Source: Terrabacter sp. Ter38
GTDB taxonomy: Bacteria; Actinomycetota; Actinomycetes; Actinomycetales; Dermatophilaceae
Direction: 5' to 3'
NCBI RefSeq assembly: GCF_024519435.1
Contig: NZ_JALJRZ010000008.1
Span: 124,001-188,000 of the forward strand
Length of the DNA stretch: 64,000 nt
Below the pieces are notes generated by a model that worked only from the letters and a program-made list of their open reading frames with translations, had not been told where the DNA came from and did not search any database. The translations under genes were made by a program, and so were the position numbers. Positions 1-64,000 of this stretch are shown here, piece after piece (within the stretch, counting starts at the first letter, position 1; each line of letters starts with the position of its first letter).

Positions 1-2
1 GC

Positions 3-158
3 CCCCTCAGCATCGTCGACCTCCAGCTGAAGCCGGACGGTGACGGCACGCGCGTCGACCTCTACCACGAGGGCCAGGGCATCGCCGATGACGGCGCCGG
101 CGACAAGTCCCGCTGGGACCACGCCCTCGACCGCTTCGCGCAGGCCCTCGACGCCTGA
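3..158 (+). CDS. SRPBCC (AHSA1-like) family protein, C-terminal fragment
   Basis: Only the last 51 codons lie in the window; the frame is open from base 3 to a TGA at 156-158. The fragment ends with a strand-turn-strand (GTRVDLYHEGQGI) and a long helix holding Trp (SRWDHALDRFAQAL). This is the usual C-terminus of SRPBCC/AHSA1 proteins, which form a helix-grip hydrophobic ligand cavity. Family membership is inferred from this short tail and no ligand can be predicted. The next gene is convergent on the minus strand and starts its stop codon 60 bases later. Confidence 0.55.
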   Translation, partial: PLSIVDLQLKPDGDGTRVDLYHEGQGIADDGAGDKSRWDHALDRFAQALDA

Positions 159-217
159 GCCCAACACCCGGCCCGGAGAGCCCCGGGACCTCACGCGGAC
201 GACGCCGTCTCGGCCGT

Positions 218-1141
218 TCAGCGGACGACCATGACGGGGCAGGCCGCGTCGTGGATGGCGCGGTGGCTGACCGACCCGAGCAGCATGCCCGCGAACCCGC
301 CGTGGCCCCGCGAGCCGACGACGATCATCCCTGCCGTCGCGCCCAGGTCGGCGAGCGACTGGCCCGGGTCTCCGTAGAGCACCTCCGTCGTGACGATGAC
401 CTTCGGGTGCCGCGCCCGCACACGCTCGGCCGCCCGCAGCACCGACTGCTCGGCGTTGTCGCGGATGGCGTGCGTCTCCTCCGTCCCGCCCTTGGCGGTC
501 TCGACGTACGTCCACGCCTCCATCGACAGCGAGTGCGCGACGCGCACGATGTGGAGCACGGCACCCTCGCGCTCGGCGACCTCGACGGCCGTCTCGACGG
601 CCCGCATCGCGGCGTCCGAGTCGTCGATGCCGACGACGACGTCGTGCCCGCGCCCGGGACGGGGTGGCATCGGCACGTCGTCGGAGGTCTTGCCCTCCGG
701 CCCGCGCACGACGACGACGGGGCAGTGTGCGTGCGCCGCGACGGCATACGAGGTCGAGCCGAGCAGCCCGGCCAGGATGCGTCCGCGCCCACGGCTGCCG
801 ACGACGACGAGGTCGGCGTCCTTCGACATGTCCACGAGCTGCGCCGCGGGGCTGCCGAGCCAGTACTGCGTCGTCACCTGGGAGGCGTCGAGCGTGGCGC
901 CGGCGCGGACCGCACCTTCGTCGACGATCGCCTTGGCGGCGTGCTCGAGCGAGGGCTCGATCTCGGAGAGGTCCATCGCCGGGAACGCGGGGGTGGCGGC
1001 CAGGTTGACGCTGTGCACCAGGGTCAGGTGCTTGCCCTGCTGGCGAGCCGTCTCCGCGGCCCACTCGAGCGCGAGCTGTGATGATGCCGAACCGTCGTAG
1101 GCGACGACGATCCCGTTCGCCGTCCGCACCTGGCCGTTCAT
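218..1141 (-). CDS. Universal stress protein, tandem UspA domains
   Basis: A 307-residue protein with two tandem USP domains. The first begins GIVVAYDGSASSQLALEWA and ends with a G-2x-G-9x-G(S/T) nucleotide-binding loop (VVGSRGRGRILAGLLGSTSYAV, then HCPVVVVR). The second begins VVVGIDDSDAAMRAVETAV and ends VVGSRGHGGFAGMLLGSVSHR, then CPVMVVR. Both loops look intact, so ATP binding is expected. ATG 1141 is chosen because AGAAGGGGAG lies 4 nt upstream; an earlier in-frame ATG has no RBS. The promoter carries two sequence blocks shared with the paralogue at 8178-9119. USPs of this type support survival under stress or non-growth; the specific role is unknown. Confidence 0.93.
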   Translation of the reverse strand: MNGQVRTANGIVVAYDGSASSQLALEWAAETARQQGKHLTLVHSVNLAATPAFPAMDLSEIEPSLEHAAKAIVDEGAVRAGATLDASQVTTQYWLGSPAAQLVDMSKDADLVVVGSRGRGRILAGLLGSTSYAVAAHAHCPVVVVRGPEGKTSDDVPMPPRPGRGHDVVVGIDDSDAAMRAVETAVEVAEREGAVLHIVRVAHSLSMEAWTYVETAKGGTEETHAIRDNAEQSVLRAAERVRARHPKVIVTTEVLYGDPGQSLADLGATAGMIVVGSRGHGGFAGMLLGSVSHRAIHDAACPVMVVR

Positions 1142-1177
1142 GATGCTCCCCTTCTCTCGTTCGCCTGGCCGGGCGTC

Positions 1178-1244
1178 TGCTCCGTCCACCTCCATCGTCC
1201 CGCCGGCCCCGGGCTGCGCTGCTCCTTTGTGACCACTCAGACAG
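1178..1244 (-). promoter_or_regulatory. Conserved usp promoter block, copy 1
   Basis: Two blocks upstream of the USP gene recur upstream of the USP at 8178-9119 with identical 26-nt spacing. Given on the + strand they are TGCTCCGKCCACYTCCATCG plus TCC (1178-1200) and TTGTGACYRCTCAGACAG (1227-1244). The second contains TGTGA-N6-AGACA, a weak match to a CRP-type TGTGA-N6-TCACA palindrome. Intervening bases differ, so the spacing looks selected. The binding protein is unknown. Confidence 0.6.
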
Positions 1245-1267
1245 CGCCGGGGTCCCCGATGGCGTAT

Positions 1268-1303
1268 GCCGCCGGGCCGGGTCGCGAGACCCGGCCCGGC
1301 GGC
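1268..1303 (-). terminator. Hairpin downstream of the S8 peptidase gene
   Basis: A perfect 16-bp stem (GCCGCCGGGCCGGGTC pairing with 1288-1303) closes a GCGA tetraloop. It begins 13 bases past the peptidase stop codon on the minus strand. There is no U-tract, as is common in high-GC actinobacteria. A GTATGCC motif (1264-1270) overlaps its edge. Confidence 0.75.
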
Positions 1304-1315
1304 CTGTGGGGTGGG

Positions 1316-2863
1316 TCAGCCGACGGCCTTGAGCGCGTCCACTTCCCCAGAGCCGAACCAGCCGTTCTGGCCGCGGCCGCCCTGGCACCGCTGCGCTGCG
1401 CCGTCGTCGACGCCCGGGAAGAAGGCGTACGGCGAGACGTCGGCCGGGCACGGCATCGGGTTGACGGCGTTCTGCAGGGCCGCCGAGAGCGCCCCTCCCG
1501 TCTTGCCGGTCACACTGGCGATGAGGGCTGCGACGCCTGCTGCGTGCGGCGAGGCCATCGAGGTGCCCTGCTGGTAGCAGTACGTCGCTCCGCTCGCGTC
1601 GACGACCCGGCGTGAGGCGAGGCACGTCACCGCGAGCAGGGACGCGGGCCAGGTCGAGAGCACCCGTCCGTTGGCGGCGGCTGCGGTCAGCTGGAGGACG
1701 GAGTCGCCTCCCGGCGCGGCGACGTCGACGGCGGAGATGCCGTAGGACGAGTAGAACGACTTCATCTCCTTGTTGCCGGTGGCGCTGACCCCGACGACGC
1801 CCGGGACCTCGGTCGGCACGACGGCACATGCGTTGCTGATCGCCCGGAGCACCGGGTTCGTGTCGTCGGGACTCGTCGCGTCCAGGGTCGGGTGCGACAG
1901 GTCGTCGGCCTGGTTGCCCTCGGCTGCGACGACGAGCACACCCTTGTTCTGGGCGTACCTGATGGCGCGACGCTCGGCGGTCCAGATGGCTCGCTGCTCG
2001 GCGTCGTTGCGGCAGTTGAAGAGCCACGGGTCGGCGAAGTAGCTGTTGTTCGTCACGTCGACGCCGTGGTCGGCCGCCCACATGAACGAGCAGACGACGG
2101 CCTCGGGGAAGAAGAAGCCGTCAGCGTTGCCGGCCTTGATGCCGGCGATCTTCACGTTCGGCGCGACCCCGACGATGCCGATGCCGTTCGCGGCTGCGGC
2201 GATCGTGCCGGCCGTGTGGGTGCCGTGGCCGTTGTCGTCGGCCGCGGCTGCCGCGCCGGGCACAGCCACGCCGCTGACGCAGTTCGCGCTCGCGCCGGAG
2301 TCGACGTTCGGGGCGAGGTCCGGGTGCGTGTAGTCGAGGCCGGTGTCGATGTCTCCCACGAGGATCGAGGGGTCACCGGTGCTGATGGCGTGTGCCTCGC
2401 CGACCTTGATCTGGGTCATGTCCCACTGCAGCCCCGACAGCGAGTCGTTGAGGCCCGGGAGTGCTGCCCCGTTCGCGGTGGTCTGGGTCGTGGTCGCGTC
2501 GGCAGCGGTGTCGGCCGAGACCGCTCCGTCGTCGACGGCGCTGGCGAACCTCGTCGTGGCGACGGCGCCCTCGACACCCGTGACCTGACGCATCTTGGTG
2601 GCGAAGTCGGGGCTGGCCGACCGCGCGACGACGACGCTGATGGGCGCGTAGGTCGCGACGACGTGACCGCCCGCTGCGGCGACGGCACCACCCGCGCCGC
2701 TCGTGGAGGTCTTCTCCTTGTAGACGACCAGATAGGTCGAGCTCGCGCTGGTCGTGGAGGCGTCGGCCGACGCCACCCCGGTCGCGAGTGCGGCGGCCGC
2801 GACGACCGCGACCGCCCCGATGACTGCAGTCCCCCGAGATCCACCCCTTCGTGACACGGACAT
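1316..2863 (-). CDS. Secreted S8 (subtilisin-like) serine peptidase
   Basis: A 515-residue subtilase. Residues 1-35 are a signal peptide (SRRGGSR, then a long Ala/Val core). Residues about 43-110 resemble an inhibitor prodomain (STYLVVYKE...VVVARS). The catalytic domain shows Asp173 (GDIDTGLDYTHPDL), His213 (NGHGTHTAGT) and Ser435 (GTSMASPHAAG), all in canonical motifs. Extra cysteines could form disulfides. It should be exported and autoprocessed into an extracellular protease. ATG 2863 is chosen because GGAGGAGAG sits 5 nt upstream and puts the signal peptide at the N-terminus; an upstream in-frame ATG would add 25 residues ahead of it. Confidence 0.93.
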   Translation of the reverse strand: MSVSRRGGSRGTAVIGAVAVVAAAALATGVASADASTTSASSTYLVVYKEKTSTSGAGGAVAAAGGHVVATYAPISVVVARSASPDFATKMRQVTGVEGAVATTRFASAVDDGAVSADTAADATTTQTTANGAALPGLNDSLSGLQWDMTQIKVGEAHAISTGDPSILVGDIDTGLDYTHPDLAPNVDSGASANCVSGVAVPGAAAAADDNGHGTHTAGTIAAAANGIGIVGVAPNVKIAGIKAGNADGFFFPEAVVCSFMWAADHGVDVTNNSYFADPWLFNCRNDAEQRAIWTAERRAIRYAQNKGVLVVAAEGNQADDLSHPTLDATSPDDTNPVLRAISNACAVVPTEVPGVVGVSATGNKEMKSFYSSYGISAVDVAAPGGDSVLQLTAAAANGRVLSTWPASLLAVTCLASRRVVDASGATYCYQQGTSMASPHAAGVAALIASVTGKTGGALSAALQNAVNPMPCPADVSPYAFFPGVDDGAAQRCQGGRGQNGWFGSGEVDALKAVG

Positions 2864-3071
2864 GGTTCTCTCCTCCGCGGTGGCGGCGTGGGCGTCCCAC
2901 CGCTCCGGGCCGACTCCTGTGGCGGCCCAGTTGTCCACGCTAGGGCTGTCGGCACCGGCCTTCTCGGGAGCCTGAGAGTCGGCTCGACGATCGCTTGGAG
3001 CGATTCAGGCGTTTGGGGCGCGCGCGAGCGAATTCTCCCGTGCCAGTACGGGACTCGGAGTTGTGGACTCG

Positions 3072-3509
3072 TCAGCTCGAGTCCCGCGCGGCGGCCGTCG
3101 CACGGTCGTTGGCGCGCTGGATCGCCTCGACGAGCTCGGCCTTGCTCATGCTGGAGCGTCCCGACACCTCGAGTCGCTTGGCGATGTCGTAGAGGTGCCG
3201 CTTCGAGGCGTTGGCGTCGACCCCGCCGGCTGAGTCCCCGTCGTCGCGGTGCGCCCTGGCCTCGGCACCGCGGCGTTCGGCCTGGCGGTCGCTCGGCCCC
3301 TTCTCGGCCTTCTCCTCCCAGTGGTCCCCGACCTTCTCGAAGGAGTGCTTGAGCGAGGCGAACGCCGTGCGGTGGGCACGCTCGCCCTCGCCGTACTGCT
3401 CGACCGCAGCGTCGTGCGTCGCGAGCCACGTCTCCTGCGCCTTCTTCGACGACCGCTGGAGGGTCGAGGGCAGGTCCGTGGTTCCGCGCGTTGGCTTCTT
3501 GGCCGGCAT
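3072..3509 (-). CDS. ChaB-like protein with C-terminal SAP/Rho-N-like domain
   Basis: A 145-residue charged protein. The N-terminal half (LPSTLQRSSKKAQETWLATHDAAVEQYGEGERAHRTAF) matches the ChaB family pattern: short helices with W, H-D and YG-GE-RAHR-AF. The C-terminus (HLYDIAKRLEVSGRSSMSKAELVEAIQRA) resembles the SAP-like Rho N-terminal motif, which binds nucleic acid. GGAGGAACGAC precedes the ATG. ChaB was named as a cation-transport regulator, but evidence for that role is thin. A nucleic-acid-associated role is an inference from the C-terminal motif. It is divergent from the MFS gene, with about 235 nt between the starts. Confidence 0.8.
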   Translation of the reverse strand: MPAKKPTRGTTDLPSTLQRSSKKAQETWLATHDAAVEQYGEGERAHRTAFASLKHSFEKVGDHWEEKAEKGPSDRQAERRGAEARAHRDDGDSAGGVDANASKRHLYDIAKRLEVSGRSSMSKAELVEAIQRANDRATAAARDSS

Positions 3510-3744
3510 GTCGTTCCTCCTGCGCTGTCGAGGGAGGGCGCCTGTGCCCTCACACCACCCTGACGTACCCAGCGGGACGGGATGGGGGCACCCGACGGCA
3601 TACGCACTCGCGAGGGCGCTAGGACAAAGCGGCTCGAAGCACGTTCGTCGCGCCCGGCCATGGGGTACGGATTCCGGCGGTGAGGACGCGGCGCCGCGCG
3701 CCCTGACCCGACGGTTCACTGCGATTCGGATCGAAGGAGATGGG

Positions 3745-5208
3745 ATGAGCGAGGCTGTCGCACAACGCACGGACGGTGCCATCAGGAGTCTGGTGCCCGC
3801 CCGCATGGACCGGCTCCCGTGGACGAAGTTCCACTGGTCGGTCGTTCTCGGGCTCGGGGTGTCGTGGATCCTCGACGGACTCGAGATCCAGATCGTGTCC
3901 GAGTCGGGCTTCCAGAAGACGCTTGGCATGTCCGCGACGCAAGTGGGGCTGACGGGCACGGTCTACCTCGTCGGCCAGGTCGTCGGAGCGCTGACGTTCG
4001 GTCGCCTGACCGACCGGCTCGGCCGCCGCAAGCTGTTCATCATGACGCTCGTCATCTACCTGATCGGGTCGGGCCTCGCCGGCCTCTCCCCGAACATGTG
4101 GTTCCTGTGGGTGTGCCGGTTCGTCGCCGGCATGGGCATCGGCGGTGAGTACACCGCGATCAACTCGGCCATCGACGAGCTGATCCCAGCGCGCTTCCGC
4201 GGTCGCGTCGACATCGCGATCAACGGGACGTACTGGTTCGGCGCCTTCGTCGGGGCGCTCGCGAACCTCTACCTGCTCAACCCCGACAACGTCGCCGAAA
4301 ACCTCGGCTGGCGCCTGGCGTTCTTCATCGGCCCGATCCTCGGTCTGTCGATCATCTGGCTGCGCCGGCACATCCCGGAGAGCCCGCGCTGGCTGCTCAC
4401 CCACGGTCGCGCGGAGGAGGCCGAGCGCACGGTCGACGAGATCGAGGAGCGGGTTCGCCGTGAGGGCGGCGAGATCCCGGAGGTCGACGACAGCAAGGCC
4501 ATCCTCGTCAAGCCCGAGGACCGCATGGGGCCGAAGGTGCTGTGGGACGTGTTCGTGCGGCGCTACGGACGACGCACGGTGCTCGGCCTGACGATGATGG
4601 TGACGCAGAGCTTCCTCTACAACGCCATCTTCTTCACGTACGCGTTGGTGCTGACGAACTTCTACGGGATCAGCAAGGCCCAGACCTCGCTCTACTTCCT
4701 GCCGTTCGCGGCCGGCAACCTGATGGGCCCGCTGCTCCTCGGTCATCTCTTCGACACCATCGGGCGTCGCAAGATGATCTTCAGCACCTACACGATCGCG
4801 GGGCTCGTCCTGCTCGTGTCGGCCTGGGCCTTCCACGCCGAGATCCTCACCGCGACGACGCACACGATCTTCTGGTGCGTCTCGTTCTTCTTCGCCTCGG
4901 CTGGAGCCTCCGCTGCCTACCTCACCGTGAGCGAGATCTTCCCGATCGAGGTGCGCGGCCAGGCGATCAGCTACTTCTTCGTCGTCGCGCAGTGCGCCGG
5001 CGCCGTCGCACCGGTGCTCTACGGCGCACTCATCGGCGACGGCAAGGACCGCGGCCCGCTCACGTGGGGCTACGTCGCCGGTGCGGTCATCATGATCATC
5101 GGCGGGGTCGTGGCCCTGGCGATCGGGATCGACGCGGAGCGGAAGTCCCTCGAGGACGTGGCCGACCCGCTGAGCAAGGTCTCGGAGGAGTCGGGGGCCA
5201 AGGCATGA
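3745..5208 (+). CDS. MFS transporter, metabolite:H+ symporter type
   Basis: A 487-residue, 12-TM major facilitator. Signatures are GRLTDRLGRRKLF between TM2 and TM3, RFVAGMGIGGEYTAINSAI, the PESPRWLL box after TM6 and the repeat motif GHLFDTIGRRKM. These place it near the sugar-porter/organic-anion symporters; the substrate is not predictable. The start follows GAAGGAGATGGG. Its TGA overlaps the ATG of the next gene (ATGA), so the USP-like protein is probably translationally coupled. That suggests a regulatory partner for the transporter. Confidence 0.88.
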   Translation: MSEAVAQRTDGAIRSLVPARMDRLPWTKFHWSVVLGLGVSWILDGLEIQIVSESGFQKTLGMSATQVGLTGTVYLVGQVVGALTFGRLTDRLGRRKLFIMTLVIYLIGSGLAGLSPNMWFLWVCRFVAGMGIGGEYTAINSAIDELIPARFRGRVDIAINGTYWFGAFVGALANLYLLNPDNVAENLGWRLAFFIGPILGLSIIWLRRHIPESPRWLLTHGRAEEAERTVDEIEERVRREGGEIPEVDDSKAILVKPEDRMGPKVLWDVFVRRYGRRTVLGLTMMVTQSFLYNAIFFTYALVLTNFYGISKAQTSLYFLPFAAGNLMGPLLLGHLFDTIGRRKMIFSTYTIAGLVLLVSAWAFHAEILTATTHTIFWCVSFFFASAGASAAYLTVSEIFPIEVRGQAISYFFVVAQCAGAVAPVLYGALIGDGKDRGPLTWGYVAGAVIMIIGGVVALAIGIDAERKSLEDVADPLSKVSEESGAKA

Positions 5209-5759
5209 ACGTCGCGGACCTCGGACGCCAGCACACGATCGTCGTCGGCGTGAGCCCGACGAGCGGCTCCCCCGGCGCCCTCCGCTGGGCCGTCGAGGAG
5301 GCCGCGATGAGGGGTGGTCGGGTCGTGGCAGTCCGTGCCTGGCGCCCGCACGCACCCGAGACCGCGACCGGCGGGCGCGTGCCGTCGGTCGTCTCCGACG
5401 ACAGCGCCCTCTCTGCGGAGCAGTCGCGCCTGGCCGAGGACGTCGCGCACGTCCTCGGCCGCGACCACCTCGTCGAGACGCGCGTGGTGGCAGGCAAGCG
5501 GCGCTCGGTCCTCGTCGAGGAGAGCCGCGGCGCGGACCTCGTCGTCATCGACGCCGGTCACTCCACCGAGGTCGGCGCGCGCTGGCTCGGGAGCCGTCTC
5601 GTGCGCGCAGCGCACTGCCCTGTCGTCGTCGTGCCACCCGCCCTCGGCGACCGCGGGTCGAGCCCGCTCGGGGCGGCCGCCAGCAGCCTCGGCCGCTCGA
5701 TCGAACGTGCCGCCGGAACCGCCGGGCGGCCGGGCTTCCAGCGCCCGCCATCGGGCTGA
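5205..5759 (+). CDS. Single-domain universal stress protein coupled to MFS transporter
   Basis: A 184-residue protein. The USP fold covers residues 8-145: TIVVGVSPTSGSPGALRWAVEEAAMRGG at the start and ADLVVIDAGHSTEVGARWLGSRLVRAAHCPVVVVP at the end. The usual G-2x-G-9x-G(S/T) ATP loop is replaced by DAGHSTEVGARWLGSRL, so nucleotide binding may be lost. A Gly/Pro/Arg-rich tail of about 40 residues follows. The ATG overlaps the transporter stop. Fusions and couplings of USP domains to transporters are known; regulation of the transporter is inferred. Confidence 0.82.
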   Translation: MNVADLGRQHTIVVGVSPTSGSPGALRWAVEEAAMRGGRVVAVRAWRPHAPETATGGRVPSVVSDDSALSAEQSRLAEDVAHVLGRDHLVETRVVAGKRRSVLVEESRGADLVVIDAGHSTEVGARWLGSRLVRAAHCPVVVVPPALGDRGSSPLGAAASSLGRSIERAAGTAGRPGFQRPPSG

Positions 5760-5900
5760 CGACCTCGGCGCCTCTCACGCGGGCGTATGCCGTGTCCCCC
5801 GGTCCCGGGACCCGAATCCTCTGCGAGTTGAACCGATTCGGGCCCGGGACCCACCACGCCGTGCCTAGAGTCACGGGCGACAGGGGCACAGGGGGCTCGG

Positions 5901-7229
5901 ATGGCAGCAGGTGGGTCGGCGCAGTCTCGCGCCGAAGAACTCAGGACTCAGGCGGCGCAGGCGCGCGCCCACGCAGACGCGCTCGAGGCCCAGGCCGGGG
6001 CTTGGGCAGCCGGCGCGGACGGTGAGCGTCGGGTAGCCGCCACATTGCAGGCCCTACCGACCGGGTGGCACGTCCATCACGACCGTCTATTGCGACCGGG
6101 TCGCTCGCAGACGAACCTCGACCACGTCGTCATCGGGCCGTCCGGTGTCTACCTCGTGGACACGAAGAACTGGGCGGGTGGCACCAGCGTCCACGATGGG
6201 AACCTGTGGCAACACACGAGCAGCAGCTCACCCAAGGGACGCGAACTCGACGCCGTGGCTCGCTTCGCCGGTGAGATGGAGAAGACGCTCGGCCTTCCCG
6301 TCGTCCCAGTCATCGCCCTGGCCGGTGGGCACTCCACGTCCTTCGCGAGGCAACGCGTGCGGGGGGTCGAGATCATCCCCCTCGAGAGCCTCGCTGCCTG
6401 GCTCCTCGCCCAGCCCCAGGCCCCAGGGACCGAGGGCACGGACCTGCTGTCCCGCAGAGTCGCCCACACCTATCCGTCGGCATCGACGGAAGCTGCGCGC
6501 GCAGACACGGACCTGCTGACGGTCGCCGACGTCCTCGGGGCCGAACGCTCGACGGCTCGTCGTACGCCGTCACCGGTCATGCTCCGCGACACCTCCCGAC
6601 CGCGACACCGCGGAAGTGCTCCACGCCGGCCACGCCGTCGCGGATCGGTGGTCTCCGCGCTCGTCGGCCTGGTTGCCCTGTGGGCGTTCAGCCACGCTGG
6701 TGCGCACCTCTCCAGCAACCTCGGAGCTAGACTCGGGTCCGTCGTCTCCCATGCTGCCACGGGGTCCTACCCGCAGGACGCACCCAGTCCCGCCAAGGCC
6801 TGCCAGTCCTTGGGCCGGATCACAGTCCAGACGGTGACGGGAGCACAGTCGGCGCTGGTGGTTCCGACGCCCGACGAGGACACCTGTTCGTGGTGGCTGA
6901 CAAAGCCGCGATACGCCTTTCAGAGCCCGGACGTGATGGTCAGGACAGGGGGCTCAGTCGACCGCCGGTTCGCGGCCAACGGAACCACTGGGGCGCGGGT
7001 CGACATGACACCGGGCGAGGTCTCCGCCTGGATTCCCGTGAACACGAGGCTCGACGGATGGCGGGCCGGCACACGCGCGCGGCAGCCGTTCATGATCTCT
7101 CTCCGCTTCAGCTACCCCGAGGGGGCGAGCGATGCCAAGGCCCGGGCTGTCGAAGCTGCGGCCGAGAAGAAGGTGACGCGGTTGGCCGAGGAGCTCGCGA
7201 AGGCTCTGCCCGCACGGCCGAGCACCTGA
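5901..7229 (+). CDS. NERD-domain membrane protein
   Basis: A 442-residue protein. An N-terminal Ala/Gln/Glu helix (residues 1-40, probable coiled coil) leads into a NERD (nuclease-related) domain at about 42-150, with GERRVAATL, LDHVVIGPSGVYLVDTKNW and GREL. NERD domains share the PD-(D/E)XK-like core; here the D...DTKNW arrangement is present. A single membrane segment lies at about 250-267, preceded by an Arg-rich stretch. The remaining 170 residues, with two Cys, would then be extracytoplasmic. The function is unknown. A second NERD protein lies at 13308-14972. RBS is weak (GGGGGCTCGG). Confidence 0.8.
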   Translation: MAAGGSAQSRAEELRTQAAQARAHADALEAQAGAWAAGADGERRVAATLQALPTGWHVHHDRLLRPGRSQTNLDHVVIGPSGVYLVDTKNWAGGTSVHDGNLWQHTSSSSPKGRELDAVARFAGEMEKTLGLPVVPVIALAGGHSTSFARQRVRGVEIIPLESLAAWLLAQPQAPGTEGTDLLSRRVAHTYPSASTEAARADTDLLTVADVLGAERSTARRTPSPVMLRDTSRPRHRGSAPRRPRRRGSVVSALVGLVALWAFSHAGAHLSSNLGARLGSVVSHAATGSYPQDAPSPAKACQSLGRITVQTVTGAQSALVVPTPDEDTCSWWLTKPRYAFQSPDVMVRTGGSVDRRFAANGTTGARVDMTPGEVSAWIPVNTRLDGWRAGTRARQPFMISLRFSYPEGASDAKARAVEAAAEKKVTRLAEELAKALPARPST

Positions 7230-7255
7230 CCGGCATCGGCTGGAGACGCATCCCA

Positions 7256-8152
7256 TCAGGGCACGAGCATGACCGGGCAGGTCGCGTCGCGGATGAGCCG
7301 GTAGGAAGCCTCCCCGGACAGCACGGCAGTGGCCCCACCTCGGAGTGGCGCACCGACGACGAGCAGTGCGGAATGCTGCGTGGCCTCCGCCAGGGCTACG
7401 ACCGGGTCGCCGTGGATCTCGGCGGTGACCACGAGGGCAGGGTGCTGTGACGCTCAGGGAGGCGACGGCATACGGAATCCTCTGTCTCGCAGCGTCACTG
7501 ACGCCTCCACGTGTGACGGTGCGAATCACGGCGACGCACTGCATGCGACAGCGATGCGAACCGCGGCGGACACGGTCCCCTCCACGCGCGCATCAAGCTC
7601 CGTCCCTGTCCCCGCCGGCGATGGCGCAGACGACCTCGCCGCGCGGATCCGGGACCCGGGCGTCACCGGTCGCGCCGGACGAGAAGCGGCCGAGGTCATG
7701 CAGGACGACGACGGGGCAGTACTCATGGGCGACGACCGCGTAGGAGACGGAGCCGATGAGCGCGGTGCGGGCACGTCCCCGGCCGCGGGTCCCAGCACGC
7801 CGACCTCGGCGAACATCGACGCGTCGACCAGAGCGGGGGCCGGCCCACCGACGGCATGGACCGCACGCACCGCCCTCGGGCAAGCCCTGGCCCGGGCCAG
7901 GTCGACGGACCGCCGACGATCGTCTGGGCCACCATCTCAAGGGAGGCGCTCAGCGGGCGCAACGCGTAGCCGCGCCGGCTCGGCACCAGGTCGAGCTCGA
8001 CGGCGTTGGACGATCTTCAGGCTGTCGTCGAGAGGGCGGGAGACCGCCGCAGCCCAGACCAGGGCACACTGCGAGGCCGGGGACCCGTCGTAGCCCACGA
8101 CGAACTGGCGGCAGGCTGGTCCGACGTCCTGGGTGCGAGTTCCCTTGAGCAC
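7256..8152 (-). pseudogene. Universal stress protein relic (multiple frameshifts)
   Basis: On the minus strand a two-domain USP can be followed in pieces across frames. It starts FVVGYDGSPASQCALVWAAAV (from 8152). A mid segment reads LVDASMFAEVGVLG, then, shifted, GRGRARTALIGSVSYAVVAHEYCPVVVLHD. The end reads AEIHGDPVVALAEATQHSALLVVGAP and ends LIRDATCPVMLVP with a stop at 7256. At least three frame changes are needed. It sits 25 nt downstream of the intact paralogue at 8178, so it is most simply a decayed tandem duplicate. Sequencing error cannot explain so many shifts. Confidence 0.8.
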
Positions 8153-8177
8153 CAGCGACGTCGAGTCTTCGACATCG

Positions 8178-9119
8178 TCAGCGAATCACCATGACGGGGC
8201 AAGGGGCGTCGTGGACGACCCGGTGACTGACCGAGCCGAGCAGCATTCCGGTTAAGCCCCCGTGCCCGCGAGACCCCATGACGATGAGCCCGGCCCTCAC
8301 GTCCACGGCGTAGGCGGCGACCGCAGCACCGGCCCCTCCACCCAGGACGGTGGTCTGCACGTCGAGTCCCGGGTGGGCTCGTCGCGCGTCCTCCGCCACG
8401 TCGCGCAGCACCTGGCCGACGTGGAGGTGCATCTGGTCGATCATCTCCTCGCGACCCAAGATCGTGTCGGTCTCCGGCCACGCCTCGAGGCCACCGACGT
8501 TGTCGACGGCGACGACGTGCAGCGACGCCTCTGCTGCCGTGGCGACGTGGACGGCGGTCTCGAGCGCCTTCTGGGAGTTCTTGGAGTCGTCGAAGGCGAC
8601 GACGACAGGGTGGGACGGACCCGCATGGATCACGGAGGACCCCCGGACCACGACCGCGGGGCAGTGGGCGTGGGCCGTGACGGCATAGGCAGTCGAGCCC
8701 AGCAGGCCACCGGAGACCGCCCCGTGACCGCGCGACCCGGTGACGACGAGGTCGGCTCGGGACGAGACGCCGACGAGCTCGGCGGCGGCACCGCCGATGA
8801 CGCTCAGCGGGTGGACGTCCTTGCGGTCCATCGTCTTCGTGGCGATGTCGATGGCCTCCGCCAGCACTCCGCGCGACATCTCGTCGTACGCGTGCGCCTG
8901 GACCCCGGGATCGTAGGCCCGGAAGGTCGGCGTCATGGTCAGGCCGACGCAGTGCAGCAGCGTCAGCTGGCGGTCGTCACGGTTCGCGGTCTCGACGGCC
9001 CAGTCGAGGGCGAGCCGCGCCCCCGGTGACCCGTCGTAGCCTACGACGATGCCGAGGTCGGTCGTCTCGTCGGTCGACTCGTGGGTCGACTCCTTCGTCG
9101 AGCTGACTGCGGCGCTCAT
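8178..9119 (-). CDS. Universal stress protein, tandem UspA domains
   Basis: A 313-residue paralogue of the first USP. Residues 1-20 are a Ser/Thr/Glu-rich leader. Domain 1 (LGIVVGYDGSPGARLALDWAVE) ends VTGSRGHGAVSGGLLGSTAYAV, and domain 2 (PVVVAFDDSKNSQKALETAV) ends VMGSRGHGGLTGMLLGSVSHR, CPVMVIR. Both ATP-loop signatures are intact. GGAAGGGGAGAGCG precedes the ATG. Upstream is the second copy of the conserved usp promoter block. The gene downstream is a broken relative. Confidence 0.93.
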   Translation of the reverse strand: MSAAVSSTKESTHESTDETTDLGIVVGYDGSPGARLALDWAVETANRDDRQLTLLHCVGLTMTPTFRAYDPGVQAHAYDEMSRGVLAEAIDIATKTMDRKDVHPLSVIGGAAAELVGVSSRADLVVTGSRGHGAVSGGLLGSTAYAVTAHAHCPAVVVRGSSVIHAGPSHPVVVAFDDSKNSQKALETAVHVATAAEASLHVVAVDNVGGLEAWPETDTILGREEMIDQMHLHVGQVLRDVAEDARRAHPGLDVQTTVLGGGAGAAVAAYAVDVRAGLIVMGSRGHGGLTGMLLGSVSHRVVHDAPCPVMVIR

Positions 9120-9151
9120 CGCTCTCCCCTTCCACGGCGGTCGGGGCCGGA

Positions 9152-9218
9152 TGCTCCGGCCACTTCCATCGTCCCTCGTCGTGCGGGCGTCGGCAGGGAG
9201 TTGTGACTGCTCAGACAG
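9152..9218 (-). promoter_or_regulatory. Conserved usp promoter block, copy 2
   Basis: Same two blocks as upstream of the first USP, 26 nt apart: CCACTTCCATCGTCC ending at 9174 and TTGTGACTGCTCAGACAG at 9201-9218. The distances to the two ATGs (33 and 37 nt) are similar. Confidence 0.6.
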
Positions 9219-9540
9219 GTGCAGTCGGGGATATCGCGGATGACCCAGCGGCCGCGGAGCCCGTTGCCGTTGAAGTTGGACTCGGCGTCCCGTTCCTCCA
9301 CCTCACCCTGGGACGCCGAGCACCCACGGGTCGAGTAGGCGGTCTGCATGTCGGCGAGCCTCTGCGTGAACGGCTTGGGCGACACCGCGGTGGCGATCGT
9401 GCGAACGCCGCTGTGGGCGACGATGCCCGTCACGACGTACCCCTCCGGCACGGCCGCGCTCCCAGGCAACGACGCCGGCACCGTTCGTCACTCTCGCACC
9501 CGGCGAGGACGAGCGCCGTCAGGAGGCCAAGAGGTGCTGG
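9200..9540 (-). pseudogene. Remnant of a secreted lipoprotein gene
   Basis: One frame carries a signal-peptide core ending in a lipobox (GLLTALVLAGC, Cys at 9496-9498) but has no start codon and stops 22 codons past the lipobox Cys. A second frame continues as an open, protein-like segment (VPEGYVVTGIVAHSGVRTIATAV ... FTQRLADMQTAYSTRGC ... GRWVIRDIPDC) that reads into the usp promoter. One frameshift and loss of the start would explain it. The decarboxylase C-terminus overlaps its 5' part. Low-complexity shadow coding is the alternative. Confidence 0.4.
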
Positions 9541-10945
9541 GCTTCTGCTGGCCGCCTGCTGGGGACACGGCTCCGGCGGCACGCAGGATGGCGGCGGCGG
9601 AGATGTCGATGTCGTGCTCGCGGGTCGTGGCATTGGACACCGAGACGCGGATGAGCCGCTGACCGTGCCACGTCGTGGCGCCGACCCAGCACGTGCCGTC
9701 GCGCTGCACGGCGTCGACGATCGCGTCCGTGCGTCCGGGATCCCCGATGCTGACGAGGACCTGGTTGAGCACGACGTCGTTGTGGATGGTGGCGCCGCCG
9801 GCCGCGAGACGCTCGGCCATGCGCTGCGCCAGGGCACAGGATCGGTCGACGAGCTGGGCCACACCCTCGGTGCCGAGCTCGCGCAGGGCGGCCCAGACCG
9901 CGAAACCCCTTGCCCGTCTGGATGACTCGGGAGTCAGGTCGCCGAGGACGTGGTCGGACTCCGAGCCCGACCCGGTGAGGTATGCCGCCGCGTAGGACAT
10001 CGTGGCTGCGTGCAGGTCGGCGTCGGCACAGAAGGCGAGTCCGCAGTCATAGGGGACGTTGAGCCACTTGTGGGCGTCCGTGCCCCACGAGTCGGCCAGC
10101 TCGACCCCGTCGACGAGAGGGGCGGTCCGGGGGCTCGCGGCCGCCCAGAGCCCGAAGGCGCCGTCGACGTGGACCCACGCGCCGTGCTCGTGCGCCACAG
10201 TCGTCCCGGTCCTGAGGTCATCGCACGCCCCGGTGTTGACGTTGCCGGCCTGGAGGCAGACGATCACCGGCCGCTCGCACACGGTGTCGAGGGTGGTCCG
10301 GAGATGGTCGAGGTCGATGGCGCCCTGCGGGGTCACGGCGACGGGCTCGATGCTGCCCGTGCCGAACCCGAGCAGCCGGGCGGCCCGGTCGATCGTGGCG
10401 TGCCGCTCCTCGCTCGCGACGATGGCCACCCGGGGAGCACCGAAGAGACCGTCCCGCGCGACGTCCCACCCGACGTCGGCGAGCACCCGCTGTCGTCCGA
10501 CCGCGAGGCCCACGGTGTTCGCTGCCTGAGCGCCCGTGACGAAACCGACCGAGACGGACGAGGGCAGGCCCAGCAGCTGCTTGGCCCAGGCTCCGGCCGC
10601 CCGTTCGGCGGCCGCCGCGGCCGGCGAGAGGACCTCGTTGTAGGCGCACTGGTCCCAGCCTGCAGTGAGCAGGTCGGCGGCCGTGGCCGCCGGCGAGGCG
10701 CCCCCGATGACGAAACCGAAGAAGCGCGGACCGACGGTGCCGACGAGGCCGGGGAGCGCGGCCGCGATCAGCTCGTCGACGACGGCGCTCGGGTCGGTTC
10801 GCGTCACGGCCAGTGGCCCGCCGAACGCCGTTGCCAGTGCCCCACGGTCGGGTGCTGTCGCCACGGGCAGGTCCGCGACGGTGGTGCGGTGCCGAGCCCC
10901 TTCGGCAGCAGCGCGGGCGTAGAGCTGGTGCAGGTCGACGTCCAT
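9488..10945 (-). CDS. PLP-dependent group II-type decarboxylase / aminotransferase
   Basis: A 485-residue fold-type I PLP enzyme. Asp261 (HVDGAFG) would contact the pyridine nitrogen and Lys293 (SWGTDAHKWLNVPYDCG) should form the Schiff base. FFGFVIGGASPAATAADLL near residue 75-92 is typical of the pyridoxal-dependent decarboxylase family (aromatic-amino-acid or glutamate type). The substrate is not predictable, and many relatives are annotated only as aspartate aminotransferase family proteins. ATG 10945 is preferred because family similarity begins there; an ATG 8 codons upstream is possible. The last ~22 residues (Pro/Arg-rich) overlap a lipoprotein remnant in another frame and may be a recent extension. 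Confidence 0.85.
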   Translation of the reverse strand: MDVDLHQLYARAAAEGARHRTTVADLPVATAPDRGALATAFGGPLAVTRTDPSAVVDELIAAALPGLVGTVGPRFFGFVIGGASPAATAADLLTAGWDQCAYNEVLSPAAAAAERAAGAWAKQLLGLPSSVSVGFVTGAQAANTVGLAVGRQRVLADVGWDVARDGLFGAPRVAIVASEERHATIDRAARLLGFGTGSIEPVAVTPQGAIDLDHLRTTLDTVCERPVIVCLQAGNVNTGACDDLRTGTTVAHEHGAWVHVDGAFGLWAAASPRTAPLVDGVELADSWGTDAHKWLNVPYDCGLAFCADADLHAATMSYAAAYLTGSGSESDHVLGDLTPESSRRARGFAVWAALRELGTEGVAQLVDRSCALAQRMAERLAAGGATIHNDVVLNQVLVSIGDPGRTDAIVDAVQRDGTCWVGATTWHGQRLIRVSVSNATTREHDIDISAAAILRAAGAVSPAGGQQKPSTSWPPDGARPRRVRE

Positions 10946-11088
10946 CCCCCGCACGGTCCTCCGCGACACGGGTGGTGCGCAAGAGTCGGGCCCGAAGCCG
11001 GAGGACGCGATCCGTCAGCGCAGGGCCACGCGATGCCCTCCGACCCGGATGGGACTGTCACACAGAGAAACTCGTGCGCCAATACCTC

Positions 11089-11117
11089 TTGACCATTGTT
11101 CGAACACCTGTTCTACT
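11089..11117 (+). promoter_or_regulatory. LexA-box promoter of the DUF222/HNH gene
   Basis: TTGACC (11089-11094), 17 nt, then TCTACT (11112-11117) form a sigma-70-like promoter. Between and across them lies CGAAC-ACCT-GTTCT (11101-11114), one mismatch from the actinobacterial SOS box CGAAC-N4-GTTCG. A repressor bound there would block RNA polymerase. The predicted transcription start falls at or next to ATG 11123. Confidence 0.75.
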
Positions 11118-11122
11118 GGAGT

Positions 11123-12760
11123 ATGGACGGGGCGATGGCTGTAGGGAGTCATTCATGGCCCGCTGCTGCCGAGGACGCCGATGCCGTTGTCGACCTCGAC
11201 CACCTCGCCGACCTTTATCGATCGCGGGTCGAGACCCGCGTTCCAGTCCGGCAGCGCGACCTGCCACTTCTCGAGCGCACCCTTCGCCACCACCTGGCCG
11301 AGGCGGCCCTCACCCATGTGCTGCCGACACTCGTGACCGAGCTGGTCGAGGCGGTGGCAGACGATCTCCTGGCGGCGCAGCCCGATGAGGCACGGACGGA
11401 GCTGGAGTCGATGGCCGACGCAGACCTCAGGGTGGTCGAGTCCGTCGAGCGCTGCAAGGCGATCCTCGACGCCGTGGGCCTGGAGGCCCTGGCTCGGCTC
11501 CGCTCGACGATTGAGGCAGGTGAGCTGGCGCGCTTCGCCGACCTCGGCCGCCCTCGTCCTGCGGGCTGGATCGATGCCGACCACCTGACCGCGATGGAGG
11601 TGTCCACCGCCACCGGCCTCGGCGCCCACGAGGTGAGCTCCCGACTCGACCTCGCGACCGCCCGCACACCGGGAGCCGCTGCGCTCCGCGGTCGCCTGCA
11701 GCGCGGCGCGGTCACGCTCTACCGTGCATGCACGATCCAGGCTGCGATCGCCGCGCTGCCGTCCGAGTGCGGGCCGCGCATCGTCGACTCCGCGCTCCGG
11801 CCGAAGGACGGCGCTCCGCCATCACCGAGCCTCTTCCGCCAGCGGCTCACGCGCGCGTGCCTCGCGGCCGACCGCGAGGCCGCCGAGCGGCGTCGTGCAG
11901 CCCGACGGCGTCGCGGCGCCTACGCGCAGATCGACCACGAGGGCCTCGGCGTGCTCACCGTCGTCAATGACGCCGACAAGATCATCGCCGCGATGGAGCG
12001 AGCGGACGCCGTCGCTCGGGCCGCTCGGGCTCAGGGCGACCCCCGCGATCTCGACTCACTGCGTGCCGACGTCATCACCGACATCCTGATGTTCGGCTGG
12101 CCCGAGCCCGTCGGTGCCGACGTGTCGCCGTCCGGCTCGACCGCGGCCGGTGAGGGCGTATGCCGTTCCGCCAGTGAGTGGTTCACGCGTATGGGGCGGC
12201 GGCCGGCAGCGACAGTGACCCTCGTGATCCCGTTCACGACGGCGGTCGGACTCACCGACGCGCCGTGCGAGGTCCCGGGTCATGGCTGGGTGACGGCCGA
12301 GCACGCCCGCCGGATCATGCTCAACGACGGCTCGACGTGGCGCCGACTGGCCGTCGACGCCGACAGCGGTGCCGCCGCTCACCTCGAGACGCACGCCTAT
12401 CGGCCGACGCCGGCGATGCGAGCCCACGTCGAGGCCGTCGACGGGACGTGCCTGGCGCCGGGGTGCACCGTGCCTGCCGCACGGTGCGACCTCGACCACG
12501 ACATACCGTGGCCGCACGGCCCGACCGAGGTCACGAACCTCACGAGCAAGCACCGTCCCCACCACAACCTGCACACCAATGGCCACTGGCTCGTGCGCCG
12601 AGACGGCGACCGAGTTCGATGGCGCACCAAGGCCGGTCGCGTCTACGACACCTACCCCAAGGACTGGCTCGACGGCGTCCGGGACACGTCGCTCGCACCG
12701 CCATCTCGAGATCAGTCGACCGGCCGTCGCGCAACCGATCTCGAGCCGCCACCCTTCTGA
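11123..12760 (+). CDS. DUF222 / HNH endonuclease-signature protein (13E12-type)
   Basis: A 545-residue protein. DUF222 occupies about residues 40-330. The C-terminal HNH motif is CLAPGCTVPAARCDLDHDIPW followed by NLTSKHRPHHNLHTNGHW: two Cys as likely Zn ligands, DLDH as the first His, then N and H-HN. This is the architecture of the abundant actinobacterial 13E12 repeat family; its biological role is unsettled. ATG 11123 is chosen because it lies 5 nt past the -10 (leaderless). ATG 11135 is an alternative. The LexA box in the promoter predicts induction by DNA damage, as I recall for some mycobacterial 13E12 members. Confidence 0.88.
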   Translation: MDGAMAVGSHSWPAAAEDADAVVDLDHLADLYRSRVETRVPVRQRDLPLLERTLRHHLAEAALTHVLPTLVTELVEAVADDLLAAQPDEARTELESMADADLRVVESVERCKAILDAVGLEALARLRSTIEAGELARFADLGRPRPAGWIDADHLTAMEVSTATGLGAHEVSSRLDLATARTPGAAALRGRLQRGAVTLYRACTIQAAIAALPSECGPRIVDSALRPKDGAPPSPSLFRQRLTRACLAADREAAERRRAARRRRGAYAQIDHEGLGVLTVVNDADKIIAAMERADAVARAARAQGDPRDLDSLRADVITDILMFGWPEPVGADVSPSGSTAAGEGVCRSASEWFTRMGRRPAATVTLVIPFTTAVGLTDAPCEVPGHGWVTAEHARRIMLNDGSTWRRLAVDADSGAAAHLETHAYRPTPAMRAHVEAVDGTCLAPGCTVPAARCDLDHDIPWPHGPTEVTNLTSKHRPHHNLHTNGHWLVRRDGDRVRWRTKAGRVYDTYPKDWLDGVRDTSLAPPSRDQSTGRRATDLEPPPF

Positions 12761-12805
12761 ACGTGCGGTGATGCCGAACGTGCGGTCGCGCCCTGTCAGC
12801 CGCCC

Positions 12806-13249
12806 TCACGACGCGGCGGTGAGCGGCTCGGGCAGCCTGAAGATGCCGTCACGCGTGGCGAGGTAGAAGCCGAGCAGGTCGACCTCGTGCTCGGCGCACC
12901 GGTCGATCGCCAGCTGGTGCCAGACCCGGTCGACGTCGTCGGGCGCCGTTCCCCGCGGCCGGCCCCGACCGATGAGAATGGACCCGTCGTTGTCGGCCAC
13001 GAGCGGCAGGAGCATCCCGAGCAGCTGGGCCAGGCTGTTGGCCTCGGCATCCGGCGGCACGTCGTGCAGCAGGATCGGTTGGATGCCCCGGTCCTCGGCG
13101 TCGCAGATCATCAGGGCGACACACCCGGCGGCGCGGTCGGTGTCGCCGATGATGAGGTCGATGACGTCGGCGGCGACGCGACGGTTGGTCAGGGGGATCT
13201 CACTCGCCCGTGGGGGCAGGTCTTTGAAGGTCATGCCCGCCATCGTCAT
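12806..13249 (-). CDS. Conserved hypothetical protein, about 147 aa
   Basis: I do not recognise the family. The sequence is soluble and alternates beta strands and helices: RVAADVIDLIIGDTDRAAGCVALMICDAEDRGIQPILLHDVPP, then DNDGSILIGRGRPRG, then HEVDLLGFYLATRDGIFRLPEP. The strand-rich ILLHDVPP ... LIGRGRP ... LLGFYLATRDG pattern suggests a compact sensor or enzyme fold, with no catalytic motif that I can name. Three closely spaced ATGs (13249, 13243, 13234) compete and none has a clear RBS, so the start is uncertain by five codons. It lies between the convergent HNH gene and the upstream NERD-helicase gene, same strand as the latter. Confidence 0.6.
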   Translation of the reverse strand: MTMAGMTFKDLPPRASEIPLTNRRVAADVIDLIIGDTDRAAGCVALMICDAEDRGIQPILLHDVPPDAEANSLAQLLGMLLPLVADNDGSILIGRGRPRGTAPDDVDRVWHQLAIDRCAEHEVDLLGFYLATRDGIFRLPEPLTAAS

Positions 13250-13307
13250 CCGCACGCGCGGCAGCGCGCTGAGGTTGTCCCCAGCCCCCGCCGGCGTCCC
13301 CGCGGCG

Positions 13308-14972
13308 TCAGCCGATGCCGAGACGGTGAGCCACCTGGGCGCCACCGATCTCGCGGATGAAGTCCGGGTCCCCCACGACGACGAGCTCGTCGGTGGCGCG
13401 CGACATGCCCACGTAGAGCATCTCGCGGGCGCGCTCGGTGTTCTTCGCGTTGACACAGAGGACGACCGCGCGGCGTTCGAGTCCCTTGCAGCCGAGGACG
13501 TGTCCGTAGAAGACGTCGTCGTTGTCCCAGAAGGACCGCCAGTAGCCGACGTGACCGTCCGCCTCCTGACGCTCGACCTGGGCCGGGTGCCGTGACCCCA
13601 TTGTCAGGAGGGCAACGTGCTGCGGTTGCCATCCCTGCTCCAGGAGCAGGTCGACCTGGTCGTCGGCGCTGCCGATCGCCTTGTCACGAGGACAGGCGAC
13701 GAAGCGGACGTCGGCACCGACCCCTCCACGGAGGTGCATCCGCATCGGTGCGAGCGGCCCGAAGGCCCGGGCGATCTGCTGCGTGTTGCGCAGGTTGTGG
13801 TCGAGGACGAGTGGGACGAGCGGCACCGGGGGCTGGCCGAAGCGGGCGAAGATCCGCTGGTTCTCGTCGGAGTAGACGTAGAGACCGCCCTCGTCCTCGT
13901 CGCGCAGCGCCTTCATGAGGGGGTACCACCAGTGGTCGGCGAAGTCCTGGGCCTCGTCGACGATGACGGCGTCGAACTTCTTGCCGTCCGGGAGTGCTGC
14001 AGCGATCTCGGTCATCCGGGCGGCCAGGTCTCGCTCCCAGAAGGCTGCGTCGTTGCGGTCGTGCGACGCGGTGTCGATCCCCCACTCGTTGGCGAGGTCC
14101 TCGAAGGAACCGACGAAAGCCGGCCGATGGTGTCGCGGCACTCCGGCGAGCTGCCGTTTGAAGTACTGGGAGAGACCGATCGAGTAACAGACGAGGGCCA
14201 CGCGCTGCGCCTTGCGGTCGCCCTGGCCACGGGTGATGTCCTTGGCCTGGGTGAGGGCCAGGATCGTCTTGCCGCTGCCAGCACCTCCCCGGATCTCCAT
14301 CCGCCTGATCATCCGTGTCACCGACAGCAGCGTTGCCTGCTCCTGAGTGAGGCGGTCCGCCGTGGCCTCGCGCTCATCCGCCTCGCTCGTGATGTCAGGG
14401 ACCGGGAAGCTGCGTCCCGTGAGGATCTCGAGGATGAGCTCGACGTCGTCCGCGTTCGGCACGCGTTGGGAGTGCTCCTGGAGCTCGCAGACGTCGTGCA
14501 GACGTCCGGCAAGGTCGTCGAGGTCACCGCGCCCACTGATCATCCAGCGAGGGCAGTCGGGCGTCGCGAAGTCGTCGGCGACGTCGGTGTAGGGCACCAC
14601 GATGGCGTGTCCCCAGCGCACCCTGCTGTGCCTGCCCTTCCACCGCGGGTCGTCCTCGACGAAGGTGCGCAGGGCGTACTTGCCGTCACGGCACTGGTCG
14701 ACCGGTCGGACCCGGCTGCGCCGCGCGCCACCGCCGGACCACCACTGACCCTGGTGATCGACCGAGACGCTGCCCCCCTTGACCTCGACGACGACGATCC
14801 CGACCTGGGGCATGATGACGACGACGTCGAGCTCGTGGTCCTTGAGCACCGAGGTCAGTCGCATGTTGGGGATCAGCACCGTGTCGTCGGCCGCTGTGCG
14901 ACAGAGCCGCTCCCAGACCAACCGTTCGGACTCGTGCGCGAAGCGCGGCGTCTCCCCCACCACCCTGACCAT
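13308..14972 (-). CDS. NERD-domain superfamily I DNA/RNA helicase-like ATPase
   Basis: A 554-residue protein. An N-terminal NERD nuclease-like domain (HELDVVVIMPQVGIVVVEVKGGSV, with E...D...E-x-K) is followed by an SF1 helicase core: Walker A GGAGSGKTILALTQA, Walker B AVIVDEAQDFADHWW, motif III-like LYVYSDENQRIF and a C-terminal UvrD-like VLGCKGLERRAVVLCVNAKN ... LYVGMSRATDELVVVGD. NERD-UvrD fusions are common standalone proteins, sometimes linked to DNA repair or phage defence; the role here is unknown. No RBS is obvious at ATG 14972. Confidence 0.88.
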   Translation of the reverse strand: MVRVVGETPRFAHESERLVWERLCRTAADDTVLIPNMRLTSVLKDHELDVVVIMPQVGIVVVEVKGGSVSVDHQGQWWSGGGARRSRVRPVDQCRDGKYALRTFVEDDPRWKGRHSRVRWGHAIVVPYTDVADDFATPDCPRWMISGRGDLDDLAGRLHDVCELQEHSQRVPNADDVELILEILTGRSFPVPDITSEADEREATADRLTQEQATLLSVTRMIRRMEIRGGAGSGKTILALTQAKDITRGQGDRKAQRVALVCYSIGLSQYFKRQLAGVPRHHRPAFVGSFEDLANEWGIDTASHDRNDAAFWERDLAARMTEIAAALPDGKKFDAVIVDEAQDFADHWWYPLMKALRDEDEGGLYVYSDENQRIFARFGQPPVPLVPLVLDHNLRNTQQIARAFGPLAPMRMHLRGGVGADVRFVACPRDKAIGSADDQVDLLLEQGWQPQHVALLTMGSRHPAQVERQEADGHVGYWRSFWDNDDVFYGHVLGCKGLERRAVVLCVNAKNTERAREMLYVGMSRATDELVVVGDPDFIREIGGAQVAHRLGIG

Positions 14973-15003
14973 TCCGCGACGGTAGCGGCTGAGGGTGACA
15001 GGC

Positions 15004-15058
15004 AGGGCGTATGCCGTCCGGCGCGTCTCTCGGGGACGCGGCGGACGGCATACGCCCT
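15004..15058 (-). terminator. Perfect 17-bp inverted repeat carrying two GTATGCC motifs
   Basis: AGGGCGTATGCCGTCCG (15004-15020) pairs perfectly with 15042-15058. The loop contains a second short stem (GCGTC/GACGC). It lies between the aldo/keto reductase stop (15088) and the helicase start (14972), so on the minus strand it follows the reductase gene. It is symmetric and could act in both directions. Confidence 0.7.
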
Positions 15059-15087
15059 CTGTGGTGGTGCCCAGCGAGTGCCGGGTG

Positions 15088-16098
15088 TCAGGCGACGCGC
15101 TGCTGCGGCGCCGTCTCCTTGGTCTTGCCCGGGTCCTTCTCGACGATGTCGCCGAGGACGTCGTCGATCTTCGCCATGAGCTCGGGCTCGAGCTTCACAC
15201 CGGCCGCCTTGACGTTCTCGGCGACCTGCTCGGGACGCGAGGCGCCGACGAGGGCAGCCGCGACGTTGGGGTTCTGGAGCACCCAGGCGACGGCGAGCTG
15301 TGCCATCGTCAGCCCGGCCTCGTCGGCGATCGGCTTGAGGTTCTGCACGCGGGTCAGCACATCGTCGTTCATGAAGCGCTTGATCATGTCGGCGCCGCCC
15401 TTCTCGTCGGCGGCACGCGAGCCCTCGGGCGGCTGCTGGCCGGGCTGGTACTTGCCCGTCAGCACGCCCTGGGCGATGGGGCTCCACACGATCTGGCTGA
15501 CGCCGAGCTCCTCGCACGTCGGGACGACCTCGCCCTCGATGACGCGCCACAGCATGGAGTACTGCGGCTGGCTCGAGATGAGCTGGAAGCCGAGCTCCTT
15601 TGCGAGAGTGACGCCTTCGCGGATCTGGTCGGCGGTCCACTCGCTGACGCCGATGTAGAGCGCCTTGCCCTGACGGACGACGTCGGCAAAGGCCTGCATC
15701 GTCTCCTCGAGCGGAGTCTCGGTGTCGTAGCGGTGCGCCTGGTAGAGGTCGACGTAGTCGGTCTGGAGCCGCTCGAGCGAGCCGTTGACCGACTCCATGA
15801 TGTGCTTGCGGGACAGCCCGGTGTCGTTCTTGCCGCCCGGTCCGGTGGGCCAGTAGACCTTCGTGAAGATCTCGAGGCTCTCGCGCCGCTCACCCTTGAG
15901 GGCGTCGCCGAGGACGCTCTCGGCCTTGGTGTTGGCGTAGACGTCCGCCGTGTCGAAGGTGCTGATGCCGGCGTCGAGCGCGGCCCGCACACACTGGGTG
16001 GCGACGTCGTTCTCGACCTGCGAGCCGTGGGTCAGCCAGTTGCCGTAGGTGATCTCGGAGATCTTGAGTCCACTGTTGCCGAGGTATCGGAAGTTCAT
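15088..16098 (-). CDS. Aldo/keto reductase (Kv-beta-like group)
   Basis: A 336-residue TIM-barrel oxidoreductase. The catalytic tetrad is visible: Asp and Tyr in FDTADVYANTKAE, Lys in EIFTKVYW and His in DLYQAHRYD. The NADPH-binding end reads LVGASRPEQVAENVKA. The N-terminus (MNFRYLGNSGLKISEITYGNW) and SPIAQGVLTGKY match the voltage-gated K+ channel beta-subunit-like AKR group, which reduces aldehydes and methylglyoxal. A GGAGGA directly precedes the ATG. Divergent from the LuxR regulator, with 74 nt between the starts. Confidence 0.92.
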   Translation of the reverse strand: MNFRYLGNSGLKISEITYGNWLTHGSQVENDVATQCVRAALDAGISTFDTADVYANTKAESVLGDALKGERRESLEIFTKVYWPTGPGGKNDTGLSRKHIMESVNGSLERLQTDYVDLYQAHRYDTETPLEETMQAFADVVRQGKALYIGVSEWTADQIREGVTLAKELGFQLISSQPQYSMLWRVIEGEVVPTCEELGVSQIVWSPIAQGVLTGKYQPGQQPPEGSRAADEKGGADMIKRFMNDDVLTRVQNLKPIADEAGLTMAQLAVAWVLQNPNVAAALVGASRPEQVAENVKAAGVKLEPELMAKIDDVLGDIVEKDPGKTKETAPQQRVA

Positions 16099-16172
16099 TC
16101 CTCCACCGTATGCCGCCCCCGATGTTGCTCGGACCCCGCTCCCCGTCGAGGGGACGCACGTACGATCGCCAC

Positions 16173-18830
16173 GTGACGCTTCTCGAGCGCGTCGAGCACC
16201 TGCGCGCTGTCGCTGGCTACCTGGACGACGCCCGCACCGGGCACGGGCGACTGGTCTACGTCTCGGGCGAGGCCGGCATCGGCAAGACCACCTTCGTCTC
16301 CGCCGCGGCCTCCGAGCTCGAGCCCGGCGCACGCGTCGCCATCGGCAGCTGCGACGGATCCGCCACCCCTGCACCGCTCGGTCCGCTGCGCGACATGGTG
16401 CCCTCCCTCCCGGCGGGCCTGTGGCCGGAGGAGGCGAGTCGGCAGGATGTCTTCACGCGCCTCGTCGACACCCTCCGAGACGCGCCGCCCGACCGGCCCT
16501 ATCTCCTCGTCGTCGAGGACGCGCACTGGGCCGACGAAGCCACCTTGGACCTCCTGCGCCACGTGGCCCGGCGCGTCCACGGGTGCCATGCCCTCGTGCT
16601 CGTCACCTACCGCCCCGAGGACGCGAGTGCGGGAAGCGCCCTGCGAATCCTCCTGGGGGACACGGCATCCGCCAGCGGGACCCGGCGGATCGACCTGCCG
16701 CCGCTCAGCCCACGGGCCGTGGCGACCCTCGTCGCCGAACGCTCGCGCGACCGTCTGTCTCAGACCGGGATCGACGTGGAGCGACTGCACGACGTCACGG
16801 GCGGCAACGCGTTCTTCGTCACTGAAGTGCTCTCCGGTGACACGGTCGGCGTGCCCCCGACCGTGCGCGACGCGGTGCTCGCCCGCGTCGCTCGCCTCCA
16901 CGAGTCGTCACAGCGAGCCCTCGAGGTGGTCGCGCTGACCGGGTCGAGAGCCGAGACCGACCTGCTCGAAGGACTCCTGAGCGAGGGTCTGGCCGTCCTC
17001 GACGAGCCGCTCGCTCGGGGACTGGTCGTCATGTCGGGCCGGGAGGTGACGTTCCGTCACGAGCTGGGCAGGCTCGCCGTCGCCGACGAGGTTCCTGCCG
17101 GACGACGGCTCCACATCCACCGCCGACTCCTCGCGGCGCTCCAGAGTCGGGGGGCCGACCCGGCGCGGCTGGCGCACCACGCCGACGCTGCCGGGGACAG
17201 CCGGGCGGTGCTGGCCCATGCACCCGAGGCCGGGGCGCGGGCCGCTCGCCTCGGCGCCCACCGGGAGGCCGTGGACCAGTACCGCCGCGCCCTGCAGCAC
17301 GCGGAATCCCTGCCGGACACCGAGGTGCCCGCCCGCCGCCGGGCCGACCTGCTCTGGGCCCTCGGCTACGAGCTCTATCTCACCGACCGCATCGAGGGCG
17401 CCATCGAGGCGGTCGACGAGGCCCGCCGGATCTGGGACGCCGCCGACGACGCCACACGGGTCGGCGACGCGTGGCGGTGCCTGTCACGGCTCAGCTGGTT
17501 CGCGGGGCGAAAGGCCGAGGCCGAGACGCAGGCCGCTGTCGCCGTCGACGTGCTCGAGGGGAGCTCGTCCTTCGAGCTGGCGTTGGCCTACAGCAACCTC
17601 GCGCAGCTCCGCATGCTGGCCACCGACCTGGCCGGCACCCGGGAATGGGCGCATCGCACGCTGGACCTCGCCGACTCCCTCGACGACCTGGCGCAGCAGA
17701 CCGAGGTGCGCGTGCACGCCCTCAACAACCTCGGCACGATCGAGATCGCGGCCGGTGACTTCGCGTCCGGGGCCGCGATGCTCGACGACAGCCTCCAGCA
17801 GGCACGCGCCGCCGACCTCCACGAGCACGCGGCTCGCGCGTACTGCAACCTCGCGTCGAGCGCCGTGCTGCAGCGACGGCACGAGGACGCACGGCGCTAC
17901 TTCCTCGAGGGCATCGAGTACTGCTCAGAGCGCGATCTCGACTCGTGGACCCTCTATCTGGAGGGCTGGGAGTCACAGCTGCACCTCGACCGGGGTGACC
18001 TCGGCGCGGCGCGCGCCCGGGCCGAGTCCCTGCTCCGCCATCCCGACATCGCGAGCGTCGGCGAGATCGAGCCGCTCGTCACCCTCGCCCACGTGCGCGG
18101 TCGCGTGGGCGAGGGTGGCGCCGACGAGCTGATGGACCGGGCGTGGTCGCTGGCCTCGGGGATGCGGGAGCTGCAGCGCGTGGCACCCGTCGTCGCCGTT
18201 CGCTGTGAGGCCGCCTGGCTTGCCGGCGACGTGGGTGCAGCCGCACGCGTGGCGGCAGAGGCCTGGCCGCTCGCCGTCTCGGCCGACTGCCCGTGGAACC
18301 GCGGGGCGGTCGCACGGTGGCTCGTCGGCGACGGCATCGACGCGCTCGTCGAGCCCCACGGGTCGCTCACCGTGCTCGCGTCGGCCGGGCCACTCGCTCC
18401 CCCGTTCGCTGCGGAGGTGGCCGGTGCGTGGCGTGAGGCCGCTGACATCTGGAGGTCACTCGGGTGCCCGTTCGACGAGGCGCTCGCACTGGCGCGCAGC
18501 AGCGACCGCGAGGCCCTCAGTGAGTCGATCGCGATCTTCGAGCGCGTCGGTGCCCACGCTGCGGCGGCGCGATCGCGCGCCGAGCTGCGCGCCCGTGGCT
18601 GGCCCGCGCCTCGCGCCCCGAGAGCCACGACACGCGAGCACCCCTCGGGCCTGACTCCGCGCGAGACCGAGGTGATGGAGCTGTTGACGCTGGGCTACAC
18701 GGACGCCGGGATCGCCGAGCGCCTCGTCATCTCCCGGCGCACCGCCGAGCACCACGTCTCCTCGGTCCTGACCAAGCTCGGGCTCGACAGCCGGCGAGAG
18801 CTGCTCAAGGTGGGTGGAGCGAGCGCGTGA
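16173..18830 (+). CDS. Large ATP-binding LuxR-family regulator (LAL/MalT-like)
   Basis: An 885-residue STAND-type regulator. Residues about 20-200 form the NTPase: Walker A VSGEAGIGKTTF and Walker B YLLVVEDAHWADEATLDLL. The middle is helical and TPR-like (HREAVDQYRRALQHAESL, CNLASSAVLQRRHEDARRYF). The last 60 residues are a LuxR helix-turn-helix (LTPRETEVMELLTLGYTDAGIAERL ... TAEHHVSSVLTKL). Signal binding and ATP are expected to trigger oligomerisation and transcription activation; the signal is unknown. GTG 16173 is chosen because TACGAT ends 6 nt before it, a leaderless layout. The divergent aldo/keto reductase is a plausible target. Confidence 0.9.
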   Translation: MTLLERVEHLRAVAGYLDDARTGHGRLVYVSGEAGIGKTTFVSAAASELEPGARVAIGSCDGSATPAPLGPLRDMVPSLPAGLWPEEASRQDVFTRLVDTLRDAPPDRPYLLVVEDAHWADEATLDLLRHVARRVHGCHALVLVTYRPEDASAGSALRILLGDTASASGTRRIDLPPLSPRAVATLVAERSRDRLSQTGIDVERLHDVTGGNAFFVTEVLSGDTVGVPPTVRDAVLARVARLHESSQRALEVVALTGSRAETDLLEGLLSEGLAVLDEPLARGLVVMSGREVTFRHELGRLAVADEVPAGRRLHIHRRLLAALQSRGADPARLAHHADAAGDSRAVLAHAPEAGARAARLGAHREAVDQYRRALQHAESLPDTEVPARRRADLLWALGYELYLTDRIEGAIEAVDEARRIWDAADDATRVGDAWRCLSRLSWFAGRKAEAETQAAVAVDVLEGSSSFELALAYSNLAQLRMLATDLAGTREWAHRTLDLADSLDDLAQQTEVRVHALNNLGTIEIAAGDFASGAAMLDDSLQQARAADLHEHAARAYCNLASSAVLQRRHEDARRYFLEGIEYCSERDLDSWTLYLEGWESQLHLDRGDLGAARARAESLLRHPDIASVGEIEPLVTLAHVRGRVGEGGADELMDRAWSLASGMRELQRVAPVVAVRCEAAWLAGDVGAAARVAAEAWPLAVSADCPWNRGAVARWLVGDGIDALVEPHGSLTVLASAGPLAPPFAAEVAGAWREAADIWRSLGCPFDEALALARSSDREALSESIAIFERVGAHAAAARSRAELRARGWPAPRAPRATTREHPSGLTPRETEVMELLTLGYTDAGIAERLVISRRTAEHHVSSVLTKLGLDSRRELLKVGGASA

Positions 18831-18915
18831 GTGGGTAGTCGGCACCCATGACCTTCGGGGCGGCGGGAGCGACGCTGGAGACACCCAGCTCTCCCATCCC
18901 GAAAGGACCACGAGC

Positions 18916-19167
18916 ATGCCGCTCTTCATGGACGTCCACTCCCTCGGCGACGGGGTCACGATGGACGCGGTCGCCCAGGCGCACCGGGCCGACCTCGCCA
19001 CGCAGGACCCCCACGGCGTCAACTACCTGCGCTACTGGGTCGACGAGCACCGGGGCCAGATCTTCTGCCTCGTCGAGGCTCCCGACGCCGAGGCCGCCAA
19101 CACCGTGCACCGCGACGCCCACGGGCTCGTCGCCGACGCCATCTACGAGGTGCAGGAGGGCGTCTGA
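18916..19167 (+). CDS. SCO4226-family nickel-binding protein (DUF4242)
   Basis: An 83-residue protein in one ferredoxin-like alpha/beta domain: MPLFMDVHSLGDGVTMDAVAQAH, NYLRYWVDEHRGQIFCLVEAPDAEAANTVHRDAHG. The length and the HRDAHG and FCLVEAP signatures match DUF4242, whose Streptomyces member SCO4226 binds nickel. AAAGGACCACGAGC precedes the ATG. It follows the LuxR regulator by 85 nt on the same strand, so co-expression is possible. Confidence 0.8.
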   Translation: MPLFMDVHSLGDGVTMDAVAQAHRADLATQDPHGVNYLRYWVDEHRGQIFCLVEAPDAEAANTVHRDAHGLVADAIYEVQEGV

Positions 19168-19378
19168 CCGCCCCACCCGCGCCACTGCCAACCGCCTGAC
19201 GACCCCAGCCGGATGCCGCCACCCCGAGGTGACGGCATACGGCCACGTCGTCCTGCGCCCACGCGGTCGCCAACCTGTCATCCCCGGTCGTCCCGGCACC
19301 GTCCCAGCCGATGGAACCGCGCGGTTGGCCCGCGCGTTGGGCGGGTAGAAACCACTCATCACCTCGCGGAATCTTCAT

Positions 19379-19390
19379 GTTCACTTGAAC
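19379..19390. promoter_or_regulatory. Palindrome GTTCAcTTGAAC upstream of the hexapeptide-repeat gene
   Basis: GTTCA-CT-TGAAC lies about 62 nt before the ATG at 19452, in unusually AT-rich flanking sequence (CTTCATGTTCACTTGAACG). It could be an operator. No regulator is adjacent. Confidence 0.35.
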
Positions 19391-19451
19391 GTTTACCTCC
19401 GTGAGGCACGCGTGGACAGACGGTCCACGCACGACCCGAAGGGGGTGCACC

Positions 19452-19859
19452 ATGAGGCGAAGGAAGTACGAGGAGTTCGAAGAGGACAACGGAACCGTGC
19501 TGCGCTACGCCCGCCACGACAACGGGGGCGGTTTCGTCGAGTCGCACGCCCGTGTCGACCCGGCGGCCTACGTCGCCGAGAACGCCTACGTCGACCGCGG
19601 CGCGGTCGTCGGCGCAGGAGCCCGCATCGCGACGGGCGCCTGGATCGACCGCGGTGCGGTCGTCCACGCCGGAGCCAGCATCGGCACCACGGCACACGTG
19701 GCCGCCGGCGCCGTCGTCGGGCGCGATGCCCGGATCGGCGCACGCGCCAAGATCGGCGCCCACGCCCACGTCTGGGACGGCGTCCGCGTCGACAGCGACG
19801 ACGTCATCCCCGAGGGCTCTGTCGTCCGCGCCGGCTCGCAGCGGCGACGCGCCGCCTGA
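19452..19859 (+). CDS. Hexapeptide-repeat (left-handed beta-helix) protein
   Basis: A 135-residue protein. Residues 30-120 are tandem hexapeptides of the [LIV]-G-x4 type: YVAENAYVDRGAVVGAGARIATGAWIDRGAVV... VGRDARIGARAKIGAHA. They build a left-handed parallel beta-helix as in acyltransferases and gamma-carbonic anhydrases. No acceptor domain is present, and the His trio of gamma-carbonic anhydrases is not evident, so an enzymatic role is unproven. GGGGGTGCACC precedes the ATG; an earlier in-frame ATG (19401) lacks an RBS. Confidence 0.75.
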   Translation: MRRRKYEEFEEDNGTVLRYARHDNGGGFVESHARVDPAAYVAENAYVDRGAVVGAGARIATGAWIDRGAVVHAGASIGTTAHVAAGAVVGRDARIGARAKIGAHAHVWDGVRVDSDDVIPEGSVVRAGSQRRRAA

Positions 19860-19871
19860 CGACCGGTCAGC

Positions 19872-21257
19872 TCAGCGGGTGCCGGCCACCCGGGACACCG
19901 CTGCGGCAACCGCCGGCGCGACGCTCGGGTCGAAGACGCTGGGGATGATGAAGCTCGGGTTGATCTCGCCCGGCTCGACCGAGTCGGCGATGGCGGTCGC
20001 AGCCGCGACCATCATGTCGTCCGTGATGTGAGAGACGCCGGCGTCGAGCAGTCCGCGGAAGAAGCCCGGGAAGACGAGGACGTTGTTGATCTGGTTCGGG
20101 TGGTCGGAGCGGCCGGTCGCGACGACGGCGGCGTGCTGGCTCGCGGCGATCGGGTCGACCTCGGGCACGGGATTGGCGAGGGCGAAGACGATCGCGTCGG
20201 GAGCCATGGTCGCGATGTCGTCACCCGTCAGCAGGTCCGGCGCCGAGACGCCGACGAACACGTCCGCACCGACGAGGACCTCCTGGAGGGTGCCGCTCTG
20301 GTGACCGGTGTTCGTGTGGTCGGCGATCCACTGGCGGAAGGGCTCCATGCCCTCGTTGCCGTTGTGGACAGCACCCGTGCGACCGCAGGCGACGATGTTG
20401 CGGGCACCCTGGGTGAGCAGCAGACGGATGATCGCGTGACCCGCGGCGCCGACGCCGGAGACGACGATGTGCACGTCGTCGATGGACTTGTTGACGACGC
20501 GCAGCGCGTTCTTCAGCGCGGCGAGGACGACGATCGCGGTGCCGTGCTGGTCATCGTGGAAGACGGGGATGTCGAGGAGCTCACGCAGGCGTGACTCGAT
20601 CTCGAAACACCGTGGGGCAGAGATGTCCTCGAGATTGATGCCGCCGTAGACGGGGGCGATCGCGCGCACGATCTCGACGATCGCATCAGGGTCCTGGGTG
20701 TCGAGGCAGACCGGCCAGGCGTCGACTCCACCGAACTGCTTGAAGAGCGCGGCCTTGCCCTCCATCACGGGGAGGGCCGCGAGCGGGCCGATGTTGCCCA
20801 GCCCCAGGACAGCCGAGCCGTCGGTGACGACGGCGACGGTGTTGCGCTTGATGGTGAGACGGCGGGCGTCCTCCGGGTGCTCGACGATCGCCTGACAGAT
20901 GCGAGCGACTCCCGGCGTGTACGCGCGTGACAGGTCGTCGCGGTGCTTGAGGGGCACCTTCGGGTTCACCTCGATCTTGCCGCCGAGGTGGAGCAGGAAC
21001 GTCTGGTCGCTGACCTTGCGCACGACCGCACCGGGGATCGCGGCGATCGCGTCGGTGATGAGGTGACCATGCGCCTCGTCCCGCGTGTCGCACGTGACGT
21101 CGACGACGAGCCGGTCGGTGCGGCTCTCGGCGACGTCGAGCGCCGTGAGGGCTCCACCCGTGGACGAGACGGCGGTCGTGAGGGCCGCGGTCGCGTTGGC
21201 TGCGGCCGGCACCTCGACCCGGACGGTGATCGAGTACCCAGGACTCGGGATGGCCAT
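19872..21257 (-). CDS. NAD-dependent malic enzyme with N-terminal ACT domain
   Basis: A 461-residue enzyme that oxidatively decarboxylates malate to pyruvate. Residues 5-80 form an ACT-like regulatory domain ([28 protein letters not shown]). The malic domain shows [39 protein letters not shown] and [22 protein letters not shown]. The NAD-binding domain shows [12 protein letters not shown], then [25 protein letters not shown] precedes ATG 21257. The ACT domain suggests amino-acid or metabolite control; that is inference. It is convergent with the hexapeptide gene, 12 nt between stops. Confidence 0.95.
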
Positions 21258-21421
21258 GACAGTCCTCTCGCGCGGAGCATCGGTGTCGGACCACCCCATC
21301 TTTCACCTGACCACGGCGTATCGCACGGAGGCGCCTGTCGCCAGTTCGCGCAGCCCGGGCCACTGCGATCCCCCGGCGTGTCGGCTGAACCATCGACGCC
21401 TTCGGGCCGCGGGTTGGAAGG

Positions 21422-21799
21422 TTGGTTCCGGTCACCGTCACCGTCACCGTCACCATGGCGGGGTACCTGACGACGAGTGCTACCTCTGAGCCGACCAGCA
21501 AGGTCCTGGCCGGAGCCCTCGTTCCCTCACCGACGCCGACGCTCTCGGGCACCGCCAAGGTCGGCAACGCCCTCACCGCAACGCCCGGCACCTGGGGACC
21601 CGCACCAGTCGTGCTCACCTACAGGTGGTACCGGGTGTCCTCGACGGGTGTGGTCACCGCGATCACCGGAGCGACCGCCTCGAAGTACGTGATGACCGCC
21701 TCGGACGAGGCCTACCGGGTCAAGGTGACCGTGACCGGGTCGAAGGCCGGCTACACCAGCGTCGCCCGAACCTCGGTCGTCACCGCCTCCGTGACGTAG
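21422..21799 (+). pseudogene. Internal fragment of an Ig-like-repeat surface protein
   Basis: About 125 codons encode a little over one repeat of the type often found in large actinobacterial wall proteins: LSGTAKVGNALTATPGTWGPAPV, LTYRWYRV, TGATASKYVMTASDEAYRVKVTVTGSKAGYTS. The 5' end begins inside the preceding repeat (VTVT..MAGYLTTSATSEPTSKV), with no signal peptide and no convincing start codon, so this looks like the 3' remnant of a longer gene. TCACCG hexamers repeat at 21429-21452. It is flanked downstream by a strong terminator and by an IS-like inverted repeat. Confidence 0.65.
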
Positions 21800-21930
21800 G
21801 TAGAGCGCCCAGGAGGCCGGTCGCCACCAGCTCGACACGTTCACCGACTCGAACGTGGGAATGGCCTTGCGCGGTTGGCGGACTCCCTCATCACCTAGGG
21901 CAGCGTGCTTCCACACTGCCCTCGAGCAGG

Positions 21931-21970
21931 GACGCCGGCCCGGCCCCCGTGGAGGGGCCGGGCCGGCGTC
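21931..21970. terminator. Strong bidirectional hairpin
   Basis: A perfect 17-bp stem: GACGCCGGCCCGGCCCC (21931-21947) pairs with 21954-21970, loop CGTGGA. On the minus strand it lies about 100 nt beyond the nrdJ stop, and on the plus strand about 130 nt beyond the repeat-protein fragment. Confidence 0.8.
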
Positions 21971-21984
21971 GTTTGCCGCTCAGC

Positions 21985-22014
21985 CAATGTCACCTGACGA
22001 AACTGGTGACATTG
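21985..22014. repeat. Inverted repeat CAATGTCACC / GGTGACATTG
   Basis: A perfect 10-bp inverted repeat with a 10-nt centre. The TGTCACC arms and the following ATGTCCCTCGTGAC resemble the non-coding ends of some actinobacterial IS elements, but no transposase fragment is present. It might equally be an operator or a minor hairpin. Confidence 0.4.
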
Positions 22015-22073
22015 CTGACCAACGGCATGTCCCTCGTGACCGAGGCCTTCATGACAATGCCTGACCGTCGACG

Positions 22074-25001
22074 TCAGCTGCAGCCGCTGGTGCTTCCGCA
22101 GCCCTCGCAGACGTAGCAGGAGCCGGCGGGACGCATCTTCGTGCCGCAGGTCATGCAGATCGGCGCGTCGGCGGTGATGCCGCCGAACTTCTCGAGCAGC
22201 TCGGCCGAGCTGTGCACGTCGCTCGAGATCTCACGGGCGGAGGCAGCGCCCGCACCCGACTTGACCTCGGCGGCTGCGGCCGGAGCGTCAGCCTGGGCCT
22301 CCTCGGCCTTGTGCTCGGCCTTCTTGGAGACCGGGGCCGACTGCTGGAGCGACTCGAGCTCGTCCTCGAGGTCCTCGTCGGACTCGTCCGACTCGATGGC
22401 CTCGTAGGAGCCGGTCTCCACCTGGCGGGCCCGCTCGGACGCCGTGTGGATGCCCATGAAGGAGCGGGTGTCGAAGTCGAGGTAGTCGAGCGCGAGACGG
22501 CGGAAGACGTAGTCCATGATCGACTGCGCCATGCGCACGTCCGGGTCGTCCGTCAGGCCGGCCGGCTCGAAGCGGAGGTTCGTGAACTTCTCCACGAACG
22601 TCTCGAGGGGCACGCCGTACTGCAGACCGATGGACACGGCGATCGAGAAGGCGTCCATGACGCCGGCCAGGGTCGAGCCCTGCTTGCCGAACTTGAGGAA
22701 GATCTCGCCGAGCTGCTGGTCGTCGTACGTACCAGCCGTGAGGTAGCCCTCGGCCCCGCCGACGGCGAACGACGTCGTCTGCGAGGTGCGGCGCTTCGGC
22801 AGACGGCGACGGACCGGGCGGTACTCGATGACCTTCTCGACCTTGACCTCGGCAGCAGCAGCGTCGGCGGCGGCCTTGTTGTCCTTGGCCGTCGAGCCAC
22901 CGTCGGACAGCGGCTGACCGACCTTGCAGTTGTCGCGGTAGATCGCGAGGGCCTTGATGCCGAGCTTCCAGCCCTGCATGTAGACGTCCTGGATCTCCTC
23001 GACCGTGGCCGTCTCGGGCAGGTTGACCGTCTTGGAGATGGCACCGGAGAGGAACGGCTGCGTCGCGGCCATCATGCGCACGTGGCCCATGGCCGAGATC
23101 GAGCGCGCACCCATCGCGGTGTCGAAGACCTCGTAGTGCTCGGGCTTGAGCCCGGGGGCGTCGATGACGTGACCCTTGTCGGCGATGTACTCGACGATCG
23201 CCTCGACGGTCTCGCCGGTGTAGCCCATCTTGCGCAGCGCCCGCGGGATCGTCAGGTTGACGATCTGCATCGAGCCGCCACCGACGAGCTTCTTGAACTT
23301 CACGAGCGAGAAGTCCGGCTCGATGCCGGTCGTGTCGCAGTCCATCATGAAGCCGATGGTGCCCGTCGGGGCGAGCACCGACGCCTGGGCGTTGCGGTAG
23401 CCGTGCTTCTCACCGAGCTTGACGACGTCGTCCCACGCCTTCGTCGCGAGCTTGTGGACGTCGGAGTCCATCGCGTCGAGCGTCTTGATGTTGTCGTTGG
23501 CGGCCTGGTGCTTGCGCATGACCCTCTTGTGGGCGTCCGCGTTGCGGGCGTAGCCGGCGTACGCGCCGACGACCGAGGCCATCTCGGCCGAACGCTTGTA
23601 GGCCGCACCCGTGAGCAGCGAGGTGATCGACGCGGCGAGCGCGCGGCCACCCTCGGAGTCGTAGCCGTGGCCGGTCGCCATGAGGAGCGCACCGAGGTTG
23701 GCGTAGCCGATACCGAGCTGGCGGTAGTTGCGGGTCGTCTCGCCGATCGGCTCGGTCGGGAAGTCCGCGAAGCAGATCGAGATGTCCATCGCCGTGATGA
23801 CGAGCTCGACGACCTTCTGGAAGGTGACGGCGTCGAACGTGTCGTCGTCGCGCAGGAACTTCAGCAGGTTGAGCGAGGCGAGGTTGCACGAGGAGTTGTC
23901 GAGCGACATGTACTCCGAGCACGGGTTGGACGCCGTGATGCGGCCGGTCTCTGGGTTGGTGTGCCAGGCGTTGATCGTGTCGTCGTACTGGATGCCCGGG
24001 TCAGCGCACTCCCACGCGGCCTTGGCGATCTTGCCGAAGAGCTCTCGGGCGTCGACGGTGTCGATGACGGAGCCGTCGCTGCGCGAGCGCAGACCGAACT
24101 CCGTGCCGTCCTCGACGGCCTTCATGAACTCGTCGTTGACGCGGACCGAGTTGTTGGCGTTCTGGTACTGGACGGAGACGATGTCCTTGCCGCCGAGGTC
24201 CATGTCGAAGCCGGCGTCGCGCAGGGCACGGATCTTGTCCTCCTCGCGCGCCTTCGTCTCGACGAACTCCTCGATGTCGGGGTGGTCGACGTCGAGGACG
24301 ACCATCTTGGCCGCACGACGCGTGGCGCCGCCCGACTTGATGGTGCCGGCGGACGCGTCGGCGCCGCGCATGAAGGAGACCGGACCGGAGGCCGTGCCAC
24401 CGGAGGAGAGCAGCTCCTTGGAGGAACGGATGCGGGAGAGGTTGAGGCCGGCCCCGGAGCCGCCCTGGAAGATCTTGCCCTCCTCCTTGTACCAGTTGAG
24501 GATCGAGTCCATCGAGTCGTCGACGGCGAGGATGAAGCAGGCGGAGACCTGCTGCGGGCTCTTGGTGCCGACGTTGAACCACACGGGCGAGTTGAACGAG
24601 AAGACCTGGTGCAGCAGGGCGTGGGTCAGCTCGTGCTCGAAGATCTCGGCGTCGTCGGGCGAGGCGAAGTAGCCGTTGCTCTTGCCGGCGGCGACGTAGG
24701 TCAGCACGACGCGGTCGATGAGCTGCTTGAGCGAGACCTCGCGGGCGGCCGTGCCGACGGCACCGCGGAAGTACTTGGTGGTGACGATGGTGCTGGCGTT
24801 GACCGACCAGAAGTCGGGGAACTCGACCCCGCGCTGCTCGAAGATCGTCTCGCCCGTCTTCCAGTTCTGCTGGACGACGTCGCGCTTCTCCCACGTGACC
24901 TCGTCGTACGGGTGCACACCGGGCGTGCTGTAGATGCGCTCGATCTTGACGCCCTTGGCGCCTGCCTTCGAGCGTGAGCTGCGGTTACCGATCTCCGTCA
25001 T
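22074..25001 (-). CDS. nrdJ: Class II (B12-dependent) ribonucleoside-diphosphate reductase
   Basis: A 975-residue enzyme reducing ribonucleotides to deoxyribonucleotides using adenosylcobalamin, without oxygen. Motifs include FWSVNAST, the substrate loop SACFILAVDDSMDSI (active-site Cys), GGSGAGLNLSRIRSS, NPCSEYMSLDNSSCNLASLNL (active-site N-x-C-x-E segment) and LAPTGTIGFMMDCDTTGIEPD. The C-terminus is a Cys-rich zinc-finger-like tail (CMTCGTKMRPAGSCYVCEGCG) typical of long NrdJ proteins. GGGAGG precedes the ATG. It follows nrdR by 94 nt on the same strand and should be in its operon. I looked for a cobalamin riboswitch upstream and saw none. Confidence 0.96.
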   Translation of the reverse strand: MTEIGNRSSRSKAGAKGVKIERIYSTPGVHPYDEVTWEKRDVVQQNWKTGETIFEQRGVEFPDFWSVNASTIVTTKYFRGAVGTAAREVSLKQLIDRVVLTYVAAGKSNGYFASPDDAEIFEHELTHALLHQVFSFNSPVWFNVGTKSPQQVSACFILAVDDSMDSILNWYKEEGKIFQGGSGAGLNLSRIRSSKELLSSGGTASGPVSFMRGADASAGTIKSGGATRRAAKMVVLDVDHPDIEEFVETKAREEDKIRALRDAGFDMDLGGKDIVSVQYQNANNSVRVNDEFMKAVEDGTEFGLRSRSDGSVIDTVDARELFGKIAKAAWECADPGIQYDDTINAWHTNPETGRITASNPCSEYMSLDNSSCNLASLNLLKFLRDDDTFDAVTFQKVVELVITAMDISICFADFPTEPIGETTRNYRQLGIGYANLGALLMATGHGYDSEGGRALAASITSLLTGAAYKRSAEMASVVGAYAGYARNADAHKRVMRKHQAANDNIKTLDAMDSDVHKLATKAWDDVVKLGEKHGYRNAQASVLAPTGTIGFMMDCDTTGIEPDFSLVKFKKLVGGGSMQIVNLTIPRALRKMGYTGETVEAIVEYIADKGHVIDAPGLKPEHYEVFDTAMGARSISAMGHVRMMAATQPFLSGAISKTVNLPETATVEEIQDVYMQGWKLGIKALAIYRDNCKVGQPLSDGGSTAKDNKAAADAAAAEVKVEKVIEYRPVRRRLPKRRTSQTTSFAVGGAEGYLTAGTYDDQQLGEIFLKFGKQGSTLAGVMDAFSIAVSIGLQYGVPLETFVEKFTNLRFEPAGLTDDPDVRMAQSIMDYVFRRLALDYLDFDTRSFMGIHTASERARQVETGSYEAIESDESDEDLEDELESLQQSAPVSKKAEHKAEEAQADAPAAAAEVKSGAGAASAREISSDVHSSAELLEKFGGITADAPICMTCGTKMRPAGSCYVCEGCGSTSGCS

Positions 25002-25095
25002 GTCGTGCGGCCTCCCTGACCGAATCTGCTGCTGGTTTCAAGTGTTGCGTGGGGCACCGACAGGGCGGGTGTCCCGGACGTGCTGTGGAGGGTGG

Positions 25096-25593
25096 TTACC
25101 GCTGGACGTCGAGCCGGGACGGAGCCGTGGGCTCCTCCCCCAGCGCTTCGTGCTCGGCTCGAAGGAGCGCGATGGCTCCCTCGAAGTCCTCGAGGCTCTC
25201 CCACGCCTGGTAGACGCTGGCGAACCTGAGGTACGCGACTTCGTCGAGCTCGCGGAGCGGTTCGAGGACGGCCATGCCGACCTCGTGCGCCTCGATCTCG
25301 GCGTTTCCCTGCGACCGGATGGCCTCCTCGACCTTCTGGGCGAGAAGGGCCAGGTCGTCCTCGCTGACGGGCCGCCCCTGGCATGACTTGCGCACGCCCG
25401 AGAGGACCTTGGCCCGGCTGAACGGCTCGGAGGCCCCGGACCGCTTGATCACGTTGAGGCTCGAGGTCTCGAGCGTCGTGAAGCGGCGGTTGCACTCGGG
25501 GCACTGGCGCCGACGCCTGATGCAGGCGCCGTCGTCGGTGGTGCGCGAGTCGATGACCCGCGAGTCGGTGTGGCGACAGAACGGACAGTGCAC
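25096..25593 (-). CDS. nrdR: Transcriptional repressor NrdR
   Basis: A 165-residue repressor of ribonucleotide reductase genes. The N-terminal zinc ribbon is [17 protein letters not shown] ... [12 protein letters not shown] (two CxxC pairs). An ATP-cone follows ([24 protein letters not shown] ... [12 protein letters not shown]) and senses ATP/dATP. Length is typical. Two NrdR boxes lie upstream at 25768-25811, so the nrdR-nrdJ operon is probably autoregulated. Confidence 0.96.
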
Positions 25594-25708
25594 GTCTGGT
25601 CACCTTTCCTTCCCCGAGACCCAGTCGTTCAACGGTGTGGCGTCGTCCCGTATGCCGGCCCAGATCCGTCCCGAGCCCCGCCCGGTGTTCGTGGGACCGG
25701 TCGCGCCT

Positions 25709-25738
25709 GGGGATGGATCTGGGGATGACGTGGGGATG
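25709..25738 (-). repeat. Three GGGGATG direct repeats in the nrdR leader
   Basis: GGGGATG occurs at 25709-25715, 25721-25727 and 25732-25738 (spacings 12 and 11), about one helical turn apart, between the NrdR boxes and nrdR. It could be a second regulatory site. Nothing else was recognised in 25594-25767 except one GTATGCC motif at 25650. Confidence 0.35.
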
Positions 25739-25767
25739 ACCTGTGCGTAACCCCCGTTTGCCTGGGG

Positions 25768-25811
25768 ACTACATGTGGACGTCTTACATCTGTGTAACTA
25801 CTACATGTAGG
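25768..25811 (-). promoter_or_regulatory. Paired NrdR boxes of the nrdR-nrdJ operon
   Basis: ACTACATGTGGA (25768-25779) and ACTACATGTAGG (25800-25811) are both close to the actinobacterial NrdR box. They are 32 bp apart, about three helical turns, the usual spacing of tandem NrdR boxes. Between them, TTACATCTGTGTAA is a further imperfect palindrome over the probable promoter. From here to 26050 nothing else is evident except a GTATGCC at 25993. Confidence 0.88.
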
Positions 25812-26050
25812 GGTAACTGTAGGCATGGTGTGACCCCGATCGCAAGCAGGTGGTCGCGGTCCGGCGCGCCGCGCCCCTGACCTGCACAAACGTCACTCCA
25901 GTCCCAGGCGTCCCGGCGTGTCGCGAAGCATCCATCCCCAACATCTAGGGGTGGCCGGCGCCACCCACTCCCCCATCTACGGGTCCACGAGGGTATGCCG
26001 CCCGGCCGCGACCGCGACGATCGGGCCCTCCGGGCACCACGGCCGTCAGA

Positions 26051-26075
26051 CCCGGCCCCGGTGCGCGGGGTCGGG
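26051..26075 (-). terminator. Hairpin after the cNMP-binding gene
   Basis: CCCGGCCCCG (26051-26060) pairs with CGGGGTCGGG (26066-26075) with one mismatch, loop of 5. It lies 13 nt past the stop of the gene on the minus strand. Confidence 0.6.
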
Positions 26076-26087
26076 TGGCGCCGCCGG

Positions 26088-26516
26088 TCAGCGGGCCGCG
26101 GCCTCGCCGAGCTGCACCTCGAGCTGGCGCACGCGGGTGACGAGCCCCTTCAGCAGCAGGACGGCGGTGTGCGGGTGCTGGTCGATGAGGTCGGTGAACG
26201 CGGCGGGCGAGAGCCGGAAGGCACTGAGTCCGTCGGGGCCACTCGTGACCGTGGCCGTGCGCCCTGACCCGTCGATGAGCGACATCTCACCGAAGTAGTC
26301 ACCCTTCGACAGCGAGCCGACTCCTCGGCCGTCGACGTCGACGTCGGCCGTCCCCTCGAGCAGCATCACCATGCCGGCACCGCGGTCGCCCTGCTTGACG
26401 ACGGGGACGCCGGGGCCCACCTTCACCGTGGATCCGCGCGCGATCACCTCTTCGACGAGGTCGTCGGGCAGCTCGCAGAAGAGCTCGACGGCGCAGAGCG
26501 AGTCCTTCAGGCTCAT
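26088..26516 (-). CDS. Stand-alone cyclic-nucleotide-binding domain protein
   Basis: A 142-residue protein made of one cNMP-binding (CAP effector) domain: LFCELPDDLVEEVIARGSTVKVGPGVPVVKQGDRGAGMVMLLEGTADV, then the phosphate-binding cassette LSKGDYFGEMSLIDGSGRTATV (G-E-x-S/A-L ... R-T-A). There is no helix-turn-helix, so it cannot act as a CRP-type DNA binder alone; it may regulate a partner. GGGAGGCACTTC precedes the ATG. Confidence 0.85.
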   Translation of the reverse strand: MSLKDSLCAVELFCELPDDLVEEVIARGSTVKVGPGVPVVKQGDRGAGMVMLLEGTADVDVDGRGVGSLSKGDYFGEMSLIDGSGRTATVTSGPDGLSAFRLSPAAFTDLIDQHPHTAVLLLKGLVTRVRQLEVQLGEAAAR

Positions 26517-26646
26517 GAAGTGCCTCCCACCTCGTTGGCCCACTCGCGGGCCGGCCCTTCGACGGTAGCCCTCCTCGGAGCAAGCGGGTAGGCATTCACC
26601 CAAGACGAGGAGGGGTGGTCCGGGAGGCCCTCCACGACCCCATCGC

Positions 26647-27405
26647 TCAGCGCAGCCGCGCGATGGCGGGCCGGGTCGCGAACCACAGGCAGAGCACCGA
26701 CATCGCTGCGCCGTAGACGACAGCGGCCAGGAGGACCGAGGTGCCGGCGGCGAGCGCCCCGAAGGCCGGGATCGCGAGCGGCACCAGCGCCATGTCACCG
26801 AGGCTCGAGACCGACGAGACGCGTCCGAGGTGGCTCGGCGCGATGGTGCGCTGGTACGTCCCCGAGAGCCACACCGACGCTGCACCCGCCGCGACGCCGA
26901 TGAGGAGCATCGACGCCGACAGGACGGCACGTGAGCCGACGCCGGTGCCCGCGATGCAGACACCCTGACCGACGAGCGCGGCGAAGCCGGCGCGAGCCGG
27001 CTGGGCCACTCGCCAACGGATGCCGACGGCGCTGCCGGAGATCGCCCCCACGGCGAACGCCGCCTCGGCGGCGCCGAGCCAGCCCGGCCCCCAGCCGGAG
27101 CTGCTGACCCGCAGGGCGATCCCGAGGGCGATGACCGGCGAGACGAAGACGTTGAGGGCCGCGAGCCCGAGGACGAGCAGTCGGGCCGACTCGTCCCCGC
27201 GCAGGTATGCCGCCCCGTCCTTCAGGCTGGCCGTCCACGACGCGTGAGGCCCCTCGACGGCCAGCAGCTCGCACAGCCAGCGACGGGTCGGATGGTGGAA
27301 GGCGGTGAGGACGTCGAGGAGGGCGTTGCCCGTCTCACTGCCGAGCGTGTCGACGGAGGCGGGGCTCGTGGCGGCATGGCGCTCGGAGGCGGGACGTCGT
27401 GGCAT
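26647..27405 (-). CDS. ArsR N-terminus fused to C-terminal half of an MFS transporter (chimera)
   Basis: A 252-residue frame. Residues 25-52 (GNALLDVLTAFHHPTRRWLCELLAVEGP) are the first helices of an ArsR-type winged helix. From about residue 55 (HASWTASLKDGAAYLRGDESARLLVLGLAALNVFVSPVIALGIAL) it becomes the second half of an MFS permease with about six TM segments. Neither half is complete: the recognition helix and the first six TMs are missing. An in-frame deletion joining an ArsR gene to a neighbouring transporter gene is the simplest explanation. It is probably non-functional, although the frame is open and an RBS-like GAGG precedes the ATG. Confidence 0.65.
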   Translation of the reverse strand: MPRRPASERHAATSPASVDTLGSETGNALLDVLTAFHHPTRRWLCELLAVEGPHASWTASLKDGAAYLRGDESARLLVLGLAALNVFVSPVIALGIALRVSSSGWGPGWLGAAEAAFAVGAISGSAVGIRWRVAQPARAGFAALVGQGVCIAGTGVGSRAVLSASMLLIGVAAGAASVWLSGTYQRTIAPSHLGRVSSVSSLGDMALVPLAIPAFGALAAGTSVLLAAVVYGAAMSVLCLWFATRPAIARLR

Positions 27406-27532
27406 GCGCCCAGCCTCGGGTGCGCGCCTGATGTTTCACAAGCGCTCTTGTATGACTCCCGCGATGTCGCCGACGTGGCGGGGCAGGCCCGGGTGCTTGC
27501 CCCGCACGCCGTCATGACAGAGTCTGCCTACT

Positions 27533-28810
27533 GTGACAAACCGGACATCGTCAGCAGACGTCCTCGACCCGGCTCAGCGACGCGAGGACGCGTTGGCCGG
27601 CTACGACGTGCTCGGCAACGCTCCCCAGCGCGAGCTGCAGGCCCTCGTCGACATCGCGGCGCAGGTGTGCGCCGTGCCCCGCGCGGCGATCAACCTCATC
27701 ACGGCCTCGCACCAGCACCAGATCGCCACCACCGGTTTCGACGCCTCCATCTGCGCCCGCGAGGACTCGATGTGTGCCGCCGTGCTCCAGCACACCCACC
27801 GCGTCGTCGTGCCCGATGCGAGCCTCGACGTCCGGTTCCGCGAGAACCCTTTCGTGACGGGCGTCCTCGGAACCGTCCGTTTCTACGCATCGGCGCCACT
27901 GACGACGCCGGACGGCGTCATCATCGGTCGTCTCTGCGTCTTCGACTCCCAGCCGCGCGCGCTCGACGAGGCGCAGGAGCAGGCTCTCGTCGCCATCGCC
28001 GAACGCGTCGTCGACGTTCTCGAGCTCCGTCTGCGCACCCACGAGCTGGAGGACTCGCTCGCGGCGCTCACCGAGACGAGGGACGAGCTCCACCGGTCCA
28101 ACGAGGCCCTGTCGGTCTTCGCAGGACAGGTCAGCCACGACCTGCGCACGCCGCTCACCGCGATCATGGCGAGCACCGAGATGCTCGGCCAGCAGCCCGC
28201 AGTGGCCGGGGACGAGTGGTCCGAACGGCTCGTCGCCACGGCTTTCCGCTCCGCCACGCGCATGGCCGGGATGATCGAGCAGATCCTCGCCCATGCCCGC
28301 GTCGGTGCCGAGCTGCACCGCAGCGACACCGACCTCGACGAGGTGCTCTCCTCGGTGCTCGAGGACCTCGACCCGACGCTGACCGCCCGGTCGGCGACGG
28401 TCACGACGGGGGCGCTGCCGACCCTGCCCGCAGACGCGCAGCAGCTCTACTCGGTGCTGCTCAACCTCGTCTCCAACGCGGTGAAGTACGCCCGTCCCGG
28501 CGTCGCGCCTGTCATCGAGATCTCGGCGGTGCGGGTCAGCGACTCGTGGCGCATCTCGGTGCGCGACAACGGGATCGGCATCTCCACCGCGGACCGCGAG
28601 CGCGTCTTCGGCCTCTTCAACCGCGTCGAGACGTCTGTCGACGGCAGCGGGATCGGCTTGGCCACGGTCAAGCGGATCATCGAGGCGCACGGAGGCTCGA
28701 TCGGGATCAGCTCGGTGGACGGTCCCGGCACGGACGTGTGGTTCGAGCTGCCGGCGCGGCTGCCCGACCACGACGAGCACGACGGGTACGACGGGCTCGG
28801 AGCGGACTGA
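27533..28810 (+). CDS. GAF-domain sensor histidine kinase (orphan)
   Basis: A 425-residue cytoplasmic kinase. A GAF domain spans about 35-170 (LQALVDIAAQVCAVPRAAINLITASHQHQIATTGFD ... SAPLTTPDGVIIGRLCVFD). A short coiled coil is followed by the HisKA domain with the phosphorylated His in FAGQVSHDLRTPLTAIM. The HATPase domain shows N-box LLNLVSNAVKYARPG, G1 ISVRDNGIGIS and G2 DGSGIGLATVKRI. No TM segment and no adjacent response regulator. It starts with GTG. Its 3' end overlaps the convergent membrane-protein gene by 104 nt. Confidence 0.92.
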   Translation: MTNRTSSADVLDPAQRREDALAGYDVLGNAPQRELQALVDIAAQVCAVPRAAINLITASHQHQIATTGFDASICAREDSMCAAVLQHTHRVVVPDASLDVRFRENPFVTGVLGTVRFYASAPLTTPDGVIIGRLCVFDSQPRALDEAQEQALVAIAERVVDVLELRLRTHELEDSLAALTETRDELHRSNEALSVFAGQVSHDLRTPLTAIMASTEMLGQQPAVAGDEWSERLVATAFRSATRMAGMIEQILAHARVGAELHRSDTDLDEVLSSVLEDLDPTLTARSATVTTGALPTLPADAQQLYSVLLNLVSNAVKYARPGVAPVIEISAVRVSDSWRISVRDNGIGISTADRERVFGLFNRVETSVDGSGIGLATVKRIIEAHGGSIGISSVDGPGTDVWFELPARLPDHDEHDGYDGLGAD

Positions 28811-29399
28811 CCGGACGTCGAGCGCGGACGAGCACGACGAACGCGACGACGCCGGCCGTCGGTGCCCCGACATCCATGAGGATCACCTGACAGACCGTGC
28901 CGATGTAGGCCCAGAGGACGGATCCGTCGTCGAGGGCATGGCCGGCGGCGGAGGCGCCCGAGCTCGCGGCGCTCTCGAGCAGGGCGGCTCCGGCGACGGT
29001 CGCCGCCTCGGCGAGGGCCGTGAGCGCTGCCCACCGCAGTCGCGCCAGGACGGCCCCGGTCGTCACCGTGGGTGGCGTCGGCCAGGTCGGCAGCCGCGCG
29101 ACCGCGGGACCGTCGACGGCCGAACCCGTGCGGACGACCGGCTCCATGCCCGGCCGGGAAAGGGCGACCGCGAGGACGACCCCGAAGCCGACGACGCCCA
29201 GCAGAGAGGTGGGTGCCAGCGCATGGAGGGCGCCATCGCCCGCGGCGGTCCCGCCGTCGGTGATCCAGCCGACCGCGACGTAGGGCAGCGCCTGGAGCAC
29301 GACGAGGCACAGGCACGCCCGGGCGACGAGACGATCGCGTCGATCGCACTCTGCCCTCCGTTCGAGATGCCCGGTCGGCTCGTCGTCGAACGAGATCAC
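28707..29399 (-). CDS. Four-TM membrane protein, third gene of the DUF1023 cassette
   Basis: A 230-residue protein of no family I recognise. TM segments are LVARACLCLVVLQALPYVAVGWI, LAPTSLLGVVGFGVVLAVALS, a third around ALTALAEAATVAGAALLE and a fourth LWAYIGTVCQVILMDVGAPTAGVVAFVVLV, followed by a very basic Arg-rich tail. The GTG start overlaps the TGA of the hydrolase gene (GTGA), supporting this start and translational coupling. The 3' end runs antisense into the kinase gene, so the true stop region is unusual; the tail may not be conserved. Confidence 0.6.
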   Translation of the reverse strand: MISFDDEPTGHLERRAECDRRDRLVARACLCLVVLQALPYVAVGWITDGGTAAGDGALHALAPTSLLGVVGFGVVLAVALSRPGMEPVVRTGSAVDGPAVARLPTWPTPPTVTTGAVLARLRWAALTALAEAATVAGAALLESAASSGASAAGHALDDGSVLWAYIGTVCQVILMDVGAPTAGVVAFVVLVRARRPVSPLRARRTRRARRGRAAAPAARTTRPCRDRPPS

Positions 29400-31174
29400 G
29401 GGACGAGCCTCGGCCAGCGCATGGGGTCGGTCCCCAGGCTCGGTCCGGTCGTCGTGCAGGCCCTCTCGTCGGCGCCCTGGAAGACCCGCAGGTCGGGACG
29501 GCCGGCCGCCACGGCGACGAGGTTGCGCGCACTGTCGGTGCCGGCCCGGAGGTAGTCGGAGTGACCCGTGGAGGTGCGACGGACATCGACGAAGTCGGAT
29601 CGCGGGTGGAGCCAGTGGTTGCATCCGGTCCCCGTCTGCTTGAGCGCGAACGTCGAGAGCCGGCTCGCGCCCACGACGTCAGCCGGCGCCGTGCCGTGCA
29701 CCATCCAGCCGTAGCCGAAGACGTCGTCGCCCACCGCGCCGAGGACGTTGAGGGAGCCTGGCTTGAGGGCCGTGTGCGCCATGTCAGAGAACGGCAGTCC
29801 AGGCGCCCCGAAGACGGCGACGTCGTCGATGGCACTCGTGTGAAGCGAGGCGTAGCCGGCGAGCGTGGCGCCGTACGAGTGGGCCCAGACCGTCTGGTGA
29901 GCCGGACGGTCCCGCGCGGCCTCGACACCGGTCACGAAGTCGGCCAGCGAGCCGGCGCCGTCGCGGGCGAGCTTGCCGTTGAGGACGTTCCGGTCCACGG
30001 ACGTGACGATCTCGTGGACCTGCGGGGCGTCGTACCCCATCCAGGTCACGACTGCGACGTCCTCACCGCGCGCCACCGCCCTGGCCTCCGAACGCATCCG
30101 CCTGAAGCTGTCGTCGTAGCGGCGGAGATCGGCACCCACCATGGTCGACAACCCACCGACGAACGTGACGACGTGGTCGGCCCGGTCGACGTCGCCGATC
30201 GCGACGACCGCCTTGACGTCGAGCCCGGTGGGGTCGACGAGGAGCAGACGCCGGGGTCCACCGTCGCGACGTCCGAGCACGTCGCGCACCGCCTGCAGGG
30301 CCGCCACGTGCTCGGCCGCACGGGTGCGCTCGGCGGCATTGCTCGCAGACGCCGACCGCTGCGCCTCCCGTTCGCGGGTCCAGGCCGCCTGTTCCGCTCG
30401 GCCCAGCAGGGCGAGGTTGGCCTCGTGGCGAGCGGCGGCGGGCACCCCGTCGCGGGGACCCACCCAGTCCGGACGCTCGCGGATGGCGCGGCGTCGTTCC
30501 TCATCGGTCAGGGACCGCCACCAGGCGGCGGAGGCGAACACGTGACCGCCGACCCCGGCACTCGTCGAGGACACCGCAGGCGGAGGTGGCAGCTGCCGGG
30601 GGAACGGCTGCGCAGGATTCCCCAGAGACGCCGTCGCCCCACGAGCGGCGGTCAGCAGCGCCCTCCAGAGCTCGTCGTCGGTCTGGCTCGCGGCCTGTCG
30701 GGCCTGCATGAGGCAGGCGTGCACCTCGACCCTCAACAGGTCGTCGAGCCGTGCCCGGTGCGCCTCGCCGGCAAGGTCTCCGAGCGACGCGCGCACGGGA
30801 AGGAAGAGCCGACCCTCGCCGTCGACCCAGGCGCCTTCGTCGGCCGCCCGACGGTCGGCGCGACCGACGAGGTCGAGCGCCGACTGCAGACGTGCCGCGG
30901 CGTGCCCGACCGCGTGACCGGTCACCGCGATGCTCCCCGCGAGTCGGCCGAGGCCGACGACGACGAGGCCGTAGCGGTCGGCGGCCGCCGAGGAGGCCGC
31001 GCCCGACCAGCGCGGCGCGGCAGAGCGACGCCACAGCACGATCTCTGCGAGGCCGAGGACCCGGAGGCGATGCTCCTCGAGGCGGCGGCCCACCTCGAGC
31101 AGCGACTGAGGTCGGCAGCCCCGGACGTCTGCGACGGTCATGGTCAGCGCGGCACCGGCACCACCCGACCTCAT
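29396..31174 (-). CDS. DUF1023 alpha/beta-hydrolase
   Basis: A 592-residue protein. The C-terminal half is an alpha/beta-hydrolase of the DUF1023 type: LLLVDPTGLDVKAVVAIGDVDRADHVVTFVGGLSTMV, then the nucleophile elbow TVWAHSYGATLAGYA (Ser in H-S-Y-G) and a late Gly-His segment (TSTGHSDYL). The N-terminal half is helical and WXG100/ESX-substrate-like. ATG 31174 overlaps the TGA of the preceding WXG100-like gene (ATGA). DUF1023 proteins are often found beside WXG100 proteins in actinobacteria; the substrate and export route are unknown. Confidence 0.85.
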   Translation of the reverse strand: MRSGGAGAALTMTVADVRGCRPQSLLEVGRRLEEHRLRVLGLAEIVLWRRSAAPRWSGAASSAAADRYGLVVVGLGRLAGSIAVTGHAVGHAAARLQSALDLVGRADRRAADEGAWVDGEGRLFLPVRASLGDLAGEAHRARLDDLLRVEVHACLMQARQAASQTDDELWRALLTAARGATASLGNPAQPFPRQLPPPPAVSSTSAGVGGHVFASAAWWRSLTDEERRRAIRERPDWVGPRDGVPAAARHEANLALLGRAEQAAWTREREAQRSASASNAAERTRAAEHVAALQAVRDVLGRRDGGPRRLLLVDPTGLDVKAVVAIGDVDRADHVVTFVGGLSTMVGADLRRYDDSFRRMRSEARAVARGEDVAVVTWMGYDAPQVHEIVTSVDRNVLNGKLARDGAGSLADFVTGVEAARDRPAHQTVWAHSYGATLAGYASLHTSAIDDVAVFGAPGLPFSDMAHTALKPGSLNVLGAVGDDVFGYGWMVHGTAPADVVGASRLSTFALKQTGTGCNHWLHPRSDFVDVRRTSTGHSDYLRAGTDSARNLVAVAAGRPDLRVFQGADERACTTTGPSLGTDPMRWPRLVP

Positions 31175-31473
31175 CTGGTGTCACCGAGCGACGACCGAAG
31201 GGCGCGCTGGGACGTCTGCTCGACGGCGTCGTAGGTGTCGGCCGCCGCGACGAGGCAACGCCCCAGCTCGCGCAGCTCCCAGCGGGTCCCGGCCAACCGC
31301 GCCTGCCATGCCGCGGCGACCTGGCCGAGCCCGCCCGCGACACGGCCACCGGGGATCGCCCCTGCGAGTGGTCGCAGCTCGTCAGCGATCCTCAGCCGGT
31401 GCACCCGCTCCAGCACCTCGCCGACCGAGGCGGCGTCGTCGCGCAGCGCGCCGGTGTCCACGTCGTAGCGCAT
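31171..31473 (-). CDS. WXG100/ESX-like small helical protein
   Basis: A 100-residue all-helical protein: MRYDVDTGALRDDAASVGEVLERVHRL, a Gly-rich break, and AAAWQARLAGTRWELRELGRCLVAAADTYDAVEQTSQRAL, with paired Trp-x-x-R positions near the turn and the Y-x-x-x-E secretion-like pattern (YDAVE) that marks many type VII substrates. GGGAGCAGGGG precedes the ATG. First gene of a three-gene coupled cassette. No ESX secretion ATPase is in the window. Confidence 0.7.
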   Translation of the reverse strand: MRYDVDTGALRDDAASVGEVLERVHRLRIADELRPLAGAIPGGRVAGGLGQVAAAWQARLAGTRWELRELGRCLVAAADTYDAVEQTSQRALRSSLGDTR

Positions 31474-31571
31474 CCCCTGCTCCCTTCCGAGGACAGCCAC
31501 GCTAGGTACGGAGGCCGAGGACCCGGGCTCGTCGTCCACAGGGTCGGGAACCGCAACGTGCGGGAACAGCA

Positions 31572-31604
31572 GGACGCCGCACCCCGGTCAGGGGTGCGGC
31601 GTCC
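31572..31604 (-). terminator. Hairpin downstream of the LysM gene
   Basis: Perfect 14-bp stem: GGACGCCGCACCCC (31572-31585) pairs with 31591-31604, loop GGTCA. It lies on the minus strand between the LysM gene and the WXG100-like gene. A weaker stem (CCGGCC...GGCCGG) next to a GGCATAC motif at 31703 is closer to the LysM stop. Confidence 0.7.
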
Positions 31605-31735
31605 GGGGCAGGAACGGCGGGGTCGAAGCGCCGCTACCGCCAGCCGCTGAAGGTGGAGCCAACGCGGCGGATCGGAAGGCCGGAACGGGCAGCCGGACAC
31701 ACGGCATACGCCCCGGCCGGCGTGGGAGGGCCGGG

Positions 31736-32140
31736 TCAGCGACTCGGGACGACGATCTGCTGGCCGGCGTGGATCGAGGTGGTGCTGAGCGCGTTGGCGA
31801 TCTGCAGCTCGACGACACCCTGGGCCGGGGTCAGCTCGGGCAGCTCGCGGGCGGCGATGCCCGAGAGCGTCTGCCCGGCCTGGACCGTGACGGTGCGAGG
31901 CTCCCCCGTGGCCGACGCGAGCTGGCCGGCAAGGCCGACGCCGAGGACGGAGACGACTCCCGCGACGAGGAGGGTCACGACGAGGCGACCGAAACGCGTC
32001 AGGCGCATCGGCGGCCTCGCGGCGCGAGCCGCCTCGGGCCCGGTGGGGACGAGGACGAGACGGGGCCGACCGGTCGGCCGCGATCGCGCGGGCTCCTCGG
32101 TGTGCGGCTGACGAACGGCCTCGAGGACGATGGCGCTCAT
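31736..32140 (-). CDS. SOS-controlled membrane LysM protein (YneA/DivS/ChiZ-like)
   Basis: A 134-residue protein: a basic cytoplasmic N-terminus, one TM segment (LVVTLLVAGVVSVLGVGLAGQLA, about 52-75) and an extracytoplasmic LysM domain (RTVTVQAGQTLSGIAARELPE ... LQIANALSTTSIHAGQQIVVP). A small LysM protein divergent from lexA is the known position of SOS cell-division inhibitors (YneA in Bacillus, DivS in Corynebacterium, ChiZ/Rv2719c in Mycobacterium). GGGGAGGTCACC precedes the ATG, and a perfect LexA box lies 28 nt upstream. It should delay division during DNA damage. Confidence 0.85.
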   Translation of the reverse strand: MSAIVLEAVRQPHTEEPARSRPTGRPRLVLVPTGPEAARAARPPMRLTRFGRLVVTLLVAGVVSVLGVGLAGQLASATGEPRTVTVQAGQTLSGIAARELPELTPAQGVVELQIANALSTTSIHAGQQIVVPSR

Positions 32141-32167
32141 GGTGACCTCCCCTTGCTCCTGATCTGG

Positions 32168-32276
32168 CGAACACGTGTTCGATAGAACGTCTGTACGAGT
32201 TGTAGCACGTATGTTCGATGAAGTCGAGACACGCCTCGAACAGGTGTTTGGCAACTGTGTTCGAACTGCGTAGTCT
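32168..32276. promoter_or_regulatory. lexA / LysM divergent SOS control region
   Basis: Three elements. A perfect box CGAACACGTGTTCG (32168-32181) faces the LysM gene. A one-mismatch box CGAACAGGTGTTTG (32237-32250) faces lexA. A half site GTGTTCGAAC (32257-32266) lies just inside it. TTTGGC (32247-32252), 18 nt, TAGTCT (32271-32276) is a plausible lexA promoter overlapped by the second box. A further weak match (AGCAC-GTAT-GTTCG, 32204-32217) lies between. LexA autoregulation and repression of the LysM gene are expected. Confidence 0.88.
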
Positions 32277-32368
32277 TTCCTCACACCACAGACCTCACCA
32301 GCCACCACTGACACTGGCCCCACATCCAGCGTCACGAAGCGGACTGACGAGCCGACGAAGGGGACACC

Positions 32369-33094
32369 ATGGGCGTGACCGAGCTTCCCGATCGCGAGAC
32401 CGGTGACGGTCTCACCGTCCGCCAGCGGCGGGTGCTCGAGGTCATCCGCAACTCCGTCGACCGGCGCGGCTACCCGCCGAGCATGCGCGAGATCGGTGAC
32501 GCCGTCGGCCTGGCCAGCCCCTCGAGCGTCTCCCACCAGCTCAACGCCCTCGTCGCCAAGGGCTACCTCCGACGCGACCCCAACCGGCCCCGGGCCCTCG
32601 AGGTCGTCTCGCCCGACGCGAAGGCCGAGGAGCTCGGCTACCGCGGAGGCGACCCGACCGTGCCACGTCCACGGGGCGACCACTACGACACCGAGACCGA
32701 CTCGGGCGACGCGCGCCCCGAGGCCTCCTACGTCCCGGTGCTCGGCCAGATCGCGGCCGGCGTGCCGATCACGGCCGAGGAGGTCGTCGAGGACGTCTTC
32801 CCGCTGCCCAAGCAGCTCGTGGGCGAGGGCGATCTCTTCCTGCTCAAGGTCACCGGCGACTCGATGGTCGAGGCCGCCATCTGCGACGGCGACTGGGTCG
32901 TCGTGCGCCAGCAGCAGCACGCCGAGAACGGCGACGTCGTGGCCGCGATGCTCGACAACGAGGCCACGGTGAAGACGTTCAAGCGCACCGACGGGCACGT
33001 GTGGCTCATGCCGCACAACCCCGACTTCTCGCCCATCGACGGCGACCACGCGACGATCCTCGGCAAGGTCACGGCGGTCCTGCGCCGGCTCTGA
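32369..33094 (+). CDS. lexA: SOS repressor LexA
   Basis: A 241-residue repressor and self-cleaving peptidase. The N-terminal winged helix has [25 protein letters not shown]. The autocleavage site is Ala130-Gly131 (GQIAAGVP) and the catalytic dyad is Ser165 ([10 protein letters not shown]) and Lys202 (EATVKTF). RecA filaments should stimulate cleavage and release SOS genes. AAGGGGACACC precedes the ATG. Targets visible in this window are lexA itself, the LysM gene and probably the DUF222/HNH gene at 11123. Confidence 0.97.
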
Positions 33095-33121
33095 CAGCGC
33101 GCGCTCCCACCGACCACGTAT

Positions 33122-33148
33122 GCCGTCGGCGCCCTCCGCGCCGGCGGC
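33122..33148 (+). terminator. Hairpin downstream of lexA
   Basis: GCCGTCGGCGC (33122-33132) pairs with GCGCCGGCGGC (33138-33148) with one G-U, loop CCTCC. A GTATGCC motif (33118-33124) overlaps the left arm. Confidence 0.65.
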
Positions 33149-33224
33149 ATCGTCGCGTCCGGGAGGCGTATCGGACGCGGCGACGCGAGACTCTGGTGTC
33201 GTGAGTCCTGCGAAGGAGACCGCC

Positions 33225-34136
33225 ATGGCACCCGGCCGCACCCGCGACGTCGTCTTCACCTACCGCTACCTGCGTGGCGCGATGATCGCCCTGCTCCTCA
33301 TGCTGCTGCTCTCGGTCGGCTACCAGTGGTGGTGGGAGACCGACCACTCGTGCTGGCTCGGCTCGATCAGCGCGTACTACTACACGCCGGCGCGGACCGT
33401 CTTCGTCGGCTCGTTGTGCGCGCTCGGGGCCAGCCTCATCGCCTACAAGGGCCACTCGCCCGAGGAGGACGTGCTGCTCAACTTCTCGGGGTTCATGGCC
33501 TTCGTCGTGGCCATGGTCCCGACGGTGCCGGACGGCCGGTGCGGGCCCAACGCGTACTCCCAGACCCCGGCCGAGATCGCCGCGGCCGTGCGCAACAACA
33601 TCTGGTCCCTCGTGGTGGTCGGGGTCCTCGCTGCCGTCGTGGCCGCCGGGCTCAAGCGCGGCGCGATGACACGCGACCCGTCCGACGGGCCCACCGTGCG
33701 CTCGGTGCTCGTCACCGTCGCGTGCGGGTTCGTGCTGCTCGCCGAGCTGGCCCTCTTCCTCTTCCTGCGCGACCGGTTCATCGCACTGAGCCACGGCATC
33801 GCCGCAGGCACCATGGTGGCGGGGGTGATCGCCGTCATGGTCTTCAGCGCGATGCGGGCCGAGGAGCGGCACCAGGGGAGCACAGCGAGCCCCGGCACGA
33901 GCGGGACCACCTACAAGCGCATCTACATCGCGATCGCGGTCGCCCTGGCCGTCGCCCTCGGGGTGACGGTGCTGACGGCCGTGACGGTGCTCGGCTTCGA
34001 CCACCTCGTCCTCATCGCCGAGGTCATCATCATCGTGCTCTTCGCCGCCTACTGGGCCGTGCAGACCAAGGAGCTGTGGGACCTGCGCGAGGCCGATGGC
34101 GCCGAGGCACGCTCGGCTCGGTCGGTGGCCGAATAG
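33225..34136 (+). CDS. Multi-TM membrane protein, unknown function
   Basis: A 303-residue integral membrane protein with about seven hydrophobic segments, including GAMIALLLMLLLSVGY, TVFVGSLCALGASLIAY, LLNFSGFMAFVVAMV, NIWSLVVVGVLAAVVAAG, LVTVACGFVLLAELALFLFL and IAIAVALAVALGVTVLTAVTVL. The first outer loop has SCWLGSISAYYYTPARTVF, reminiscent of DUF998-like proteins. GAAGGAGACCGCC precedes ATG 33225. It follows lexA by 130 nt with a hairpin between, so independent transcription is likely. Confidence 0.7.
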   Translation: MAPGRTRDVVFTYRYLRGAMIALLLMLLLSVGYQWWWETDHSCWLGSISAYYYTPARTVFVGSLCALGASLIAYKGHSPEEDVLLNFSGFMAFVVAMVPTVPDGRCGPNAYSQTPAEIAAAVRNNIWSLVVVGVLAAVVAAGLKRGAMTRDPSDGPTVRSVLVTVACGFVLLAELALFLFLRDRFIALSHGIAAGTMVAGVIAVMVFSAMRAEERHQGSTASPGTSGTTYKRIYIAIAVALAVALGVTVLTAVTVLGFDHLVLIAEVIIIVLFAAYWAVQTKELWDLREADGAEARSARSVAE

Positions 34137-34139
34137 CCT

Positions 34140-35183
34140 TCAGGACAGGGGCGGTTCGTCGCCGATGGCACCGAGCCACCACGTGCCGGAGTCGCCGTAC
34201 TCGGCCGCCTCGTCCGGCGTCAGCGTCGCCGTGACGCGGAGCCACGACTCGGCACGCCCGAGCCGACCCAGCCGCAGCGCGGACGGCAGGGCCGCTCGCA
34301 GCTCGCCGACCGGGACGACGTCACCCCAGACGTCGATCGCGGCGTCCGCCACCCGCCTGAGCCGCGGGTCGTCCGGGGTGGCGCCGAAGCGGTGGAGCAG
34401 CACGTTGAGCGGGACGAAGAGCGCCGACAGCGGGTGCGCGAGCAGGGCGTCACCGAAGTCGAAGAAGCGCATTCCGTCCGCCGTCGCGAAGACGTTGTTC
34501 GCGTGGAGATCGTTGTGCACGAGGCTGTCCGGCAGGCCGAGGCTCTCCACGTCGTCGGCCCACGCCGTGACCGCCGGCAGCAGCGCACGCAACCGTAGCG
34601 CGACGTCGGCAGCCATGTGGCGCGGGTCATCCGGGGCCAGGGCCGACAGGGACGCGACCCTCGCCTCGAGGTAGGCCGCCGACTCGGCCGGAGGCAGTGC
34701 CGACATGCCGGCGCGGACGAGGTCCTCCTCGTGGCCGACGAGCTCGCGCTGGAGGTGCATCGCCTCGGCGGCGACCCGGCACCAGGCGTCGACGTCGTCG
34801 TCCGCGACCGACAGGGCGAAGACCGGCCCCTGGTCGGGGACGAGGTGCAGGCCACGCTCGGGGTCGGCCGCGACGATCGGGACGACCCGGTGTGGTGACA
34901 GGCGGTCGAGCACGACGAGCAGTGCCGCCTCGAACGACTGGTGCGCGCAGTTCTGCTTGGCCCAGTAGATGCCGCCGTCGGATGCGACACCGCGCCACAC
35001 CGTCGACCAGGGGCGCTGGTGCACCGCTTCGAGGGACACGAGGTCGCTGCCGAGGTCGCCCAGGACTCCGCCGACCCACTCGCGCAGCTCGGTCTCGAAC
35101 GCGCTCGACGACCAGTGGACGGACGGACCCTCGCCGGACTCCGGGAGGGCGGCATACCAAGGCTGCTCAGTGCCCGAGGGCAT
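34140..35183 (-). CDS. Aminoglycoside-phosphotransferase-like kinase (APH/CHK fold)
   Basis: A 347-residue protein. The APH fold is shown by the catalytic loop SLVHNDLHANNVF (H-x-D-x-x-x-x-N) and the metal-binding MRFFDFGDALLAHP. The nucleotide-loop Lys is likely the one in GGIYWAKQN. Such proteins phosphorylate small molecules (choline, fructosamine, homoserine, aminoglycosides). The substrate is unknown, and antibiotic resistance should not be assumed. The start overlaps the end of the SIR2 gene by 17 nt, so the two are probably co-transcribed. Confidence 0.8.
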   Translation of the reverse strand: MPSGTEQPWYAALPESGEGPSVHWSSSAFETELREWVGGVLGDLGSDLVSLEAVHQRPWSTVWRGVASDGGIYWAKQNCAHQSFEAALLVVLDRLSPHRVVPIVAADPERGLHLVPDQGPVFALSVADDDVDAWCRVAAEAMHLQRELVGHEEDLVRAGMSALPPAESAAYLEARVASLSALAPDDPRHMAADVALRLRALLPAVTAWADDVESLGLPDSLVHNDLHANNVFATADGMRFFDFGDALLAHPLSALFVPLNVLLHRFGATPDDPRLRRVADAAIDVWGDVVPVGELRAALPSALRLGRLGRAESWLRVTATLTPDEAAEYGDSGTWWLGAIGDEPPLS

Positions 35184-36129
35184 GGCGCAGCTCCGTCAGG
35201 GTCGGACCGAGGGGCGCGTGGAGGCGCAGGGTCGCCTCGGCGTCGCCGCGCGTCGCGGAGCGCGTGACGATCGCGACGGGCACGTCGCGCTGGTGGGCGC
35301 GACGGACGAAGCGGTAGCCGCTCATGACGGACAACGAGGACCCGAGGACGAGGACGGCGCCGGCACCCTCGACGAGGGAGAAGCACTGCTCCACGACGGC
35401 CTTGGGCACCGACTCGCCGAAGAAGACGACGTCGGGCTTGACGGTGTCGTGGCCGCAGACGAGGCAACGCGGGGCGTGGAAGGACCCGACGAGCGCGTCG
35501 GCGAGCACGATGTCTCCGTCGGGGCGCACCTGGTCACCCCACTGCAACCCCACCGCGTGCGCCGCCTCGGCGAAGCGGTCCATGAAGCCCGGGTTTGCCT
35601 CGGTCATCCTCTCGTGCAAGCCGATCCGCGAGGTGTACTCACCGCACGTGAGACAGACCGCACGGTCGAGCGACCCGTGCAGCTCGATGACGTGCGTCGC
35701 GCCCGACGCCTGGTGCAGGCCGTCGACGTTCTGGGTGATGATCGGTCCGACGTAACCCGCTCGTTGCAGGTCGGTGACGACGCGGTGCCCCTCGTTGGGC
35801 GCGGCGGCGTTGAAGCGCTGCCAGCCGATGTAGCTGCGGGCCCAGTACCGCCGACGGGCCTCGCTCGACCCGGCGAACTCGCCGTACGTCATCGGCTCGA
35901 CCCGACGTGTCCCGTCGGGCCCGCGGTAGTCGGGGATCCCCGACTCGGTCGAGAGCCCCGCACCCGAGAGCACGACGACCCCGCCGCCACTGACGAGGTC
36001 GACGAGATCGTCGAAGGTGCCGAGGTCGTGCGTCTGGAGCGGCAGGGTGCGCGACGTGGCGAGCCGGGTCGTCGCCGTGGTGACCGTCGCGGCCGTCGTC
36101 TCCGGGGGTATGCCGTTCGGCTGCTGCAC
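35167..36129 (-). CDS. SIR2-family NAD-dependent protein deacylase
   Basis: A 320-residue sirtuin. NAD-binding motifs are VVVLSGAGLSTESGIPDYRGPDG and ITQNVDGLHQASG; the catalytic His is in VIELHGSL. Two CxxC pairs (CLTCGEY and CLVCGHD) bind zinc. The C-terminal Rossmann part is LVLGSSLSVMSGYRFV. It resembles the larger actinobacterial sirtuins with an insertion between the Cys pairs. It deacylates protein lysines in the cytoplasm. The first ~35 residues are low-complexity, so a later start is possible. It is divergent from the LysR gene, 84 nt between starts. Confidence 0.93.
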   Translation of the reverse strand: MQQPNGIPPETTAATVTTATTRLATSRTLPLQTHDLGTFDDLVDLVSGGGVVVLSGAGLSTESGIPDYRGPDGTRRVEPMTYGEFAGSSEARRRYWARSYIGWQRFNAAAPNEGHRVVTDLQRAGYVGPIITQNVDGLHQASGATHVIELHGSLDRAVCLTCGEYTSRIGLHERMTEANPGFMDRFAEAAHAVGLQWGDQVRPDGDIVLADALVGSFHAPRCLVCGHDTVKPDVVFFGESVPKAVVEQCFSLVEGAGAVLVLGSSLSVMSGYRFVRRAHQRDVPVAIVTRSATRGDAEATLRLHAPLGPTLTELRHALGH

Positions 36130-36189
36130 CCGGCAAGCCTACGTGCCGCTCCGGGACCATTCTCGACCGACTGGATACGGCAGGATTCC

Positions 36190-36207
36190 ATAATCACCGG
36201 TTATGAT
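36190..36207 (+). promoter_or_regulatory. LysR-type box overlapping the -10 of the LysR gene
   Basis: ATAA-N7-TTAT (36190-36204) is a T-N11-A-type palindrome, the LysR-family recognition pattern. TATGAT (36202-36207) is a good -10 lying 6 nt before ATG 36214. Binding would occlude the promoter, so negative autoregulation is likely. The site also sits in the divergent gap to SIR2. Confidence 0.65.
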
Positions 36208-36213
36208 GAGGTC

Positions 36214-37161
36214 ATGATCGATGCTGCCGGCCTGCGGGTCATGAAGGCCATTGCCGACGAGGGAAGCTTCACGAGCGCTGCCAACGCCTTGGGCTTCACC
36301 CAGCCGGCCATCTCGCAGATGGTCCGTCGCCTCGAGCAGCGCACCGGGACCGTCCTCGTCGAGCGCTACGGCCGTCAGGTCCGCCTCACCGAGGCCGGTC
36401 AGGTGCTCGCCCGCCACGCCGTCGGTGTCCTCGCCGCCCTCGACGCGGCCGAGGAGGAGATCACCGCGATCGCCGGCCTGCGCGCCGGACGGGTCCGCCT
36501 CCAGGCCTTCCCCAGCTCGTCGGCCACACTCGTGCCCCGGACCCTCGCCATCCTCAAGGCCCGTCACCCCGACATCACCGTCACCTTCACCGAGGCCGAG
36601 CCGCCCGAGTCGCTCGCGGCCCTGCGCAACGGCGACTGTGATGTCGCTGTCGCCTTCGCCTACGAGGGCGGCGACCTCGGGGAGCTGGAGGAGGACCTCT
36701 CGCTCCTCGTGACCCGCCGGCTCATGGACGACGAGGTGCGTCTCGTCGTCCCCGGCACGCACCCGCACGCCGGCGACGGGGCCGCCTCGCTCGCCGACTT
36801 CTCGGGCGAGGAGTGGATCGCGGGCTGCCCCCGCTGTCGCGGCCACCTCCTGTCGCTCGCCGACACCGCCGGCTTCCGGCCCAACGTGGCCTTCGAGACC
36901 GAGGACTACGTCGCGCAGCTCGGGCTCGTCACGGCCGGGCTGGGGGTGGCCCTCGTGCCCGACCTCATCCTCAACGCCGCCAAGCACGACGAGGTCGCGA
37001 CCCTGCCGCTCTCCCCTGCGTCGCGCCGCCAGATCCTCGCCGTGACGACTCCCGACCTGCAGCGCGTGCCTGCCGTCGCCGCTGCCCTCGACGCGCTGTG
37101 CGAGGCCGCCGGCGCCGACCCGAAGGCCTCCACCGCCGAGCTCGTCGGCGCCAAGGCCTGA
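36214..37161 (+). CDS. LysR-family transcriptional regulator
   Basis: A 315-residue regulator. The N-terminal winged helix is MKAIADEGSFTSAANALGFTQPAISQMVRRLEQRTGTVLVER. The effector-binding domain spans about 90-300 (GRVRLQAFPSSSATLVPRTLAILKARHPDITVTFTEAEP). It begins with a leaderless-type ATG. The effector is unknown. The downstream AhpD-like/GGT pair starts 66 nt later on the same strand, and SIR2 is divergent. Either could be a target. Confidence 0.93.
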   Translation: MIDAAGLRVMKAIADEGSFTSAANALGFTQPAISQMVRRLEQRTGTVLVERYGRQVRLTEAGQVLARHAVGVLAALDAAEEEITAIAGLRAGRVRLQAFPSSSATLVPRTLAILKARHPDITVTFTEAEPPESLAALRNGDCDVAVAFAYEGGDLGELEEDLSLLVTRRLMDDEVRLVVPGTHPHAGDGAASLADFSGEEWIAGCPRCRGHLLSLADTAGFRPNVAFETEDYVAQLGLVTAGLGVALVPDLILNAAKHDEVATLPLSPASRRQILAVTTPDLQRVPAVAAALDALCEAAGADPKASTAELVGAKA

Positions 37162-37227
37162 CGGCCAGGACGGCGCGTGAGGGCGCGCCACGGGCGCTCG
37201 GCCCCCACGCGGCATACGGTGGGCCTC

Positions 37228-37809
37228 ATGGGTGACCGCGAGCGCATCTCGTACCTGGCCGTGCCCGAGCGCGACGACGTCCCGGAGGGCGTGAGCCGCC
37301 TCTGGGACAAGGCACAGGAGACCGTCGGCTTCGTGCCCAACGTCTTTCGCGCCCAGGCGGTCAACGGCGAACAGTTCCTCGCGTGGTGGGGCTACTTCAA
37401 CCTCCTCGTGAACAAGGAGGGGCACCTGAGCAACGCCGACCGCGAGCTGCTGGCCGTCGTCGTCAGCAGCGTCAACCGGTGCACGTACTGCGAGGTGAGC
37501 CACGGCGCAGCCCTCCGTGAGCACACCGGAGACCCTGTGACCGCCGACCTCGTCGCCTCGAACTGGCGGCAGGCGGGGCTTCCCCACCGTGAGTACGCGA
37601 TGGCCTCCTACGCCGAGAAGCTGACTCTCCATCCCGCCGAGGTCACCGAGGCCGACCTCGCCCCACTGCGGGCCGTGGGACTCGACGACCACGAGGTGGT
37701 CGAGCTCGTCCAGGTCGTCGGGATGTTCAACCTCACCAACCGGGTGTCGACGGCGTTGGGGCTCGTGCCGAACGCGGAGTACCACTCGAGCGGCAGAGCG
37801 ACCTCATGA
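37228..37809 (+). CDS. Carboxymuconolactone decarboxylase / AhpD-like peroxidase-related protein
   Basis: A 193-residue protein of the uncharacterised peroxidase-related (CMD/AhpD) family. The redox motif is [14 protein letters not shown] (CxxC with a following His). N-terminal [25 protein letters not shown] is typical. It probably has alkylhydroperoxidase or disulfide-reductase activity in oxidative defence. A possible -10, TACGGT, lies 7 nt before the ATG and is part of a GGCATAC motif. Its TGA overlaps the ATG of the gamma-glutamyltransferase gene. Confidence 0.85.
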
Positions 37810-39329
37810 GCCGGGTGGCGCTCGCCGCTCCGGGTCCGGCGGCTCTGCAGGCCGGGCTCGAGGTGGCAGCCGAGGGCGGAAACGCCGTCGATGCGGCCAT
37901 CGCCGCGTCCCTGGCGGCCATGAGCACCGAGCCCGGGGTCGTCAGCCTGATGGGTGGCGCGTTCGTCAACGTGTGGCTCGCCGGCGACGACCCCGTCCTC
38001 ATCGACGGCAACGTCGAGATGCCCGGCCGGGGACTGGACCGGTCGGCCTTCGGCCACGGCGTTCGGCAGGTCCCCACCGACTACGGCGGCGGGGTGACGA
38101 TCGGTGCGGGACACGCTGCGGTCGCGAACTCCGGTGCCGTACAGGCACTCTCAGCCGCCAGGGACCGCTTCGGGAAGGTGCCGTGGCGGCGGCTGGTGGA
38201 GCCGTCCGCCCGGACCTGTCGCGACGGGTACCGGGTCGGCGCGGCCGCCGCCCTCTACCTCGGCATCGTCCGCGACACGCTCTTCGGCCACGACCCCGAG
38301 GCCCACGCCCTTGTGACAGGAGCCGACGGCGGACCGCTCGAGCCGGGCGAGACATCCCTCAACGTCGACCTCGCCGACATCTTGGACCTACTTGCGGCAC
38401 AAGGGGCCTCGCTCTTCACGACCGGCGCCGTCGGGCGCGTTCTCGTCGAGGACATGGCCGCGAACGGTGGGTTGATCACGATGGCCGACCTCACGGCATA
38501 CGAGGCCCTGGTGCGTGCACCCACGATGCGGACCGTCGGCTCCTGGCACACTGCCCTCAACCCGCCGCCCTCCGTGGGCGGCCCGATGCTCGCGGCCATG
38601 CTCGGCCAGCTGGCGCGGCACGAGGACTGGACGTGGGCCGAGGTCATCGACATCCAGCGCCGGGTCCTCGCCTACCGTCTCTCCGTCCACGACAGGTCCC
38701 GCGACCTCGACGCCGACGGCCACGCCCTCCTCGAGACGGTGGAGCGACACGGGCTGGCGGGGCTTCCCACCTCGGCGTCCACCGCTCACGTCTCCGCCGT
38801 GGACGAGCACGGGAACGCGTGTGCCATCACGATGTCGTGCGGATACGGCGCCGGCATGGTGATCCCCGGCACCGGCATCCTGCTCAACAACGCCCTGGGC
38901 GAGCCGGAGCTCAACCGGCTCGGCATCCACGCCGTGTCCCCCGGCACGCGGCTCGCCTCGAACATGGCCCCGACCACCGGCCGCAGCTCCTCGGGCACGG
39001 CGCTCGCCGTCGGCTCACCCGGGGCGGACCGGATCACGACGGCGCTCATGCAGGTGCTCGGACGCGGACTCCTTCGCGGCGACGACCTCCAGCGCTCGAT
39101 CGACGCCCCGCGCTTGCACGTGCGGTTCATGGACGATGGGTCCCCACGCGTCGAGCACGAGCCGTCGGACGACATCGCGGCTGCGGTCGAGGCGAGCGGA
39201 CTCCCCTCGCACCGCTTCCCAGGTCCGCACATGTACTTCGGTGGGGTGGGCGCAGCGGTGCTGGGTCCGGACGGGCTGGTGGCCGCCGGGGACGCGAGAC
39301 GGGACGGGTCGGTGGGGGTCTCCTCCTGA
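37806..39329 (+). CDS. Gamma-glutamyltransferase family protein (cytoplasmic form)
   Basis: A 507-residue Ntn hydrolase. [28 protein letters not shown] is the family N-terminal signature. Autoprocessing should occur before the Thr in [18 protein letters not shown] (usual form TTHxSVVD). Later motifs are [16 protein letters not shown] and [16 protein letters not shown]. No signal peptide is visible, unlike periplasmic GGTs. It might act on glutathione-like, mycothiol-related or acylated substrates; this is not determined. ATGA overlap couples it to the AhpD-like gene. Confidence 0.9.
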
Positions 39330-39437
39330 CCGGTGCGGTCGCCATCGCCGCCAAGCTCGGTGCGGCCGTGGGCGTGTCGTGCGGTCCTCGTCGCATCCGG
39401 ACGGTCGGAGGGCCGCCGCAGACTCGGGGGCACGGCC

Positions 39438-39990
39438 ATGCAGCGACGGCGACGAACCAGCTGGCTCCGAAGGCCGCTCGACTGGGTGCTGGGCGGTGTC
39501 CTCCTGCTGTCCGTCGCGACCCCGCCTCGGCTCACACCCGGCTGGAGGAGCGACACCGATGCCGTCTCGGGCACGTTCACCTTCTCGGTGGGATCACCGA
39601 GCACGGCGAGCGGCGCGGCTCCGTCCGCACAGAATGGCCCGGCCGCTGGCCTTCACCGTCACCGCGACCGGGCGGGGCGGCACGAGCACGGCGAAGGTGA
39701 CGGTCACCCAGCTCGTGGACCGTGTCGCCGTCACGCAGGCGACCTATCGCACCTCGACCCGCGAGTGGCGCGTCGTCGGGACAGCTACCGAGCCGCCGCC
39801 CGATCTCGTGACCGTGCGCCCCGGGGCAGCCGACACCCTCATCGGGTCGGCCGCCGGCGACACCACGGGCGCATGATCCGTGCGCGTCAAGGGTTCACCC
39901 GCCGGAGCCGACGCGTCGGGCACGGTGACCGCGACATCGACACGAGCTGCCACGGTCAGGGCCGTCCCCGTGCAGGTCACCCCCCTGACC
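39438..39990 (+). pseudogene. Frameshifted secreted cell-surface protein
   Basis: Starts with a signal peptide (MQRRRRTSWLRRPLDWVLGGVLLLSVATPP) and a short mature part in one frame. The homologous-looking continuation (RPLAFTVTATGRGGTSTAKVTVTQLVDRVAVTQATYRTSTREWRVVGTATE ... DLVTVRPG) is in another frame and stops at 39876. A third frame resumes RVKGSPAGADASGTVTATSTRAATVRAVP. These beta-rich pieces form a coherent domain of a type seen in actinobacterial surface proteins, so at least two frameshifts have broken the gene. The region 39330-40160 contains nothing else recognised. Confidence 0.7.
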
Positions 39991-40160
39991 GTCCGCCCCG
40001 AGCTCCACGTTCTGCCCTGCTCGTGGCCCGACGGCTGCTGGGGCAGGCGCGGGACGCGAGGGCGCGATCCGGGTATCTCCATGACGGGCGCCGCGCCGCC
40101 CCATCCGCCGCGCGCCCGGCACCGAATCATCTCGAGTCGACCCAACGAGAGGCCACCCCG

Positions 40161-41486
40161 ATGACCATGACCGACGACCGCCCCGACGCTCCCGCCCCCT
40201 CCGCGGCGTCCTCCCGTCCGAACGGCATCGCCGCCCGGCTGGCGACCGTCATCGAGCCCCTCTTCGGTGGCCAGCTCCCCGTTCGCCTCAAGGCGTGGGA
40301 CGGCAGCGTCGCCGGACCCGCCGACGCCCCGACCGTCGTCCTGCGCGACCCCGCGGCGCTGCGCCGTCTCGTGCGCCACCCGGGCGAGCTCGGCCTCGCC
40401 CAGGCGTACGTCACGGGCGAGCTCGACGTCGAGGGTGACCTGCTCGACGGCTTCCGGCGCGTCTGGTCGACGGCCCGCACGCTCGCGGGCGGCCGTCCCT
40501 CGGCCGGCACCGTCGCCGCCGTCGCGAAGAACGGCATCAGGACGGCGTTCGACCTCGGTGTCGTCGGGCTGCCGCCCGAGCCGCCCGTCTCGCAGGCCCG
40601 CCTCCGCGGGCGCCTGCACACCAAGACCCGCGACCGCAGTGCCATCGAGCACCACTACAACCTCTCCAACGAGTTCTACTCGCTCATCCTCGACCCGCAC
40701 ATGGCCTACTCGTGCGGGTACTGGACGAGCACCGAGCCCGGCTACACCGTCGAGGACTCGCAGCGCGACAAGCTCGACCTGGTGTGCCGCAAGCTCGGTA
40801 TCGAGCCCGGCAGCCGACACCTCGACATCGGCTGCGGCTGGGGGTCCCTCTCGCTGCACGCGGCCGAGAAGTTCGGCGCGCACGTCGTCGGCGTGACGAT
40901 CTCGAGCGAGCAGAAGGCCTTCATCGACGAGCGGATCCGCGAGCGCGGCCTGCAGGATCGCGTCGAGATCCGGCTCCAGGACTACCGCGAGGTGCCGGAC
41001 GGCCCCTTCGACACCATCTCCTCGATCGAGATGGGCGAGCACGTAGGGCAGAAGAACTACCCGACGTTCACGGGGCAGATCCACCGCCTCCTGCGCCCGG
41101 GCGGCCGCGCGCTGATCCAGCAGATGTCGCGCACGACCCGTCCGGGCGGCGGTCCCTTCATCGAGGCCTTCATCGCGCCCGACATGCACATGCGCCCGGT
41201 CGGGGAGACGGTCGACCTCATCGAGCAGGCCGGCCTCGAGGTCCGTGACGTCCACGCCCTGCGCGAGCACTACGTGTGGACCGTCAACGCCTGGTACGAC
41301 ACGTTCGAGGCCAACTGGGACCGCGTCGTCGCCATGGTCGGCGATGAGGTCGGCCGCGTCTGGCGCCTCTACCTCGTCGGTGGCGCCCTCGCGTTCGAGG
41401 AGGGTCGCATGGGCGTCGACCAGATCCTCGCCGTCAAGCCGACGGCCGACGGCCGCAGCGGTATGCCGCCCGTCCGGGCCTGGTGA
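40161..41486 (+). CDS. Cyclopropane-fatty-acyl-phospholipid synthase family methyltransferase
   Basis: A 441-residue SAM-dependent enzyme. The N-terminal domain (about 20-120) is the CFA-type lipid-binding segment. IEHHYNLSNEFYSLILDPHMAYSCGYW is the family signature, and HLDIGCGWGSLSLHAAEKFGAHVVGVTISSEQ binds SAM. SSIEMGEHVGQKNYPTF carries a catalytic Glu, and Tyr/His residues follow downstream. It methylates unsaturated phospholipid acyl chains (cyclopropane or 10-methyl). GAGAGGCCACCCCG precedes ATG 40161. It overlaps the DUF1295 gene by GTGA, suggesting a common membrane-lipid step. Confidence 0.93.
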   Translation: MTMTDDRPDAPAPSAASSRPNGIAARLATVIEPLFGGQLPVRLKAWDGSVAGPADAPTVVLRDPAALRRLVRHPGELGLAQAYVTGELDVEGDLLDGFRRVWSTARTLAGGRPSAGTVAAVAKNGIRTAFDLGVVGLPPEPPVSQARLRGRLHTKTRDRSAIEHHYNLSNEFYSLILDPHMAYSCGYWTSTEPGYTVEDSQRDKLDLVCRKLGIEPGSRHLDIGCGWGSLSLHAAEKFGAHVVGVTISSEQKAFIDERIRERGLQDRVEIRLQDYREVPDGPFDTISSIEMGEHVGQKNYPTFTGQIHRLLRPGGRALIQQMSRTTRPGGGPFIEAFIAPDMHMRPVGETVDLIEQAGLEVRDVHALREHYVWTVNAWYDTFEANWDRVVAMVGDEVGRVWRLYLVGGALAFEEGRMGVDQILAVKPTADGRSGMPPVRAW

Positions 41487-42367
41487 CCGCCGTGCAGTCG
41501 GTCTGGACGACCGCCGCCCCCATCGCGGCCCCGGCGGCCGAGGCTGCCGGTTTCGACGGCGGCGCCTTCGGGCGCACGCTGCTGCTCACCGCGCTCGCCG
41601 TCGTCGTCGTTCTCGGCATCACGTTCGCCGTGGCGCTGCGCGTCGGCAAGCAGGCCGTCATCGACGTCACCTGGGGCCTCGGCTTCGTGGCCATCGCCCT
41701 CACGGCGTTCGTCACGAGCGGCGGCCACGGCGACGCACTGCGCCGCTGGCTGGCCCTGGTCCTCACGGGCTTGTGGGGGCTTCGCCTGGCCGCCCACATC
41801 TTCAACCGGTCGCGAGGCAAGGGTGAGGACCCGCGCTACGAGGAGATGCTGAAGCGAGCCGACGGCAACCCGAACGCGTACGCGCTGTTGCACATCTATC
41901 TCCCGCAGGGCGTCATCATGTGGTTCGTCTCGCTGCCGGTCCAGATCGCGATGTTCGTCGAGGGCGGCATCGGCGCGGTGCTGTGGCTGGGCGTCGTCGT
42001 CTGGGCCGTCGGCTTCTTCTTCGAGTCGGTGGGCGACCTGCAGCTGACGCGCTTCCGCAACGACCCGGCCAACAAGGGGACGGTGCTCGACACCGGCCTC
42101 TGGCGCTACACCCGGCACCCGAACTACTTCGGCGACGCGAGCGTCTGGACGGGACTCTTCGTCGTCGCGGCGAGCGCCTGGCCCGGCGTGCTGACGATCC
42201 TGTCGCCGGCCGTCATGGTGTGGAACCTCTACGGCGGCACCGGCAAGAAGCTGCTCGAGAAGGACATCGGCGACCGCCGCCCCGACTACGCCGACTACGT
42301 GCGCCGCACGAGCGGCTTCTTCCCGTGGCCGCCCAAGCCCGCCGACCCGTCGCTGAAGCACGGCTGA
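41483..42367 (+). CDS. DUF1295 steroid-5-alpha-reductase-like membrane enzyme
   Basis: A 294-residue protein with about seven TM segments. The C-terminal signature GTVLDTGLWRYTRHPNYFGDASVWTGLFVV and KKLLEKDIGDRRPDYADYVRRTSGFFPW is that of DUF1295 (S5A_REDUCTASE / ICMT superfamily), which binds NADPH or SAM at the membrane. GTG start overlaps the upstream TGA. Pairing with a CFA-type methyltransferase suggests a role in making branched or cyclopropanated acyl chains, possibly as the reductase. That is inference. Confidence 0.9.
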   Translation: MTAVQSVWTTAAPIAAPAAEAAGFDGGAFGRTLLLTALAVVVVLGITFAVALRVGKQAVIDVTWGLGFVAIALTAFVTSGGHGDALRRWLALVLTGLWGLRLAAHIFNRSRGKGEDPRYEEMLKRADGNPNAYALLHIYLPQGVIMWFVSLPVQIAMFVEGGIGAVLWLGVVVWAVGFFFESVGDLQLTRFRNDPANKGTVLDTGLWRYTRHPNYFGDASVWTGLFVVAASAWPGVLTILSPAVMVWNLYGGTGKKLLEKDIGDRRPDYADYVRRTSGFFPWPPKPADPSLKHG

Positions 42368-42376
42368 GCAGGCACC

Positions 42377-42979
42377 ATGACCATCGGCGCGAGGGGCGGG
42401 ATGATGGACGGCATGCGCCCGCCCCTCGCCGACGTCCTGGACCTCGAGCCGCACCCGGAAGGCGGGTGGTTCCGGCAGACCTGGGCCTCCCCCGACACCG
42501 TGACGCTGCCGGACGGCCGCGTGCGGGCGACTGCCACCCTCATCCACTTCTTCCTCCCGGCCGGAGAGTCCTCGGCCTGGCACCGGGTGGCCTCGGACGA
42601 GGTGTGGCTCGCCCACACCGGCACGGTCGTGCTCGAGCTCGGCGGGACCGGGGCACAGCCGCCGTCCGGCGGTGACGTGGCGTGGGTCGTGCTCGGCCTC
42701 GACCTCGCGGCCGGCGAGGTGGCCCAGGCAGTCGTCCCCGCGCACGTCTGGCAGCGCACCGTGCCGGGAGGCGCCGACGCCCTCGTCAGCTGTCTCGTGT
42801 CCCCCGGCTTCGACTTCGCGGATTTCGACCTCGCCGGGCCTCCCGCCGAGGTCGCCGACGAGGTCGCCGACGAGGTCACCGACGAGGTCACCGACGAGAC
42901 CGGCGACGCCGTCCCTCGCGCGCCGGCCGGCCCGGAGGACGCGCCGGTCGACCCGTCGACACCGACGAACCCCGCCTGA
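42377..42979 (+). CDS. DUF985 cupin with acidic repeat tail
   Basis: A 200-residue protein. Residues 15-140 are a DUF985-type cupin: ADVLDLEPHPEGGWFRQTW, ATLIHFFLPAGESSAWHRVASDEVWLAHTG (H-x-x-x-D-E-x-W), WVVLGLDLAAGEVAQAVVPAHVWQ and CLVSPGFDFADF. The tail consists of a degenerate EVADEVTDEVTDE repeat and a Pro/Ala-rich end. Start choice is uncertain (ATGs at 42377, 42401 and 42404). The function of DUF985 cupins is not settled (sugar or small-molecule binding). It follows DUF1295 by 9 nt, so it is in the same operon. Confidence 0.85.
   Translation: MTIGARGGMMDGMRPPLADVLDLEPHPEGGWFRQTWASPDTVTLPDGRVRATATLIHFFLPAGESSAWHRVASDEVWLAHTGTVVLELGGTGAQPPSGGDVAWVVLGLDLAAGEVAQAVVPAHVWQRTVPGGADALVSCLVSPGFDFADFDLAGPPAEVADEVADEVTDEVTDETGDAVPRAPAGPEDAPVDPSTPTNPA
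42846..42902 (+). repeat. 12-bp tandem repeat inside the cupin gene
   Basis: GCCGACGAGGTC / ACCGACGAGGTC repeats about four times in frame (E-V-[AT]-D). It can expand or contract without frameshift. Confidence 0.8.
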
Positions 42980-43014
42980 CCGAATGTCGCGAGGATCGTG
43001 ACCGGCGACCGCCG

Positions 43015-45498
43015 TCATCCCGACACGGCGCGGACGCCGTCGGTGTCGCTGACGATCGCGACGTCGCCCTCGAGGTCGGTGCGGTGCACCTCGAACCCCC
43101 GCCCCTCCAGCGCCTGCACGGTCGCCGGCGCCGGGTGGCCGTAGTCGTTGCCGGCGCCGACGCTGATCAACGCGAGCCGCCCGTCGACGTGGTCGAGGAT
43201 GCGGTCATCGCGGTTGCTCGACCCGTGGTGCGCGACCTTGAGCACATCGACGCGCCCCCAGCGCTGCGGGTCGAGCTGAGACTCGTGGATCACCTGCGCT
43301 GCCGCCTCGCGCTCGATGTCGCCGGCGAGCAGAACGGTGAGTCCACGGACGTGCATCGTCATCACGACCGAGCCGTTGTTGGGCACCGATCCCGCGTCGA
43401 TGCGCCGGGCGGGCCACCAGACGTCGGCACCGACCTCGCCGACGGTGAGGCGCTCCCCGGTCCGCAGTGCGCCCAGCGGTATGCGGCGGGCCTGCGCGAG
43501 CCGGGCGACACGGGCCGCCTCGGCGGGCGGGTCGAGCACGGGCGAGGCCCGGATCTCGGCGACCGGGCGCTCGAGCACCGCAGCCAGTCCGCCGACGTGG
43601 TCGGCGTGGTAGTGGGTCAGCACCACGAGGTCGACGGCCGTCGCGCCGATGCGGTCGAGGCAGGCCCCCATCGGCTCGGGATCGGGCCCGGTGTCGACCA
43701 CGACGACGTGACCGCCGCCGTTGTCGACGACGAGCCCGTCGCCCTGACCGACGTCGCAGGCGATGAGGGCCCAGCCGGGCGGCGGCCAGGCGATCGGGGC
43801 TGTCGGCGCGGCGAACCCCGCGGCGAGCACGACCACGGCGACGGCCACCGTCGGTCGGTGCCTCGTGCGGAACCACGCCCAGGGCACCGTTGCGAGGACG
43901 CCGACGGTGACGACCGCGAGCAGGACCGCCGCGCCGGCCGAGTCACCCCAGGCGACGCTGCCGAAGGGCAGGTCGGCGCACCACCGGGCCACGGCCGCGA
44001 TGGCCTGGGCCGGGATCGCCGCCACCCACGCCAGGGCGGCCGCACCCGTGACCCAGACGACCGAGACGAGCGCGACGACGACACCGACGACCGTGGTCGG
44101 CGCGACGAAGGGCGCCGCGAGGAGGTTGGCGAGCACGGCGACGACCGAGACGCTTCCCTGCAGGGGCACGACGACCGGCGCACAGACGGCTTGGGCCGCG
44201 ACCGGGATCGCGAGGACGGGGCCCAACGGCTTGAGCGGACCGGGGAGCCTCCGGGAGATGACGCGTCCCCACGGCCGGGCGAGGACCAGCAGCCCGAGGG
44301 TGGCGATGCTCGACAGGGCGAAACCGTAGGAGCGCGACAGCCACGGGTCCCACACGAGCAGCGCGACGATCGCACCGGCGAGCGCCGGGATCCCCGCGCG
44401 GCGGCGCGACGTCGAGAGGGCGAGCAGCCCGACGAGCCCCATGACGGCGGCACGCACGACGCTGGGTTCGGGGCGGGCGAGGACGACGAAGCCGAGCAGT
44501 CCGAGCGCAGCCGCCGGCGGGCGCCAGCGTCGACGGATGCCGACGAGCCCGCAGAGCCACACGACGGTGGCGAGCACGAACGTGACGTTGCTGCCGGATA
44601 CCGCGCTGAGGTGGCTGAGACCCGTCTCGAGCATCGCCGCCGTGAGGTCGGGGGGCGTCTGTGAGGTGTCGCCGACGACGAGCGCCGGGACGAGACCGCG
44701 GGCGTCGGCCCAGAGGCCGGCGGTGGCCGCTCGGAGGCGCGCACGCACCGCATCGGCTGCCGCGAAGACCCCACCGGCGGACTCGACGACCTCGACGGCG
44801 CCCTTCGGGGTCGCCGTCGCGACGACGTCGTCACCGGGCTCGGCCGGTCCGAGCCGCACGACGGCCTCGACCTCGTCGTGCCACCGCAGCATCGACCACT
44901 GTGTGCCCCGTGCGATGACGAGCACGGGGGCGCTCACCGTCGTGGTGCGACCCCGCCCCGCGACCTGGGTCACGTCGAGGCGCAGGACACTGACGACCGG
45001 GGCGTCGGGTCGGTCCGCCCCCGCGCCGGTCCCGCTGCTCACCGCTCGGGGGTCGGCGGCCACCGTGGCCCGCACCGTGACCACGGCTCGCTCGGCGGCC
45101 AGTCCTTCGACCGGGCCTGCGGTCCGCACGGCTCGGTGACCGACGCCGGCGCCGAGCAGCAGGGCGAGCACGGCACACAGCGCCGCGACCCCGCGCAGGA
45201 CGGATCGACCGAGCACGGCGCCCCGCCACCTCGTCGCCCGGGCCGTCGCGCCTGCCGCGACACCGGTGGCGAGCGCTGCGAACGCGACCGTGGCCACGAG
45301 CCAGACGGGGGCGAGGAGGCCCCAGAAGGCCAGAGCAGGCCACGTGACCGCCACGGGCAGCAGGAGCCGCAGGTCGAGGTGTCGCGACGTGCGGGGCCGG
45401 ACCCGGCGCACCGTGTCGCGTCCGGTCAGCACGACGAGGGAGGGACCCCGGGGCGCCTGCTCGCGCTCCCTCGGGGCGTCCGGTGCCCACGACGTCAC
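43015..45498 (-). CDS. comEC: ComEC/Rec2 competence DNA channel
   Basis: An 827-residue membrane protein that carries single-stranded DNA across the cytoplasmic membrane. The N-terminal part has TM segments, then an OB-like DUF4131 region (about 110-230). The competence domain has LSAVSGSNVTFVLATVVWL and SRSYGFALSSIATLGLLVLARPW with many TMs. The C-terminal metallo-beta-lactamase domain is CDVGQGDGLVVDNGGGHVVVVDTGP, VVLTHYHADHVGG and LKVAHHGSSNRDD, with metal ligands intact. ATGA overlap with comEA. The usual downstream neighbour holA is absent here; the cupin gene is convergent 33 nt away. Confidence 0.95.
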   Translation of the reverse strand: MTSWAPDAPREREQAPRGPSLVVLTGRDTVRRVRPRTSRHLDLRLLLPVAVTWPALAFWGLLAPVWLVATVAFAALATGVAAGATARATRWRGAVLGRSVLRGVAALCAVLALLLGAGVGHRAVRTAGPVEGLAAERAVVTVRATVAADPRAVSSGTGAGADRPDAPVVSVLRLDVTQVAGRGRTTTVSAPVLVIARGTQWSMLRWHDEVEAVVRLGPAEPGDDVVATATPKGAVEVVESAGGVFAAADAVRARLRAATAGLWADARGLVPALVVGDTSQTPPDLTAAMLETGLSHLSAVSGSNVTFVLATVVWLCGLVGIRRRWRPPAAALGLLGFVVLARPEPSVVRAAVMGLVGLLALSTSRRRAGIPALAGAIVALLVWDPWLSRSYGFALSSIATLGLLVLARPWGRVISRRLPGPLKPLGPVLAIPVAAQAVCAPVVVPLQGSVSVVAVLANLLAAPFVAPTTVVGVVVALVSVVWVTGAAALAWVAAIPAQAIAAVARWCADLPFGSVAWGDSAGAAVLLAVVTVGVLATVPWAWFRTRHRPTVAVAVVVLAAGFAAPTAPIAWPPPGWALIACDVGQGDGLVVDNGGGHVVVVDTGPDPEPMGACLDRIGATAVDLVVLTHYHADHVGGLAAVLERPVAEIRASPVLDPPAEAARVARLAQARRIPLGALRTGERLTVGEVGADVWWPARRIDAGSVPNNGSVVMTMHVRGLTVLLAGDIEREAAAQVIHESQLDPQRWGRVDVLKVAHHGSSNRDDRILDHVDGRLALISVGAGNDYGHPAPATVQALEGRGFEVHRTDLEGDVAIVSDTDGVRAVSG

Positions 45499-46532
45499 AG
45501 CGTCACCTTGGGGCGTAGCTGGGCCATGAGCTTGTCGCCGATGCCGCTCACCTCACCGAGCTCGTCGATCGACGTGAAGCGACCGTGCTCCGTGCGCCAG
45601 TCGATGATCCGCTGGGCGAGCACCGGCCCCACGCCGGGCAGGGTGTCGAGGGCTGCGGCGTCGGCCGAGTTGAGGCTCACCGGGCCGTTCGAGCCACCGG
45701 ACGAGCCCGACGTGCCGGAGCCACCGGCGCCGACGGCCCCGCCATCCCCGGCCACTCCGGCTCCAGGAGCCACTGCCGGCGACTCCCCCGGCCTCAGCAC
45801 CCGGATCTGCTCGCCGTCCACGACGAGCCGCGCGAGGTTGAGGGCCGCGACGTCCGCGCCCGCGCGGGTGCCCCCGGCCGCCGAGATGGCATCTGCTACG
45901 CGGGCCCCCGGGCGGAGCCGCACGAGGCCAGGACGCACGACCTGCCCGACGACGTGCACGACGAGCTGCGCGCCGGACGTCGGGCCACCCATTGGGCCAC
46001 CCGCCGGGCCACCCGACGCCGCGCCGACCGACGGGCCCGTCGTCGCCCGGGCCGCCGCCGTCGCCGTCCCACCCACGATCTGGACCGATCTCGACGGTCC
46101 GGGCGCGACGTCCGGAGCGGACGCCGACCGTTCGGCCCACAGCACACGCAACACGAAGACACACCCCACGGCCACGACGAGAGCAAGCATCGAGACGACG
46201 GCCGCGCTGCTCACCCCACGCCTCCCGGTGCGCAGCTCGTCCGGGACCGTGAGAACGCCCGGCCGCCGCGCCCGACGAAGGTCGGCGTCGAGCCGCTCCA
46301 CCTCGTCGTCGTCCGTGGCCCGCTGGGTCAACCTCCGAACCGCCGACGCCACCGGGTTCTCGCCGACGGCCGCTCCGGGAGCACGAGGCACCCAGCCGCC
46401 GACCTCCTCCGACGCCGCCGCCGGAGCAGCGCGGGCACCGTCTTCCCCCGGCCCGGCCCGCGCCGCATCCACGCCGAGGATCCGGGCCACCCGCTCGAGG
46501 TCCGGCGGTCTCTGGGCGGGTCGGAACGGCAT
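45495..46532 (-). CDS. comEA: ComEA DNA receptor
   Basis: A 345-residue protein. A cytoplasmic N-terminus of about 110 residues and one TM segment (SAAVVSMLALVVAVGCVFVLRVLW) are followed by an SLBB domain (LVVHVVGQVVRPGLVRLRPGARVADAISAAGG), a Gly/Ser linker, and a paired helix-hairpin-helix (SLNSADAAALDTLPGVGPVLAQRIIDWR ... FTSIDELGEVSGIGDKLMAQL) that binds double-stranded DNA outside the membrane. The long N-terminus is typical of actinobacteria. Type IV pilus genes that would complete DNA uptake are not in the window. Confidence 0.95.
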   Translation of the reverse strand: MPFRPAQRPPDLERVARILGVDAARAGPGEDGARAAPAAASEEVGGWVPRAPGAAVGENPVASAVRRLTQRATDDDEVERLDADLRRARRPGVLTVPDELRTGRRGVSSAAVVSMLALVVAVGCVFVLRVLWAERSASAPDVAPGPSRSVQIVGGTATAAARATTGPSVGAASGGPAGGPMGGPTSGAQLVVHVVGQVVRPGLVRLRPGARVADAISAAGGTRAGADVAALNLARLVVDGEQIRVLRPGESPAVAPGAGVAGDGGAVGAGGSGTSGSSGGSNGPVSLNSADAAALDTLPGVGPVLAQRIIDWRTEHGRFTSIDELGEVSGIGDKLMAQLRPKVTL

Positions 46533-46687
46533 ACCCCGACGCTAGGAAGCCGGCCGCCCACCCGCCGCCGCCCCGGCACCTACTGGGGACAAGCCGACCC
46601 GGGCCCCAAGGGGTGTGGACGGCCACGGCCCGAGACGGCCCGCGCGTCGATTCACGCCCTCGCGCCCGGCTGGTCCAGACTGCTCCA

Positions 46688-47530
46688 ATGGCTCGGCACA
46701 TCATGACCCTCACCTGCGACGACCGACCCGGGATCGTGGCGGCCGTCTCCGCGGCGCTGCTCGCCGTCTCGGCCAACATCGTCGAGAACCAGCAGTACTC
46801 CGACGAGGACACCGACCTCTTCTTCATGCGCACCGTCTTCGACGCCGAGGCCCACGAGGTCGAGCAGGTCCTGGCCGCGATCCGCGAGAGCCCGGCCATC
46901 GCGCACCACCACCTCGCAGCACGGCCCGAGGACGAGCACTGCCGCACCGTCATCCTCGTCAGCAAGTTCGACCACTGCCTGCTCGACCTGCTCTACCGCT
47001 GGAAGTCGGGGGACCTGCCCATCGACATCGTCGGGGTCGTCGGCAACCACGAGGACTGCCGCGGGCTGGTCGAGTACTACGGCCTGCCCTTCACGGTCAT
47101 CCCCGTCACGAAGGACAGCAAGGCCGACGCCGAGGCCGAGCTCCTCCGTCTCGTCCAGGCGGAGGACGTCGGCCTCGTGGTCCTCGCGCGCTACATGCAG
47201 ATCCTCAGCGACGGGCTGTGCCGCGCGCTCGAGGGCCGGGCCATCAACATCCACCACTCCTTCCTGCCGGGCTTCAAGGGCGCCAAGCCCTACCACCAGG
47301 CGCACGACCGGGGGGTCAAGCTCATCGGCGCCTCGGCCCACTACGTCACGGCCGACCTCGACGAAGGCCCGATCATCGAGCAGGACGTCGTCCGCGTCAC
47401 GCACGCCGAGTCCCCCGAGCGGCTCGTCGCCATCGGCCGCGACGTCGAACGCCGGGTGCTCTCCCGCGCGGTCCGCGACCACGCCGAGTCCCGCGTCTTC
47501 CTCTCGGGCCGCCGCACCATCGTCTTCTGA
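46688..47530 (+). CDS. purU: Formyltetrahydrofolate deformylase
   Basis: A 280-residue enzyme hydrolysing 10-formyl-THF to THF and formate, balancing one-carbon pools. The N-terminal ACT domain is MTLTCDDRPGIVAAVSAALLAVSANIVENQQYSDEDTDLFFMRTVF. The hydrolase domain has SKFDHCLLDLLYRWKSGDLPIDIVGVVGNHEDC, LARYMQILSD and AINIHHSFLPGFKGAKPYHQAHDRGVKLIGASAHYVTADLDEGPII (Asn, His and Asp catalytic set). CAGACT lies 6 nt before the ATG, so the transcript may be leaderless. Confidence 0.95.
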   Translation: MARHIMTLTCDDRPGIVAAVSAALLAVSANIVENQQYSDEDTDLFFMRTVFDAEAHEVEQVLAAIRESPAIAHHHLAARPEDEHCRTVILVSKFDHCLLDLLYRWKSGDLPIDIVGVVGNHEDCRGLVEYYGLPFTVIPVTKDSKADAEAELLRLVQAEDVGLVVLARYMQILSDGLCRALEGRAINIHHSFLPGFKGAKPYHQAHDRGVKLIGASAHYVTADLDEGPIIEQDVVRVTHAESPERLVAIGRDVERRVLSRAVRDHAESRVFLSGRRTIVF

Positions 47531-47602
47531 GCGTCGGGCCGGACTCCGTATGCCGTGTGCCCGGCCACGCGGACGCCTGACCACGCTCGCTAGCGTGCTC
47601 CC

Positions 47603-48154
47603 ATGACTGGGTCCACGTTCGTCGTCGGTGAGCCGCACTTCGGTCGGTTCACCCGGACGGCGGAGGAGAACGAGGACGCCGTCGAGGCTGCTCGCACCGA
47701 CCTCGCGTCCGCCGTGGAGGCAGCGCCCGGCGACGGCGCGGGCGGTGCGGTGCTCGATGCCGCCGTCGACCTCGCCGAGGCGCTCACGATCGCCGGGCGG
47801 GAGCAGGAGGCCGTCGCGCTGGCTCGCCCGGCGGTCCACGTCGCCCGGGACACCGGACGGAGCGAGACGCTGCGCTGGGCGCTCCTCGTGCTCGCGACGG
47901 CCGAGCACTACGCCGACGAGGCCGCCGCCGCCGAGGAGGACTTCCGTGAGGCGCTCGAGCTCGCCCGCTCGTCGGGCGACCGGGTCCTCGAGCACTACAC
48001 GTTGCACCACCTGGGCCGGTTCCTCGTCGATGCTGGGCGCACCGACGAGGCTGTCGTGTGCTTCGAGGCGTGCCTCGTGATCCGCGAGGAGCAGGGCGAG
48101 CCCCGCGCGACGTCGACCCGCGCGGCGCTCGCAGCCCTGACCGCCAAGCCTTGA
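47603..48154 (+). CDS. TPR-repeat protein, unknown function
   Basis: A 183-residue soluble helical protein with about three TPR-like units: DLAEALTIAGREQEAVALARPAVHVARDTG, LATAEHYADEAAAAEEDFREALELARSSGD and HHLGRFLVDAGRTDEAVVCFEACLVIREEQG. It is probably a protein-interaction scaffold. TAGCGT ends 6 nt before the ATG (leaderless layout). No partner can be named; the neighbours are purU and, convergent, plsY. Confidence 0.75.
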   Translation: MTGSTFVVGEPHFGRFTRTAEENEDAVEAARTDLASAVEAAPGDGAGGAVLDAAVDLAEALTIAGREQEAVALARPAVHVARDTGRSETLRWALLVLATAEHYADEAAAAEEDFREALELARSSGDRVLEHYTLHHLGRFLVDAGRTDEAVVCFEACLVIREEQGEPRATSTRAALAALTAKP

Positions 48155-48299
48155 CGCGCCCACCAGGCACCTGTCCCCGCCATGGTGACCCCCGAGTGGA
48201 GTCTCCGAACGCAGACCCGAGGAGTCGGCGTCGTCTGCCGACCGCGCCAGACTGCCGTCAGACTCGTGGGACGCAGCGGTCGAAGTGGGACGAAGCCAC

Positions 48300-48902
48300 T
48301 CAGGGCAGGTGCCGCTGACGCCACCAGCCGATGACGTTGTTCTTGTGTCGAGCCAGGACGAGCAGCCCGATCGCCATGAGCCACAAGCCAGTCCACACGT
48401 CGCCAGGTGCGTGGCCCGTCCAGATGAGGACGGCGACGACGAGCATCGCGAGGGCGCCGAAGATCGATCCGGCCGCCACCCAGCGGGTGAGGGCGACGGC
48501 GACGGCGAAGACCACGACGACGACGAGTGCCACCCAGGGGTGCACTCCGAGGATCGCTCCGAGCGTCGTCGCGACACCCTTGCCACCGCGTCCCTTGAGG
48601 AAGGGTGACCAGATGTGTCCGAGCACCGCGGCGATGCCGACGGCGTAGGCCGCGTGGGGGCCGAAGAGGTGGCCGGCGACGAAGGTCGGGACGAGACCCT
48701 TGAGGACGTCGAGCACGCCGACGACGACACCCCACTTGCGGCCGAGCACCCGGCCGGCGTTCGTCGCGCCCGGGTTGCCCGACCCGGACGAGGCGAGGTC
48801 CGTGCCGAGGAGGCGGGCGATCATCGTCGCCGGGTTGAGCGAGCCGACGAGGAAGGCGGCGACCACTCCTCCCGCCCAGGCGAGAACCGTGCCGACGTTC
48901 AC
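48300..48902 (-). CDS. plsY: Glycerol-3-phosphate acyltransferase PlsY
   Basis: A 200-residue membrane enzyme using acyl-phosphate to acylate glycerol-3-phosphate, the first step of phospholipid synthesis. Signatures are GSLNPATMIARLLGTDLASSGSGNPGATNAGRVLGRKWG, GHIWSPFLKGRGGKGVATTLG and RHKNNVIGWWR. GTG start overlaps the TGA of the DegV gene (GTGA). DegV-type proteins bind fatty acids in the FakAB kinase that makes acyl-phosphate, the substrate of PlsY, so the coupling is functionally coherent. Confidence 0.95.
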   Translation of the reverse strand: MNVGTVLAWAGGVVAAFLVGSLNPATMIARLLGTDLASSGSGNPGATNAGRVLGRKWGVVVGVLDVLKGLVPTFVAGHLFGPHAAYAVGIAAVLGHIWSPFLKGRGGKGVATTLGAILGVHPWVALVVVVVFAVAVALTRWVAAGSIFGALAMLVVAVLIWTGHAPGDVWTGLWLMAIGLLVLARHKNNVIGWWRQRHLP

Positions 48903-49795
48903 GACCCGGAGACCTCGCCGGGTGACGGACGGTCCGGCAGCGGGTCGCCGGGACGTGGGCTGACGGCGATCGCCACGGTGCCGGGCCCCACGTGGGCGCC
49001 GACGACGGCGCCGAGCTCGACGACGAGCACCGTGGGCGAGCCCGGGACCATCGTGCGCAGCTGTGACGCGATCTGGTCGGCGCGGACGGGTGCGTCGAGA
49101 TGGTGCACGGCGATGTCGACCGCGAGGCCGCCCTGCTCGACCTGCTCGACGACCATCGCCTCGATGCGGGCCACCGCACGCGCCGACGTGCGGACCTTCT
49201 CGACCGGCACGATGCGGCCACCACGCACGGCGAGGATCGGCTTGATGGCGAGGGCCGACCCGAGCAGGGCCGACGCGGCGCCGATCCGGCCGCCACGCCG
49301 GAGGTGCTCGAGCGTGTCGACGTAGAAGAGGACGCCCGAGGACTGGAGCCGCGAGCGCACGGCGTCGAGGATGGCCGTCACGTCGGCGCCCCCGGCGGCC
49401 GCCTCGGCCGCGGCCACGACGGCGAATCCCATGGCCATGCCGATGGTCTCGCTGTCGACGACCTCGACCGGGACCGGGGCCTCGGCCGCCGCGAGCCGGG
49501 CCGCCTCGACGGTGCCCGACATCTGCGACGACAGGTGGATCGACACGATCGCGGTCGCGCCCTCGTCCGCGAGCCGTTGGTACGTCTCGGCGAACACCTG
49601 CGGCGTCGGGCGCGACGTCGTGACGATGGTGTACTCGCGCAAGGCCGCCGCGACCCGCTCGGCCGAGACGTCCCGGCCTTCGACGTGGTCGCGACCCCCG
49701 ACGACGACGTGGAGCGGGACGACCTCGATGCCGTGCTCCTCGAGGACCTCACCGGGCAGGTAGGCCGTCGAGTCGGTGACGATCCTCGTGGTCAC
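48899..49795 (-). CDS. DegV-family fatty-acid-binding protein (FakB-like)
   Basis: A 298-residue DegV-fold protein. Motifs are IVTDSTAYLPGEVLEEHGIEVVPLHVVVGG, TIVTTSRPTPQVFAETYQRLADEGATAIVSIHLSSQMSGTVEAARLAA and LRRGGRIGAASALLGSALAIKPILAVRGG. These proteins carry a fatty acid to the FakA kinase. FakA is not in the window. GTG start with GGGAGCGGGAC upstream. It follows leuS by 33 nt and overlaps plsY, so leuS-degV-plsY is probably one operon. Confidence 0.92.
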   Translation of the reverse strand: MTTRIVTDSTAYLPGEVLEEHGIEVVPLHVVVGGRDHVEGRDVSAERVAAALREYTIVTTSRPTPQVFAETYQRLADEGATAIVSIHLSSQMSGTVEAARLAAAEAPVPVEVVDSETIGMAMGFAVVAAAEAAAGGADVTAILDAVRSRLQSSGVLFYVDTLEHLRRGGRIGAASALLGSALAIKPILAVRGGRIVPVEKVRTSARAVARIEAMVVEQVEQGGLAVDIAVHHLDAPVRADQIASQLRTMVPGSPTVLVVELGAVVGAHVGPGTVAIAVSPRPGDPLPDRPSPGEVSGS

Positions 49796-49828
49796 GTCCC
49801 GCTCCCTCCGTCGTCGGTCAGCAGCTCG

Positions 49829-52768
49829 TCACATCGGGACGACGTTGACGAGCTTCGGCGCCCGCACGATGACGGTGCGGATGCCGCCCTCCGTCGCCGC
49901 CCTCACCTTGTCACGACCCAGCGCCAGCTCGCGCAGGTCGTCCTCGGATATGTCGGGGCTCACCTCGACGCGGTCGCGCACCTTGCCCTTGATCTGGATG
50001 ACGCAGGTGACCTGGTCCTCGACGATCTTCGTGGGGTCGCTGACGGGGAACGCGGCATACGCCACCCCACCGCCGTGACCGAGGCGCTGCCACATCTCCT
50101 CCGCGATGTGCGGGGCCACGGGAGCGAGCATGAGCACCATCGCCTCGACGACCTCGCGCGGCGGGGCGTCGAGCTTCGTCACCGCGTTGTTGAGCTCGAT
50201 GAGCTTGGCGATGGCCGTGTTGAAGCGCAGTCCCTCGAAGTCCTCGCGGACCCCGGCGATCGCCTGGTGCAGCTGCGTCGTCAGGGCTTGGTCGAGCGGC
50301 GCGTCGACGACCCGCACCTCGCCCGTCGACTCGTCGATGACGTTGCGCCACAGGCGCTGCAGGAAGCGCTGGCTGCCGACGACGGCGCGGATCTCCCACG
50401 GCTTGCTCAGCTCGAGCGGGCCCATCGACATCTCGTAGACGCGGAAGGTGTCGGCGCCGTACGCGTCGTACATCTCGTCGGGGCTGACGGAGTTCTTCAG
50501 CGACTTGCCGATCTTGCCGTACTCGCGAAAGACCTGCTGCCCCTGCCACGTGAACGTCGGCTCGGCGCCGTGGCTGCCCGGGTGCTCCTCGACCTCGGAC
50601 GCGGTGACGTACTGCCCGCGGCTGTCGGTGTAGGCGTACGCCTGGATGTACCCCTGCGAGAAGTACTTCCGGAAGGGCTCCTCGCTGTGCACGTGGCCGA
50701 GGTCGAAGAGCACCTTGTGCCAGAAGCGGGCGTAGAGCAGGTGCAGCACGGCGTGCTCGACGCCGCCGACGTAGAGGTCGACGCCGCCGGGGTCGCGGGT
50801 GCCGGCCGGGGCGCCCTCCACCGGGGTGTCGTGGCGGCCCATCCAGTACGCCTCGTTGGCCGGGTCGACGAACGTGTCGTGGTTGGCCGGGTCGAGGTAG
50901 CGCAGGTAGTACCAGCACGAGCCGGCCCAGTTGGGCATGGTGTTCGTCTCGCGGCGGAACGTCCGCAGGCCGCGGCCGTCGCCGAGGTCCTGCTCGACCT
51001 CGACCCACTCGGGCACGCGCGACAGCGGCGGCTCGGGGCTGCTCTGCGAGTCGTCGGGGTCGAACGTCTTGGGGCTGTAGTCCGGCACGTCCGGGAGGGT
51101 CAGCGGCAGCTCGTCGTCGGGGACGGCATACGCGACGCCGTCCTCGTCGAACATGATCGGGAAGGGCTCGCCCCAGTAGCGCTGGCGGCTGAAGAGCCAG
51201 TCGCGGATCCGGTAGCTGATGGTGCCCTGGCCGATGCCCTCGTCCTCGAGGAACGCGATGATGCGCGCCTTGGCCTCGGCGACGTGCAGCCCGTCCAGCG
51301 AGATGCGGTCGTTGGCGGAGTTGATCGCCACGCCGTCGCCGAGGAACGGCTCGTCGTCGGGGTGGCCCTCGGTGGGCTGGACGGTGCGGATGATCGGGAT
51401 GTCGAACTTCTCGGCGAACTCCCAGTCGCGGGTGTCCTGCCCGGGCACGGCCATGATGGCCCCGGTGCCGTAGCCCATCAGGACGTAGTCGGCGACGAAG
51501 ATCGGGATGCGCTCTCCCGTCAAGGGATTCGTAGCCCACGACCCGGTGAAGACACCGGTCTTGTCCTTGCCCTCGGTCTGGCGTTCGACGTCACCCTTGC
51601 GAGACGCGGCGAGCTGGTATGCCGTCACGGCCTCCTTCGGGCTCGCGCTCGCGTCGGCGTCCGCGCCGGTCCAGGCGTCGTTGGTGCCCTCTGGCCAGCC
51701 GCCGGCCGGCACGAGCGCGTCGACGAGCGGGTGCTCCGGCGCGATGACCATGAAGGTCGCGCCGAAGATCGTGTCGGGGCGCGTCGTGAAGACGTCGATG
51801 CCGTCCGCCTCGCCCGTGCCGGTGACGACGGGGAAGGTGACGCGGGCGCCCTTGGACCGACCGATCCAGTTGCGCTGCATGAGCTTGACCTTCTCGGGCC
51901 AGTCGACGCCGTCGAGGTCGTCGGCCAGACGGTCGGCGTACGCGGTGATGCGCATCTTCCACTGTGTGAGGTTGCGGCGGAACACGGGGTAGTTGCCGCG
52001 CTCGGAGCGCCCCTCGTTCGTGACCTCCTCGTTGGAGAGCACCGTGCCGAGGCCCGGGCACCAGTTGACCGGGGCCTCGTCGGTGTAGGCGAGGCGGTGG
52101 CCCTCGAGGACCTTGGCGCGCTCGGTCGCGGACAGGTCGGCCCAGCCGCGACCGTCGGCGTCGACGACCGCGCGACGGCCGGACTCGAACTCCTCGACCA
52201 GCTCGCTGATGGGGCGAGCCTTGCCGCGGCCACCGTCCTCGCGCACGGCGTCGGCGTCGTACCACGCGTCCCAGATCTGCAGAAAGATCCACTGCGTCCA
52301 GCGGTAGTAGTCGTCGTCGATCGTCGCGAAGGTGCGGCGGTTGTCGAAGCCCAGCCCGAGTCGGCGCAGCTGGCGTTTCATGTTCGTCATGTTCTCCTCG
52401 GTGGTCTTCCGAGGGTGCTGCCCGGTCTGGACGGCGTACTGCTCGGCGGGCAGGCCGAACGCGTCGTAGCCGAGGGCGTGCAGGACGTTCTTGCCGAGCA
52501 TCCGGTGGAAGCGGCTGTAGACGTCGGTCGCGATGTAGCCGAGCGGGTGGCCGACGTGCAGGCCGACACCCGAGGGGTAGGGGAACATGTCGAGGACGAC
52601 GAGCTTCTCACCGCGCGCCGCGACCTTCTCCGGCTCGGCCCAGGGGCCGGCGGGGTTGGGGGCGTTGAACGTGCCCTCCTCCTCCCACCGGTCCTGCCAG
52701 GAGGTCTCGATCTGCTGCGCCATCGCCGCGGTGTACCGGAACGGGTTCTCGGATGTCTGCTCGCTCAT
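49829..52768 (-). CDS. leuS: Leucyl-tRNA synthetase
   Basis: A 979-residue class I synthetase. The HIGH motif is [10 protein letters not shown] and the KMSKS motif is [13 protein letters not shown]. The CP1 editing domain is present ([48 protein letters not shown]). [16 protein letters not shown] and the C-terminal [13 protein letters not shown] are typical. Start ATG 52768 has AGAGAAGAC upstream. The 5' leader encodes a Leu-rich peptide and an intrinsic terminator (see 52797-52908), so expression is probably controlled by the charging level of tRNA-Leu. Confidence 0.97.
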
Positions 52769-52796
52769 GTCTTCTCTTTCGTCGCTGCTCGGTCTG

Positions 52797-52908
52797 GGCA
52801 AAAGAAAACCCCTCGCACAGGAGGGGAAGCCGCGTTGATGTCGGGAGTCCCGACCTTCGTCAACGCGGCTGCGGAAGGAGCAGCAGGCCAGCCATGCGCC
52901 CAAGGTTA
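52797..52908 (-). promoter_or_regulatory. leuS transcription attenuator leader
   Basis: Reading the minus strand: a -10 TAACCT (52908-52903), then a leader ORF at 52895-52860. Its last 11 nt, AGCCGCGTTGA (52870-52860), pair perfectly with TCAACGCGGCT (52838-52828), enclosing a 6-bp hairpin (GTCGGG/CCCGAC). Then comes an intrinsic terminator: CCCCTC-CTGTGC-GAGGGG (52826-52809) followed by a T-rich tract TTTTCTTTT (52808-52800). The terminator ends 31 nt before the leuS ATG, too close to be only the end of the previous gene. Ribosome-mediated leuS attenuation has been predicted before in some Streptomyces. Confidence 0.82.
52860..52895 (-). CDS. leuS leader peptide [11 protein letters not shown]
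   Basis: Eleven codons: ATG GCT GGC CTG CTG, then CTC CTT CCG CAG CCG CGT and TGA. Four consecutive Leu codons include CTT, which is rare in DNA of this GC content. The ATG lies 7 nt past the -10, so translation is probably leaderless. The ribosome position on the Leu codons would decide which downstream RNA structure forms. Confidence 0.8.
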
Positions 52909-52976
52909 GCGCAGCCCCACTCCCCAACTCCTCCCTGCTCGCGTGAGCGTGCCACCCCACACGAGTCAGGGCGGTC

Positions 52977-53624
52977 TCAGCGGTAGAGGGCTACGACGAT
53001 GAGGGTCTGGGCGACGTGGTAGGTCACGATGACCGTGAGCGGCGCCCAGCGGCGCTCGTGGACGAAGCGGTCGTGCCCGAGCACGGTGTCCGAGACGACG
53101 AAGACGAGACACCCCAGGAGCAGCAGCCAGTCACCCGTGCCTGCCGCCACGAGCACGAGCACGAAGAGGACGAGCTGGTAGACGAACACCGGCCCCCTCT
53201 GCGGCCCGGAGTGGCGCACGATGTCCCGCCCGGCCTTCGCGTGGAGTACCGCCAGGAAGGGCACGGCCACGAGGAGCGGCCACGGGAAGCCCTCGGCACG
53301 CACCGTCTCCAGGATCGCCCAGACGTAGGCCAGGTGGCCCACGAGGAAGGCTCCCAGGCCGACGAGGAAGCGGGTCTCCGTCGCGTGCAGCAGCGCGACG
53401 TCGCCGACGAGGCAGAAGGCGAGCGCCACGATGACGGTCACCAGCGGCGGCGAGCCGGGCACCCGCCCTTCCCAGTAGAGCGACCACGCCAGACCCATGA
53501 GGAGCAGCACGACGAGCGGTTTGGTGATGCGCTCGACGAGGTGGTCGCCGCGCAGGACGGAGCCCCAGTTGATGAGCGCCGTCACCCCGAGCGCCACGCT
53601 GGTAACCCACAGATGGGTGGTCAC
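52977..53624 (-). CDS. YhhN-family membrane protein (lysoplasmalogenase-like)
   Basis: A 215-residue protein with about eight TM segments. Signatures are [28 protein letters not shown] (G-D), [19 protein letters not shown] (G-H) and [18 protein letters not shown] (S-D). The conserved Asp/His set matches the YhhN/TMEM86 family, whose members hydrolyse the vinyl-ether bond of lysoplasmalogens. The GTG start at 53624 is preceded 6 nt upstream by GAATGT, a possible -10. A start further upstream is open but lacks support. Confidence 0.85.
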
Positions 53625-53734
53625 GTGCCCACATTCCCAGCCGCGGCTCAGGTTCGCCGCGCAGACACGCTGCGGACGTCCACCACCTGTCGAGACGAAT
53701 CGGCGTACGTCCAGTTCTCTGCCAGACTCGTCCA

Positions 53735-54109
53735 ATGCCCATGCGCAAGTTCCAGCACACGGTGACCGCCGACGACACGTCCGCCCAGGTCGGCAGCGGT
53801 GACCTCGACGTCCTCGCCACCCCGCGTCTGATCACGTGGTGCGAGAACGCCGCGTTCCAGGTCTGCAAGCAGAACATCGACGCCGACCACACGACCGTCG
53901 GCACCATGGTCAGGCTCGAGCACGTGAGGGGCAGCGCGGTCGGCTCCGCGATCACCGTGCTCTGCGCCGAGCCGATCAACGACGGACGGCGCCTCGTCTG
54001 CCACGTCACCGTCAAGGACTCCGACGGCGAGGAGATCGCCAAGGGCGAGTTCCACCGTGCCGTCGTCGACCCGGACCGCTTCATGAGCAAGTGCCAGCGG
54101 GTCCTCTGA
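53735..54109 (+). CDS. Hotdog-fold thioesterase, FlK-like
   Basis: A 124-residue single hotdog domain: RKFQHTVTADDTSAQVGSGDLDVLATPRLITWCENAAFQVCKQNIDADHTTVGTMVRLEHV ... VTVKDSDGEEIAKGEFHRAVVD. The pattern matches the fluoroacetyl-CoA-specific thioesterase-like family (T...E...H set). It probably hydrolyses small acyl-CoAs in the cytoplasm. CAGACT lies 6 nt before the ATG (leaderless layout). It is divergent from YhhN with 110 nt between starts. Confidence 0.85.
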   Translation: MPMRKFQHTVTADDTSAQVGSGDLDVLATPRLITWCENAAFQVCKQNIDADHTTVGTMVRLEHVRGSAVGSAITVLCAEPINDGRRLVCHVTVKDSDGEEIAKGEFHRAVVDPDRFMSKCQRVL

Positions 54110-54149
54110 CCCGCAGCCACCTCCCAGCCGCGGTTGCCACGATGACCGC

Positions 54150-55115
54150 GTGACGCTCGGACTGCTCGGTGCGCTCCTCGCAGCGCTCGCGTACGGCGCG
54201 GCCACCGTGCTCCAGGCCGTGGGCGTACGCCGTGTCTCCGCGTTGCCCCCCGGCACCTCCCTGCGCGACCGGGTCCGGACCGGTTGGCCGTATGCCGTGG
54301 GCCTCGCCCTCGACGGGGTCGGCTTCCTCGCGTCCGTGGCCGCCTTGCGCACGCTGCCGCTCTTCCTCGTCGAGTCCGCGGTCGCATCGTCGGTCGCCGT
54401 CACGGCGGTGCTCTCGGTCGTCGTGCTCGGCGTCCGGCTGGGGCGGGCCGAGGTCGTCGCGCTGCTCGTCGTCGTCGCCGGGCTCACCGGCCTCGCCCTG
54501 ACCGCATCGGCCGGACCGGCCGTGAACCCCGGGCCCGGGGCGACCTGGTGGCTCCTCGCTGCGGCCGCCGTCGTCGCCCTGCTGCTCGTCGTCGGGACCG
54601 TCGACCACGACCGACGGCGTGGGGCCGTCGTGCTCAGCGTCGGAGCGGGCCTCGGCTTCGGGGGCGTCGGCGTGGCGGCCCGTCTGCTCGAGGTGCCGTC
54701 ACCCGTGTGGGGCCTCGCCACCGACGGTGTCGCCTGGGCCCTCGTCGCCCACGGCGTGCTGGCGACCGTCGCCTACGGTCTGGCCCTGGCTCGCGGCCGG
54801 GTGACGACCGTCGCGGCCCTCACCTTCGCCACCGAGACGGTCGTGCCCGCCCTCCTCGGGGTGCTCGTCCTCGGCGACCGGGTCGCGCCCGGGCATGGTC
54901 CCGCGGCCGCGCTGGCCTTCGTCGCCACGCTCGGCGGCTGCATCGCGCTCGCCGGTCGCGCCGAACCCACCCACCCCACCAGGGTCACCACCGTCACCGA
55001 GCCGACCGAACCGACCGAGCCGACCGAGCCGACCGAGCCGACCAAGCCGACCAAGCCGACCGAGCCGACCGAGCCGAGCCAGGCCGCGCCCGAGGACGTA
55101 CGTCAGAGCACGTAG
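54150..55115 (+). CDS. DMT/EamA-like membrane transporter with TEP-repeat tail
   Basis: A 321-residue protein with about nine to ten TM helices in two halves (LLGALLAALAYGAATVLQAVGVRR, AVASSVAVTAVLSVVVLGVRLGRAEVVALLVVVAGL, and TVAALTFATETVVPALLGVLVLGDRV). It resembles DMT-superfamily proteins of the Mg2+/EamA kind. The substrate is unknown. The C-terminal cytoplasmic tail is a run of E-P-T repeats. GTG start with CACGAT 6 nt upstream (leaderless layout). Confidence 0.82.
   Translation: MTLGLLGALLAALAYGAATVLQAVGVRRVSALPPGTSLRDRVRTGWPYAVGLALDGVGFLASVAALRTLPLFLVESAVASSVAVTAVLSVVVLGVRLGRAEVVALLVVVAGLTGLALTASAGPAVNPGPGATWWLLAAAAVVALLLVVGTVDHDRRRGAVVLSVGAGLGFGGVGVAARLLEVPSPVWGLATDGVAWALVAHGVLATVAYGLALARGRVTTVAALTFATETVVPALLGVLVLGDRVAPGHGPAAALAFVATLGGCIALAGRAEPTHPTRVTTVTEPTEPTEPTEPTEPTKPTKPTEPTEPSQAAPEDVRQST
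55000..55080 (+). repeat. 9-bp tandem repeat (ACCGAGCCG) in coding sequence
   Basis: ACCGAGCCG and variants (ACCAAGCCG) repeat about nine times in frame, encoding (T-[EK]-P)n. Length variation between strains is likely. Confidence 0.85.
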
Positions 55116-55714
55116 GCGTCGCCGTCGCGATGGAAGCCGAGGCTCTCGTAGTACGGCTCCACCATGTCCGGGGGTGTCACCACCCGTCGGAACCCGCGCC
55201 GTCGGAACGGGCCCTCAGGACCGAAGACGAACTCTCCCGGCGTGACGTCGCGGTGGCGCGGCGTCACCCAGTCGAGCAGCAGCTGCGCCGTGTGCTGGCC
55301 GGCGTCACGCATGAGGACGACCCCGACCGCCTCGTCCCCGCGGAGCACGAGGTAGGAGGGGTCCCCCGCAAACGGGTCGTGCACGAACGCCGGGTTGTAG
55401 CGCCGGATGTCACCCTCGTGCACCCGCAGCACGTGCCGCAGGTAGGTGTCGTCGCCGGCGACCTCGAGCACCTCGTAGACGGCGGCGTCGTGCTTCTCAC
55501 GTGACATGCGCGCCAGGTAGTAGACGTTGATGCCGGCGAGCACGACGTTGAGTCCGACCATCGGCCAGACGTGGTTGACCGCGTTGTAGGCGATGAGGAC
55601 GACGCAGCCGACGAGGTTGATGATCCTGAGCCGGCGCAGCTGCGTCTGCAGCAGCGACCAGACGAGGATCGCCGACCCGATCCAGCCGACGGCCTCGAGC
55701 CACCAGGTACCCAT
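55103..55714 (-). CDS. YgjV-like membrane protein fused to a GNAT-like domain
   Basis: A 203-residue protein. Residues 1-70 hold three TM segments (WWLEAVGWIGSAILVWSLLQTQ, INLVGCVVLIAYNAVNHVW, VGLNVVLAGINVYYLARM) typical of the YgjV inner-membrane family. Residues 85-203 look like an N-acetyltransferase remnant or variant: YLVLRGDEAVGVVLMRDA, RRRGFRRVVTP and the terminal EPYYESLGFHRDGDAYVL. The acetyl-CoA loop (R/Q-x-x-G-x-G/A) is not clear. The start has TAGGGT 7 nt upstream. It overlaps the 3' end of the EamA-like gene by 13 nt, convergent. Confidence 0.7.
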   Translation of the reverse strand: MGTWWLEAVGWIGSAILVWSLLQTQLRRLRIINLVGCVVLIAYNAVNHVWPMVGLNVVLAGINVYYLARMSREKHDAAVYEVLEVAGDDTYLRHVLRVHEGDIRRYNPAFVHDPFAGDPSYLVLRGDEAVGVVLMRDAGQHTAQLLLDWVTPRHRDVTPGEFVFGPEGPFRRRGFRRVVTPPDMVEPYYESLGFHRDGDAYVL

Positions 55715-55812
55715 GGGCGCGACCCTAGCGCCCGGGGCGACCCGGCTCGCCGGGATTCGGGGTGGTCCGCGTCGCCCGGACGCCGACCACCCCGGCCACC
55801 CGTCGCCCCGGC

Positions 55813-57051
55813 TCAGGCGTCGGGCGCGACGAACTGCGGCAGGACTGCCTCGAACCGGGAGTCGAGGGTGAGCGACGGCAGGACCTGGCCCTGCTTCTGC
55901 GCATCGGCCGCGACCGACGCGCCCCACGACGAGGCCCTCAGCCGCTGGTCGGGCGTGCCGTGGTGGCCCGTGCTCGTGAAGGCGCAGTCACCCACCTGGT
56001 AGAAGGACTGCTCGGCCTCGAGGACGCGCTTGGTGTTGAGGGCCAGGCCCCGCTTGTGCGTGACGAAATACGTCCCGAAGGCATCGGCCATGAGCTCGGT
56101 GCGACGGGTCGCCTCCGCGCCGGTGAGCGGCGAGGCGACGAGGTTCTTGTCGTACTGCACGTGGTGGCCGTACTCGTGGCCGAGGACGGCGCGCGGCCCG
56201 ACGTCGCCGACACCGATGGCGCCGAGCGCGTCGAGCATCCCGTCGCCGAGGATGAGCTTGTCCGGCAGCGATGAGATGACCGGGTCGGGGTCGCCCACCC
56301 CGCTGAACGCGAAGGCGTTGAGGGTGAAGATCGGGCTGGCGCCGCCGTCGAGGCCGGGGTCGGACGTCACGACGTCGACGACGATCGCTGCGAGCTCGGC
56401 CGCGTCAGTCTCGGAGACGCCGTAGAGCACGCCGACCAGACGGGCGAGCCGGTCGGGGTCACGCATGACGTCGCCGTGCATCGCCATGAGCTCGATGTCC
56501 GTGCCGTCGGTGTCCCAGAACTTCTGGGCCGCCCGGAACGCGCTCGTCAGCTCGTTGCGCGAGCCCTTGGTCAGGGCGTACGCCGGGTCGCCCGTCGACC
56601 CGAAGAGCAGGGCGTCGTAGGTCGGGAAGTCGAGGCCGCCGAGGACCGACAGCACGAACAGGCTCGAGGGGTCGATGCGGGCGACGACCCCGTCGACGTA
56701 CGCGTCGAGCCGGGTCGGCGCGCACTGGTACTGCGTCGGGTCGATGGCGCGCCCCAGGGCGTCCCGGGCCGCGGACGGCTCGACGCCGAACCTCTCGAGG
56801 GCGCTCGCCTCGCGGGCCCGCCAGTCGGCGGGCAGGTGCGCCCGTGCCGCGGCGAGCAGCGCGGACGCCCTCGGGTCGGTCGTCGTACCCGAGACGTAGT
56901 CGTAGGTCTGGCCGTCGGCAGCGACGGACACCGAGACGCTCCGGCTCTGGGCCCGGGCAACGGGAGCCGCCGTGGCGACCGCCGCCCCAGTGGCCCCCGA
57001 GATGGCCAGCGACGTGACGAGAGCGATCGTCCTGGTCGTGGTCCTGCGCAC
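55813..57051 (-). CDS. Secreted HExxH zinc metallopeptidase-like protein
   Basis: A 412-residue protein. The signal peptide is RRTTTRTIALVTSLAISGATGAAVATAAPVARA. The zinc site is AVLGHEYGHHVQYDKN (H-E-x-x-H) with a probable third ligand in RRTELMADAFGTYFVTHKRG. Two Cys in DCAFTSTGHHGTPDQRL and one in QYQCAPTRL may pair. It is exported and probably proteolytic; the family is not named here. GTG 57051 is preceded by GAAGGAG with 9 nt spacing. Confidence 0.85.
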   Translation of the reverse strand: MRRTTTRTIALVTSLAISGATGAAVATAAPVARAQSRSVSVSVAADGQTYDYVSGTTTDPRASALLAAARAHLPADWRAREASALERFGVEPSAARDALGRAIDPTQYQCAPTRLDAYVDGVVARIDPSSLFVLSVLGGLDFPTYDALLFGSTGDPAYALTKGSRNELTSAFRAAQKFWDTDGTDIELMAMHGDVMRDPDRLARLVGVLYGVSETDAAELAAIVVDVVTSDPGLDGGASPIFTLNAFAFSGVGDPDPVISSLPDKLILGDGMLDALGAIGVGDVGPRAVLGHEYGHHVQYDKNLVASPLTGAEATRRTELMADAFGTYFVTHKRGLALNTKRVLEAEQSFYQVGDCAFTSTGHHGTPDQRLRASSWGASVAADAQKQGQVLPSLTLDSRFEAVLPQFVAPDA

Positions 57052-57172
57052 GTGAGAGCTCCTTCGTGTCGTGCCCCGGCCCGCTGCCAAAGGCGACGCG
57101 CCCATCATCACCCGCCAGGGGTGACACCCTCCCCCGAAACACCGCACATCAGGGTGAACGGCGCGATGCGTC

Positions 57173-57532
57173 TCAACCCGCGGGAGCGTCGTCCGAGCTC
57201 GGGGACGCGGCCGGCTCGTGCCCGACGAGCTTGAGTCCGACGACGGCAGCGACGATCCCGGCGAGCAGGACGACCTTGACGGCGGAGAACGCCTCACCGC
57301 CCGTCGTCATCGCCCACGTCACGGTGAGTGCGGCCCCGAGACCCGTCCACACGGCATACGCCGTCCCGATGGGGATCGTGCGCACGGCGTGCGCGAGCCC
57401 GACCATGCTGAACGCGCCCGCCACGAGGAAGACGACCGCCGGGATGGGGCGCGAGAGTCCCTCGGACGCGGCGAGCGCCGAGGCCCACACCGCCTCGAGG
57501 ACGGCGCTGAGGAGCAGGACGACCCACGGCAT
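57173..57532 (-). CDS. SMR-family exporter subunit B (guanidinium exporter type)
   Basis: A 119-residue four-TM small multidrug resistance protein: MPWVVLLLSAVLEAVWASALAASEGL (membrane-embedded Glu in TM1), AVVFLVAGAFSMVGLAHAV, IPIGTAYAVWTGLGAALTVTWA and VKVVLLAGIVAAVVGLKLVG. GTAYAVWTGLGA is the signature of the Gdx (SugE) branch. The ATG overlaps the TGA of the upstream partner (TGATG), so the two are made together and probably form a heterodimer, as in YkkCD/EbrAB. Confidence 0.92.
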   Translation of the reverse strand: MPWVVLLLSAVLEAVWASALAASEGLSRPIPAVVFLVAGAFSMVGLAHAVRTIPIGTAYAVWTGLGAALTVTWAMTTGGEAFSAVKVVLLAGIVAAVVGLKLVGHEPAASPSSDDAPAG

Positions 57533-57846
57533 CACGCCACCGCCTTGAGGCCGGCGACGCACGCGACGAGCACGACCAGGAGGACGGCCCGGGCGCCACC
57601 GAGGCGCTCCTCCCCGCGGGCGACCGCGAGCAGGACGGTGCCGACGGCGCCGATCCCGACCCACACGGCATACGCCGTGCCGGTGGGCAGGGCGGTCATG
57701 GCCCACGCGAGGCCGACCATGCTGAGCAGGAGGGAGACGGCGAAGAGGACGGTCGGCCGCGGACGGCTGAAGCCGCCGGACGCGGCGAGCGCGGTGGCCC
57801 AGACGGCCTCCAGCGCGCCGGACAGGATGAGGACGAGCCAGTGCAC
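57532..57846 (-). CDS. SMR-family exporter subunit A (guanidinium exporter type)
   Basis: A 104-residue four-TM SMR protein: HWLVLILSGALEAVWATALAASGG with the essential Glu in TM1, VLFAVSLLLSMVGLAWAMTAL, PTGTAYAVWVGIGAVGTVLLAVARGE and ARAVLLVVLVACVAGLKAV. The TM3 motif AYAVWVGIGAVG is typical of guanidinium-selective Gdx transporters, which exchange guanidinium for protons. GTG start at 57846. A guanidine-III riboswitch lies 15 nt upstream. Confidence 0.92.
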   Translation of the reverse strand: MHWLVLILSGALEAVWATALAASGGFSRPRPTVLFAVSLLLSMVGLAWAMTALPTGTAYAVWVGIGAVGTVLLAVARGEERLGGARAVLLVVLVACVAGLKAVA

Positions 57847-57860
57847 GGGCGTTCCGATCC

Positions 57861-57901
57861 GGCCGTCTTGTCGCTGTGCGGGTACGGCTCCCTCGTCCGC
57901 G
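57861..57901 (-). ncRNA. Guanidine-III riboswitch
   Basis: On the minus strand the RNA contains GCGGACGAGGGAGCCGU, then ACCCGCACAGCGACAAGACGG. This matches the conserved guanidine-III core (GGACGAGG, CCGUACCCG, ACAAGACGG) as I recall it from the Thermobifida fusca structure. Stem P1 is GCGG/CCGC here, where the reference has CCGG/CCGG, a compensatory change. P2 (GCCGU/ACGGC) is kept. It lies between the promoter (57927-57956) and the GTG of the SMR pair, where it could expose the ribosome-binding region when guanidine is bound. Confidence 0.87.
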
Positions 57902-57926
57902 AGCGCGGCTCGCGCGCTCAAGGGTG

Positions 57927-57956
57927 ATTCTACCGAAGGGGCGCGTCGGGGTCTAA
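57927..57956 (-). promoter_or_regulatory. Promoter of the SMR operon
   Basis: On the minus strand TTAGAC (57956-57951), 18 nt, TAGAAT (57932-57927). Transcription would begin near 57920, some 20 nt before the riboswitch. Confidence 0.65.
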
Positions 57957-58026
57957 ACGACGTATCAGGAGCAGCCGCCCGGCGTACTGTCGAGTGCAGG
58001 CGCGCTCCTGCGAACAGAGGATCGCC

Positions 58027-60327
58027 ATGAGCCGTGACTATCTCGACTTCGACGTCGCCGTCACCCGTGAGGGCCAGGGGTATGCCGCTCACGTGCTCGC
58101 CTCGCCCGCGGGCGAGGCGTCGGCACCGTTCACCCTGCCGTTCGCCGCCACGGACCTCGCCCAGTTCATGATCGCGGTGGGTCCCCCGCGGGTGTCCTCG
58201 AGACGCCTCGTGCCGGCCGAGGCACGCGTCGTCGACGTCAAGGAGTACGGCCGCCGTCTCGGCGACGCGCTGCTGTCGGGCGATGTCGGGCGGGCCTTCC
58301 GGGAGAGCCTGACGACCGCCACCGGCCAGGGCCGGGACCTGCGGCTGCGGCTGCGGCTCGACGCCGTGCCGGACCTCGACCCGGTGCCGTGGGAGTACCT
58401 CTACGACTCGAGGCTCGGTCGCTTCCTCACGCTCTCGCAGGAGACGCCGATCGTCCGTCTGCTCGACTCGCTCGAGCGCCCACCGGTGGTCCACGTCGAC
58501 GCGCCCCTGCGCGTCCTCGTCATGATCTCGAGCCCGAGCGACATGCCCGAGCTCGCCGTGGACCGCGAGCGAGAGCTGCTCACGGCGACGACCGGCGACC
58601 TCGTCAAGAGCGGCCGCCTCAGCGTGACGGTCCTCGAGGACGCGACCCTGACCGGCCTCCAGCGCGCCCTGCTCGACGACTACCACGTCTTCCACTTCAT
58701 CGGCCACGGCGGCTTCGACCAGCAGGCCCAGGAGGGCGTCCTCGTCCTCGAGCGCGAGGACGGCACGGCGCACCGGGTGTCCGGAGCGCGGCTCGGGACG
58801 CTGCTCCACGATGCCCGGACCATGCAGCTGGCCGTCCTCAACGCGTGCGAGGGTGCACGGACGTCGGGACGGGACGCGTTCTCCGGCGTCGGCCAGGCCC
58901 TCGTGCGCCAGGGTCTGCCGGCGGTCGTCGCGATGCAGACCGAGATCTCCGACCGCGCCGCCCTCGTCTTCAGCCACGAGTTCTACTACTTCCTGACCCG
59001 CGGACTGGGCATCGACGCCGCGATCTGCGAGGTGCGCAAGGCGATGGCCGTCTCCGACGAGGCCTCGGAGTGGGGCACCGCCGTGCTGCTGCGGTCGGGC
59101 GCCGACCAGCCCTTCTCGTTCACGACGAGCGCCACCGCCGCGAACGAGCAGCCCGAGAGCCGGCTCGAGTCCCTCTACGACGCCGCGAAGGGCGCGTTGC
59201 TGGCCCGCGCTCCGGCGACAGCGCTCCCGCTGCTCGAGCAGATCGCCGCCGAACATCCTGACTACGAGGACGTCACCCAGCTGCTCGAGCGGGTCCGACC
59301 GGAGACAGCGCCCGCCGACGACGGCCCGACGCCGCGGCCACGCCGCGACCCCATGACGCTCACCCAGCCGATCCCGCAGCCGGACACCGCGCCGGACACG
59401 CGACCGGTGGGCCGCCCCGAGCCGCAGCCGGACCCACCCCCGGACCGCCGGGGCGAGGACGCTCCCCCACCGCCGGACCCGCACCCGCGCCGTAGGGGCC
59501 ACGGCTTCGTCCGCACTCTCGTCGGGCTCGTCGTCCTCTTCGGGCTCTTCTGGCTCGGCGCGACCCAGGTCCCGAAGTGGTTCAAGGGGTCCACGGCCGA
59601 CGTCACGAGCGCCTGTGGGCCTGCCCCCGCGGCCGCGAGCGCCCCGGCGACGACGTTCGTCGCCGGGTGCGCCACGACGACACCGGCCATCGACGGTGAC
59701 TTCGCCGACTGGGACGGCGTGCCCACGGCCTCGATCCCCCACGTCATCGCGCAGGTGGGCACGCCCCAGCCCGAGTTCGGCGGTGACTGGCAGGTCGTCT
59801 GGGACAGCGGCGCGCTCTACCTGCGCGTGCACGTCGTCGACCCGGACGTCCGCAGCGTCAACGTCGCCACCCCCGGTGCCTGGTTCAACGGCGACGGCTT
59901 CTCCTTCGAGTTCGGACCGGACGCCCGGAGCCTCGACCCCGCGGCGACGACCCGGCGCGGGCGCGACGTGCACGTCATGGTGGGGCTGTCCCGTGACGCC
60001 CCGACGTCCGGCGTCGCCTCGATCAACCCGGCCGGGCGCGGCACCTTCACCACTGGCACGCGCCACCCCGAGATCACCGTCGGGCGCTCCGACACGCTGA
60101 CCGGCTACGACCTCGAGGCCCGGGTGCCGTGGTCGGCCCTCCAGCTCAGGAAGGCTCCGGTCCGCGGCTCCGTCTTCTCGATGAACGTCAACCTCAGCGA
60201 CGCGACGAGCGCCCCGGCTACCTGGAGGCTGCGCACCATGAAGAGCACGAATGCCGCTCGCACCGCCGACACGCAGGGTTTCCCGCACGGCTGGCAGACG
60301 ATCACCCTCGCCGACGCGGCCTCCTGA
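58027..60327 (+). CDS. CHAT-domain protein with TM segment and CBM9-like C-terminus
   Basis: A 766-residue protein. Residues about 100-370 form a CHAT protease domain (clan CD, caspase-like): the catalytic dyad is His227 (HVFHFIGHGGFD) and Cys274 (QLAVLNACEGART). A helical TPR-like stretch (about 380-430, ESRLESLYDAAKGALLARAPATALPLLEQIAAEHPDY) and a Pro-rich linker (435-490) follow. One TM segment lies at about 494-515 (VRTLVGLVVLFGLFWLGAT). The outside domain (550-766) resembles CBM9/DOMON sugar-binding modules (PAIDGDFADWDGVP ... DWQVVWDSGALYLRVHVVDPDV ... YDLEARVPWSAL). AGAGGATCGCC precedes the ATG. It is followed 14 nt later by a caspase gene. Confidence 0.88.
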   Translation: MSRDYLDFDVAVTREGQGYAAHVLASPAGEASAPFTLPFAATDLAQFMIAVGPPRVSSRRLVPAEARVVDVKEYGRRLGDALLSGDVGRAFRESLTTATGQGRDLRLRLRLDAVPDLDPVPWEYLYDSRLGRFLTLSQETPIVRLLDSLERPPVVHVDAPLRVLVMISSPSDMPELAVDRERELLTATTGDLVKSGRLSVTVLEDATLTGLQRALLDDYHVFHFIGHGGFDQQAQEGVLVLEREDGTAHRVSGARLGTLLHDARTMQLAVLNACEGARTSGRDAFSGVGQALVRQGLPAVVAMQTEISDRAALVFSHEFYYFLTRGLGIDAAICEVRKAMAVSDEASEWGTAVLLRSGADQPFSFTTSATAANEQPESRLESLYDAAKGALLARAPATALPLLEQIAAEHPDYEDVTQLLERVRPETAPADDGPTPRPRRDPMTLTQPIPQPDTAPDTRPVGRPEPQPDPPPDRRGEDAPPPPDPHPRRRGHGFVRTLVGLVVLFGLFWLGATQVPKWFKGSTADVTSACGPAPAAASAPATTFVAGCATTTPAIDGDFADWDGVPTASIPHVIAQVGTPQPEFGGDWQVVWDSGALYLRVHVVDPDVRSVNVATPGAWFNGDGFSFEFGPDARSLDPAATTRRGRDVHVMVGLSRDAPTSGVASINPAGRGTFTTGTRHPEITVGRSDTLTGYDLEARVPWSALQLRKAPVRGSVFSMNVNLSDATSAPATWRLRTMKSTNAARTADTQGFPHGWQTITLADAAS

Positions 60328-60341
60328 GACGGCCGCCTCAG

Positions 60342-62285
60342 ATGGCCGGACGCCTCCTCGCCCTCCTCGTCGGGATCGACGCCTACCCGACCCCGATCCC
60401 GCCCCTGTCGGGCTGCGTCAACGACGTCACCGGATTCGCCGACGTCCTGCGCGACCGTGTCGGCGAGGACGCGCTCGACCTCGTCGTGCTCACCGACGGC
60501 CAGGCCACGCGGGCGGCCGTGACCAGCCGGCTCAGCGAGCACCTCGGCCGCGCGGGCGCCCAGGACGTCGCGCTCTTCTACTACAGCGGGCACGGTTCGC
60601 AGCAGACGACCCCCGAGGAGCTCTGGTCCATCGAGCCCGACCACCGCAACGAGACCCTCGTGTGCGTCGACAGCCGCTCTCCCGGCAGCTGGGACCTCGC
60701 CGACAAGGAGCTCGCGGCGCTGCTCGACTCGATCTCGGCGACGGGCTGCCACACGCTCGTCGTGCTCGACTGCTGCCACTCGGGTGACGGCACCCGGGAC
60801 GCCGACGAGGTGGTGCGCCTCGCGCCCCCTGACCCGCGACCCCGACCCGCGTCGACGTTCGTGGGGCTCGGCGACGCGACGGCTGGTGCACCCGCCCGGG
60901 GTGCTGCGCGCTGGACACCGGCCGGCCGTCACGTCCTGCTCGCGGCCTGCCGGTCGTCCGAGAAGGCGAAGGAGGTCACCGTGCTCGGCCGCCAGCGCGG
61001 CGCCCTGTCGGCGGCGCTCGAGGCCGCCCTGCTCGGCAGCGACGGACGCCCCTCCTACCGCGACGTCCTGCGGATGGTGACCGCCGACGTGACGAACCGC
61101 GTCACCGACCAGCACCCGCAGGTCGAGACCGCGGATGCGACCGAGCTCGACCGGCCGTTCCTCGGCGGCACGATCCCGGCCACCCCGAGGGCGCTCACCC
61201 TGAGCCGGCTGCCTGACGGCTGGTCCATCGACTCGGGCGCCGTCCACGGCGTGCCGGAGCCCGTCGGTGACGACACGACCGAGCTGGCCGTCTATCCCCT
61301 GACCGGGGAGACGTCCGGCTCGCCTCTCGCCACCGCGCTCGTCACGAGGGTCCTGCCCGACCGCAGTCTCGTCCACCTGACGCCCGAGCTCGACGAGGCC
61401 TACGTCTACCGCGCCGTCGTCACGTCGATCCCACTGGCGCCGCTGCGCGTCGGGGTCGTCGGCGACGCCGCCGGGACGACGGCGCTCCGGGCCGCGGCCG
61501 ACGCCGCGGACGAGACGCTCGTCGACCTCGTCGAGGGAGCGGAGGACGGTGACGGCACCGCGGACCTCCTCGTCGAAGCCACCCGCGAGGGCTTCGTCAT
61601 CACCCGTCCCGGCGTCACGCGCCCCCTCGTGCCGGTCGTCGCGGGCGAGGCTCGCGAGGAGCGCACCATCCTCGCCCTCGAGCGCGTGGCCCGCTGGCTG
61701 CGCCTCTCCGCGCTCACCAACCCCGCCACCCGCCTGCCCGACGGGGCCGTCCGCGTCGAGGTGGACGCGGGCGCCGGGCCGGCCGGTGCGGGCGGCACCC
61801 TGCCGATCGCGTATGCCGGCACGGACGCCCCCCGCTTCACCGTCCGTCTCGCGAACACCACGTCCACCCCCCTCTGGGCAGCGCTCCTCGACCTCACCGA
61901 GACCTACGGCATCTTCACCGACGCGTTCCCGGCCGGATCGGTGGCGCTCGGCCCCGGCGAGGCGACGAGCGTCGACCTCGTCGGCCAGGTCGACGACGCG
62001 CTGTGGGAGGCGGGCACCGTGTCGCTGCGCGACCAGCTCATGGTCGTGACGAGCACGCTCGAGTTCGACCCGAGGTCGCTCGAGCAGGAGGAGCTCGACG
62101 TCAGCGCCGTGCCGGCCACGGGGACGACGAGGAGCGCCGGCGAGCCAGCGGCTCTGCGCACCAACCTCGAGCGCGTGCTCGGCGGCACCCGGACGCGGCG
62201 CCTGGGGCCGCGCACGCCATCAGCGGCGGTGGCCGACTGGCGCACGGACTCGGTCTTCGTCGTCACGACCCGCCCACGAACCTGA
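60342..62285 (+). CDS. Caspase-family (C14) protein with DUF4384-like C-terminus
   Basis: A 647-residue protein. The N-terminal caspase p20 fold (1-270) has LLVGIDAYPTPIPPLSGCVNDVTGFADVL, His84 (LFYYSGHGSQ) and Cys145 (LVVLDCCHSGDG). The central part (275-500) is beta-rich and unassigned. The C-terminal part (about 480-590) looks like DUF4384: FTVRLANTTSTPLWAALLDLTETYGIFTDAFP ... LRDQLMVVTSTLEFD. No signal peptide or TM, so it is cytoplasmic. It is probably co-transcribed with the CHAT gene, and a perfect terminator follows 16 nt after the stop. No clear RBS, so coupling is likely. Confidence 0.88.
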   Translation: MAGRLLALLVGIDAYPTPIPPLSGCVNDVTGFADVLRDRVGEDALDLVVLTDGQATRAAVTSRLSEHLGRAGAQDVALFYYSGHGSQQTTPEELWSIEPDHRNETLVCVDSRSPGSWDLADKELAALLDSISATGCHTLVVLDCCHSGDGTRDADEVVRLAPPDPRPRPASTFVGLGDATAGAPARGAARWTPAGRHVLLAACRSSEKAKEVTVLGRQRGALSAALEAALLGSDGRPSYRDVLRMVTADVTNRVTDQHPQVETADATELDRPFLGGTIPATPRALTLSRLPDGWSIDSGAVHGVPEPVGDDTTELAVYPLTGETSGSPLATALVTRVLPDRSLVHLTPELDEAYVYRAVVTSIPLAPLRVGVVGDAAGTTALRAAADAADETLVDLVEGAEDGDGTADLLVEATREGFVITRPGVTRPLVPVVAGEAREERTILALERVARWLRLSALTNPATRLPDGAVRVEVDAGAGPAGAGGTLPIAYAGTDAPRFTVRLANTTSTPLWAALLDLTETYGIFTDAFPAGSVALGPGEATSVDLVGQVDDALWEAGTVSLRDQLMVVTSTLEFDPRSLEQEELDVSAVPATGTTRSAGEPAALRTNLERVLGGTRTRRLGPRTPSAAVADWRTDSVFVVTTRPRT

Positions 62286-62301
62286 CCTCGCACCCGGGAC
62301 G

Positions 62302-62336
62302 GAAGAAGGCCGGACACGACGTGTCCGGCCTTCTTC
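62302..62336. terminator. Perfect 16-bp hairpin after the caspase gene
   Basis: GAAGAAGGCCGGACAC (62302-62317), loop GAC, complement at 62321-62336. A T-rich right arm TTCTTCGTT follows on the plus strand and GAAGAA mirrors it, so it could also end the tRNA-Ala transcript on the minus strand. Confidence 0.88.
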
Positions 62337-62342
62337 GTTCGG

Positions 62343-62415
62343 TGGAGCTGAGGGGACTCGAACCCCTGACCCCCTGCATGCCATGCAGGTGCGCTACCAG
62401 CTGCGCCACAGCCCC
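62343..62415 (-). tRNA. tRNA-Ala(GGC)
   Basis: A 73-nt cloverleaf on the minus strand. The acceptor stem GGGGCTG/CAGCTCC contains the G3-U70 pair that identifies alanine tRNA. The anticodon arm CCTGC-ATGGCAT-GCAGG gives anticodon GGC (reads GCC/GCU). The T arm GGGGTTCGAGTCCCC is canonical and A73 is present. CCA is not encoded in full (ACC G). Confidence 0.95.
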
Positions 62416-62498
62416 GTGCGGGTGTCACCTCCTCGAAGCGACTGCGTAACCATAGCGGGTCTCCGGCCGAGAGCCAAAATCGGGGGCGGCCTTTCGGG

Positions 62499-63164
62499 TC
62501 AGACGTTCCAGGGCCCGAGGTTCCAGCCGCTGATGCGCCACCGGGTCGCCTCGGAGAAGCTCTTGCCGGCCTCGACGAGCTCGATCCAGTGGCAGTTGTC
62601 GAGCCCGCGGAACACCGCGTCCGACACGTCCTGGTCGAGCCCCACGAGGGCGCTCGCCGCGACGCGTGCGGAGACGCCGTGCGCCACGACGACGGCGGTC
62701 TCGCCGGGGAGCAGCTCCCGGGCGACGTCGCGCACCGCCGCACCGGCGCGATCGGCCACCTGCGCCCGGGTCTCCCCCGTGACCCCGCGCGGGGTGTCCT
62801 CGCCACGGTCGAGGGCGGCGATGACGTCCGGGTAGCGCTCACGCACCTCGTCAGCGTGCAGCCCCTGCCACTCACCGACGTGCACCTCGCGCAAGCGGGC
62901 GTCGAGCCGCACCTCCAGGCCCGTGAGGCCCGCGATGGCATCGGCCGTCGAGGCAGCACGCCGGAGGTCGCTCGAGACGATGAGGGCCGGTGCGTAGGCG
63001 GCGAGGTGCGGCGCCGCGGCCTCCACCTGCTCGTGGCCGTGGTCGGACAGCTCGGTGTCCTTGTGGCCCTGCCAGACGCGGGCCGCGTTGTCGACCGTCT
63101 CGGCGTGCCGGACGATGACGATCCGGCGCGGTCCGACGGGCGACACGGACCCGGCTGCGGTCAC
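62499..63164 (-). CDS. Histidine phosphatase (phosphoglycerate-mutase-like)
   Basis: A 221-residue enzyme. The active-site motif is RIVIVRHAETVDNAARVWQG (RHG-type, here RHAET). The second His is in AVVVAHGVSARVAA and the Glu in VHVGEWQGLHADEV. It dephosphorylates small phosphoesters; relatives in this position are annotated GpmB-like, but no substrate is proven. GTG start overlaps the rsfS stop (GTGA). Confidence 0.92.
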   Translation of the reverse strand: MTAAGSVSPVGPRRIVIVRHAETVDNAARVWQGHKDTELSDHGHEQVEAAAPHLAAYAPALIVSSDLRRAASTADAIAGLTGLEVRLDARLREVHVGEWQGLHADEVRERYPDVIAALDRGEDTPRGVTGETRAQVADRAGAAVRDVARELLPGETAVVVAHGVSARVAASALVGLDQDVSDAVFRGLDNCHWIELVEAGKSFSEATRWRISGWNLGPWNV

Positions 63165-63565
63165 GCCTCGTCGACCTCGTCGACGGCGCCCGGACGGGCC
63201 GGCGCCTGGACGGCGCTGAGGTCGATCTCGGGGCAGTCCTTCCAGAGGCGCTCGAGCGCGTAGTACTCGCGCTCCTCCTCGTGCTGGACGTGGACGATGA
63301 TGTCGCCGAAGTCGATGAGGACCCAGCGGCCCTCACGCTCGCCCTCACGGCGGATCGGCTTGCTGCCCAGCTCACGCAACCGGTCCTCGACCTCGTCGAC
63401 GATGGCGCCGACCTGCCGCTCGGACGGTGCGGAGGCGATGACGAACACGTCGGTGAGCGGCATCTGCTCGCTCACGTCGATGGCCATCACCTTCTCGGCG
63501 AGCTTCTCCTCGGAGGCCAGCGCGGCCACCTTCGCGAGCTGGATCGAGTGGTCTGCTGCGGTCAC
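63161..63565 (-). CDS. rsfS: Ribosome silencing factor RsfS
   Basis: A 134-residue protein: [45 protein letters not shown] ... [34 protein letters not shown]. The DF-x-D-I/V-V-H-x signature is diagnostic. It binds uL14 of the large ribosomal subunit and blocks subunit joining in starvation. A basic/acidic tail of about 20 residues follows. GTG start with GAGGAGATTC upstream; GTGA overlap with nadD. Confidence 0.96.
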
Positions 63566-64000
63566 GAATCTCCTCGGGGTGGTGCCGGCGACAGGTGTGT
63601 CGGCACGGTGCCTGCGCTCGCCAGGTCGGCGGCATACAAGCGGTACTTGTTGATGTACTGGACGACCCCGTCGGGCACGAGGTACCAGACCGGGGCGCCG
63701 TCGGCGACGCGCGCCCGGCAGTCGGTGGAGCTGATCGCCATGGCCGGCACCTCCTGCAGCGTGACCCGGTCCTCGGGCAGCCCCTTGTCGGACAGCTCGT
63801 GGCCGGGACGGGTGACGCCGATGAAGTGGGCCAGCTCGAAGAGGTGCTCGGCGTCCTTCCACGACAGGATCTCGGCCAGGGCGTCGGCGCCGGTGATGAA
63901 GAACAGCTCGTCGTCGGGCCGCTCGGCCCTGATGTCGCGCAGGGTGTCGATCGTGAACGTCGGCCCGGGCCGGTCGATGTCGACCCTGCTGACGGTGAAG
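63562..64000 (-). CDS. nadD: Nicotinate-nucleotide adenylyltransferase, C-terminal part
   Basis: The last 145 codons of NadD; the 5' end lies beyond the window. Visible are [56 protein letters not shown] and the [11 protein letters not shown] motif (ISS-T/x-x-R) that binds the nucleotide. It joins NaMN and ATP to make NaAD in NAD synthesis. It is the upstream gene of a coupled nadD-rsfS-phosphatase operon. Confidence 0.95.

Follow-up and report, generated by a model that had tools for sequence, protein, structure and literature searches.

The leader element upstream of leuS

The window, that is, the whole stretch of 64,000 nt that was analysed, derives from an actinobacterial genome of 4.83 Mb in 54 contigs, and its closest named matches are from Terrabacter, an Intrasporangiaceae bacterium, Intrasporangium and Humibacillus. 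The minus strand harbours leuS (49829–52768), encoding a leucyl-tRNA synthetase of 979 residues that was recognized by TIGR00396 with 863.8 bits against a cut-off of 548.4. A YhhN-family gene is located upstream of leuS and a DegV-family gene downstream. Directly 5' of leuS and on the same strand lies a leader element (52908–52799), which an earlier note on this DNA had proposed to be an attenuator. A -10 hexamer, TAACCT (52903–52908), is found 7 nt before the start codon (52895) of a leader ORF of 11 codons and a stop, ATG GCT GGC CTG CTG CTC CTT CCG CAG CCG CGT TGA (52860–52895). Four consecutive Leu codons, CTG CTG CTC CTT (52875–52886), are the putative control codons, and the last one, CTT (52877–52875), starts 8 nt 5' of arm A when this arm is taken as 10 nt (52869–52860). 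Arm A (52860–52870) is the 5' arm of a conserved stem and encodes the final leader codons and the stop TGA, the latter lying inside the arm and buried by stem A:B. It pairs with the 3' arm, B (52828–52838), across an inner hairpin of 6 bp (GUCGGG/CCCGAC, 52840–52854) that varies among relatives. One nucleotide past B begins a terminator hairpin, CCCCUC CUGUGC GAGGGG (52809–52826, stem arms 52826–52821 with 52814–52809), followed by the U-tract TTTTCTTTT (52800–52808). The leuS ATG at 52768 is 31 nt past the U-tract. All of these features are on the minus strand, and both the ORF with four consecutive Leu codons right after a -10 and the intrinsic terminator with a T-tract 31 nt before leuS, as described in the earlier note, are present at these coordinates. 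Taking into account that the -10 hexamer is just 7 nt from the start codon, the transcript probably starts at or beside the leader AUG and is thus leaderless.

The note had also proposed that the 3' end of the ORF (52870–52860) pairs with a downstream segment (52838–52828), and this pairing was recovered by RNAfold. Between the AUG and the U-tract, the predicted structure consisted of exactly A:B (11 bp, enclosing the 6-bp hairpin) and the terminator, with an energy of -41.4 kcal/mol (z -2.4; 4 of 200 shuffles equal or better). A longer stretch, 52905–52760, was less special (z -1.4; 19 of 200 shuffles equally good). A consensus terminator scan over 19 kb gave 4 sites against 1.8 expected from shuffles (sd 1.4), which is weak evidence when taken alone. 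A fold and a terminator in one sequence are only suggestive, and it is conservation that settles whether they are real.

Concerning known RNA families, a search of the window against Rfam found no family at the leader, and the T-box model was not matched there. The gathering score was reached in the window solely by one tRNA and one guanidine-III riboswitch, both elsewhere. The riboswitch (RF01763, 49.8 bits, 57858–57922, minus strand) precedes two genes of the small multidrug resistance family (57532–57825 and 57173–57535, minus strand), which is an ordinary, known arrangement.

Distribution, geometry and covariation among relatives

A covariance model, R1, was built from 45 leaders including those of the window and of named Streptomyces loci. 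Among 118 genomes of the family, 89 contained an R1 match located 0–600 nt 5' of a leuS match. Matches anywhere were present in 96, 7 of which carried them only outside this interval, and the other 22 gave no R1 match. Counting any match at E up to 0.01, R1 recognized sequences in 186 of 394 genomes of the class (80 of 138 genera), figures which include a few chance matches and some leaders of ilvB and leuA. In a sample of the phylum, 16 of 246 genomes had a match, 3 of them outside the class. Of these three matches, two stand before an ORF for LeuS and the third before one for acetolactate synthase; one of the LeuS products (L240) is partial and scored 480.8 bits, below the whole-protein cut-off. 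We inspected 60 regions of the class, hand-picked for variety from the better matches, and LeuS was encoded downstream in 58, the other two (204 and 123 bases) being too short for a decision. One of the 60 (L216) lacks flanking sequence and repeats the match of another (L189), and a further one (L177) stops at a contig end.

We also collected 80 named loci by LeuS similarity. Plain pattern parsing detected a leaderless, Leu-rich ORF followed by a terminator in 53 of them. Five more fit the covariance model, one of these (L030) with 28 bits only, and the remaining 22 gave no model match better than E 0.33. The leader was found in Terrabacter, Intrasporangium, Phycicoccus, Knoellia, Jiangella, Micromonospora, Salinispora, Kitasatospora, Amycolatopsis, Georgenia and Streptomyces. 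Among the 80 loci, none was found at leuS in Rhodococcus, Isoptericola, Cellulomonas carbonis, Mobilicoccus and five Acidimicrobiia records. A detectable leader is missing at leuS in Mobilicoccus (L024), Phycicoccus elongatus (L027) and the genomes G037, G039, G063, G082, G106, G107 and G122, and some relatives without a leuS leader retain weaker model matches elsewhere. The window scored 103.7 bits with the model. When 96 loci were given to it, with L210–L217 and near-duplicates left out, five named Streptomyces leaders scored 88–95 bits (L057, L066, L077, L084 and L089, all in the training alignment). As one model fits both the window and the Streptomyces leaders, they appear to be of a single homologous kind, and the leader of the window can be regarded as a homologue of the Streptomyces type, with its leaderless Leu ORF, A:B and terminator.

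Attenuation of leuS is a kind of regulation already known from Streptomyces, and the precedent mentioned in the earlier note was correct. For S. avermitilis and S. coelicolor, Seliverstov et al. (2005, PMC1262725) described candidate classical attenuators of leuS with an antiterminator hairpin, and their list of leuS attenuators is limited to these two Streptomyces. In S. lividans TK24, an RNA-seq study of 2021 (PMC8079986) reports leuL2, a leader with a leaderless start and the peptide MRAVRLLLSEPR, followed by a stop. As far as these sources go, the Streptomyces attenuators resemble the present element in the gene, the short leaderless ORF with a Leu run, and the hairpin and terminator with a U-run. 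The leuL2 peptide, on the other hand, differs from the 11-residue leader peptide of the window. The attenuators of 2005, compared here by the text of the paper without its figures, were called classical (PMC1262725). Among the titles and abstract beginnings listed by searches of open-access papers, none concerned leuS leaders outside Streptomyces or non-overlapping antiterminators, which is no proof of novelty. Searching the main text of a term-seq paper on S. griseus by terms gave no mention of leuS, a leader peptide or attenuation.

The geometry of the element was examined in 96 leaders (94 distinct element strings), after two opposite-strand partial matches (L202:98–128 and L023:1373–1414) had been dropped. 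As the leaders are mutually related, the counts are not independent events. A TANNNT hexamer was found 6–7 nt 5' of the start codon in 95 leaders, and all 96 encode peptides of 8–18 residues, the parser having preferred candidates with such a hexamer and ORFs with two adjacent Leu residues. In 95 of the 96 leaders, the start of a Leu codon lies exactly 8 nt 5' of arm A; this codon is CTT in 90, CTC in 4 and CTG in 1. The stop codon is at +7 in A in 79, and in the rest lies between -2 and +25. The distance from Leu codon to A is thus fixed, while the stop wanders within a zone in which a ribosome would still mask A. With the leading edge of a ribosome set at +15 from its P-site, a terminating ribosome would cover all 10 nt of A in every one of the 96 leaders and no more than 3 nt of B. 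A stall on the first Leu codon would leave A free in 83 leaders and mask one nucleotide in 13, and a stall on the last one, CTT, would mask four. In the 95 leaders with a scorable terminator, its stem starts 0, 1 or 2 nt past B in 41, 27 and 20. The arrangement of Leu codon, stop and arm A corresponds to how segments 2 and 3 are placed in a classical attenuator. The earlier note had named loss of the Leu codons or of the terminator in relatives as evidence against an attenuator; both are retained, the former in the 95 of 96 leaders above and the latter in 88 of 95, at no more than 2 nt from arm B, and the attenuator reading of the note is supported.

The near-invariant last control codon, CTT, is rare elsewhere. 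None of the 280 Leu codons in seven ORFs of the window that were treated as genes is CTT, and it accounts for 15 of 2636 (0.6%) LeuS-aligned Leu codons of 95 loci. Among 47 tRNA gene matches of the host genome, 11 were inspected, and five of these were tRNA-Leu genes, one each with the anticodons CAG, GAG, CAA, TAG and TAA. By the wobble rules, CUU and CUC are both read by the GAG anticodon. In the leu leader of Salmonella, replacement of CUA by CUG lowered sensitivity, as recounted in PMC1183508. It is plausible that codon choice in the leader follows the sensitivity of the isoacceptors and that this is the reason for CTT.

Covariation was examined in the 96 aligned leaders, in an alignment fitted to the structure, which favours pairing. 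In the alignment, 95.4% of the cells were paired, and 9 of 16 pairs were altered on both sides, compared with 6.3 in shuffles. Cells changed on both sides numbered 82 against 19.1 in shuffles, with none of 500 shuffles reaching 82, and controls in which the arms were slid gave at most 58.5% paired and 22 both-side-changed cells. Considering A:B alone, both sides are altered among relatives in 5 of the 10 modelled pairs. In Micromonospora, the last leader codon CGC (Arg) has become TGC (Cys) and arm B is altered to match, which indicates that the pairing is conserved and not the peptide. The loop between A and B ranges from 1 to 47 nt across relatives, in an early parse with at least three misread rows (L035, L162 and L208).

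These results bear on the simplest alternative, a constitutive terminator accompanied by a chance ORF, with no leucine switch at all. The terminator scan taken alone is near chance and the case for a switch rests on sequence, but the rigid geometry of Leu codon, stop and stem in 96 leaders, the covariation of A:B, the position just 5' of leuS in 89 of the 118 family genomes and the weaker model matches before ilvB and leuA make this alternative extremely improbable.

A proposed switch without shared bases

The sequence itself supplies the parts, their conservation, covariation and spacing. In our best explanation the element is probably a leucine-sensing, ribosome-mediated transcription attenuator of leuS. 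Translation of the leader and the direction of the response, more leuS expression when leucine is short, are suggested by this layout. Transcription would begin at the leader AUG. With ample Leu-tRNA, the lead ribosome would reach the UGA inside A and mask this arm; B would then remain single-stranded, the terminator would form and leuS would not be transcribed. When charged Leu-tRNA is scarce, the ribosome would be held at the first Leu codons, its front edge just 5' of A, and A:B would pair once B has been transcribed. As A:B is only 0–2 nt from the terminator, both complete helices probably cannot fit into the exit region of RNA polymerase; the terminator would be blocked, and the polymerase would continue into leuS. 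That A:B antiterminates by such adjacency is the least certain step, which we propose with a little less than even confidence.

Folding agrees with the first part of this scheme. With a ribosome mask on the first Leu codon, the outer A:B pairs kept a mean probability of 0.95; with the ribosome at the stop the value is 0 by construction of the mask. The sequence also presents a leader ORF with Leu control codons, an intrinsic terminator between this ORF and leuS, and a stop from which a terminating ribosome, with its edge at +15, would mask the 5' arm of the presumed antiterminator. An antiterminator and a terminator that exclude one another by shared bases were not found, and the two stems coexist in silico. 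The earlier note had been puzzled that the A:B and terminator stems are adjacent without overlapping; this observation is correct for the window and for the relatives examined, where no bases are shared. When A:B was forced, the terminator retained a median probability of 1.00 and fell below 0.5 in only 4 of 94 leaders (taken from an early parse with three misread rows). As the terminator persists with A:B forced, competition for base pairs does not explain the switch, whereas the conserved spacing of 0–2 nt between B and the terminator fits the adjacency proposal. Counting against the proposed scheme, the last Leu codon is the most conserved one, although a stall there would cover 4 nt of A.

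We considered the possibility of a classical overlapping switch, in which part of the terminator would be captured by a concealed antiterminator. Two pairings of this type were examined, that of the Leu run to the 3' arm (GAGGGG) and that of B to the terminator loop. When formation of the terminator was disallowed, 70 of 95 leaders showed the first pairing in addition to A:B (17.3 when letters were shuffled within segments); when both helices were disallowed, the second appeared in 29 of 95 (11.7 in shuffles). However, synonymous resampling of the Leu codons, on a cruder background of codon usage (longest same-strand ORFs of unchecked frame, CTT in 83 of 2743 Leu codons), by itself yields 43% pairing between Leu run and 3' arm against the 74% observed, and a CTC at -8 would pair with the 3' arm better than the conserved CTT (74 against 69 of 94). 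In addition, a ribosome stalled on the Leu codons would cover the Leu run, which therefore cannot be the antiterminator under starvation, and the CCTGYG loop motif needed for pairing with B occurs in just 42 of 95 leaders. An overlapping switch is thus unlikely. Three more specific candidates were discarded: pairing of the Leu run with the terminator 3' arm as an explanation for CTT, since CTC would be the better partner; pairing of B with the terminator loop as a conserved antiterminator, given the 29 and 42 of 95 leaders above; and a conserved CUGYGY terminator loop, which is exact in 26 of 95.

A:B might also be merely a pause hairpin or an aid to termination that synchronises RNA polymerase and ribosome. 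In the window, a CCU|G step follows the end of B at about 10 nt, a distance like that of the pause consensus, and two adjacent helices could stack. On the other hand, the terminating ribosome would mask A in all 96 leaders, so that A:B would be lacking under the very conditions that call for termination, and the CCTGYG stretch is confined to the same 42 of 95 leaders. We regard such a role as quite unlikely, and keep to A:B as the candidate antiterminator.

The proposed attenuator can be compared with several known systems. In the trp, his and leu attenuators of enterobacteria, control codons are present and the stop is placed so that the terminating ribosome disturbs the antiterminator. In those systems region III is common to antiterminator and terminator, according to the trp scheme in PMC1183508, whereas B and the terminator are separate here. 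The nearest studied case that we found is the three-hairpin 'fast' attenuator of ilvBNC from C. glutamicum (PMC11857589). It resembles the leuS leader in its near-leaderless leader, a CUU control codon and adjoining antiterminator and terminator bases, but its two hairpins have a GCC trinucleotide in common and it also possesses an antiantiterminator. Folding of about 95 leuS leaders revealed no shared boundary trinucleotide and no conserved third competing hairpin. The ilvB1 attenuator of M. tuberculosis (PMC13236596) likewise has an upstream ORF with branched-chain codons, a stop-bound ribosome that masks the antiterminator and an intrinsic terminator, but differs in being described as two mutually exclusive folds and in its gene and codons.

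Related leaders before ilvB and leuA, and two kinds of LeuS

The leuS model also identified an ilvB leader in the same genome, with 33.1 bits (L125:1501–1610, minus strand; G000:C11:709013–709122), before a gene that passes TIGR00118. It encodes MARLLVLP followed by TAG, has a CTT 8 nt before the arm, and carries a terminator 1 nt after B with seven T. In other members of the family, the model found leuA leaders, weakly; one of these (L234) belongs to a 150-residue piece of 2-isopropylmalate synthase, assigned by its best NCBIfam matches, which are under the whole-protein cut-offs. To avoid the bias of the model, leuA and ilvB leaders were also collected by gene, 30 loci each. Among the leuA loci, 21 could be parsed (9 were uncounted). 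The distance from the last Leu codon to the arm is 8 nt in 16 of them and 5 nt in the other five; four of these five have a run of four Leu codons, which places one at 8 nt too, and in the fifth the arm was called three pairs longer. The leuA leaders, that of the genome under study (L264) being MRAVSLLLLCRGEA, have a GCCGCG-like arm similar to that of the leuS leader. No terminator was found directly past arm B in the 21 parsed leuA leaders. The ilvB loci gave 6 parsed leaders, all at 8 nt, and the other 24 may differ.

The leuA LEU element thus shares with the leuS leader a leaderless, Leu-rich leader, a Leu codon 8 nt before A and a similar arm, but differs in that no terminator is seen beside B and in that it is thought to act translationally or by binding a protein (PMC1262725). 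The likeness raises the possibility that the output at leuS is in part translational, the pyrimidine-rich Leu run covering the leuS ribosome binding site as has been proposed for leuA. Besides the sensor core common to the leuA leaders, such a role would be in line with the minimum free energy structure of the long leader, in which CUGCUGCUC pairs with GAGCAG near leuS. CUCCUU, moreover, resembles the anti-Shine-Dalgarno sequence. The base stem of leuA is likewise formed by the Leu run and a Shine-Dalgarno box (PMC1262725). Against this, terminator and U-tract are both conserved in the leuS leaders, folding of the long leader gave only a weak signal (z -1.4), and the pairing to the start region of leuS is predicted from the window sequence. 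A translational contribution therefore seems distinctly unlikely, and we continue to favour transcription attenuation for leuS.

The leader precedes two kinds of LeuS. In 23 of the regions examined the encoded protein is 58–76% identical to that of the window, and in 35 the identity is 31–41%; two of the divergent proteins (L218 and L224) were checked, and both pass the LeuS model. Of 9 inspected loci with a divergent LeuS, 5 encode DegV downstream of leuS, as do 2 of 4 with a similar LeuS. The presence of DegV next to both kinds suggests that the leuS coding sequence was probably exchanged in place, a divergent LeuS replacing it beneath the leader. One genome (G464) carries both kinds of LeuS, each with its own leader (L169 and L170).

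Taken jointly, the observations can be read as follows, a reading that we hold as possible, with well under even confidence. One old actinobacterial leucine-sensor core would serve several genes. It would consist of a short leaderless ORF with Leu control codons, the last of which (in most cases the rare CTT) is placed exactly 8 nt before an A:B stem that carries or borders the stop. Its outputs would differ, with an abutting terminator in leuS and ilvB and something else in leuA. The leuS and ilvB leaders would switch without shared bases, A:B occupying the place of the terminator helix in RNA polymerase, and the core would have persisted when a divergent LeuS took the place of the earlier leuS coding sequence.

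The points that are likely new are the rigid layout, the sensor core common to leuA and ilvB, and the presence of the leader before two divergent LeuS types; its wide spread and rigid non-overlapping layout appear to be under-described. As a widespread, covarying element with almost invariant geometry, the leuS leader offers a mechanism that can be tested by small changes in spacing. If adjacency alone excludes the terminator, attenuators would need no overlap between hairpins, and searches that demand overlap would miss such cases. The invariant rare codon and the core common to leuA and ilvB also bear on the old puzzle of leuA in S. coelicolor, where mutations in the leader peptide had effects inconsistent with classical attenuation (as told in PMC1262725).
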